33,794 nt of DNA from Pseudomonadota bacterium (lineage in GTDB: Bacteria; Pseudomonadota; Gammaproteobacteria; Burkholderiales; JAJZQI01): contig JAJZTZ010000014.1 in the NCBI GenBank assembly GCA_021847305.1, forward strand, positions 1 through 33,794. Direction: 5' to 3'. The translations under genes and the position numbers were made by a program. The notes below the pieces were generated by a model. The model was given only the letters and a program-made list of their open reading frames with translations, ran no database searches and was not told the origin of the DNA. Below are positions 1-33,794 of this stretch, piece after piece (position 1 is the stretch's first letter; every line of letters begins with the position of its first letter).

Positions 1-47
1 ACCCGCAGGAATTTGTCGCTGAAGTGAAGGATTTTCTCCATGAATGA
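1..47 (+). CDS. bioH: BioH C-terminal end (partial)
   Basis: Only the last 14 codons and the stop (TGA at 45-47) are inside the window; the reading frame starts at base 3 and ends in ...EVKDFLHE. The stop overlaps the bioC start at 40 by 8 bases. BioH, the pimeloyl-ACP methyl ester carboxylesterase, normally precedes bioC in betaproteobacteria and has a C-terminal helix with an HPxEF-like start, which fits. The assignment rests mainly on context because the catalytic residues lie outside the window. Confidence 0.55.
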   Translation, partial: PQEFVAEVKDFLHE

Positions 48-945
48 ACCGGATACACTCGATAAGCGCGCCATCCGGCGCTCGTTCGAGCGGGCCGCCC
101 AGACCTATGATGCCGCCGCTGTACTGCAGCGTGAAATAGCTGACCGCATGCTCGAGCGGCTCGATATCATGCGCCTGCAACCCAGGACGTTGCTCGATCT
201 TGGTTCCGGTACCGGCGAAGGTACCCGGGTTTTGCGTCAGCGCTACCCCGATAGCGAACTGATTGCACTCGACCTGGCCCTGGGGATGTTGCAGCAGGGA
301 CGCACCAAGCTGAGCAGCTGGAAAGACCGGCTGCCGTGGAACAAGCCGTCTGTCCGGCACGTCTGTGCTGATGCCGATGCGCTGCCGCTCAAAAGCGACA
401 GTCTCGATATGATCTGGTCGAATGTCACCCTGCAATGGTGCAACAACCTGGAAAAAACCTTCGGTGAGTTCTATCGCGCACTCAATCCGGGCGGTCTGCT
501 GTTTTTCAGCACCTTCGGCCCGGACACTCTGAAAGAGCTGCGCAGTGCGTTTGCCGGTCTCGATGGCTACCCGCACGTCAGCCGTTTTGTTGACATGCAT
601 GATATCGGCGATGCCCTCAGCCACAGTGGCTTTGCCGCGCCGGTAATGGAAATGGAGTGCCTGACCCTGACCTACGCGGATTTGCGTTCCATGCTCAGGG
701 AGCTGAAGGATATCGGTGCACACAATGCGGCGATGGGCCGCCGTTCCGGCCTGATGGGGCGAGGCGAATGGCAGGCATTGCAGCAGGCTTACGAACAGTT
801 CCGGCGCGACGGTCGTCTGCCGGCCACCTTTGAAGTGATTTACGGCCATGCCTGGGTGCCGGAACAGAAGCGCCGGCAACTCGATGACGGCCGTCAGGTC
901 ATCCAGTTCAATATTCAGCAGCGGCGTGCCAAACATGGTATCTGA
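40..945 (+). CDS. bioC: Malonyl-ACP O-methyltransferase BioC
   Basis: BioC methylates the free carboxyl group of malonyl-ACP with S-adenosylmethionine, so that fatty acid synthesis can build the pimeloyl chain of biotin. The 301-residue protein begins with the family's typical N-terminal stretch (DKRAIRRSFERAAQTYD), followed by the SAM-binding glycine motif LLDLGSGTGE at residues 51-60, an acidic second motif, and the downstream SNVTLQWCNN and NPGGLLFFSTFGPDTL segments characteristic of BioC. The ATG overlaps the bioH stop by 8 bases and bioD overlaps its 3' end by 11, indicating a translationally coupled bioH-bioC-bioD operon. The protein is somewhat longer than the E. coli enzyme (about 250 residues), as is common in betaproteobacteria. 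Cytoplasmic. Confidence 0.93.
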   Translation: MNEPDTLDKRAIRRSFERAAQTYDAAAVLQREIADRMLERLDIMRLQPRTLLDLGSGTGEGTRVLRQRYPDSELIALDLALGMLQQGRTKLSSWKDRLPWNKPSVRHVCADADALPLKSDSLDMIWSNVTLQWCNNLEKTFGEFYRALNPGGLLFFSTFGPDTLKELRSAFAGLDGYPHVSRFVDMHDIGDALSHSGFAAPVMEMECLTLTYADLRSMLRELKDIGAHNAAMGRRSGLMGRGEWQALQQAYEQFRRDGRLPATFEVIYGHAWVPEQKRRQLDDGRQVIQFNIQQRRAKHGI

Positions 946-1609
946 ACCGGGCGGGCTGTTTATCGCCGGCACCGACACCGGCGTGGGCAAGACGCGCATC
1001 GCTGCGGCCTGTATTGCCAAACTGGCGGCGCAGGGGCGTAAAGTGGTGGGCATGAAGCCGGTGGCCAGCGGCTGTCCGGAGCACGATAACGAGCTGTGTG
1101 ATGATGTACGCCAGCTGGTCGAAGTGGCCAACGTGACGGCGCCGCTGGAATGGATCAATCCTTACCGCTTTATGCCCCCGGTGGCGCCGCATCTGGCTGC
1201 GCAGCAGGCGGGCCGGCTGGTTAGTCTGACGCATATTGGCGAATGCTATGGCCGTTTGCGCGGCCAGGCTCAGGTCGTGGTGGTGGAAGGGGTTGGCGGG
1301 CTGCTGGTGCCGCTCAATGGCACCGAAGACACTGCCGACCTGGCGCGCCAGCTGGATGTGCCGGTGCTGCTGGTGGTCGGTCTGCGGCTGGGGTGTATCA
1401 ACCATGCATTGCTCACTGTGGCAGCCATACAACAGCGCGGCCTGCGGCTATATGGCTGGATCGCCAATGCGCTGGAGCCGGCCATGCTGCTGCAAAATGA
1501 AGTGGTTGCTACGCTCGAGCAGCGAATCGCTGCCCCGTTGCTGGCCGTGTTGCCCTATGCGCCGCACGCCTCGGCAAGCGAATTGGCGGGACAGATCCGC
1601 CTGCCGTGA
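935..1609 (+). CDS. bioD: Dethiobiotin synthetase BioD
   Basis: BioD is the ATP-dependent carboxylase that closes the ureido ring of dethiobiotin from 7,8-diaminopelargonic acid, the penultimate step of biotin synthesis. With the ATG at 935 the product is 224 residues, the usual family length. It starts MVSEPGGLFIAGTDTGVGKT, with the P-loop GTDTGVGKT at residues 12-20, followed by the KPVASG substrate loop and the VEGVGGLLVPL segment. An in-frame start at 848 exists but would give a 29-residue extension lying wholly inside bioC, so I reject it. The gene overlaps bioC by 11 bases in another frame. No clear terminator follows; about 100 AT-rich bases separate it from the next gene. Confidence 0.94.
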   Translation: MVSEPGGLFIAGTDTGVGKTRIAAACIAKLAAQGRKVVGMKPVASGCPEHDNELCDDVRQLVEVANVTAPLEWINPYRFMPPVAPHLAAQQAGRLVSLTHIGECYGRLRGQAQVVVVEGVGGLLVPLNGTEDTADLARQLDVPVLLVVGLRLGCINHALLTVAAIQQRGLRLYGWIANALEPAMLLQNEVVATLEQRIAAPLLAVLPYAPHASASELAGQIRLP

Positions 1610-1710
1610 CAGATAAAGCTGTCGATTAAGGAAATATTAAGGATAATAATGTCCGTAAGTGCCGGAATATGCGCTATTATTAAAACAAGATATCGGAATC
1701 CCAATTAATT

Positions 1711-2187
1711 ATGATCCTGTCCAGAACGAGTCAATACGCCATCCAGGCATTGATATACATAGCCACCAAGCCCAGCGGCGAACCGGTGCTCAATCGCGAG
1801 ATTGCCGAGCACCTTAATGTTCCGCCGGCGTATCTGGCAAAAATCATGCAGTCGCTGTGCAAGGGTAATCTGCTGTACTCGTTTCGTGGACGGCTGGGCG
1901 GCTTTTGTCTGCGCGAAGGCGCGGAAAAAACCGATCTGATGCAGATTCTCGTGCTGACCGAGGGCGTGGGCTTCACCCATGAGTGCGTGCTGGGTCTGAA
2001 AATCTGTTCCGATGAAACGGCCTGCCCCATGCATTTTAAATGGAAGCCGATCAAGGAAAAAGTTGTGGCCATGTTGCGTGAACAAACGCTGGAAAAACTG
2101 GCCAAAGCTGTGTTGACCGGAAAATACCGTCTGGCCGATGTCCCGGGCGCGCTGCTGTCCGGTCACTCTGTCGGGGAACTGGTTTAG
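1711..2187 (+). CDS. Rrf2-family Fe-S transcriptional regulator
   Basis: This 158-residue protein is a Rrf2-family winged-helix regulator, the family of IscR, NsrR and RsrR. The N-terminal helix-turn-helix (residues about 1-65, including SRTSQYAIQAL, AYLAKIMQSL and the wing FRGRLGGF) is clear. The family's three-cysteine cluster ligand site is present as C92, C99 and C105. The spacing is C-x6-C-x5-C, one residue longer in the first gap than IscR and two longer than NsrR, so the effector cannot be assigned from sequence. The stop codon overlaps the GTG of the SCO1 gene by one base, and the cbb3 oxidase operon follows, so it may control respiratory or copper genes in response to oxygen, NO or redox state (inference). 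No recognised operator was found upstream, although the 1630-1700 stretch is AT-rich. Confidence 0.85.
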   Translation: MILSRTSQYAIQALIYIATKPSGEPVLNREIAEHLNVPPAYLAKIMQSLCKGNLLYSFRGRLGGFCLREGAEKTDLMQILVLTEGVGFTHECVLGLKICSDETACPMHFKWKPIKEKVVAMLREQTLEKLAKAVLTGKYRLADVPGALLSGHSVGELV

Positions 2188-2768
2188 TGCGTCTGGTCTG
2201 GCTGGTCGTCATCCTGTTGCTGTCGGCTTGCAGCAAGGGGCCGGCCGGACCATCGCCGTTTCGCGCGCCGCAGGCCGACGCGGCGGCTTATGCCAAGGAT
2301 TTCAGTCTGCACGATACCGCGGGCAAAGCGCGCAGTCTGAAAGATTATCGCGGCAAAGTCGTGGTGCTGTTTTTTGGTTATACCCACTGCCCGGATGTCT
2401 GTCCCACAACGCTGGGCGACATGGCGGTGGCGATGAAGCAATTGGGCGGGCTGGCGGCAAAAGTCCAGGTGCTCTTCGTGACTCTGGATCCGGCGCGTGA
2501 TACCGCGCAAATGCTGAATAGCTATGTGCCGGCATTCAATCCCGGCTTCGTCGCCCTGCTTGGCAGTGACGCGGAGGTCGCCCAGGCGGCGGCCGGATTC
2601 AAAGCAGTTTACAGGCGCCATCCGCAGCCGGATGGCAGTTATTCCATCGACCACAGTGCAAACAGTTATGTCTTTGATCAGGATGGGCGTTTGCGACTGA
2701 TATTACCCTATGGTCAGCCTCCGGCGGATATCGCGCATGATCTGCGTATACTGCTCCAGGGCGCTTGA
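2187..2768 (+). CDS. SCO1/SenC copper chaperone lipoprotein
   Basis: SCO1/SenC proteins are thioredoxin-fold copper chaperones on the periplasmic face of the membrane that deliver Cu to haem-copper oxidases. The 193-residue product begins with a lipoprotein signal ending in the lipobox LSAC (lipidated Cys15). It carries the copper-binding pair C68-x3-C72 (THCPDVCP) and the third ligand His156 (YSIDHSANS). The GTG start at 2187 shares a base with the stop of the Rrf2 gene, so translation is probably coupled. Its position 138 bases before ccoN suggests it loads the CuB centre of this cbb3 oxidase, as shown for some bacterial SenC/PCuAC systems. Length and motifs are intact. Confidence 0.92.
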   Translation: MRLVWLVVILLLSACSKGPAGPSPFRAPQADAAAYAKDFSLHDTAGKARSLKDYRGKVVVLFFGYTHCPDVCPTTLGDMAVAMKQLGGLAAKVQVLFVTLDPARDTAQMLNSYVPAFNPGFVALLGSDAEVAQAAAGFKAVYRRHPQPDGSYSIDHSANSYVFDQDGRLRLILPYGQPPADIAHDLRILLQGA

Positions 2769-2793
2769 ATTAAGACTCTGGCTTAAGAAGGGT

Positions 2794-2808
2794 GCGGCAA
2801 ATTGTCGC
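2794..2808 (+). promoter_or_regulatory. Possible RegA/PrrA/RoxR-type response regulator box
   Basis: The 15 bases GCGGCAAATTGTCGC resemble the GCGRC-N5-GNCGC sites bound by the RegA/PrrA/RegR/RoxR redox response regulators, which control cbb3 oxidase genes in other proteobacteria. The site ends 8 bases upstream of the proposed -35, centred near -51, which suits an activator. It contains the perfect inverted repeat AAATTG-TCG-CAATTT at 2799-2813. The match is by eye to a degenerate consensus; no regBA genes are in the window. Confidence 0.4.
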
Positions 2809-2816
2809 AATTTAGC

Positions 2817-2845
2817 TTGAGGAATTTCGGATGGGTGTGTATTAT
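2817..2845 (+). promoter_or_regulatory. Probable sigma-70 promoter of the cbb3 operon
   Basis: A -35 TTGAGG (2817-2822) and -10 TATTAT (2840-2845) are separated by exactly 17 bases, 61 bases upstream of the ccoN ATG. It is the best promoter-like pair in the SCO1-ccoN gap. Transcription would start near 2852, within a second small palindrome (TTTGC-GGC-GCAAA, 2845-2857). No FNR/ANR box (TTGAT-N4-ATCAA) is visible. Confidence 0.6.
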
Positions 2846-2906
2846 TTGCGGCGCAAAAACCAAATTGGGTTCCCTGAGCGGTTGGGCTTAGAGTAAGGAG
2901 AAGATT

Positions 2907-4343
2907 ATGGCAGCGGTAGACCTAGCCAGTACTGAGCAGTACAACTACGATGTCGTGAAGAAATTCACGTTCATGGCAATCATCTGGGCGTGCGTGGGCA
3001 TGTTCGTGGGCGTATACATCGCCTCCGAGCTGGCTTGGCCGTTCCTGAACTTTGACAGTCCCTATTTCAGCTTTGGCCGATTCCGTCCGGTGCACACCAG
3101 TGCCGTGATCTTCGGCTTTGGTGGTAGCGCGCTGTTTGCAACTTCCTACTATGTTGTACAGCGTACCTGTCAGGCTCGCCTCTTCTCCGATTTCCTGTCC
3201 AGCTTCACCTTCTGGGGCTGGCAGGCAATTATCGTTCTGGCTGCAACCAGCTACGTGCTCGGCTACTCTCAGGGTCGTGAATACGCAGAAATGGAATGGC
3301 CGATCGACATCCTGATCGAAGTGGTATGGGTGTCCTACCTGCTGGTGTTCGTCGGCACCATCATGCGCCGTAAGCAGGCACACATTTACGTGGCCAACTG
3401 GTTCTACCTGGCGTTTATTCTGGCAACTGCCCTGCTGCACACCTTCAACAACCTGGCCGTTCCGGTTAGCCTGTTCAGCATGAAGTCTTACAGCCTGTTC
3501 TCCGGTGTTCAGGATGCGATGACCCAGTGGTGGTATGGCCATAACGCAGTAGGCTTCTTCCTGACCGCAGCGTTCCTGGGCATGATGTACTACTTCGTCC
3601 CGAAGCAAGCTGGTCGTCCGATCTACTCCTACCGCCTGTCTATCGTTCACTTCTGGGCGCTGGGCTTCCTGTACATGTGGGTAGGTGGTCACCATCTGCA
3701 CTGGACCGCTCTGCCGGACTGGACCTCCACTCTGGCCGCAACCTTCTCCATCATGCTGCTGCTGCCGTCCTGGGGCGGTATGATCAACGGTATCATGACC
3801 CTGTCCGGTGCCTGGGATAAGCTGCGTACCGACCCGGTTATGCGTTTCCTGATCGTGGCGCTGTCCTTCTACGGTATGTCCACCTTCGAAGGCCCGATGA
3901 TGGCTCTGAAGAGTGTGAACGCACTGTCCCACTACACCGACTGGACCGTAGGTCACGTTCACTCTGGTGCGCTGGGTTGGGTTGCCATGGTTTCCTTCGG
4001 TTCCATCTATCACATGCTGCCGCGTCTGTGGAACACCAAGCTGTACAGCGTTAAGCTGGTAAACATCCACTTCTGGCTGGCCAGTATCGGCGTACTGCTG
4101 TACATCACCGCAATGTGGATTTCCGGTATTTCCCAGGGTCTGATGTGGCGTGCGTTCGACGAATTCGGCAACCTGCAGTACACCTTTGCTGAATCCGTTG
4201 CTGCAATGCACCCGTTCTACGCAATGCGTGCGATCGGCGGTATGTTCTTCCTGTCCGGTATGCTCCTGATGGCCTTCAACTGCTTCATGACCATTCGTCA
4301 AGGCAAGCGTGAAATGGCTCTGGGCGCACTGAAAGCAGCCTGA
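2907..4343 (+). CDS. ccoN: cbb3-type cytochrome c oxidase subunit I CcoN
   Basis: CcoN is the catalytic haem-copper subunit of the high-affinity cbb3 oxidase in the cytoplasmic membrane, reducing oxygen to water at the haem b3-CuB site while pumping protons. The 478 residues match the family length and contain about twelve membrane spans. Visible metal ligands are the low-spin haem histidine H63 ([10 protein letters not shown]), the CuB histidines H212 (HNAVGFF) and H262-H263 (GGHHLHW), and the haem-proximal pair in HVHSG (350-352). The start has a good ribosome site (AAGGAGAAG). Codon use is strongly biased towards CTG, CGT, GGT and ATC, as in highly expressed genes, more than in ccoG-ccoS. 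It heads the ccoNOQP unit. Confidence 0.97.
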
Positions 4344-4356
4344 TCGAATGTAAAGG

Positions 4357-4378
4357 CCGGCTGCCCAGCGGCAGCCGG
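4357..4378 (+). repeat. Intercistronic hairpin between ccoN and ccoO
   Basis: A perfect 9-base stem, CCGGCTGCC / GGCAGCCGG, with a CAGC loop lies in the 67-base gap between ccoN and ccoO. There is no T-run after it, so it is not a standard terminator. Such hairpins commonly protect the 3' end of an upstream message or mark a processing site, here possibly helping set CcoN to CcoO/P ratios (inference). Confidence 0.7.
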
Positions 4379-4410
4379 TGATGGAAATCGCACGAGCAAG
4401 GAATTTAACA

Positions 4411-5148
4411 ATGTTCAAACACGAATGGCTTGAAACAAACGTCGGCCTGCTGCTGGTGTTCACCATGCTGGCAATCAGCGTTGGCGGTCTGGTGGAAATT
4501 GCACCGCTGTTCTTTATCAACAACACCGTGGAAAAAGTGGATGGCGTACGTCCCTACACGCCGCTGGAATCTCGCGGCCGTGATATCTTCGTACGTGAAG
4601 GCTGCTACCTGTGCCACTCGCAGATGATTCGTCCGTTCCGTGACGAACAGCTGCGTTATGGTCACTACTCCCTGGCTGCTGAATCCAAATATGACCACCC
4701 GTTCCAGTGGGGTTCCAAGCGTACCGGTCCGGATCTGGCCCGCGTAGGCAAGAAGTACTCCAACGAATGGCAGGTGGCTCACCTGATGGATCCGAAGTCC
4801 ATGGTTCCGGAATCGGTAATGCCGCGCTTCCCGTGGCTGCTGACCACTCCGCTGGATACCTCCGATCTGAAAGATCGCCTGATGGCTCAGCGTGCTGTGG
4901 GTGTACCGTACTCTGCAAACCAGGCTGAATACGAGCGTAACGTTAAGGAATTCGGCCCCGAAACCGCAGAAATGCTGAAGATTGATGATGCCCAGAAAAA
5001 CCTGCTGAAACAGGCTCAGGAAGGCAACTATGACGGTGATCGTACCAACGTGACCGAAATGGATGCTCTGGTTGCCTACCTGCAAGTGCTGGGTACCATG
5101 GTTGATTTCAGCAAGTACGACGACGATAACTTTGTGAAGTATCGTTAA
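4411..5148 (+). CDS. ccoO: cbb3-type cytochrome c oxidase subunit II CcoO
   Basis: CcoO is the membrane-anchored monohaem cytochrome c of the cbb3 oxidase and passes electrons towards CcoN. With the ATG at 4411 the protein has 245 residues and starts [10 protein letters not shown], the usual CcoO beginning; AAGGA sits at a proper distance upstream. The in-frame start at 4378 overlaps the intercistronic hairpin and is unlikely. One N-terminal membrane span (about residues 11-35) is followed by the covalent haem motif CYLCH at 65-69 ([18 protein letters not shown]), and methionine ligands are available in the ESVMPRFPW region. Codon bias is high, as in ccoN. Confidence 0.96.
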
Positions 5149-5162
5149 GGCGAGATCGGGAA

Positions 5163-5345
5163 ATGGAGTGGATATACTGGTTTTCCCATGAAGAAAATAC
5201 CAAGCCTTTGGCATTGGTGATCTTCTTCACAGTGTTTGTCGGCATCGTGCTGTACCTGTACGGCAACAAAAAACGCGGCAAACGACTGGAGGATTACAAG
5301 AATATTCCGCTCCAAGACGACGAATCCGAAGTTAAAGGAAAGTAA
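5163..5345 (+). CDS. ccoQ: cbb3 oxidase small subunit CcoQ
   Basis: CcoQ is a short single-span membrane protein that stabilises the assembled cbb3 oxidase. This 60-residue product has one hydrophobic segment (about residues 16-33, LALVIFFTVFVGIVLYLY) followed by a basic stretch (GNKKRGKR) and an acidic tail, the typical FixQ/CcoQ layout. It lies 14 bases after ccoO and 3 bases before ccoP, so position and size both support the assignment. Confidence 0.9.
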   Translation: MEWIYWFSHEENTKPLALVIFFTVFVGIVLYLYGNKKRGKRLEDYKNIPLQDDESEVKGK

Positions 5346-5348
5346 GCA

Positions 5349-6266
5349 ATGAGCCAAAATAAACCCAATGCGGTACAAACTACCGGGCACGTGTGGGATG
5401 GGGATCTGCAGGAGTACAACAATCCGCTGCCCAACTGGTGGACCATAGCCTTTTACATCACGATCGTGTTTTCGATCGTTTACTGGTTCATCTTCCCGGC
5501 ATGGCCGGTAGGTCACGGTTTTACCACCGGTTTTGACAAAATCACCTACGTTAACGACAAGGGTGAAACCAAAACCAGTCACTGGAATACCCGTGCACTG
5601 CTGATGAAGGAAATGAACGAGCACGCCGAGCAGCAGAAGCCGTACTACGACAAGCTGATGGCTGAGCCGTACGACAAGATTGCCAAGGATCAGGATCTGC
5701 TGAACTTCGTGGCATCTGCAGGTAAAACCCTGTTCGGTGATAACTGTGCAGCCTGTCACCAGAGCGGTGGCGGCGGTAAGGTCGGCTACTTCCCCAACCT
5801 GACCGATGACGACTGGCTGTATGGCGGTAGCTACGATAAGATTCAGGAAACCATCACCAACGGCCGTCACGGTTACATGCCGCCGTTTGCTGAAGTGTTG
5901 AATGATACGCAGATTACCGATCTGGCGAACTACGTGCTGTCTCTGTCCGGTGAGCCGCACGACGCAGCCAAGGCCGCTGCAGGTAACCAGCTGTTCCATT
6001 CTGACACTGCTGCATGTTTCTACTGCCACGGTGCTGATGCACACGGTCGTCAGGTAATCGGCTCTGCCAACCTGACCGACAAGATCTGGCTGTGGGCCAA
6101 TGTGCCGGCTGCCCAGTCTGCAGAAGACAAAGTGGCTGCAGTGAAGAAGGTCATTGAAGGTGGTCTGAACAAAGGCGTTATGCCGACCTGGGGCGGCCGT
6201 CTGAAGCCTGAACAGATCAAGCTGCTGACCGTATATGTTCACGACACACTGGGTGGTGGTAAATAA
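5349..6266 (+). CDS. ccoP: cbb3-type cytochrome c oxidase subunit III CcoP
   Basis: CcoP is the dihaem cytochrome c of the oxidase that accepts electrons from soluble cytochromes. The 305-residue protein has the CcoP N-terminal signature (HVWDGDLQEYNNPLPNWW), one membrane span at about residues 33-50, and two periplasmic c-type domains with haem motifs CAACH (133-137) and CFYCH (223-227). Methionine ligands appear in HGYMPPF and GVMPTWG. A strong intrinsic terminator follows 45 bases after the stop, so the structural genes ccoNOQP form one transcript that only partly continues into the assembly genes. Confidence 0.97.
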   Translation: MSQNKPNAVQTTGHVWDGDLQEYNNPLPNWWTIAFYITIVFSIVYWFIFPAWPVGHGFTTGFDKITYVNDKGETKTSHWNTRALLMKEMNEHAEQQKPYYDKLMAEPYDKIAKDQDLLNFVASAGKTLFGDNCAACHQSGGGGKVGYFPNLTDDDWLYGGSYDKIQETITNGRHGYMPPFAEVLNDTQITDLANYVLSLSGEPHDAAKAAAGNQLFHSDTAACFYCHGADAHGRQVIGSANLTDKIWLWANVPAAQSAEDKVAAVKKVIEGGLNKGVMPTWGGRLKPEQIKLLTVYVHDTLGGGK

Positions 6267-6311
6267 AAAGACATGGGGGTCTATATAACCCTCGGCTAAT
6301 GTTCTAAAATG

Positions 6312-6343
6312 AAGCCTCGCCCTGCAAAGGGTGAGGCTTTTTT
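6312..6343 (+). terminator. Intrinsic terminator between ccoP and ccoG
   Basis: A 12-base stem with one G-U pair (AAGCCTCGCCCT / AGGGTGAGGCTT) and a GCAA tetraloop is followed directly by a T-run. It ends 28 bases before the ccoG start. No convincing new promoter fits between, so ccoGHIS probably depends on read-through, which would lower its expression relative to ccoNOQP. Confidence 0.9.
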
Positions 6344-6371
6344 CATTGCAGATTGTCAGGAAGGAAGACGG

Positions 6372-7805
6372 ATGGCTGAAGATACTCAGGAAGTAAACCT
6401 GTATCAAAAGAGAATTCCTATCATCACGCGTTCAGTGAAGGGTAAATTCCGCAATTTCAAAACCGCCGTTCTACTTCTGGCATATTCCATCTATTTCAGC
6501 TTGCCCTGGATTCCCTGGCATCACCTGGATGCACCCAGCCAGGCAGTGCTGTTCGATCTGCCGGGCCGCCGTTTCTTTATTTTTGGTCTGGAAATTTTTC
6601 CGCAGGATATTTTCTGGCTCTCGCTTTTGCTGTTTATCGCTGCGGCGGTCCTGTTCTTTGCTACCAGTCTCGTAGGCCGGGCCTTCTGCGGGTATTTCTG
6701 CTTCCAGACGCTGTGGACTGACGCGTTCATCTGGATTGAACACTGGATTCAGGGCGAGCGCCCGGCGCGCACGCGACTGGCCAAACAGCCGTGGAATGGC
6801 GAGAAAATTCTCAAGGTGGGTGGCACACATGCGCTGCAGTTGCTGCTGGCATTCTGGACTGCATTTACCTTCGCCGCTTACTTCACTTATGCACCGCAGT
6901 TTTTCGTCGACTTTGTTACTGCCAACGCTGCCACTGTCGGTTATGCCACGGTGCTGATTCTGACCTTGACCACTTATGTGGCGGCAGCCCACGCACGTGA
7001 GCAGATTTGTACCTATGTCTGCCCTTATGCCCGATTCCAGGGGGTAATGTATGAACCTGAAACGCTGGCGCCGAACTACAACGCCAAGCGCGGGGAAGGT
7101 GCTGCTGGACGGATCACCGCCAAGCCAGGCCTGAAGACTCTGGAGGAGCGTCACAGCAAGGGGCACGGCGACTGCATCGACTGTGGCTTCTGTGTTCAGG
7201 TGTGTCCTGCCGGCATTGATATCCGCAACGGCTTGCAATACCAGTGTATTTCCTGTGGTTTGTGCATTGATGCCTGCGACAATATCATGGATTCGATGGG
7301 CTACCCGCGTGGTCTGATCCGTTATGATTCGGAGAAAAATCTGGCCCAGGATGTGCCGGCAAAACCCCATCTGGAATGGTTCCGCTTGCGCACTCTGGGT
7401 TACGGTGCGTCCATCATTCTGATGGTAGGGTTCTTGTTCTATACGATCTTCACGCGTACGACTTTTGAACTTTCCGTGCAACAAGTGCGTCAGCCGTTGT
7501 TTGTCACGTTGTCCAATGGCGATATACGGAACCGATATCAAGTTCGGGTGACTAACAAGTCGGGAGCAAACCAGGACTACCGCGTCACAGTGAAGGGCCT
7601 GCCGGCAGCCGATATCGATATGGGCGGCATGGATGTGCTGCACATCGACAACGGTCGCAGCCGCATGGCTAACGTATCGGTGATTCTGTCGCCGACAGAG
7701 GCAGCCAAAGCACCGTCATTCGAGTTCGAGGTGAGTCCGGTGAACAATCCCAAGGAAGTGGAGAGCGTCACGGCGCATTTTCATAGCAACACTGAGAACC
7801 GATAA
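6372..7805 (+). CDS. ccoG: cbb3 oxidase assembly protein CcoG (FixG/RdxA)
   Basis: CcoG is a membrane Fe-S protein implicated in reducing copper for CcoN maturation. I place the start at 6372 (MAEDTQEVNLYQKRIPI), behind AGGAAGGAAGA. The longer frame beginning at 6309 would be translated through the terminator hairpin. The 477-residue protein has four to five membrane spans, the conserved GRAFCGYFCFQTLWTD and QICTYVCPYARFQ segments with cysteine pairs, two [4Fe-4S] motifs (C268-x2-C271-x2-C274-x3-C278 and C292-x2-C295-x2-C298-x3-C302), and a C-terminal periplasmic immunoglobulin-like domain after the last span. It overlaps the next gene by one base. Confidence 0.95.
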   Translation: MAEDTQEVNLYQKRIPIITRSVKGKFRNFKTAVLLLAYSIYFSLPWIPWHHLDAPSQAVLFDLPGRRFFIFGLEIFPQDIFWLSLLLFIAAAVLFFATSLVGRAFCGYFCFQTLWTDAFIWIEHWIQGERPARTRLAKQPWNGEKILKVGGTHALQLLLAFWTAFTFAAYFTYAPQFFVDFVTANAATVGYATVLILTLTTYVAAAHAREQICTYVCPYARFQGVMYEPETLAPNYNAKRGEGAAGRITAKPGLKTLEERHSKGHGDCIDCGFCVQVCPAGIDIRNGLQYQCISCGLCIDACDNIMDSMGYPRGLIRYDSEKNLAQDVPAKPHLEWFRLRTLGYGASIILMVGFLFYTIFTRTTFELSVQQVRQPLFVTLSNGDIRNRYQVRVTNKSGANQDYRVTVKGLPAADIDMGGMDVLHIDNGRSRMANVSVILSPTEAAKAPSFEFEVSPVNNPKEVESVTAHFHSNTENR

Positions 7806-8590
7806 TGTTACTTGAAACACTGTTTGGCGGCGTCATCGCCGTAGTTGTTATCTACATGGTGCTGGGCCTGTTCAAGGTTTCGCACTACTGGCGTGGGGTG
7901 GTGGCGGGCGGCATCCCCACGCTGGCCTATGTGGCCTTTTCGCTGGTGCACTGGAGCGGCGGCGATGTGCTGTCGATCCACGTGGCCGTGTTCCTGGCTA
8001 CGGCAGTAGGCCTGGCGCTGGTTCTGGGCAAGGAAAAGACGCCCGGCCAACGCATGCACTGGATTCCCAAGCTGTTTGCCTTTTTGCTGCTGGTGCTGAT
8101 GATCCTGATGGGCATGTTTTTGTACATTGCCGGTTCTGGTGTGCCGGACTATGTCGCCAAATGGTTGCTGCCGGTACCGAAGAGCAAGGTTCACGGCTCT
8201 GTCAGCACCGGATTCGCTGGTGTGGTCCACCACGGCAACGAGGCGGCCAAGGAAGTGAACTCTTACCAGGCCAAACTGGATAAGGAAAAGAAACTGGGCT
8301 GGAAAGTCGAGGTCGATGGCGTGAAAAACCTGCGGGTTGAGGAAAAATCCGTAGTCACCGCCACTGTACTCGATGCCGCGGGCAAACCGCTGCAGGCCAA
8401 AGTCTGGTTGGTCGTCATGCGCCCCGGTGCGGAAGAAACCACCCGCAACGATATTGTCATGACTCAAGTGGCTCCGGGTAAATATCAGGCCACTGTCGAA
8501 CCGCCCGGTGCCGGTAACTGGACCATCGGGATCCATGTTGAATCGGGCAAGGACGTTCTCGATAGCGAGCAGATCATCCCGGTATCCTGA
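7805..8590 (+). CDS. ccoH: FixH/CcoH-domain protein with extra membrane region
   Basis: CcoH/FixH is a membrane protein needed for late assembly of cbb3 oxidase. Residues from about 160 to the end (GWKVEVDGVKNL to DSEQIIPVS) form the FixH-type periplasmic beta-domain, with the family hallmarks GKPLQAKVWLVVMRP, APGKYQATV and GNWTIGIHV. The 261-residue protein is about 100 residues longer than the classical single-span FixH. Four hydrophobic segments are visible in the first 115 residues (about 7-27, 33-50, 57-74 and 88-110), followed by a charged linker. The ATG shares a base with the ccoG stop and the next start is two bases after its stop, so it is firmly within the assembly operon. The extra N-terminal part has no function I can name. 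Confidence 0.85.
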   Translation: MLLETLFGGVIAVVVIYMVLGLFKVSHYWRGVVAGGIPTLAYVAFSLVHWSGGDVLSIHVAVFLATAVGLALVLGKEKTPGQRMHWIPKLFAFLLLVLMILMGMFLYIAGSGVPDYVAKWLLPVPKSKVHGSVSTGFAGVVHHGNEAAKEVNSYQAKLDKEKKLGWKVEVDGVKNLRVEEKSVVTATVLDAAGKPLQAKVWLVVMRPGAEETTRNDIVMTQVAPGKYQATVEPPGAGNWTIGIHVESGKDVLDSEQIIPVS

Positions 8591-8592
8591 GC

Positions 8593-10977
8593 GTGAGTGA
8601 TTGTTACCACTGCGGTCTGCCGATTCCGGAGGATGTCCATCTTTCGGTCGAGATAGACCACGAACCGCATGAAATGTGCTGCCACGGCTGCCAGGCCGTG
8701 GCTCAGGCCATTGTCGACAACGGCTTGACCGACTATTACCGGCACCGTACCGCCATGCCGGAAACGGCAAGCGATCTGGTGCCGGAGGCGTTGCTCAAGT
8801 TGCAGCTGTATGATCATCCGGAAATCCAGAAGAGCTTTGTGATCAGCGAAGGCGAGCACGTGCGTGAAGCAGTGTTGATACTTGAGGGTATCACCTGCGC
8901 AGCGTGCATCTGGCTGAATGAAAAACATCTGCGTCAACTCGACGGTGTGCTAGGTGTACAGGTCAATTACGCCACCCACCGCGCCCGCGTGCGCTGGGAT
9001 GAGCAGGTTATTTCCCTGAGCAAAATTCTCGCCGAGATCCAGCTGCTGGGTTACAAGGCCCACCCCTATAGCGTGGCCAACGCTGAGGCACTGCGCAAGC
9101 AGAATCGGCAGAAGGATCTTCGGCGCGTGGCGATAGCCGGCCTGTCGGCGGCCCAGGTGATGATGTTGGCGGTGGCGCTCTATGCCGGTCACTCGTTCGG
9201 CATGGAGGAAAGTACCGCCAATCTGATGCGCTGGTTCAGCCTGGCTTTGACCCTGCCGGTGGTGGGGTATGCTGCGCTGCCTTTGTATCAGAGCGCCTGG
9301 AGCTCGATCAAAAACTTCCGCCTCAACATGGATGTGCCGGTGGTGCTGGCGATTATCGGGGCATTTACCGGTAGCGTTTGGGTGACATTCCGCGGGCATG
9401 GTCTGGTTTACTACGACGCCATCACGATGTTCGTGTTGTTCCTGCTTTCGACCCGCTTCCTCGAGCGCGGCGCGCGGGAGAAGTCTGTCGAAGCGGCGGA
9501 AAATCTGCTCAAGCTGGCGCCTGCAATGGCACAACGGATGGAAAACGGTGTCGCCACGGAAGTTGCAGTGCTCGAATTGCGCGCTGGTGACGTCATCCTG
9601 TCAAAACCAGGAGAAGCGGTCGCAGCGGACGGGCAGGTTATCGACGGGATCAGTAGCGTGGATGAAGCGCTGCTTACCGGCGAGAGCCGGCCGGTAAGCA
9701 AGCAGAAAGGCGACGCCGTGATCGCCGGCAGTATCAATCTGGACAGTCCGCTGCATATAGAAGTGACGGGTGTAGGAGAAAATACCGTACTCGCCAGTAT
9801 CGTGCGGCTGCTGGACAAGGCGCAGGCGCAGAAACCGCGCATCGCCCAGATGGCGGACGTGGTGGCGGGATATTTTACCTGGGTACTGTTGCTGCTGACT
9901 GCGGTGACAGCGCTGGCGTGGTGGTTTGTCGACCCATCGCGGATATTTGAAATCACCTTGTCGATTCTGGTGGTGACCTGCCCGTGTGCATTGTCACTTG
10001 CGGCCCCCGCAGCGCTGGCAGCGGCCGGTTCGAACCTGTTGAAGCATGGCGTGCTGGTGACCCGCGGGCATGCGCTGGAGACTTTGTCCAAAGTAACCCG
10101 GGTAGTGGTCGATAAAACCGGCACGATGACCTATGGCAAACCGGTGCTGCAGAGCGTGACAGTTTTGGCTGACCAGGATGAGGCCAGCTGCCGGCGCATT
10201 GCCGCCAGCCTGGAGCAGGCATCGGAGCATCCGCTGGCCGACGCTTTCATGCTCGGCGTAGCCAAGGACGAGTTGCTGACGGTAACGGCGCAGGTGAATA
10301 CACCCGGGGTCGGTATCAGTGGTTTTATCAACGGCCGCAAATACAGTATCGGTAAACTGGATCGGCCTGCCGCTACAGAAGCCGACGAGCCGGCCGGCAG
10401 CACGGTGGTGTGGCTGAGTGACGAAAATACGGTACTGGCGCGTTTCGTTCTGTCCGACAAGTCGCGGCCCGATGCTAAAAGGCTGGTGAGTGAACTGGAT
10501 CAACTGGCTATTCCGTTGAGCATGCTCAGCGGTGACAGTCCGGCGGCGGTGGAATACTGGTCCGCAGAGCTGAAGATCAAGGACGCCAGGGGCAATCTCA
10601 AGCCGCAGGACAAGCTTGATGCGCTGCAGGGCATGCAGCAAAAGGGTGAAGTGGTTGCCATGGTCGGCGACGGCATCAATGATGCACCTGTGCTTGCCGG
10701 TGCCCAGGTTTCCCTGGCGATGGGTGGCGGCACCCAGGTGGCGCGCTCGACCAGTGATATTGTGCTGCTGTCGGAGAAGGTGTCGGACGTGGCCTATGCG
10801 ATCCAGGTGTCACGGCATACAATGGGTGTCATGAAGCAGAATTTTGTCTGGGCGGCTGTGTACAATTTCGGTGCCCTGCCGTTTGCCGCCCTTGGCTATA
10901 TTCCGCCGTGGCTTGCCGCGCTGGGCATGTCGTTCAGCTCGCTGATTGTGGTTTTGAATGCATTGAGGTTGCGATGA
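8593..10977 (+). CDS. ccoI: Copper-exporting P1B-type ATPase CcoI (FixI)
   Basis: CcoI pumps Cu(I) across the inner membrane for insertion into the cbb3 oxidase. The 794-residue protein starts at GTG 8593, two bases after the ccoH stop. In order it has a cysteine-rich N-terminus (C4, C7, C29, C30, C33) typical of FixI-type pumps, a heavy-metal domain with CAAC (102-105), eight predicted spans, the phosphatase loop TGES (362-365), the transmembrane metal site CPC (463-465), the phosphorylation motif DKTGT (507-511), EHPLADA and the hinge GDGIND (692-697). All catalytic residues are intact. The stop overlaps the ccoS start. Confidence 0.97.
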   Translation: MSDCYHCGLPIPEDVHLSVEIDHEPHEMCCHGCQAVAQAIVDNGLTDYYRHRTAMPETASDLVPEALLKLQLYDHPEIQKSFVISEGEHVREAVLILEGITCAACIWLNEKHLRQLDGVLGVQVNYATHRARVRWDEQVISLSKILAEIQLLGYKAHPYSVANAEALRKQNRQKDLRRVAIAGLSAAQVMMLAVALYAGHSFGMEESTANLMRWFSLALTLPVVGYAALPLYQSAWSSIKNFRLNMDVPVVLAIIGAFTGSVWVTFRGHGLVYYDAITMFVLFLLSTRFLERGAREKSVEAAENLLKLAPAMAQRMENGVATEVAVLELRAGDVILSKPGEAVAADGQVIDGISSVDEALLTGESRPVSKQKGDAVIAGSINLDSPLHIEVTGVGENTVLASIVRLLDKAQAQKPRIAQMADVVAGYFTWVLLLLTAVTALAWWFVDPSRIFEITLSILVVTCPCALSLAAPAALAAAGSNLLKHGVLVTRGHALETLSKVTRVVVDKTGTMTYGKPVLQSVTVLADQDEASCRRIAASLEQASEHPLADAFMLGVAKDELLTVTAQVNTPGVGISGFINGRKYSIGKLDRPAATEADEPAGSTVVWLSDENTVLARFVLSDKSRPDAKRLVSELDQLAIPLSMLSGDSPAAVEYWSAELKIKDARGNLKPQDKLDALQGMQQKGEVVAMVGDGINDAPVLAGAQVSLAMGGGTQVARSTSDIVLLSEKVSDVAYAIQVSRHTMGVMKQNFVWAAVYNFGALPFAALGYIPPWLAALGMSFSSLIVVLNALRLR

Positions 10978-11210
10978 CTTCCATACTGGTGTTTCTGCTA
11001 GCGTTGACAGCAATTTTCATTCTGCTGCTCGGTGCCGGCATATTCTGGGCTATTCGCAGCGGTCAGTTCGACGACATGGAAGGACCGGCGCAACGTATCC
11101 TGATGGACGATGATGACCCTCTGATACCCCATAACCCCTTGAGCCGGGATAAGAAATCCCGTACAATGCAGGGCGACGCACAACCTGAAAACATAGGAAA
11201 ATCAAAATGA
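10974..11210 (+). CDS. ccoS: cbb3 oxidase maturation protein CcoS
   Basis: CcoS is a short single-span membrane protein required for cofactor insertion into CcoN. Starting at ATG 10974, which overlaps the ccoI TGA (ATGA), the protein has 78 residues. It has an N-terminal span (about residues 4-25), then the family hallmark FWAIRSGQFDDMEGPAQRIL with the acidic stretch MDDDDP. The longer frame starting at 10908 lies inside ccoI and is not used. The 3' end overlaps a further small ORF by four bases. Confidence 0.95.
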   Translation: MTSILVFLLALTAIFILLLGAGIFWAIRSGQFDDMEGPAQRILMDDDDPLIPHNPLSRDKKSRTMQGDAQPENIGKSK

Positions 11211-11302
11211 AAGCACTCTCTCGCTGGCCGATCCCGATGATCCCTGTGGTTGCACTGATCGTGTGGTCCTGGATTAGCATTTTCAGCGTAATCCTGAGCT
11301 AA
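11207..11302 (+). CDS. 31-residue single-span membrane protein downstream of ccoS
   Basis: A 32-codon frame starts at ATG 11207, overlaps the ccoS stop in the ATGA fashion, and has an AGGA ribosome site inside ccoS. It ends at TAA 11302, just before the two-way terminator. The product has a short basic N-terminus (MKALSRWP) and a hydrophobic segment from about residue 9 to the end (PVVALIVWSWISIFSVI). Size, topology and position recall CcoM, the tiny single-span subunit found in a Pseudomonas stutzeri cbb3 oxidase, but I cannot show homology. It may be an oxidase subunit or assembly helper. It is short enough to be missed by standard gene callers. Confidence 0.6.
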   Translation: MKALSRWPIPMIPVVALIVWSWISIFSVILS

Positions 11303-11316
11303 TCGTTCAGTTACGC

Positions 11317-11352
11317 CAACAAAAAAGCCACCCTGGGGTGGCTTTTTTGTTG
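11317..11352. terminator. Bidirectional terminator between the cco operon and rpoH
   Basis: A perfect palindrome with 17-base arms runs A-tract, GCCACCC, TG, GGGTGGC, T-tract. It has six A on the left and six T on the right, so it works as an intrinsic terminator in both directions, closing the cco assembly operon (+) and the ftsYEX-rpoH group (-). Confidence 0.92.
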
Positions 11353-11368
11353 CCTGCATTGGGCGCGC

Positions 11369-12226
11369 TCAGGCGTGTTGCAACAGTGCCTGTTTAATTT
11401 TCTGCATGGCCTTCTGTTCAATCTGGCGGATACGCTCGGCCGAGACGGAATACTCGGCAGCCAGATCGTGCAGAGTGCGGGCGCTGCCGTCTTCCTGCAG
11501 CCAGCGCGCGGCAATAATGCTGCGACTGCGCTCGTCAAGCGATGCCAGGGCTTGTTCCAGAGCAATGCTGTTACGGCTTTCAAACTGTGCGCTGGAAAGC
11601 TGTTCGAGCGGGTCATTGGCTTCATCCGCCGCCAGGTAGTCGATCGGGGCGTAGGTATCTTCATCGCCATCCTGTGACTCCATGGCAATGTCGTGGCCAT
11701 TCATGCGCATTTCCATCTCGCGCACCTCTTCTGGCTTGACACCCAGCTGGTCGGCGACATCCTGAACTTCTTGCGGGCTGAGCGAAGCAAACCCCGGCTT
11801 CATGCTGCGCAGGTTGAAAAACAACTTGCGTTGCGCTTTGGTCGTGGCCACACGGACCAGACGCCAGTTGCGCAGGATGAATTCGTGAATTTCGGCCTTG
11901 ATCCAATGAACGGCAAAAGAAACCAGGCGTACGCCGCGATCCGGATCATAGCGTTTGACCGCCTTCATCAGACCGATGTTGCCTTCCTGGATCAGGTCGG
12001 CCTGAGGCAAACCGTAGCCCATATAGCCACGCGAGATGGAGACGACGAAGCGCAGATGAGACATCACCAGTTCACGTGCGGCTTCGAGGTTGCCCGTGTC
12101 ACGCAGCTGGCGCGCCAACTCGGCCTCGCGCTCGGCGCTGAGCAGGGGGAGGCTGTTCACGCTCTGGATGTAGTGGTCCAGGGTGCTGGCTGACAGGGTG
12201 GCTGGCAAGGTCAAAGCATTCGTCAT
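11369..12226 (-). CDS. rpoH: RNA polymerase heat-shock sigma factor RpoH (sigma-32)
   Basis: RpoH directs RNA polymerase to heat-shock promoters. I use the ATG at 12226 (MTNALTLPATLSASTLDHY), preceded by AAGGAG at a good spacing, giving 285 residues, the normal length. An in-frame extension to 12346 would run through the promoter and CIRCE element. The protein shows region 2 (SRGYMGYGLPQADLIQEGN, YDPDRGVRLVSFAVHWIKAE), the RpoH-specific box QRKLFFNLR, and a region 4 helix-turn-helix near the C-terminus (TLHDLAAEYSVSAERIRQIE). It is last in ftsY-ftsE-ftsX-rpoH, an order conserved in beta- and gammaproteobacteria, and has its own regulated promoter. Confidence 0.97.
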   Translation of the reverse strand: MTNALTLPATLSASTLDHYIQSVNSLPLLSAEREAELARQLRDTGNLEAARELVMSHLRFVVSISRGYMGYGLPQADLIQEGNIGLMKAVKRYDPDRGVRLVSFAVHWIKAEIHEFILRNWRLVRVATTKAQRKLFFNLRSMKPGFASLSPQEVQDVADQLGVKPEEVREMEMRMNGHDIAMESQDGDEDTYAPIDYLAADEANDPLEQLSSAQFESRNSIALEQALASLDERSRSIIAARWLQEDGSARTLHDLAAEYSVSAERIRQIEQKAMQKIKQALLQHA

Positions 12227-12273
12227 GTGGCGTAACTCCTTGTCTAAGCAGGAATAGCTAACCAAACAATTAA

Positions 12274-12303
12274 ATTTTAGCACTCTTGCCTTAAGAGTGC
12301 CAA
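12274..12303 (-). promoter_or_regulatory. rpoH promoter overlapped by a CIRCE element
   Basis: On the - strand a -35 TTGGCA (12303-12298) and -10 TAAAAT (12279-12274) are 18 bases apart. Between and across them (12277-12303) lies TTAGCACTC-N9-GAGTGCCAA, read on the + strand. This matches the CIRCE operator of the HrcA repressor (TTAGCACTC-N9-GAGTGCTAA) in 17 of 18 arm positions. HrcA binding would block RNA polymerase directly, making rpoH heat-inducible at the transcriptional level. CIRCE sites before rpoH have been described in betaproteobacteria. Confidence 0.9.
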
Positions 12304-12342
12304 TATTTTGGAAAAGTTCCGTAGGGGCGTTGAGAGTTGCAG

Positions 12343-13257
12343 TCAAATGCTCGGACGCATCTGGCGCAGGTGCCGCATGGCGGCAAATTGCGCGCTCAAT
12401 GCAGCCAGCAGAGCGGTGCCCAGCGGCAGGGCCAGGGTTTCTTCAGGGCTGAGCATCTGCGGCGTGAAACTGTTGCCATAGTTTTGCAGCAGGTCGGCCA
12501 GATAAGGTTGCGTCAACAGGGAGAAGCCGGTCAGCAGGAGCAAGGCGGTAAGTCCGCCCAGCAAGCCCTGTAGCAGGCCAAAGTACATGAACGGGCGACG
12601 GATGTAGGCGTCGGTGGCGCCGATAAGCATGCTGACCTCGATTTCATCGCGCTGGGTCAAAATCTGCAGGCGGATGGTGTTGGCGACTACGGCAGTAAGA
12701 GCAATCGCCAGCAACACGCCGAGTGCCAGGGTGGTATTGGCGACAAACTGGCGCAGCGCGTGCAGTTTCTGGTTAAGGGCTGCGTCATACTGTACGGCAA
12801 CGACATTGGGGAGCTGAGAGAATTGCTGTTGCAGTTGAGCGAAGCGCTCGGGTGCGGTGTTGTCGTTGAGACGGACAACCCAGGTGTGGGGCAGGGGGTT
12901 GTGACTGAGTCCGTCGGCCAGGTCGCTGATGTTGAGCTGCTGGGCCAGAGACTTGAGCGCCTCTTCGCGCCGAATCAGGCGCACGGCGCTGACATCGGCA
13001 GAATTGCGCAGGGCGGATTCGAGGCTTTTTAGTGCAGCCGGATCATCAGTCTGGGTGAAAACGCTGATTTCTGGCGTGATGGGCAAATGACCGAGCCAGT
13101 GATTGAGGTTTTTCAGGCCGATATACATGGCGCTGGGCAGCGAGAGTGCCAGTCCGATGACCAGCAGCGTGAACAGCGTGGCAAAGGGCGTTTGCAGCAG
13201 GCGTGCGAGCGCCAGCCGCAGCGCGCGCTGGTGATTGAACAGCCAGCCGCCGGTCAT
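12343..13257 (-). CDS. ftsX: Cell division ABC-type membrane subunit FtsX
   Basis: FtsX is the membrane half of the FtsEX complex, which couples the divisome to activation of periplasmic murein hydrolases. The 304 residues show a first span at about 22-45, a large periplasmic domain (roughly 46-165, with NSADVSAVRLIRREEALKSL) and three more spans in the C-terminal half, the standard FtsX topology. The ATG overlaps the ftsE TGA by four bases. The region between ftsX and rpoH contains the rpoH promoter, so rpoH can be read both from the operon and independently. Confidence 0.95.
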   Translation of the reverse strand: MTGGWLFNHQRALRLALARLLQTPFATLFTLLVIGLALSLPSAMYIGLKNLNHWLGHLPITPEISVFTQTDDPAALKSLESALRNSADVSAVRLIRREEALKSLAQQLNISDLADGLSHNPLPHTWVVRLNDNTAPERFAQLQQQFSQLPNVVAVQYDAALNQKLHALRQFVANTTLALGVLLAIALTAVVANTIRLQILTQRDEIEVSMLIGATDAYIRRPFMYFGLLQGLLGGLTALLLLTGFSLLTQPYLADLLQNYGNSFTPQMLSPEETLALPLGTALLAALSAQFAAMRHLRQMRPSI

Positions 13258-13904
13258 TGCAGCGTCCCATGGCTGAGGTGCAGTTTGCGCCCGCCCATGT
13301 ACTGCAGCATGGTTTCGTCGTGCGTGGCAATGATGACGGTTACGCCCACCTGATGAAAGCTTTTGAACATGTCCATGATGATGCGCGAGTATTCCGGGTC
13401 AAGGTTGCCGGTCGGTTCGTCGGCCAGGAGAATAGACGGCCGGCTGACGATGGCACGGGCAATGCAAAGTCGTTGCTGTTCGCCGCCGGAAAGGGTGACG
13501 GGCAGCGCCTTTTCGAATGCCAGCAGGCCGACCTTGTCGAGCGCAGCGCGCACGCGTTTGCCGATCTCGTCGTAGGGTACACCCTGGATAAGCAGCGGCA
13601 GGGCGGTATTGTCGAACACGCTGCGTTCATACAGCAGCTTGTGATCCTGGAAGACCAGGCCGAGATTGCGGCGCAGGTATGGAATTGCTGCCGGGCGAAG
13701 CTTGCCGATGTTCTGGTTGGCGACCAGCACGGTACCGTTGCTGGGCAGTTCGATAGCGGCAATCAGTTTCAGCAGGGTGCTTTTACCGGCGCCGGAGTGG
13801 CCGGTAACGCAGACCATTTCGCCTGATTCGATGGTGAAACTGACGTTGTTGAGGGCTTGTTGCCCTCCTTTGAAACGTTTGCTTACCTGGCTGAAACTGA
13901 TCAT
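13254..13904 (-). CDS. ftsE: Cell division ATP-binding protein FtsE
   Basis: FtsE is the cytoplasmic ATPase of FtsEX. Starting at ATG 13904 ([20 protein letters not shown]) it has 216 residues, matching the family. An in-frame TTG at 13925 is possible but adds seven residues not seen in relatives. It has the Walker A motif GHSGAGKST, the ABC signature LSGGEQQR, the Walker B segment [14 protein letters not shown] and the H-loop IIATHDE. It is coupled to ftsX and lies about 90 bases after ftsY, with no terminator between. Confidence 0.96.
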
Positions 13905-13997
13905 GCCGATTGGGTCCCCGGTCAAAAGGCGTTGGTTAGGGCTGCTGTATTTCTGCGTTATTGGACAGCAAATGCAAGTGTGCGTTGCATCGCTGTC

Positions 13998-15014
13998 TCA
14001 GTCAACCGTGAACAGGGCGTTGACGAAGTCCTTGGCAGCAAACGGACGCAGATCGTCCATGCCCTCACCGACACCGATGTAGCGGATGGGAATCGGCCGT
14101 GCCTTGGCAATCCCGGCAATCACGCCGCCTTTGGCAGTGCCGTCCAGCTTGGTGAGCACCAGGCCGGTTACCTGCAAAGCGTCGTCGAATGCCTTGACCT
14201 GGGTAATGGCGTTCTGGCCGGTATTGGCGTCCAGAACCAGCAATACCTCATGCGGTGCACCAGGGTCGGCTTTCTGGATGACCCGTTTAACCTTTTTGAT
14301 TTCTTCCATCAGGTGCAGTTGCGTCGGCAGGCGGCCGGCCGTGTCGGCCAGCACGATGTCGATGTTGCGGGCGCGGGCAGCATTGATGGCGTCAAAGATC
14401 ACGGCAGCCGAATCGCCGCCTTCCTGGGAGATTACCGTAACGTTGTTGCGTTCACCCCACACCGCCAGTTGTTCGCGCGCGGCAGCGCGAAAGGTGTCGC
14501 CGGCAGCCAGCAGCACTGACAGGCCCTGTGACTGGAACAGTTTGGCCAATTTGCCGATGGTGGTGGTCTTGCCCGCGCCGTTGACGCCCGCCAGCATGAT
14601 GACAAAGGGGCGCTGCTGAGTAATCACAAGCGGTTGTTCCAGCGGTGCGAGCAGTTCGGTCAGCACATTTTGTAGTGCGTCTTTCAGTTCTTCCGCCTGT
14701 TCCAGCTTGTGCTTGCGTACTTCCTTGCGCAGTGCGTCGAGCAGCGCCTGGGTCGCTTCCACGCCGACATCGGAAGTCAGCAGGATGGTTTCAAGCTCTT
14801 CATACAGGTCTTCGTCGATCTTGCCGTATCGAGAGAACAACGAACTGATCTGGCCGCCCAGCTGTTCACGCGTGCGTGCGAGACCGTCTTTTAGGCGGCT
14901 GAGCCAGCCCTTTTTCTCGGTCGGTTTGTCCGGCTCGGCTGCCGCGGCAGTCTGGTCGTTTTCCGGGGTTTCAACGGAGGCGGGGGCTTTGTCTTTTTTG
15001 AAGAAACTAAACAT
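13998..15014 (-). CDS. ftsY: Signal recognition particle receptor FtsY
   Basis: FtsY is the SRP receptor GTPase that docks ribosome-nascent chain-SRP complexes at the membrane translocase. The 338 residues comprise a short, charged acidic A region (about 1-35), the N domain helices, and the G domain with the P-loop GVNGAGKTTT, the DTAGRLPTQ motif, TKLDGTAKGG and the closing GVGEGMDDLRPF segment typical of FtsY rather than Ffh. The A domain is short compared with the E. coli protein (about 200 residues), as usual outside enterobacteria. It is first in the ftsY-ftsE-ftsX-rpoH group and divergent from the M16 peptidase genes; a TATAAT on its strand at 15060-15055 may be its -10. Confidence 0.97.
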   Translation of the reverse strand: MFSFFKKDKAPASVETPENDQTAAAAEPDKPTEKKGWLSRLKDGLARTREQLGGQISSLFSRYGKIDEDLYEELETILLTSDVGVEATQALLDALRKEVRKHKLEQAEELKDALQNVLTELLAPLEQPLVITQQRPFVIMLAGVNGAGKTTTIGKLAKLFQSQGLSVLLAAGDTFRAAAREQLAVWGERNNVTVISQEGGDSAAVIFDAINAARARNIDIVLADTAGRLPTQLHLMEEIKKVKRVIQKADPGAPHEVLLVLDANTGQNAITQVKAFDDALQVTGLVLTKLDGTAKGGVIAGIAKARPIPIRYIGVGEGMDDLRPFAAKDFVNALFTVD

Positions 15015-15086
15015 CAGGTTGCCGGTCTGTTACTGCTAGAATGGTAATCGCCATATTATAACGCATTCATACTGTAGCGGATTTGC

Positions 15087-16451
15087 ATGAAAAAACTGCT
15101 TGTAGGCATTTTGCTGGCGTGGAGCGCGCTGGCGCAGGCGGGCGACCTGGCGGAGCGTCAATTGCCCAACGGACTGAAAGTCATCGTCAAGGAAGATCAC
15201 CGGGCGCCGGTGGTGGTCTCGCAGGTCTGGTACAAGGCCGGCAGCATGGACGAATTCAATGGTACCACCGGGGTGGCGCATGTGCTGGAGCACATGATGT
15301 TCCGCGGCACGCGCAAGGTCCCTGCAGGCGAGTTTACCCATTTGATCGCGGCGGCGGGGGGGCAGGATAATGCCTTTACCAGTTACGACCACACTGTTTA
15401 TTTCCAGCAATTGCGCAACACTTCACTGCCGCTGGCCTTTCGCCTGGAAGCCGACCGCATGCACAACCTGTTGTTGACCGATGCCCTGTTTTCTAAGGAA
15501 ATCCAGGTGGTCATGGAAGAGCGCCGCATGCGCACTGAAGACAATCCCCAGGCCAAGGTGCAGGAAGCGCTGATGGCGGCGGCATTCCCCGAGCACCCCT
15601 ATGGTCACCCGGTGATTGGCTGGATGAACGACCTGCAGCATATGACCGGCCAGGACGCGCGCGATTGGTACAAGCGCTGGTATGCACCGAATAATGCTGT
15701 GCTGGTGGTGGTTGGTGATGTAAAGGCCGGCGACGTGTTTGCCCTGGCCCAGCATTACTTCGGTCGCGTACCCGCGCATGTGCTGCCGCAACGCAAGGTA
15801 CAGATCGAAGCCCCGCAGCAGGGAGAGCGGCGCGTTATTATCAAGGCGCCAGCCAAACTGCCTTACGTGCTGTGGGGCTTCCGGGCGCCGGTGTTGCATG
15901 ATGTGGAGCATGACTGGGAGCCATATGCGCTGGAGGTGCTGTCCGGCATTCTGGATGGCAATGACGCAGCGCGACTGACGCGTGCTCTGGTGCGTGAGCA
16001 GCATGTGGCAACCGATGTCGGGACAGGGTATGAAGCGGTCTCGCGCGGGCCCGGGCTGTTCATGATCGAGGCGACGCCGGCTGAAGGCAAAACCGTGGCG
16101 CAGGTCGAGGCGGCTTTGCATGCTCAAATCGCCAGTATTCAGAAAGACGGCGTGACGCCGGGAGAGCTTGAGCGCGTTAAGGTGCAGGTAATGGCCAACA
16201 AGGTTTATGCGCAGGATTCCATGTTCTACCAGGCGATGCAGCTGGGCGATCTGGAGACGGCCGGGCTGGGGGCCGACAAGGCCGATGCAATGGTCGCCCA
16301 GTTGCGCAAGGTGACCGCAGCTCAGGTTCAGGAAGTGGCGAAAAAATATCTGATCGACGACGGCTTGACCGTGGGGGTGCTTGATCCGCAACCCATTTTG
16401 CCAGGCATGCATGTCAATGAGGGGGGAGTGGAGGCTGGCCATGTACGCTAG
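15087..16451 (+). CDS. Secreted M16-family zinc protease (catalytic partner)
   Basis: This 454-residue protein has a signal peptide (MKKLLVGILLAWSALAQA) and a complete M16 active site. The inverted zinc motif H65-V-L-E68-H69 is followed about 76 residues later by the third ligand glutamate around E145 (VVMEERRMRTEDNP). M16 peptidases degrade peptides within a clam-like chamber. The length corresponds to two of the four halves of pitrilysin, so partners of this size normally pair as a heterodimer, here with the next gene, whose start overlaps this one by 11 bases. The pair is common beside rsmD in betaproteobacteria. The natural substrate is unknown. Confidence 0.92.
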   Translation: MKKLLVGILLAWSALAQAGDLAERQLPNGLKVIVKEDHRAPVVVSQVWYKAGSMDEFNGTTGVAHVLEHMMFRGTRKVPAGEFTHLIAAAGGQDNAFTSYDHTVYFQQLRNTSLPLAFRLEADRMHNLLLTDALFSKEIQVVMEERRMRTEDNPQAKVQEALMAAAFPEHPYGHPVIGWMNDLQHMTGQDARDWYKRWYAPNNAVLVVVGDVKAGDVFALAQHYFGRVPAHVLPQRKVQIEAPQQGERRVIIKAPAKLPYVLWGFRAPVLHDVEHDWEPYALEVLSGILDGNDAARLTRALVREQHVATDVGTGYEAVSRGPGLFMIEATPAEGKTVAQVEAALHAQIASIQKDGVTPGELERVKVQVMANKVYAQDSMFYQAMQLGDLETAGLGADKADAMVAQLRKVTAAQVQEVAKKYLIDDGLTVGVLDPQPILPGMHVNEGGVEAGHVR

Positions 16452-17808
16452 GATTTTGCGCGGGGTTCTGCTCTGTACCGTAGTGCTGTGGCAGGTGCCG
16501 GTCTGGGCCGGCTTGGATATCCAGAAGTGGAGCACGGCGGATGGCGCGAAAGTGTTGTTCGTTGCTAATCATGATCTGCCGATCGTGGACGTCAATATTG
16601 ATTTTCCCGCCGGCTCGGCCTATGACACGCCAGATCAATCCGGTCTGGCGCATTTGACCAATCACCTGCTGACACTGGGAGCAGCTGGTCTGGATGAAAA
16701 CGCCATGGCACTGGCGCAGGCCGATATTGGTGCCAGTATCGGTGAACGCTTTGGTCAGGAAGAGGCCGGTCTTAGTTTGCGCACGCTGAGCAGCGAGCCG
16801 GAGCGGCAAAAAGCCATGACGCTGCTGGCGCAAAGCCTGCAACAGCCGCGTTTTGACGATGCGGTGCTGATGCGCGAGCGTACCCGTATGGTGGCTGCTA
16901 TCAAGGAAGCTGAAGCGCTGCCGGGGACTGTCGCCGGGAAGGCGTTCCTGCGCGCGCTGTATCGCCAGCACCCCTATGCGCTGCCGGAAAATGGCGAGCC
17001 GGCTTCGCTGGCACGGCTGACCCGTGCTGATGTACAGCGCTTCTACCGGGATCATTATCAGGCGCGCTATGCAGTAATCGCCATTATAGGTGATCTGACG
17101 CGGCCCCAGGCCGAGGCGCTGGCGTTGCAGCTGACGCAGAATCTGCCGGCGCCGGAAGGTGCGGCATTGCCGCCGATTCCCCCGGTGCCGCCACTGCCCG
17201 GAGCAGATGTCGAGCATATCAGCCACCCGTCCAGTCAGAGCCATGTGCTGATCGGCGCACCGGGAATGACGCGTACTGATCCGGATTATTATCCGCTGCT
17301 GGTGGGTAACTATGTGCTCGGGGGCGGTGGCTTCGATTCACGTCTGACGCAAGTGGTGCGCGACAAGAACGGCCTGGCGTACAGCGTATACAGCTACTTC
17401 TCGCCCATGCGTCAGCAAGGGCCGTTTGTGGTGGGGCTGCAGACCAAAAATGCTTCCGCAGCCGAGGCCGTGAGTCTGGTGCGGGGCGTGCTGGACCGCT
17501 TCATCGCCGAAGGGCCGACCGCGGCCGAGCTCAAGCAAGCCAAGGCCAACATTGCCGGAGGCTTTCCGCTGCGTCTGGATAGCAATCGCAAAATTATCGA
17601 GTATCTCAGCGTGATCGGCGATTTTGATTTGCCGCTCGACTGGCTCGATGCCTATCCGAAAAAAGTCGAAGCCGTGACGCTGGAACAGATTCGCGATGCC
17701 TTCAAGCGCCGGTTGGACCCGCACAAGCTGGTCGAGGTTGTCGTAGGCGGCGCGCCGCAAAACGTCACGCCGGGTAAGGATGCGCGTGTCGCAAGTTCAG
17801 CGCAATAA
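16441..17808 (+). CDS. Secreted M16-like protein, non-catalytic partner
   Basis: The start at ATG 16441 gives 455 residues with a signal peptide (MYARILRGVLL to PVWA). The fold is M16, but the zinc motif reads H71-L-T-N74-H75. The catalytic glutamate is replaced by asparagine and no third-ligand segment like that of its neighbour is seen, so it should be catalytically dead. The C-terminal half retains substrate-binding features (LAYSVYSYFSP near the characteristic R/Y region). In mitochondrial MPP and bacterial two-gene M16 systems such an inactive subunit is essential for binding substrate with the active one, which fits the 11-base overlap with the upstream gene. Confidence 0.9.
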   Translation: MYARILRGVLLCTVVLWQVPVWAGLDIQKWSTADGAKVLFVANHDLPIVDVNIDFPAGSAYDTPDQSGLAHLTNHLLTLGAAGLDENAMALAQADIGASIGERFGQEEAGLSLRTLSSEPERQKAMTLLAQSLQQPRFDDAVLMRERTRMVAAIKEAEALPGTVAGKAFLRALYRQHPYALPENGEPASLARLTRADVQRFYRDHYQARYAVIAIIGDLTRPQAEALALQLTQNLPAPEGAALPPIPPVPPLPGADVEHISHPSSQSHVLIGAPGMTRTDPDYYPLLVGNYVLGGGGFDSRLTQVVRDKNGLAYSVYSYFSPMRQQGPFVVGLQTKNASAAEAVSLVRGVLDRFIAEGPTAAELKQAKANIAGGFPLRLDSNRKIIEYLSVIGDFDLPLDWLDAYPKKVEAVTLEQIRDAFKRRLDPHKLVEVVVGGAPQNVTPGKDARVASSAQ

Positions 17809-18343
17809 ATCCGCCAGCCGGGTGCGCATCATCGGCGGGCAGTGGCGCAGCCGGATGCTCGGATTTCCGGAGATCAGCGGCCTGCGTCCGACGCCGGATC
17901 GTGTGCGGGAAACGCTATTCAACTGGCTGGGGCAAACCCTGGATGGCAAAGTCTGCCTGGATCTGTTCAGTGGCAGCGGCGGCCTCGGGTTTGAAGCGCT
18001 CTCCCGCTATGCCCGGCAGGTGGTCATGGTGGAAACCGATCCGGCGGCATTGGTGGCGTTGCGCAGCAATGCCGCAGCTTTGAGCGCGGCAGCGGAAATC
18101 GTGGCCAGCGACGCCATGGGTTTCCTGCAGCGCGACAAAAGGCTGTTTGATGTCATTTTTCTCGATCCGCCTTTCCGGCAGGGTTGGTTCGACCGGCTCC
18201 TGCCTGCCGTGCTGCCGCATCTGGCGCAAGACGGCTTGCTGTATCTGGAAAGCGAATACAGCCTGACTCCACCGGAGCCCTTTTCCGTTTACCGCTCCGG
18301 CAAGGCCGGCCAGGTTCACTATGCCCTGTGGCAGCGTGCATGA
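17786..18343 (+). CDS. rsmD: 16S rRNA (guanine966-N2)-methyltransferase RsmD
   Basis: RsmD methylates G966 of 16S rRNA during 30S assembly. The sequence has the N-terminal RIIGGQWRSR and RPTPDRVRETLFNWL segments diagnostic of RsmD, the SAM motif CLDLFSGSGGLGFEALSR and the catalytic DPPF (FLDPPFRQGW). Two starts are possible: ATG 17780 (187 residues) and GTG 17786 (185 residues). A GTAAGGA site ending at 17780 is correctly spaced only for the GTG, so I prefer 17786. The gene overlaps the end of the M16 gene and its TGA overlaps the next ATG. In E. coli rsmD also sits beside ftsY. Confidence 0.93.
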   Translation: MSQVQRNKSASRVRIIGGQWRSRMLGFPEISGLRPTPDRVRETLFNWLGQTLDGKVCLDLFSGSGGLGFEALSRYARQVVMVETDPAALVALRSNAAALSAAAEIVASDAMGFLQRDKRLFDVIFLDPPFRQGWFDRLLPAVLPHLAQDGLLYLESEYSLTPPEPFSVYRSGKAGQVHYALWQRA

Positions 18344-19470
18344 GTGCCTTTGACGATCTGGACGCCGAAGCTTCGCGCTGCGTGCAGTGCGGTCTGTGCG
18401 TGCCCAAGTGTCCGACTTATCAGCAAACCGGTAACGAGGCCGATTCCCCGCGCGGCCGCATTGCCATCATGCGCGGCGTCTGGTCTGGACGCATCGAGTT
18501 GACCGAGAAGGCTCAGGCGCATCTGTCCACCTGTCTCACTTGCCGCGCCTGCGAAGCGGCTTGCCCATCCAAAGTGCGCTATGGTCGCCTGATCGACGCT
18601 ATCCAGCCGGCTTTGCACCAGTCCCAGCCGGCTCCATTACAGGCTCTCAAATGGCTGGCGCAAAAGCCGTCCCTGCTGCGCATGGCGGTGGGGGTGGCAA
18701 AATACCTGCCCGGTCTGGGCGATGAATTGCCGTCATCCGGCAGGTCGTTCAATCGATTCGGGCGGCATCCGGCAAGCGTATCCGAGCGCGGTGAAGTGGC
18801 TCTGTTCACCGGCTGTGTCGGTTCGGCTATCGATGGCGAAACGCTGGTTGCCACTATCGCTGTGCTCAATGCGCAGGGATACAGCGTCAACGTTCCGCAA
18901 CAACAGACATGTTGCGGCGCCCTGCATCTGCACAACGGTGAGCCGGCTGCCAGCGAACGTTTACTGCAGCGCAACCGCGAGGTGCTTGCCGGCCTGAATA
19001 TGCCTATCCTGTTTGTGGCCAGCGGCTGCGGGGTACAATTGAGTGAGGGTTTGCCCGACTTGCCGGTGGAAGAGGCGGGCGCCTTCATCGCCAGGAACTG
19101 GAGCGACACCGTGTCGCTGCGCCCTTTGGCTGCCAGAGTGCGGGTGCATGAGCCCTGCAGTCAGCGCAACGTGCTGGGGACTCAGGCTTCGGTTTATGCT
19201 TTGTTGCGCCGTATTCCGGGGGCGGAGGTGGAAAGTCTGCCCGGCAATGACCGCTGCTGCGGCGCTGCGGGCAGCTATCATATGCAGCATCCGGAGATGG
19301 CGCAGGCGTTGCGCAGTGGTAAAATAGCCGACCTGCAGTCGGGCGGACAGTCCGCCGACTGGCTGGTCAGCAGCAACATCGGCTGCGCTATGTGGTTGGC
19401 GCAAGGGTTGCAGGATGTGCCGGTGCGGGTGGTGCATCCGCTGGTCCTGCTGGCGGGTCAACTGAATTGA
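18340..19470 (+). CDS. GlcF-like Fe-S protein with CCG domains
   Basis: The start at ATG 18340 (ATGA overlap with rsmD) gives 376 residues. The N-terminus holds two ferredoxin-type [4Fe-4S] motifs, C14-x2-C17-x2-C20-x3-C24 and C65-x2-C68-x2-C71-x3-C75. They are followed by two cysteine-rich CCG domains ([11 protein letters not shown] and [11 protein letters not shown], with CSQRN between), as in the glycolate oxidase Fe-S subunit GlcF and heterodisulfide-reductase-like proteins. It likely passes electrons from a flavoprotein dehydrogenase to the quinone pool, but no GlcD/GlcE-type partner is in the window, so the donor is unknown. It lies directly before coq7. The in-frame start at 18184 lies inside rsmD and is rejected. 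Confidence 0.85.
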
Positions 19471-19493
19471 TTACCCTGTGGAAAGGGCCTCTC

Positions 19494-20120
19494 ATGCTTA
19501 AACCGGATGATCTGATTATCGCCTTCGACCGTGGTCTGCGTACCCTGTTTGCCAATGCGCCGACAGCGCGGCCTCTGCCGGCCGACAATGTTCCGGAAGC
19601 CGAGATGAGTGAGGCGGAAAAGAAGCATGCCGCCGCGCTCATGCGTATCAACCACACCGGCGAAATCTGTGCCCAGGCGCTCTATCAGGGACAGGCTCTG
19701 ACTGCTCGTAATCCGGACGTGAAAGCCGCGCTGGAACAGGCCGCCTGGGAGGAAACCGAGCACCTCAACTGGTGTGAAAGCCGTATTGCTGAATTGGGTA
19801 GCCACAAAAGTTTCCTCAATCCGATCTGGTACACCGGTTCACTGGCTATGGGAATGGTGGCCGGCGCGCTTGGCGATAAATGGAATCTGGGTTTTCTGGC
19901 GGAAACCGAGAAACAGGTGGAAGCCCATCTGGACGGCCATCTCGGCTCCTTGCCGGCACAGGATGCGCGCAGCCGCGCCATCGTCGGGCAAATGAAAGAG
20001 GACGAAATCAAACATGCCCACACCGCCATTGAGCACGGCGGTGTGCCATTGCCGCTGCCGGTTAAGGCGGCAATGAAACTGACGTCAAAAATCATGACAA
20101 AAACCGTGTACTGGGTCTGA
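19494..20120 (+). CDS. coq7: Di-iron 3-demethoxyubiquinol hydroxylase Coq7
   Basis: Coq7 hydroxylates 3-demethoxyubiquinol in the late part of ubiquinone synthesis, as the alternative to the flavoprotein UbiF found in enterobacteria. From ATG 19494 the protein has 208 residues. It shows the ferritin-like di-iron ligands: INHTGE (E57), EETEH (E87 and H90) and a second ExxH near [10 protein letters not shown]. The hydrophobic loop around [19 protein letters not shown] is typical. The start is 23 bases after the Fe-S gene. Membrane-associated. Confidence 0.95.
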
Positions 20121-20156
20121 CCCGGTGCGAATCTTGAATTGTTAAGGTGTAACTGT

Positions 20157-20474
20157 ATGACAAGCTTTGCTGAAAATCTGGAAAAACTGGAAAACGTGGA
20201 TAACCTGGCGCGCATGGAACTGTGGGGCGAGTCAGGCAAGGTGGAAGGCGAGATCCAGAATGCGCCGGGCAGTGCCGGCTCTTTCCGCGTGTATTACCAC
20301 CTGGCCAAAAAATGGGGCGGCATTGGTGTCAAGGCGGCGCAGGAAGGACTGGAACTGTTTGCCGAGCACACTGAAGATGCACGTGCCAACCCGGGCAAGC
20401 ACCCCAATATCGATCGCTTGATGGATGTGGTTAAAGAAAACCGCATGTACTCGATTCGCTGCTACAACAAGTAG
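20157..20474 (+). CDS. Conserved small cytoplasmic protein of unknown function
   Basis: A 105-residue acidic protein starts at ATG 20157, preceded by a TTAAGGTG ribosome site. It starts MTSFAENLEKLENVDNLARM and contains GSAGSFRVYYHLAKKWGGIG and a C-terminal KENRMYSIRCYNK. There is no signal peptide or membrane span, and only one cysteine near the end. The frame is solid and codon use matches its neighbours, so it is real, but I do not recognise a family with a known role. It is probably co-transcribed with coq7 (36-base gap). Confidence 0.8.
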   Translation: MTSFAENLEKLENVDNLARMELWGESGKVEGEIQNAPGSAGSFRVYYHLAKKWGGIGVKAAQEGLELFAEHTEDARANPGKHPNIDRLMDVVKENRMYSIRCYNK

Positions 20475-20485
20475 CACAAAATCAA

Positions 20486-20540
20486 GGAGCGGTGCGTGGT
20501 AAAAGCTAAGCGGTACTAAACTTTTACCCGCTCACCGCTC
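20486..20540 (+). repeat. Imperfect inverted repeat bordering the heptamer array
   Basis: GGTAAAAG (20498-20505) and CTTTTACC (20521-20528) are perfect inverted repeats with a 15-base loop. The pairing continues imperfectly into GAGCGGTG (20488-20495) on the left and the first CACCGCTC of the heptamer array on the right. This gives a long stem downstream of the unknown 105-residue gene that could act as a transcription-end or message-stabilising hairpin. Confidence 0.55.
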
Positions 20541-20600
20541 ACCGCTCACCGCTCACCGCTCACCGCTCACCGCTCACCGCTCACCGCTCACCGCTCACCG
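20531..20600 (+). repeat. Ten perfect tandem copies of the heptamer CTCACCG
   Basis: The 70 bases are exactly ten identical CTCACCG units with no spacers, flanked by CTTTTACCCG on the left and CTTTTAG on the right. The array sits between two convergent genes and is not translated in either. Perfect short arrays of this type expand and contract by slippage, so the number is likely to vary between strains. Confidence 0.97.
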
Positions 20601-20603
20601 CTT

Positions 20604-20665
20604 TTAGGCTTCTATGATCTCGAAGTCGTGGGTGATCTCGGCAGTTTTGCCTAGCATAATGGAGG
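20604..20665 (-). pseudogene. Duplicated 3' tail of the OsmC-like gene (remnant)
   Basis: Bases 20608-20665 repeat 20730-20787 (the last 19 codons of the OsmC-like gene) with two differences in 58 positions. Read in the gene's frame both differences are synonymous (GAA/GAG, GCT/GCC), the last alanine codon also differs silently, and this copy ends in TAA at 20606-20604 instead of TGA. It therefore looks like the tail of a once functional second allele or paralogue, not random duplication. Its upstream part is missing; 60 unrelated bases follow before the intact gene's end. Confidence 0.8.
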
Positions 20666-20725
20666 GCGGCCAATCCACGGTGTGCGAAGCCGGTGCGGGA
20701 TGGCCGCAAGATCGGCCTCCACAGA

Positions 20726-21142
20726 TCACGCTTCTATGATTTCGAAGTCGTGGGTGATCTCAGCAGTTTTGCCTAGCATAATGGAGGCCGAGCAGTATTT
20801 TTCCGCCGACAGTTTGATGGCACGCTCAACGATTTCCGCTTTCAGGTTGCGGCCGGTGACGACAAAATGGATGTGGATGCGGGTAAATACCTTCGGGTCG
20901 GTATCAGCCCGGTCCGCGCTGATTTCTGCCACGCAATCAGTGATATCGGCACGCGACTTCTTCAAAATGTGGACGACGTCGTAGGCGGTGCAGCCGCCCG
21001 TGCCGAGTAGCACCATTTCCATCGGGCGCAGCCCCAGATTTTTGCCGCCACCCTCCGGCGGACCATCCATCAGTACCGCATGACCGCTTTCCGACTGGCC
21101 GAGAAAGCTAACGTTTTCTACCCACTTGATACGTGCCTGCAT
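20726..21142 (-). CDS. OsmC-family protein (YhfA-like)
   Basis: OsmC-family proteins are small cytoplasmic dimers, many of which reduce organic hydroperoxides with a cysteine pair. The 138-residue product is close to E. coli YhfA (MQARIKWVE start, ASGH/ESGHAVLMDG, RPMEMVLLGTGGC, LHF/IHFVVTGR and SAEKYC). The two family cysteines are present as C51 and C117. YhfA's own activity is uncertain, so peroxide reduction is an inference. It lies 62 bases downstream of the anti-sigma factor on the same strand with no clear terminator between, so it may belong to the ECF operon. Its last 19 codons are duplicated 122 bases further on. Confidence 0.88.
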   Translation of the reverse strand: MQARIKWVENVSFLGQSESGHAVLMDGPPEGGGKNLGLRPMEMVLLGTGGCTAYDVVHILKKSRADITDCVAEISADRADTDPKVFTRIHIHFVVTGRNLKAEIVERAIKLSAEKYCSASIMLGKTAEITHDFEIIEA

Positions 21143-21204
21143 GATTCAATCCTGTCTCATCGAAGGCACGATTCTAGCGCAGCCCGATCGTGGCGAAAAT
21201 CCTT

Positions 21205-21924
21205 TTACACCTTGATGTAGTGCCAGCCCGCTGGCAAGCGGGTTGCAAGTGTGTCAATCGCTGTATCGGTTGTCTGTGCTCCCGGTACCAGATGGACGTC
21301 AATGCCCTGGTCGTGCAGCCGTTCAATACTCTGTTTGCAGGCCAGTAGCTCGAAATTGCTGTAGTTCTTTTGCAGCGATTCGATCTGGGCAACGTAGGGA
21401 GATTTGTCGGTGCGCAGCAGATTCAGACCGTTTTTGTTTGCCAGGAGTGCCAGCTTGAAGGGGGTGTGGTTCTGTTCCGCCTGTTTGAGCAGGTTCTCGG
21501 CCTCCAGCAATCCGGCGCGCATCTTTTCCGGCTGGTCGGAGTCGATGTGCAACAGCACGCGCTCGGGCATGGCTGCGACAGCGAGTTGCGAGCTGATCTT
21601 CTGATCAAGCATGGCGGTATTTGTGCCCGTCTGGTTGAACAGGTGGGCATACCAGCCTGCCAGGGCGCCAACCACAAGCAGACAGCAGGCCGCTACACCG
21701 TGGCGCACCCGGGCGCGCGGCTGTGCGGCGGTTTCCTGGGGCGGAGTGGCGTTTGCATAGGCGTGTCTGACCATGTTTTTGAGCGCGCCGATTTCGCAGA
21801 TGTGCTGCTTGATTTCCGGGTCGACTACGCTGGCGGCGAGCACTCGCTCGCGCTCGGCTTCATCCAGTTCGTCGTCGACAAAGGCGTTCAGGGTTGCGTC
21901 AGAAATATGCGGGTCGTGCATCAT
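21205..21924 (-). CDS. Membrane anti-sigma factor with periplasmic DsrE-like domain
   Basis: The start at 21924 (ATG overlapping the sigma factor TGA, with AAGGAG upstream) gives 239 residues. Residues 1-70 look like an anti-sigma domain (SDATLNAFVDDELDEAERERV) but lack the HxxxCxxC zinc site. A single membrane span follows at about 76-94, and residues 121-239 form a periplasmic domain. That domain (RVLLHIDSD to GWHYIKV) resembles the secreted DsrE-like protein encoded at 22715. The segment FELLAC196KQSIERL parallels VKIVAC108ENTMKAQ, and the ends GWHYIKV and GYAYIRP also align. DsrE-family proteins bind sulfur on a conserved cysteine, so this domain may sense periplasmic sulfur or thiol state (inference). 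Confidence 0.8.
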   Translation of the reverse strand: MMHDPHISDATLNAFVDDELDEAERERVLAASVVDPEIKQHICEIGALKNMVRHAYANATPPQETAAQPRARVRHGVAACCLLVVGALAGWYAHLFNQTGTNTAMLDQKISSQLAVAAMPERVLLHIDSDQPEKMRAGLLEAENLLKQAEQNHTPFKLALLANKNGLNLLRTDKSPYVAQIESLQKNYSNFELLACKQSIERLHDQGIDVHLVPGAQTTDTAIDTLATRLPAGWHYIKV

Positions 21925-22475
21925 TTGACTCTCCTTAAGCGGGGCTCCGTGCGCTGATTTTGCAGGTCGGAAAGATAGCCCTTGAGCTGTTGGCGTGCGC
22001 GGCACAGACGACTCATTACTGTGCCAATGGGGATGTCCAGAATCTCGGCGGCTTCGCCGTAGCTGAATTCCTCCAGATCCACCAGCGTTAATACCTGGCG
22101 TTGGCCTATGGGCAGGCGGGCAACGGCTTCACGCACCCGCTGCACCATCTGCGAACTGCCGTGAATATGCTCCGGCGTGTCCTCGGGAATGAAAATCGAC
22201 TCTTCGAAGTCGGCAATGTCTTCAGCCGGACGCAGGGCGCGGAAATGGTCGCGCCAGCAATTGGTCAGGATGCTGAATAGCCAGCTTTCCAGGGTGGCCG
22301 GGTCCTTCAGTTGACCAATTTTCTTCAGAGCCTTGGCCAGTGATTCCTGGGTCAGATCGTCAGCCAAAGACGGGTCATGCGACCATGACAGGGCAACACG
22401 ATACAGCCGTTGACGGCTGGCCTCGATGCGGGTGGTTAGGTCCCGCTGGCGAAACAAATGGGTGAGTACCTGCAT
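21921..22475 (-). CDS. ECF (sigma-70 family, RpoE-like) sigma factor
   Basis: The 184-residue protein has only regions 2 and 4, as in ECF sigma factors. Region 2 includes HDPSLADDLTQESLAKALKK and ESWLFSILTNCWRDHFR. Region 4 includes LPIGQRQVLTLVDLEEFSY and the helix-turn-helix GEAAEILDIPIGTVMSRL. A good ribosome site (GAGGAG) precedes ATG 22475. The stop overlaps the anti-sigma start, the usual arrangement for a sigma/anti-sigma pair. Its promoter on the - strand has the same bipartite motif as the divergent DsrE-like gene, indicating positive autoregulation. Confidence 0.95.
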   Translation of the reverse strand: MQVLTHLFRQRDLTTRIEASRQRLYRVALSWSHDPSLADDLTQESLAKALKKIGQLKDPATLESWLFSILTNCWRDHFRALRPAEDIADFEESIFIPEDTPEHIHGSSQMVQRVREAVARLPIGQRQVLTLVDLEEFSYGEAAEILDIPIGTVMSRLCRARQQLKGYLSDLQNQRTEPRLRRVK

Positions 22476-22534
22476 GGTCTCCTCGCGTGTGTGGTAGCTG
22501 ATGACTGTTCTTTTGCTGCTGCTTTTTTATTTTT

Positions 22535-22560
22535 GACGCAGCTGGCAGGGATTTTATTCC
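22535..22560 (-). promoter_or_regulatory. ECF-type promoter of the sigma factor operon
   Basis: Read on the - strand: GGAATAA (22560-22554), 15 bases, CGTC (22538-22535). The GGAA-containing -35 and CGTC -10 are typical of ECF sigma promoters. The spacing equals that of the + strand promoter 36 bases away. It lies 60 bases upstream of the sigma factor ATG. Confidence 0.75.
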
Positions 22561-22595
22561 ACATTTTTTGTTGTCACAAAAAATAAATATTTTTG

Positions 22596-22621
22596 GGAAT
22601 AAACGAAATTTCGCTGGCGTC
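22596..22621 (+). promoter_or_regulatory. ECF-type promoter of the DsrE-like/porin operon
   Basis: GGAATAA (22596-22602), 15 bases, CGTC (22618-22621). It is identical in both boxes and in spacing to the divergent promoter of the sigma operon. It lies 93 bases before the ATG of the secreted DsrE-like protein, leaving an untranslated leader of about 85 bases. Confidence 0.75.
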
Positions 22622-22714
22622 CTAAAGGGTATCTGCGTGCAGCCAAACAACAATAATGCGCGTCGAGTTCGATAAGCACCCTAATTAATTATTGCCACCG
22701 TCAAGGAGGAATGT

Positions 22715-23164
22715 ATGAAGATGAAATTCGCAATGTCCCGTTTTGCTGCTGCTGGTGTGCTCTGTGCCGCATTGTTGGCGCCGGCGCTGCCGGCTCTCGC
22801 TGATGGCGCAGCGGCGGGTGGAAAAGAGAAAGTGGTGTTTCAGGTAAGTGAAGGCAATCCGAAGAACTGGAATCTGGTGCTGAATAACGCCAAGAACGTT
22901 CAGGATGCCCTGGGCAAGGACAATGTGGACGTGGAAATCGTCGCCTATGGTCCTGGCATCGGTATGCTCAAATTTGATTCGCCTGTGAATGACCGCATCA
23001 GCGACGCAGTCGACAATGGCGTCAAGATCGTCGCTTGTGAGAACACCATGAAGGCGCAGCACCTTACCAAGGATGACATGCTGGCGAAAATTGGATACGT
23101 ACCGGGTGGGGTCATCGAGCTGATGCACAAGCAACAGCAGGGCTACGCCTATATTCGTCCCTAA
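22715..23164 (+). CDS. Secreted DsrE-like (DsrE/DsrF superfamily) protein
   Basis: This 149-residue protein has a clear signal peptide (about residues 1-29, ending ALPALA) and a DsrE-type domain (about 39-149) with the conserved cysteine C108 in VKIVACENTM. DsrE-family proteins carry or transfer sulfur on such a cysteine, usually in the cytoplasm; a periplasmic member is less common, and its partner is unknown. A strong ribosome site (AAGGAGG) precedes ATG 22715. It is the first gene behind the ECF promoter at 22596, divergent from the sigma/anti-sigma operon whose anti-sigma factor carries a similar domain. The next gene, a porin, starts 46 bases later without a terminator. Confidence 0.85.
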   Translation: MKMKFAMSRFAAAGVLCAALLAPALPALADGAAAGGKEKVVFQVSEGNPKNWNLVLNNAKNVQDALGKDNVDVEIVAYGPGIGMLKFDSPVNDRISDAVDNGVKIVACENTMKAQHLTKDDMLAKIGYVPGGVIELMHKQQQGYAYIRP

Positions 23165-23210
23165 TAGCAAAAAACACACACACAACAAACATTATTAAGG
23201 TGGAGTGAAA

Positions 23211-24587
23211 ATGAAACAGTGGAAACTTAAAACGCTTGCTGCCGTGCTGATGAGCGCGGCGGTTGTGCCCGCCTATGCGGTGAACTGGTTTCAGTTGCAA
23301 GGTACTGAGGCGCCGGGTGCGCCTTCATACAAGCTGTGGGGTTTTGTTCAGCCCACCTATACGACCATTAAGGGGACGCCTGTGACGGGGCTGCAGGGAG
23401 CGGCTGTACCGTTTAATAATCAGGTTTTTCTGAATAACCTGGTGGGGCCGGACCTGGAGCGTTCTGATCAATTCCAATTCTTGCGCGCCCGTCCTGGTGT
23501 GCGGGGTGTCATTCCCGGGACAGATGCGAAAATCAACTATTTTGTCCTGGCCGAGGTAGGCGATAATGGTCTGACTTACAACAGGAATCTCTCCGAGCGC
23601 GGTTTGCATTACCACGTGCCGGCGGCATTCACCGATGCGTCAGTAACCTTCAATTACTTGCCTGGCGCTCGTATTCGCGCAGGTTTGTTTAAGCTCCCGA
23701 TGGGGGAAGAGGCCTTGCAGGGTATTCAGGCCATGACTTACATCAACTATTCCAATGCGACAGATGTGCTGCTCAACGAGCGTTTCCTGCGTTTTTCTAA
23801 CGATCCGAAGGCTCCTGCGGCACCCACCGGCAGCGTGCTGAAGTCTGCAGACCTGATTGGTCCAGTGGGCGGCTTCCGCGATGTCGGTGTCGAAGCGTTT
23901 GACTGGTTTAATTTTGGCCGCTGGGAATATGCTTACGCTTTCATGGCCAGTCAGGGTAATGGTATTGAGTGGACTAATGGTACCGGTTCACTGGATCTGA
24001 CCGCCCGATTGCAGGCTTCGTATGTGTTTGAGGGACGCGGGCCGACCCGTCAGGATGTGACCTTCTACATGTGGGAGCAGGATGGTGACCGGTCGTTTAA
24101 TGGCCAAACTGTCGATCGCATGCGCCGCGGCGCCGGCTTCAAGTTCGCTCGAGGGGCGTGGCGCGCCAGTGCCGAATATATTGATGCGCGTGGCATGATC
24201 TGGGGTCAGCCTTCACCGCAGTTTGTCGATATTTCGGCTGCCACGAATGTGGATCCGGTGCAAACGGTGGGCCCCAGCAGTACAGCGAATGGTTATTACG
24301 TTGATTTGGGCTGGAAGTTCCATAAGAAATGGGAGCTTGACTGGCGTTACGATGAACTTAATCGTTTCACCGACTCGCCGGTGGATGAGCGGATTCAGAA
24401 GACCTACACCTATGGTGCGCAGTATTTCTACAGTCCGACACTCCGATTTACGCTTAATTATGAAAGACGGTTTGGCTATGCGCCTGGTTTGACTCTGATT
24501 AGTCCGGCCGCCCAGCAAAATAACGTTTCTCAAATTGGTCGTACCTTGGATGACCGCATTAGTTTGCAAGCGACCTGGGTTTTCTAG
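23211..24587 (+). CDS. Outer-membrane porin-like beta-barrel protein
   Basis: From ATG 23211 (MKQWKLKTLAAVLMSAAV) the protein has 458 residues with a signal peptide ending PAYA. The mature protein shows alternating hydrophobic/aromatic strands, many glycine and aromatic turns (KLWGFVQPTY, IRAGLFKLPMGEE), and a C-terminal phenylalanine (LQATWVF), the sign of an outer-membrane barrel. Its layout resembles the phosphate-selective porin O/P group, but substrate cannot be told from sequence. A GTG at 23205 is in frame but less well placed relative to the GGTGGAG ribosome site. It shares the ECF-controlled transcript with the DsrE-like protein, and a terminator follows. Confidence 0.82.
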   Translation: MKQWKLKTLAAVLMSAAVVPAYAVNWFQLQGTEAPGAPSYKLWGFVQPTYTTIKGTPVTGLQGAAVPFNNQVFLNNLVGPDLERSDQFQFLRARPGVRGVIPGTDAKINYFVLAEVGDNGLTYNRNLSERGLHYHVPAAFTDASVTFNYLPGARIRAGLFKLPMGEEALQGIQAMTYINYSNATDVLLNERFLRFSNDPKAPAAPTGSVLKSADLIGPVGGFRDVGVEAFDWFNFGRWEYAYAFMASQGNGIEWTNGTGSLDLTARLQASYVFEGRGPTRQDVTFYMWEQDGDRSFNGQTVDRMRRGAGFKFARGAWRASAEYIDARGMIWGQPSPQFVDISAATNVDPVQTVGPSSTANGYYVDLGWKFHKKWELDWRYDELNRFTDSPVDERIQKTYTYGAQYFYSPTLRFTLNYERRFGYAPGLTLISPAAQQNNVSQIGRTLDDRISLQATWVF

Positions 24588-24628
24588 GCGTCTCCGTAGT
24601 CATTTTTGACTCTTTTGTGTGGCACTTT

Positions 24629-24667
24629 CCCCTGGTCGGGTCCCCCCCCGCCAGGGGCTTTTCTTTT
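24629..24667 (+). terminator. Intrinsic terminator after the porin gene
   Basis: The stem CCCCTGG / CCAGGGG (24629-24635, 24651-24657) with a C-rich loop is followed by CTTTTCTTTT. It ends the DsrE-like/porin operon, before the independent ribosomal-protein promoter. Confidence 0.85.
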
Positions 24668-24717
24668 GCTGTAAGCGGCGGTTTCTCCAAGGCTTGGAGC
24701 AGAAGATAAATAAATGT

Positions 24718-24747
24718 TTGACAGCGCTTGAGGGTGTCCAGTAAAAT
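24718..24747 (+). promoter_or_regulatory. Strong sigma-70 promoter of rplM-rpsI
   Basis: A consensus -35 TTGACA (24718-24723) and -10 TAAAAT (24742-24747) are 18 bases apart, preceded by an A/T-rich stretch (AGATAAATAAATG) and followed about 50 bases later by rplM. The quality fits a highly expressed ribosomal protein operon. Confidence 0.85.
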
Positions 24748-24797
24748 GCGGCCCTTTCGCTAGATTTAAGCACGATTTTTAAGGATAGGGGTTTCAG

Positions 24798-25226
24798 ATG
24801 AAAACCTTTTCAGCTAAACCGCATGAAGTGAAGCGCGACTGGTTTGTTGTAGATGCAACCGACAAGGTTCTGGGTCGTCTGGCTGCAGAAATTGCGCATC
24901 GCCTGCGTGGCAAGCACAAGGCTATTTACACGCCGCACGTGGATACCGGTGACTATATCGTTGTGGTTAACGTGGAAAAACTGCGTGTAACCGGTAACAA
25001 AGCCGAAGACAAAATGTACTACCGTCACAGCGGTTACCCGGGCGGTATTTACGAAACCAACTTTACCAAGCTGCAAGCCCGTTTCCCGGGTCGCATCCTG
25101 GAAAAAGCGGTCAAGGGCATGCTGCCGAAAGGCCCTCTGGGTTATGCCATGATCAAGAAACTGAAATGCTATGCCGGTGGCGAACACCCGCATGCTGCCC
25201 AGCAACCGCAGAAGCTGGAAATTTAA
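24798..25226 (+). CDS. rplM: 50S ribosomal protein L13
   Basis: L13 is an early-assembling 50S protein. The 142-residue sequence starts [20 protein letters not shown], contains [19 protein letters not shown] and the [10 protein letters not shown] and [12 protein letters not shown] signatures, all typical of bacterial L13. It has the expected length and forms the conserved two-gene rplM-rpsI operon with S9, 12 bases downstream. Codon use is of the highly expressed type. Confidence 0.98.
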
Positions 25227-25238
25227 GGACTTTAGGCC

Positions 25239-25631
25239 ATGATCGGAAATTACTACTACGGTACCGGCCGTCGCAAAAACGCGGTGGCACGTGTGTTCAT
25301 CAAGCCTGGCAAGGGTGATATCGTTGTAAACGGCAAGCCGGTGGATGTTTACTTCTCCCGCGTTACCGGTCGCATGATTGTGCGTCAGCCGCTTGAGCTG
25401 ACCAATAATGTGTCCAGCTTCGATATCATGGTTAATGTGGCCGGCGGTGGTGAGTCCGGTCAGGCGGGTGCAGTGCGCCACGGCATTTCCCGTGCTCTGG
25501 TTGAGTACAGCGGCGAGTTGAAGTCCCCGCTGCGCAAGGCAGGTCTGATTACCCGCGATGCGCGTGAAGTTGAACGTAAGAAAGTCGGCTTGCGTAAAGC
25601 ACGTCGTCGCAAGCAGTTCTCCAAGCGCTAA
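25239..25631 (+). CDS. rpsI: 30S ribosomal protein S9
   Basis: S9 sits in the 30S head, its C-terminal tail contacting P-site tRNA. The 130 residues include [19 protein letters not shown], the [15 protein letters not shown] segment and the basic tail ending RRKQFSKR with the invariant final KR. Length and ends are standard. It is followed by a strong terminator. Confidence 0.98.
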
Positions 25632-25650
25632 TCCGGCGCAGGTTTACTGC

Positions 25651-25679
25651 AAAAGCCGCCCCATGGGGCGGCTTTTTTT
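25651..25679 (+). terminator. Intrinsic terminator after rpsI
   Basis: AAAGCCGCCCC / GGGGCGGCTTT with a minimal AT loop is followed by a run of seven T. A near-perfect palindrome with an A-tract on the left, 20 bases after the rpsI stop. Confidence 0.93.
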
Positions 25680-25767
25680 ATGTCTGCGGGGTTGCGGGAG
25701 TGGTTAAAGGTTGCCCTTGCCGCCGTGGGTGGTTATTATTTTTGTTTTGTACGGAACAGGTTCGGGC

Positions 25768-26796
25768 ATGATCAAGGCAGGTATTGTTGGCGGTACCGGT
25801 TATACCGGTGTTGAGCTATTGCGGTTGCTGGCTCAGCATCCGAATATTCAGCTGGTGACAATCACTTCCCGCAAGGAAGCGGGGATGGCGGTGGCAGATA
25901 TGTTCCCCAGCCTGCGCGGTGCTGTGGATATTAAATTCGAGTCGCCCGACACGGCACCGCTTAAGCAGTGCGATGTGGTGTTTTTTGCCACACCCAACGG
26001 TGTAGCCATGCAGCAGACGCGAGAATTGCTCGATGCCGGTGTGCGCGTGATCGATCTGGCAGCCGACTTTCGTATCAAGGACGTGGCCGAGTGGGAAAAG
26101 TGGTACGGTATGACGCACGCCTGCCCGGAACTGGTAGCGGAAGCCGTTTACGGTTTGCCGGAAATGAACCGCGAAGCCATTCGTTCGGCCCGGCTGGTGG
26201 CTAATCCAGGCTGTTATCCCACTGCCGTGCAACTTGGCTTCATGCCGCTGCTGGAGGCAGGGCTGGTCGATCCGGCCTACCTGGTTGCAGATGCCAAGTC
26301 GGGTGTTTCTGGTGCCGGGCGCAAGGCGGAAGTGCACACCTTGTTTCCCGAGGCGGCAGATAATTTCAAGGCGTATGGTGTTGCAGGCCACCGGCATCTG
26401 CCGGAAATCAGCCAAGGTTTGCGCCTGATGTCAGGTCGGCAGGTCGGTTTGACTTTTGTGCCACATCTCACGCCGTTGATCCGCGGCATTCATGCGACCT
26501 TGTATGCGCGTCTGTCCGGGGCTGCCGATCTGCAGGAACTCTATGAGACGCGTTACCGCAGCGAACCGTTTGTCGATGTGCTGCCGTCCGGCAGCCATCC
26601 GGAGACCCGCTCGGTACGCAGTGCGAATCTGTGCCGTATCGCCGTGCATCGTCCCCAGGGCGGGGATACGGTGGTGGTGTTGTCGGTGATTGATAATCTG
26701 GTAAAAGGGGCGGCCGGTCAGGCGGTGCAAAACTGCAATCTGATGTTTGGCTTCCCGGAAACCATGGGTCTTACCCAGTTGCCAGTCATGCCATGA
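25768..26796 (+). CDS. argC: N-acetyl-gamma-glutamyl-phosphate reductase ArgC
   Basis: ArgC reduces N-acetylglutamyl phosphate to the semialdehyde with NADPH, the third step of arginine synthesis. From ATG 25768 ([20 protein letters not shown]) the protein has 342 residues, the normal type 1 length. It contains the NADP-binding GGTGYTG, the catalytic cysteine C149 in VANPGCYPT, and the [15 protein letters not shown] segment. The in-frame start at 25711 lies just behind the rpsI terminator and adds 19 unusual residues, so I reject it. The TGA overlaps the next ATG. No other arg gene is nearby, as is common in betaproteobacteria. Confidence 0.96.
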
Positions 26797-27530
26797 AAAT
26801 CGGGCGACGCATCCGGCGCAAATTCGGTATCAGCGCACCGCGCGTTGCGGTGCGCACGCACATTGCCTGGTACTGGCGCTGGTTGTTTGTGTCCATCGTG
26901 GTGGCCTTCGGCATTCTCTTTGCCAGCTGGCTGTTCGACAAATTGGGTGCAATTGCCGGCTGGCAGCGTGCGGGTACCTTGACGCGACTGGTGCAGCTGG
27001 AAAAGGAATCGCTGGATCTGCGCAGTGAAAATCGGGGTCTGAAGGAGTCGCTTGCTCTGAGCAGGCGCGAAGGACAGATCGCCGCCGCGGCTCAGGCGGG
27101 TTTGACGCAGTCGGTCAAGGCTTTGCAGGCGGAAAATGCCAAGCTCAAAGAGGATCTCGCTTTTCTGCAAAGTTTGTCGTCGGGCGGCAAGCCGGCTGGT
27201 ATCAGTGTCGGCAAGGCTTACGTTTCCGCCGATCTGCTGCCGGGCGAATACCGTTTTCAGGTCTGGCTGGTACAGTCTGGCGCACGTGCTGATTATTTCA
27301 AGGGGCACATGCAACTGGTGGCGAATATCGTGCAGAACGGGCGGCGCAGCGATGTGATCTTTCCTGCCAATGTCGCGGATGAAGCATATAAGGTGAATGT
27401 ACGAATTTATCAGCGGCTTGAGGGAGTGTTCAAACTTGATCCGGCCGCCAAAGTGGAAGCCGTGCAGGTGCGAATTTTCCAGGACGGGGTGGCGCAGCCC
27501 CGGGTCGTGCAAGGTGTAAAAATAAGCTAA
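26793..27530 (+). CDS. Single-span membrane protein with coiled coil (DUF6776-like)
   Basis: This 245-residue protein begins with a very basic cytoplasmic tail ([12 protein letters not shown]), one membrane span at about residues 29-48, a coiled-coil stretch at about 66-130 (rich in L, E and K heptads), and a C-terminal globular beta-domain from about 137 onwards ([26 protein letters not shown]). It resembles proteins annotated as DUF6776, which I recall as frequent neighbours of bactofilins; no function is established. The ATG overlaps the argC stop, and the bactofilin follows 14 bases later, suggesting a joint role in envelope shape or cytoskeleton anchoring (inference). Confidence 0.75.
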
Positions 27531-27544
27531 GGGAGACGCATGAA

Positions 27545-27943
27545 ATGAGCTGGTTTGGCAGGGGTTCGCGCCCGCAGAGTCGCATTGACAGTTTGATTGG
27601 GCTGGGTACTCGTATTGAGGGTGATTTGACGTTCACCGGTGGTTTGCGGGTGGATGGGGAAGTGAATGGCAATGTGCGCGAAACAGGAGATAAGCCGAGC
27701 ACGCTGGTTCTCAGCGAGCGTGCGCGCATTACCGGCGCAATCGAGGTGGCGCATGTGGTGATCAATGGCACAGTGAACGGTCCGGTCACAGCTTCCGAAT
27801 ATGTTGAGTTGCAATCCAAGTCGCGCGTAACCGGGGACGTTTCCTACAAGCGCCTGGAAATGCATCTTGGCGCCGTAGTGGAAGGAAAGCTGGTGCCGCG
27901 GGATGATGCTGCAACGATTTCCGAGGTCGTAGCCGAATCCTGA
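27545..27943 (+). CDS. Bactofilin
   Basis: Bactofilins are small proteins that polymerise without nucleotides into membrane-associated filaments guiding cell shape and peptidoglycan enzymes. The 132 residues show the central right-handed beta-helix repeats, with regular glycine/valine turns (IEGDLTFTGGLRVDGEVNGNV, with internal breaks) between a short hydrophilic N-terminus and C-terminal tail. The start at 27545 follows a GGGAGA ribosome site; ATG 27540 hits a stop after two codons. Its upstream neighbour is a membrane coiled-coil protein, and a peptidoglycan peptidase is encoded further on. Confidence 0.92.
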   Translation: MSWFGRGSRPQSRIDSLIGLGTRIEGDLTFTGGLRVDGEVNGNVRETGDKPSTLVLSERARITGAIEVAHVVINGTVNGPVTASEYVELQSKSRVTGDVSYKRLEMHLGAVVEGKLVPRDDAATISEVVAES

Positions 27944-27956
27944 CCGTCCTGTGGTG

Positions 27957-27985
27957 TTGACCCGTTGGTCAGCTGCGTGGATAAT
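27957..27985 (+). promoter_or_regulatory. Probable erpA promoter with overlapping inverted repeat
   Basis: TTGACC (27957-27962) and GATAAT (27980-27985) are 17 bases apart, 43 bases before the erpA start. The inverted repeat TGACC-CGTT-GGTCA (27958-27971) overlaps the -35 and could be an operator. It does not match the published IscR type 1 or type 2 consensus well. Confidence 0.6.
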
Positions 27986-28027
27986 ATCAGATTGGATTAA
28001 TATTGACCCAACATGAGGGGTGACGCC

Positions 28028-28378
28028 ATGAATGCGATGACTGAAATGAATACTCCGCTGCTGTTCACCGACAGTGCAGCCGCCAAGGTGAAGGAGCTGA
28101 TTGAAGAAGAAGGCAATCCGGATCTGAAACTGCGCGTGTTTGTTACAGGCGGTGGTTGCTCCGGTTTCCAGTATGGCTTCCAGTTCGACGAGCTGGTTAA
28201 CGAAGACGATACCACCATGGAAAAAAATGGTGTGACCCTGCTGATCGATCCGATGAGCTTCCAGTACCTGGTCGGTGCCGAGATCGATTACCAGGAAGGT
28301 CTGGAAGGCGCGCAGTTCGTCATCAAGAACCCGAATGCAACCTCCACTTGCGGTTGCGGTTCTTCCTTCTCGGCCTGA
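28028..28378 (+). CDS. erpA: A-type iron-sulfur carrier ErpA
   Basis: ErpA transfers [4Fe-4S] and [2Fe-2S] clusters to target enzymes. From ATG 28028 it has 116 residues and the three ligand cysteines C44 ([11 protein letters not shown]), C108 and C110 ([10 protein letters not shown]). The YGFQFDE stretch and the internal segment with [15 protein letters not shown] are ErpA-like rather than IscA-like. An in-frame ATG at 28013 is possible, but the GAGGGGTG ribosome site favours 28028. Its own promoter and terminator make it monocistronic. It can serve the Fe-S proteins of the window, such as CcoG and the GlcF-like protein. Confidence 0.94.
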
Positions 28379-28437
28379 GTAGCATATCAGCAAAGCGCAT
28401 CGGGTTTGGACTGGCCTGATGCAAGGCCTGCTAATGA

Positions 28438-28460
28438 GGGGGAGGGTAACCTCCCCCTTT
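28438..28460 (+). terminator. Intrinsic terminator after erpA
   Basis: GGGGGAGG / CCTCCCCC with a GTAA tetraloop is followed by TTTGTATTTTTG. It ends 20 bases before the citrate synthase start. An apparent 5' extension of that gene would run through the hairpin. Confidence 0.88.
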
Positions 28461-28480
28461 GTATTTTTGTGGAACAGCCT

Positions 28481-29644
28481 ATGTACGAATATGTCCCGGG
28501 TCTGGCAGGTGTGCCTGCCACCAAATCGAAAATTTCCTATATCGATGGTGAAAAGGGTTTGTTGTCCTATCGCGGTTATCCGATAGAGATGCTGACCGAA
28601 CACAGTACCTTTGAAGAAACAGCCAGTCTGCTGTTGAACGGAGAGCTGCCGACCAAAGATGAGCTGGAAGCATTTGATAACGGGCTCAGGCTGAACCGTA
28701 AAATGAAATACCGGGTGCGTGAACTCATGCACCAGCTGCCCAGCACGGCACACCCAATGGATGTCCTCCAGGCCATGGTGGGTTGCCTGGGCATGTTCTA
28801 TCCAGAGCAGGAAGATGCCGAGGATGGACCGAATTCGGCCAACCCGAACGCGGTCAACCGCACTTCCATCAGCATCATCGCGCGTATGCCTACCCTGATT
28901 GCGATGTGGGAGCACCTGCGCAACGGCTACGACCCGGTTGAGCCGCGCGAAGACCTGTCACACGCTGCCAATTTCCTCTGGATGCTTACCGGCAAGGAGC
29001 CGGACCCGTTCCTGGCGCATATCCTCGATGTCTGTCTGGTGCTGCATGCTGAGCACACCATCAATGCGTCGACTTTTGCCGTGATGGTTTCCGGCTCGAC
29101 ACTGGCGAATCCTTATGCAGTAGTGGCGTCTGGGGTTGCAACACTGGCTGGCCCGCTGCACGGCGGAGCGAATCAGGCTGTAATTAAAATGCTGGAGGAA
29201 ATCGGTTCCGCCGAAAAGGCGGCCGCCTACGTCGAGGCCCAACTGGTGGCCAAGAAGAAGGTGTGGGGTTTCGGCCATCGTGAGTACTCCACCAAGGACC
29301 CGCGCGCCAAGATTCTGGAAAAACTCATGCGCCAGCTGGTCGAATACCGCTCTGGCGAAGTCGGTCCGCTGTTCAATATCGCTCTGGCGGTTGAAGACGC
29401 GGCTACCGAGCGGCTGGCGGCCAAGGGTATTTACCCTAATGTCGATTTTTATTCCGGTGTATTGTATCGCGAGATGGGCATCGTCCCGGATCAGTTTACC
29501 GCCCTGTTTGCCATGGCGCGGGTAGCCGGCTGGCTGGCGCACTGGAAAGAGCAGTTGGCGGACAACCGAATTTTCCGTCCGACGCAGATCTATGTCGGCG
29601 AGACCGGTCGGCAGTACACTCCTATCGAACAGCGCTCGCGCTGA
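28481..29644 (+). CDS. gltA: Citrate synthase (short form)
   Basis: Citrate synthase condenses acetyl-CoA with oxaloacetate at the entry of the TCA cycle. From ATG 28481 (MYEYVPGLAGVPATKSKISY) it has 387 residues, matching the short dimeric form seen in Gram-positives, cyanobacteria and several betaproteobacteria, not the 420-430 residue NADH-sensitive E. coli type. Active-site regions are intact: HAEHTINASTFA, GPLHGGANQAV (catalytic His), GFGHREY and NVDFYSGVLY (catalytic Asp). The upstream ribosome site is weak (GGAACAG). A methylcitrate synthase role cannot be fully excluded, but no prp genes are near. Confidence 0.9.
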   Translation: MYEYVPGLAGVPATKSKISYIDGEKGLLSYRGYPIEMLTEHSTFEETASLLLNGELPTKDELEAFDNGLRLNRKMKYRVRELMHQLPSTAHPMDVLQAMVGCLGMFYPEQEDAEDGPNSANPNAVNRTSISIIARMPTLIAMWEHLRNGYDPVEPREDLSHAANFLWMLTGKEPDPFLAHILDVCLVLHAEHTINASTFAVMVSGSTLANPYAVVASGVATLAGPLHGGANQAVIKMLEEIGSAEKAAAYVEAQLVAKKKVWGFGHREYSTKDPRAKILEKLMRQLVEYRSGEVGPLFNIALAVEDAATERLAAKGIYPNVDFYSGVLYREMGIVPDQFTALFAMARVAGWLAHWKEQLADNRIFRPTQIYVGETGRQYTPIEQRSR

Positions 29645-29658
29645 TTGTGCGTAGCCGG

Positions 29659-29680
29659 CCCGGCCTGCTCTCAGGCCGGG
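29659..29680. repeat. Hairpin between convergent citrate synthase and anmK genes
   Basis: CCCGGCCTG / CAGGCCGGG with a CTCT loop lies 14 bases after the citrate synthase stop, and its right arm overlaps the last codons of anmK. There is no T-run on either strand, so it is a weak or Rho-assisted end signal at best. Confidence 0.6.
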
Positions 29681-30765
29681 TAGATGGCCCCGAGAATACG
29701 CGGGCCACGCGCACCCGTCACGGCCGGAATGTTGCCGGCAATGCCGCTGACGCACTGGCGGCCAAGCCAGGCAAATGCCACAGCCTCCACCCAATCAGCG
29801 GCAATTCCAAGCTCGTCGGTCAATTGCAGAATGCTGTCCGGCAGCTGGGCTTGCAGGGCCGCGCGCAAAGCCGCATTGTGCGCCCCGCCGCCACACAGGA
29901 ATAATCTTGCCTGCCGCAGATGCAGATTCTGGCAGGCGGAAGCAATACCGTAAGCCGTCAACTCAAGCAGTGTGCGCTGTACATCCGCTGGCGCCTCGTC
30001 GCCGTTCAGCAGTCCGGCCAGCCAGCTCAGATTGAAATCTTCGCGTCCGGCGCTTTTGGGCGCAGAGCGAGCAAAGAACGGGTGCTGCCGTGCCCGGTCA
30101 TACAGTTCATCGAGAATTTTCCCCTGCGCGGCCCAGTCGCCGTTGTGGTCGTAGCGTGCGCCGGTATGCCGTTCGATCCAGCCATCCAGCAGTGCATTGC
30201 CCGGTCCGCAGTCGAAGCCGCTGACCGTCCCGTCTGGGTAAAGGATGGTCAAATTGGCAATGCCGCCGATATTGGCGACTACGCGTACCTCATCGGGGTG
30301 GCCAAAAGCGGCCTGGTGGAAAGCGGGAACCAGCGGCGCGCCCTGGCCGCCGGCGGCAATGTCGCGGCTGCGAAAATCGGCTACTACAGTGATCCCCGTC
30401 AGCTCAGCCAGCAGAGCCGGATTGAAGAGCTGCAGGGTGTAACCCAGTGCGGGCTGGTGGCGGATCGTTTGGCCATGGCAGGCCAATGCTCGCACCGATG
30501 CTGGTCGGGTGCCGGATTTTTGCAGCAGTGCGCGAACAGTATCGGCGTAAAAGGTCGACAGTTCGTTGCCCAGGCGGGCGGCACGATCAAGTTCGTTTAC
30601 ACCAGGATCATGCAAAGCCAGGAGCGCTTTGCGCAGCTCACCGCTATAGGGCTGGTAGTGGCTATACAGCAGGCGGAAATGCTGTCCGTCCATGGCCACA
30701 AGTGCCGCATCGGCCCCATCCAGGCTGGTGCCGGACATGAGGCCGAGATACAGTTCCTCTGGCAT
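29671..30765 (-). CDS. anmK: Anhydro-N-acetylmuramic acid kinase AnmK
   Basis: AnmK hydrolyses and phosphorylates 1,6-anhydroMurNAc to MurNAc-6-phosphate, recycling cell-wall sugar. The 364 residues match the family. They contain the N-terminal YLGLMSGTSLDGADAAL signature, FRSRDIAAGGQGAPLVPAFH, NIGGIANLT and FDCGPGNALLDGW. The start follows the M23 peptidase stop by 11 bases on the same strand, so cell-wall cutting and recycling are encoded together. Confidence 0.96.
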   Translation of the reverse strand: MPEELYLGLMSGTSLDGADAALVAMDGQHFRLLYSHYQPYSGELRKALLALHDPGVNELDRAARLGNELSTFYADTVRALLQKSGTRPASVRALACHGQTIRHQPALGYTLQLFNPALLAELTGITVVADFRSRDIAAGGQGAPLVPAFHQAAFGHPDEVRVVANIGGIANLTILYPDGTVSGFDCGPGNALLDGWIERHTGARYDHNGDWAAQGKILDELYDRARQHPFFARSAPKSAGREDFNLSWLAGLLNGDEAPADVQRTLLELTAYGIASACQNLHLRQARLFLCGGGAHNAALRAALQAQLPDSILQLTDELGIAADWVEAVAFAWLGRQCVSGIAGNIPAVTGARGPRILGAIYPA

Positions 30766-30776
30766 GGGCGGCTTAC

Positions 30777-32102
30777 TTACTGAATGCTCGCTACGTTCAG
30801 CTGGTTAACCATGTCGAGACGGGCCACCAGAGGCTGGCTTGCGGCCATGAACTGCTTGCGTACTGCCGGGTTGAGCGGAACGGCAATCGGCATGGCGGTA
30901 GACAGCGGATTGTGCTGAACACCGGCAATACGGAATTCATAATGCAGGTGCGGGCCGGTGGCCATGCCGGTCATGCCGACATAACCGATCACATCACCCT
31001 GGTTGACGTGCTCGCCACGGTGCAGGCCGGCGGCAAATCGGGAAAGATGACCGTAGGCCGTGCTGTAGTTGCCGAAATGGCGCAGAACAATCAGGTTGCC
31101 GTAGCCGCGCTGCTGGCCGACGAAATCGACCACGCCATCAGCGGTGGCTTTGACCTTGGTGCCGATGGGTGCGGCATAGTCCACGCCCTTGTGCGCACGC
31201 CATTCCTTCAGAATCGGGTGGAAACGTGCCAGGGTGAAGCCGGAACTGATGCGCGAGAATTCCAGCGGCGATTTCAGGAACGCCTTGCGCAGGTTTTCCC
31301 CGTTTGGCGTGTAGTAACCGCTGTGACCATCCGCCGTCTGGAAGTAGATCGCGCGATAAACTTTGCCCCCGTTGACGAATTCGGCGGCAAGAATGCGGCC
31401 GGTTTTGATGCGCTCACCGTTGTGGTACATGCCTTCATATATAACGGTAAAGCGATCGCCTTTACGAAGATCTTTGTGGAAGTCGATATCGCTGGAGAAA
31501 ATGTCTGCCAGTTCAATGGCTATGCTGTCCGGCAAATTGACCGCATCGGTTGCGCCAAACAAAGAAGAGTTGATGCGGCTGGATTTCATTTCCACCCGGG
31601 TTTCCAGCGGTGGACTGTGTTCTTTTGAGGTGAAGCTGCCATCGGCGGATTTCTGCGCTTCCAGCAGTTGTCCGTCCGGCTGCATGTAGCGTAGTTGCAG
31701 CAGTTCACCGTTGCTGTTGGTGTTGGCCTCGATAACACGACCGGGCTTCAGTTGCTGGATGGCATCGGTGCCGTTCAGTGATTTCAGAACGGCAGCCGCA
31801 TCTTCCGGATTGACTTCCATGCGCGCGAGCATGCTGGAGAGCGTGTCGCCGCGTTCGATGCGGGTCTCGCGCCAGTAATCACGAACCGCGGCAGGTTGGG
31901 ATTCGATGTTCGCGGGAAGGTTTTCCACAACGGTCCGCACGTTGACGGTTTCGGTCTGAGTGTTCGGGGCAATCGCGAATGCGCCAACCACGGCAAACAA
32001 GCTCACCAGACCGGCGATGACGCGTACTGCGAGTTTTCCTTCGGACGCACCCTTTTGCGCCCCTCCCTTTTTCGATAGAATCGAGGGCTTTTCTGCACGC
32101 AT
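30777..32102 (-). CDS. M23-family murein DD-endopeptidase (MepM-like)
   Basis: M23 peptidases cut peptide cross-links in peptidoglycan. Starting at 32102 (MRAEKPSILSKKGGAQKG) the product has 441 residues: a basic cytoplasmic tail, one span at about 26-45, a LysM-like/OapA-type segment near 75-115 (RIERGDTLSSMLARM), a middle domain, and the catalytic M23 domain with the zinc site H-x3-D in WRAHKGVDYAAP and the HLH motif (TGPHLHYEF). The longer frame to 32201 adds 33 atypical residues over the tyrS promoter region. The ribosome site is weak. It is divergent from tyrS and leads into anmK. The domain order resembles E. coli MepM, which supports cell-wall growth. Confidence 0.92.
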   Translation of the reverse strand: MRAEKPSILSKKGGAQKGASEGKLAVRVIAGLVSLFAVVGAFAIAPNTQTETVNVRTVVENLPANIESQPAAVRDYWRETRIERGDTLSSMLARMEVNPEDAAAVLKSLNGTDAIQQLKPGRVIEANTNSNGELLQLRYMQPDGQLLEAQKSADGSFTSKEHSPPLETRVEMKSSRINSSLFGATDAVNLPDSIAIELADIFSSDIDFHKDLRKGDRFTVIYEGMYHNGERIKTGRILAAEFVNGGKVYRAIYFQTADGHSGYYTPNGENLRKAFLKSPLEFSRISSGFTLARFHPILKEWRAHKGVDYAAPIGTKVKATADGVVDFVGQQRGYGNLIVLRHFGNYSTAYGHLSRFAAGLHRGEHVNQGDVIGYVGMTGMATGPHLHYEFRIAGVQHNPLSTAMPIAVPLNPAVRKQFMAASQPLVARLDMVNQLNVASIQ

Positions 32103-32290
32103 TTTTGAGAGAATTTTTTGTATTTGAGGATCGGTCCGAGGATAGCAGAAAAACCGGGTGCTGCAAAGGTTGGTTGTTGCAAGTGTTTGTATATAGATCA
32201 ATAGTCTGTCGGTGGGCGCGGTGTTTCTGAAAGAGGGCGCCGTACTTGGTTGGGGCGATGGGCGTAGAGGCGTTGCTAGGGTGGTGAGTC

Positions 32291-33487
32291 GTGAATATTG
32301 ATGAAGTGTTGCAAATAATCAAGCGTGGTACCGAAGAGGTTCTGGTTGAGGCCGAGCTGGTCGAGAAGCTGAAATTGGGGCGCCCGTTGCGCGTCAAGGC
32401 CGGTTTTGATCCGACCGCACCCGATCTTCATCTCGGTCACACTGTGTTGATCAATAAATTGCGTCAGTTCCAGGAATTGGGGCATGAGGTGATGTTCCTG
32501 ATTGGCGACTTTACCGGCATGATCGGGGATCCCACAGGCAAAAGCGCCACGCGCAAGCCGCTTACACGCGACGCCGTGATTGAAAATGCGCGCACCTATG
32601 AACAGCAGATATTCAAAATCCTCGATCCGGAAAAAACGCTGGTCATGTTCAACTCCAGCTGGATGAACGAGTTGGGTGCGGTGGGGATGATCGAACTGGC
32701 CGCCAAGCAGACCGTGGCCCGCATGTTGGAGCGGGATGATTTCTCCAAGCGCTATCAGAGCGGTCAGCCGATCGCCATTCATGAATTCCTCTACCCTTTG
32801 ATGCAGGGATATGACTCGGTGGCCATGAAAGCCGACATCGAGTTGGGCGGTACGGATCAGAAATTCAATCTGCTGATGGGTCGCGAACTGCAGAAAAGCG
32901 CCGGTCAGGCGCCGCAAGTGGTTATTACCATGCCCATTCTGGAAGGCTTGGACGGTGTGCAGAAAATGTCCAAGTCGCTGGGTAACTATATAGGTATACA
33001 GGATTCGCCGGAGGATATGTTCGGCAAGCTTATGTCCGTATCAGATGAATTGATGTGGCGTTACTACGAATTGCTCAGCTTCCGCTCGACGGGAGAGATC
33101 GAGGAATTCAAGGCCGAAGTGGCGGGTGGACGAAATCCGCGCGACATTAAGGTCATGCTGGGCGAGGAGCTGGTGGCGCGCTTCCATGGCGAGGCTGCAG
33201 CCAAGCAGGCCTACGAGGCATTTGTGGCGCGCTTCCAGAAAGGGCTGATGCCCGACGAGATGCCCGAATTCACTTTTACTGCGGAACCGGATGGTATGGC
33301 GCTGCCGCAGCTATTAAAGTCTGCGAGTCTGGTAGAGAGCACCTCCGAGGCGATCCGTATGATCGGACAGGGCGGCGTGAAGCTCAATCAGGAAAAAGTA
33401 AGCGATAAAAATGCCCGTGTGCCCAAGGGGCAGACGGTTGTTGTGCAGGTGGGCAAGCGCAAATTCGCGCGGGTGACACTGGCGTAA
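32291..33487 (+). CDS. tyrS: Tyrosyl-tRNA synthetase
   Basis: TyrRS charges tRNA-Tyr. The 398-residue protein starts at GTG 32291 ([18 protein letters not shown]). It has the class I signatures HLGH (47-50, [10 protein letters not shown]) and KMSKS (QKMSKSLGN), the tyrosine-binding region [25 protein letters not shown] (with internal breaks) and a C-terminal S4 RNA-binding domain ([19 protein letters not shown]). The length matches the betaproteobacterial TyrZ-like form. A short leader with a GGTGGTGAG ribosome site precedes it. It is followed by stable-RNA-type promoters. Confidence 0.97.
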
Positions 33488-33563
33488 AACCGGTTTTTGT
33501 TCTGGTTGGCGCAAGTAGATTTCAATGTAATTAATGGCTTATAAAAATTACTGCAGAAAGTGC

Positions 33564-33591
33564 TTGCGCTGTGTTCTGGGCTCTGTATAAT
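33564..33591 (+). promoter_or_regulatory. Stable RNA promoter P1 (probable rRNA operon)
   Basis: TTGCGC (33564-33569), 16 bases, then TATAAT (33586-33591), followed by the discriminator GCGCCTCTCTTC. The 16-base spacer and GC-rich discriminator are typical of stringently controlled rRNA promoters. An A/T-rich stretch just upstream (33514-33550) could be an UP element. Confidence 0.8.
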
Positions 33592-33602
33592 GCGCCTCTC
33601 TT

Positions 33603-33627
33603 CTTGCTGCAGCGGCATCGCAGCAAG
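33603..33627 (+). repeat. Hairpin in the P1 leader
   Basis: CTTGCTGC (33603-33610) and GCAGCAAG (33620-33627) form a perfect 8-base stem with a 9-base loop just after the P1 start. There is no T-run. It may be a leader RNA structure or a regulatory element of the operon. Confidence 0.6.
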
Positions 33628-33633
33628 GCAAGC

Positions 33634-33736
33634 GAAGCGAAATTAAATTTCAAAACGCTTGACGAAGCGAAATAAGCTCGGTAAGATGGCGGACTTTGCT
33701 GCAACGACGGAAACGCAGCTGTAACGGAAGCGAAAT
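33634..33736 (+). repeat. Three direct repeats GAAGCGAAAT between P1 and P2
   Basis: The ten-base word GAAGCGAAAT occurs at 33634-33643, 33664-33673 and 33727-33736, the last two followed by AA. Starts are 30 and 63 bases apart, near whole turns of the helix. They lie upstream of P2 and could be activator sites, but no known protein consensus fits clearly. Confidence 0.7.
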
Positions 33737-33753
33737 AAATCTGAAACAGCGGG

Positions 33754-33781
33754 TTGACGGCAAAAATAGGGTGTGTATAAT
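33754..33781 (+). promoter_or_regulatory. Stable RNA promoter P2 (probable rRNA operon)
   Basis: TTGACG (33754-33759), 16 bases, then TATAAT (33776-33781) and GCGCACCTCTTCG, nearly the same architecture and discriminator as P1 190 bases upstream. The window ends 13 bases later. The RNA gene itself is not seen; tyrS followed by a 16S-23S-5S operon is common in betaproteobacteria, so an rrn operon is likely, though a tRNA cluster is possible. Confidence 0.8.
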
Positions 33782-33794
33782 GCGCACCTCTTCG

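Follow-up and report, generated by a model that had tools for sequence, protein, structure and literature searches.

An ECF26-like sigma factor locus in a Burkholderiales bacterium whose anti-sigma factor carries a periplasmic DsrE-superfamily domain

Described systems and the architecture of the locus

The ECF26 sigma factors RpoE1 and RpoE4 of Sinorhizobium meliloti and SigE of Starkeya novella respond to sulfur compounds and act on sulfur-related targets, the sulfite dehydrogenases, and RpoE1 and RpoE4 are autoregulated (PMC3511301, PMC6527743, PMC6180224). RpoE4 is sulfite-responsive and its promoter has been mapped experimentally; ECF26 promoters carry GGAATA at -35 and CGTC at -10, with N16 spacing in the published rpoE4 site (PMC6180224, PMC6527743). 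The periplasmic domain of EcfR1, EcfR3, EcfR4 and EcfR6 has been described as RsiW-like. The ArsR-type repressors SoxR and sHdrR respond to sulfane sulfur together with the importer SoxT, and YeiH is strongly induced by thiosulfate (PMC10451225, PMC12423496, PMC11582611).

The window analysed here, the whole 33,794 bp stretch of contig JAJZTZ010000014.1, includes genes for an ECF sigma factor and an anti-sigma factor on one strand, facing genes for a secreted DsrE-like protein and a porin on the other (Table 1). The initial annotation had placed these four genes correctly. Pfam matches of the sigma factor (Sigma70_r2, 9.5e-13; Sigma70_r4_2, 1.6e-17) include only regions 2 and 4, and its anti-sigma factor is co-encoded, as in ECF sigma factors with a class I anti-sigma factor; the ATG of the anti-sigma gene, at 21924, overlaps the stop codon of the sigma gene. 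The gene for the porin is the second one downstream of the predicted dsrE promoter.

Table 1 Features of the sigma/anti-sigma and dsrE-porin locus (positions in the window).
Feature	Position	Strand	Description or basis
Anti-sigma factor gene	21205..21924	-	239 aa; anti-sigma domain, one TM helix, periplasmic DsrE domain
Periplasmic DsrE-fold domain, putative sensor, aa 119-239	21208..21570	-	hhalign, PDB profile search, Foldseek
C196 codon, sole periplasmic cysteine of anti-sigma factor	21337..21339	-	alignment
Single transmembrane helix, about aa 77-97	21634..21696	-	hydropathy 1.6-1.9
N-terminal anti-sigma domain, aa 1-57	21754..21924	-	weak zf-HC2 match; family profile
ECF sigma factor gene	21921..22475	-	184 aa; regions 2 and 4
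Predicted ECF promoter toward sigma gene	22535..22560	-	GGAATAAAATCCCTGCCAGCTGCGTC; GGAATA-N16-CGTC
Predicted ECF promoter toward dsrE-porin	22596..22621	+	GGAATAAACGAAATTTCGCTGGCGTC; GGAATA-N16-CGTC
Secreted DsrE-like protein gene	22715..23164	+	149 aa; Pfam DsrE 9.4e-11
C108 codon, sole cysteine of mature DsrE domain	23036..23038	+	alignment
Porin gene, Porin_O_P type	23211..24587	+	Pfam Porin_O_P 1.6e-13

The sigma factor is related to those of the ECF26 systems and shares 37.7% identity (E 1e-26) with a sigma factor of S. meliloti pSymA (L249:18903-19508), which was putatively taken as RpoE6 (ECF26) from the published promoter. Both ECF26 promoter elements and the N16 spacing are present at the window locus, where the sigma gene, as in RpoE1 and RpoE4, lies behind its own motif. 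Over its N-terminal part, the profile built from the DsrE-type anti-sigma family matched two further anti-sigma factors besides the putative EcfR6, which makes the N-terminal domain of the ECF26 systems detectable with it, and the zinc (ZAS) motif HxxxCxxC was found in the cytoplasmic domain of 0 of 46 anti-sigma factors. The family profile reached essentially only the N-terminal part of the putative EcfR6, and a DsrE profile gave no match to it; where the EcfR proteins are described as RsiW-like, the window protein has a DsrE domain, and where the ECF26 targets are sulfite dehydrogenases, the predicted targets here are dsrE-porin or sox genes. The statement in the initial annotation that no described system of this form was known was too strong, as promoter and sigma factor resemble those of known sulfite-responsive ECF26 systems, and the element that appears to be new is the DsrE sensor domain on the anti-sigma factor. 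Among the papers covered by a literature search, none of relevance linked DsrE with ECF or anti-sigma factors; an earlier mention of a DsrE anti-sigma group, for instance in the ECF reclassification, is possible.

The DsrE domain of the anti-sigma factor

As the window anti-sigma factor had no usable match of its own in Pfam, its resemblance to the secreted DsrE-like protein required a profile test. BLAST of one protein directly against the other aligned 122 aa at 21% identity (E 7e-4 as a single comparison). HMM-HMM alignment (hhalign) of the anti-sigma domains with secreted DsrE gave 99.5% probability and E 7.9e-23 over 114 columns, with C196 of the anti-sigma factor aligned to C108 of the secreted protein. 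A PDB search with a profile of 44 anti-sigma domains, from which the secreted proteins had been left out, matched 1L1S (3.9e-14) and 2PD2 (1.1e-6), and 14 of these 44 family members individually matched Pfam DsrE. The predicted structures of the two domains have the same order of structural elements, the top four Foldseek fold matches of the anti-sigma model in the PDB were all DsrE-like, and the model of the secreted protein superposed on 1L1S with TM scores of 0.86/0.92. The structural evidence is weaker than that from profiles, because the structure model was built on an alignment of only four sequences, secreted paralogues among them. The periplasmic part of the anti-sigma factor is thus a DsrE-superfamily domain homologous to the secreted DsrE, and the whole-length resemblance and equivalent cysteines noted initially were borne out by profile comparison and structure prediction alike, with exact residue numbering.

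C196 is invariant in 47/47 aligned anti-sigma factors, and exactly one periplasmic cysteine occurs in all 46 of those in which they were counted. The secreted domains, preceded in the window protein by a signal peptide of about aa 1-29 (judged by eye), likewise have an invariant cysteine and exactly one each (34/34 for both). In a free tree, the anti-sigma domains of family f50 group among secreted DsrE; independent capture of a secreted DsrE in this family was considered and dropped, as the AU test does not reject a single anti-sigma clade (p 0.63).

Known members of the DsrE/DsrF/TusD superfamily are mostly soluble and cytoplasmic. The nearest of them, MTH1491 (1L1S) and ST0148 (2PD2), have the same fold and cysteine position, but the window differs in having one secreted copy and one borne on a membrane anti-sigma factor as a putative sensor. 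The RsgI-type anti-sigma factors of cellulolytic clostridia likewise have a sensor domain whose family is represented in the proteins that they control; there, however, the domains are carbohydrate-binding, the signal is polysaccharide and the sequence is unrelated to that of the window anti-sigma factor.

Predicted regulon and association with sulfur genes

Of 48 loci, 43 have the promoter motif toward the sigma gene, the background rate being 0.005 per 700-bp window, and 30 of the 48, the window locus likewise, have it in both directions, toward the sigma gene and toward dsrE-porin. An extended motif occurred about 50 times in 34 circuit-bearing genomes versus about 4 for the reversed control, and 3 times versus once in 16 genomes lacking the circuit. 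In G021 and G149, where dsrE is unlinked, the sole other site in the genome lies 47 bp upstream of dsrE. These motif data support the initially proposed control of the dsrE-porin operon by the ECF sigma factor, with transcription from these sites predicted.

Other predicted targets point to sulfur. In G123, a genome of another family, the motif precedes a divergent operon soxYZAB-dsrE-porin, with all four sox genes above the NCBIfam cut-off; by reading, G082 and G226 have the same sox order, and in G247 a site lies before soxY with soxB nearby. Sites also precede genes of YeiH type (candidate sulfite exporter) in two genomes. Candidates lacking a clear sulfur role are diguanylate cyclases, a phosphonate-type solute-binding protein, a TPR protein and a DUF255 thioredoxin-like protein, the last downstream of the motif in two genomes.

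Homologues of the secreted DsrE, of the porin or of both are present in 36 of 47 related stretches at order level and in 13 of 20 taken from other parts of the class, so that the neighbourhood is conserved. The family is widespread: relatives of the anti-sigma factor were found in 53/346 good genomes of the order, and the full-length protein, counted from the listing, in 66/369 sampled genomes of the class. Of the 66 genomes encoding the full-length anti-sigma factor, 58 have SoxY, compared with 132 of the 303 that do not encode it (odds ratio 9.4, confounded by phylogeny); some genomes that carry the anti-sigma factor lack SoxY. No anti-sigma relatives were found on plasmids, nor DsrE relatives in viral contigs. 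In the genus of the window, an OsmC gene comes after the anti-sigma gene; it was rejected as a further conserved gene, being found only there and at one other locus.

The sox, YeiH and SoxY associations make the case for the sulfur theme of the initial annotation much stronger than could be made from the locus itself. Of the outcomes it had named as speaking against its proposal (dissimilar domains, an unconserved neighbourhood, porin expression independent of the sigma factor), none was found among those tested.

C196 might instead be a general thiol or oxidant sensor for hypochlorite, peroxide or copper, with the DsrE proteins as thiol buffers. Its being single and invariant, the DUF255 protein and the OsmC gene of the genus would suit such a role, but the sox, YeiH and DsrE targets with the SoxY association indicate sulfur and OsmC is conserved outside the genus only once, which makes this improbable. 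Anti-sigma factors of this class with one TM helix are frequently proteolysed, and with a porin in the target operon, the DsrE domain could be merely a stable cap in an envelope-stress switch, proteolysis being triggered by porin misfolding; a cap would need no invariant sole cysteine and the sox-type targets do not fit, so that this is very improbable.

A candidate sulfur switch and the secreted DsrE

The reading that we favour, and hold to be reasonably probable, is a transmembrane sulfur switch in which an ECF26-like chassis bears a one-cysteine DsrE domain as putative sensor of sulfane-sulfur or sulfur-oxyanion species and turns on genes for Sox proteins, DsrE and porin. The anti-sigma factor would retain the sigma factor at the membrane, as is established for this protein class. 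C196 may bind a sulfur species produced when thiosulfate, tetrathionate or sulfide is oxidized in the periplasm, as a persulfide, thiosulfonate or sulfite adduct; the loaded domain would then alter its shape or be cleaved, freeing the sigma factor. This would transcribe its own operon and dsrE-porin from the GGAATA-N16-CGTC promoters and, in relatives, also sox genes and YeiH exporters. SoxR and sHdrR similarly place sox genes under reduced sulfur, but there the sulfur is imported by SoxT, whereas the candidate sensor here faces the periplasm. As to the ligand, the cysteine of DsrE3A of M. cuprina takes thiosulfate from tetrathionate and transfers it to a protein partner, tetrathionate being the sole reactant, with sulfide, polysulfide, thiosulfate and sulfite unreactive (PMC4175335); the ligand is therefore not readable from the DsrE fold. 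That the anti-sigma domain is a sulfur carrier whose covalent persulfide or thiosulfonate loading, possibly by the secreted paralogue, releases the sigma factor, the first transmembrane anti-sigma factor of this kind, is a tentative proposal, somewhat short of even likelihood.

Most likely, the secreted DsrE acts on the sulfur species that the sensor would also bind, and so would lower the signal indirectly, by removing it, with no specific contact with the sensor. It was initially suggested that the two compete for or exchange a ligand, and the secreted protein might dock on the anti-sigma DsrE domain, keeping the switch off or passing sulfur to it. Both share the fold and single cysteine, regulation of dsrE is kept even where it is unlinked, DsrE/F/H and TusB/C/D, which form mixed hexamers, are represented among the fold matches (2HY5 and 2D1P), and DsrE3A makes a heterocomplex with TusA (PMC4175335). 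However, divergence of the sensor domain tracks that of the sigma factor, with no co-divergence with the DsrE partner beyond it (partial r 0.05, p 0.29), the partner slot is filled interchangeably by distant DsrE subfamilies, and G123 and G082 keep the sensor without a close secreted paralogue, although both retain a remote DsrE-like protein close to their sox genes. Docking, and with it direct feedback on the sensor, thus seems unlikely and is unsupported.

How regulators sense external sulfur was called poorly understood in a 2024 paper (PMC11582611). In the DsrE-type anti-sigma family, the candidate sensor faces the periplasm and has one cysteine; given the invariance of this residue and the recognition sites at sulfur-handling genes, the switch, which many sulfur oxidizers carry, probably senses extracytoplasmic sulfur compounds directly. 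The circuit also points to a function for the common, uncharacterized pair of secreted DsrE and porin. If sulfur loading of the anti-sigma DsrE domain releases the sigma factor as tentatively proposed, sulfur oxidizers would detect external sulfur directly through this domain.

Gene arrangement and the DsrE domain of the anti-sigma factor

The initial annotation had correctly placed the sigma and anti-sigma genes on one strand, facing a secreted DsrE-like gene and a porin gene on the other.

Features of the sigma/anti-sigma locus
Feature	Position	Strand	Remark
OsmC-like gene	20726-21142	-	follows the anti-sigma gene on the same strand, about 60 bp away
Anti-sigma gene	ATG at 21924, end at 21205	-	start overlaps the sigma gene stop
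Sigma gene	21921-22475	-	
GGAATA-N16-CGTC toward sigma gene	22535-22560	-	no mismatch
GGAATA-N16-CGTC toward dsrE-porin	22596-22621	+	no mismatch
Secreted dsrE	22715-23164	+	
Porin gene	23211-24587	+	

The OsmC-like gene also follows the anti-sigma gene in the sister genome (record SKS1.bin42; loci L010, L009) and a relative occurs at locus L244, beyond which this arrangement is not conserved. Two more secreted DsrE genes, separated by about 3.6 kb, are present in the window's genome (L186, contig 171) and in its sister (L187).

As a single pair, the periplasmic part of the anti-sigma factor and the secreted DsrE gave a weak match (21% identity, E 7e-4), and a Pfam search of the window anti-sigma protein did not recognize DsrE. 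Once relatives were included, profile-profile comparison matched the two over 114 columns (E 7.9e-23) with C196 of the anti-sigma factor and C108 of the secreted protein aligned, making the whole-length resemblance and matching cysteine noticed earlier certain. A profile built from 44 anti-sigma domains, with no secreted protein among them, matched the DsrE-like PDB entries 1L1S (3.9e-14) and 2PD2 (1.1e-6), and 14 of these domains matched Pfam DsrE individually. Structure prediction, proposed in the initial annotation together with the HMM-HMM comparison, agreed with the profiles: strands and helices occur in identical order in both models, the four best-ranked folds for the anti-sigma domain (2PD2, 8UJA, YchN 1JX7 and 3MC3) are all DsrE-like, and the best match of the secreted protein is 1L1S (TM 0.86/0.92).

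C196 is invariant in 47/47 aligned relatives, and its position holds the sole periplasmic-side cysteine in 46/46 anti-sigma factors, none of which carries an HxxxCxxC zinc motif in the cytoplasmic domain. Secreted DsrE domains have exactly one cysteine (34/34), which distant DsrE-like proteins in the partner slot retain within FCGNS or VCNNT.

Promoter motif, candidate target genes and distribution

GGAATA-N16-CGTC, from which transcription would start, lies toward the sigma gene in 43 of 48 order-level loci and in both directions in 30, against a background of 0.005 sites per 700-bp stretch. In whole genomes, a stricter motif occurred about 50 times in 34 circuit-bearing genomes (reversed control, about 4) and three times in 16 genomes without the circuit. 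The best natural test of dsrE wiring is provided by genomes G021 and G149, where no dsrE adjoins the sigma gene and the only other strict site per genome is 47 bp upstream of an unlinked secreted dsrE; regulation has therefore outlived synteny. Loci L233 and L237 carry two adjoining tandem sigma/anti-sigma pairs of the same family, each with a separate motif site; a DsrE lies downstream, and another, together with a porin, is divergent.

Three members of one family, genomes G123, G082 and G226, have soxY-soxZ-soxA-soxB as their divergent operon; in G123, annotated in detail, all four genes exceed NCBIfam cut-offs, and a DsrE-like gene and a porin gene come after them. Genome G247 has a site before soxY, with soxB in the same stretch, and further sites before a second secreted DsrE and a YeiH-type (Cons_hypoth698) gene; another YeiH-type gene follows a site in G015. 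YeiH is the most thiosulfate-induced Hyphomicrobium gene and a candidate sulfite exporter (PMC11582611). The common sites in the window's genus are less telling than these candidate targets. They precede genes for a solute-binding protein with weak matches to sulfate/thiosulfate/molybdate binding families, for a phosphonate-type solute-binding protein and for a diguanylate cyclase. Diguanylate cyclase genes lie behind the motif in several genomes (L122, L123, L126, L127), suggesting that the signal is linked to c-di-GMP. A DUF255 (Thioredox_DsbH) gene lies behind the motif in two species of one genus (L135, L136). One family (L078, L079, L080 and L144-L146) has the motif at TPR-protein and HAD-like genes; its anti-sigma DsrE domain is far nearer to secreted DsrE than is typical.

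At the level of the order, 53 of the 346 good genomes contain anti-sigma relatives; for the class, a count of the listing gives full-length relatives in 66 of the 369 genomes sampled. The neighbourhood is conserved in related genomes: in a set of 20 loci taken from other parts of the class, the sigma/anti-sigma pair is always present, a DsrE and/or porin is linked to it in 13, and the motif occurs in 17. SoxY was present in 58/66 genomes with the full-length anti-sigma factor versus 132/303 others (odds ratio 9.4, Fisher p 1e-11, uncorrected for phylogeny).

Relation to ECF26 and the nature of the signal

The same promoter has been mapped for sulfite-responsive ECF26 sigma factors in S. meliloti and St. 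novella (PMC3511301, PMC6527743, PMC6180224). The window sigma factor shares 37.7% identity with an unannotated pSymA protein; the promoter beside the gene of that protein is identical to the published ecfR6 site, which is why the protein is taken as putative RpoE6. The profile of the DsrE-bearing anti-sigma family reaches the N-terminal anti-sigma domain of putative EcfR6, plus, at best, a weak further stretch around the membrane helix; unlike the window family, putative EcfR6 has no match to the DsrE profile. The window system, a possible member of ECF26, thus appears to combine an ECF26-like chassis with another sensor.

Signalling would involve chemistry at C196 and release of the sigma factor. 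That the secreted DsrE and the anti-sigma DsrE domain compete for or exchange a ligand, as initially proposed, is possible, but three results lean elsewhere: sensor and partner show no co-divergence beyond that of the sigma factor, distant DsrE subfamilies replace the secreted DsrE in the partner slot, and the sensor persists where a close secreted paralogue is absent. We therefore lean toward a ligand shared by the two DsrE copies, as against specific contact. Since the cysteine of a known DsrE protein takes thiosulfate from tetrathionate and passes it to a partner (PMC4175335), a covalent sulfur signal is plausible in the window system.
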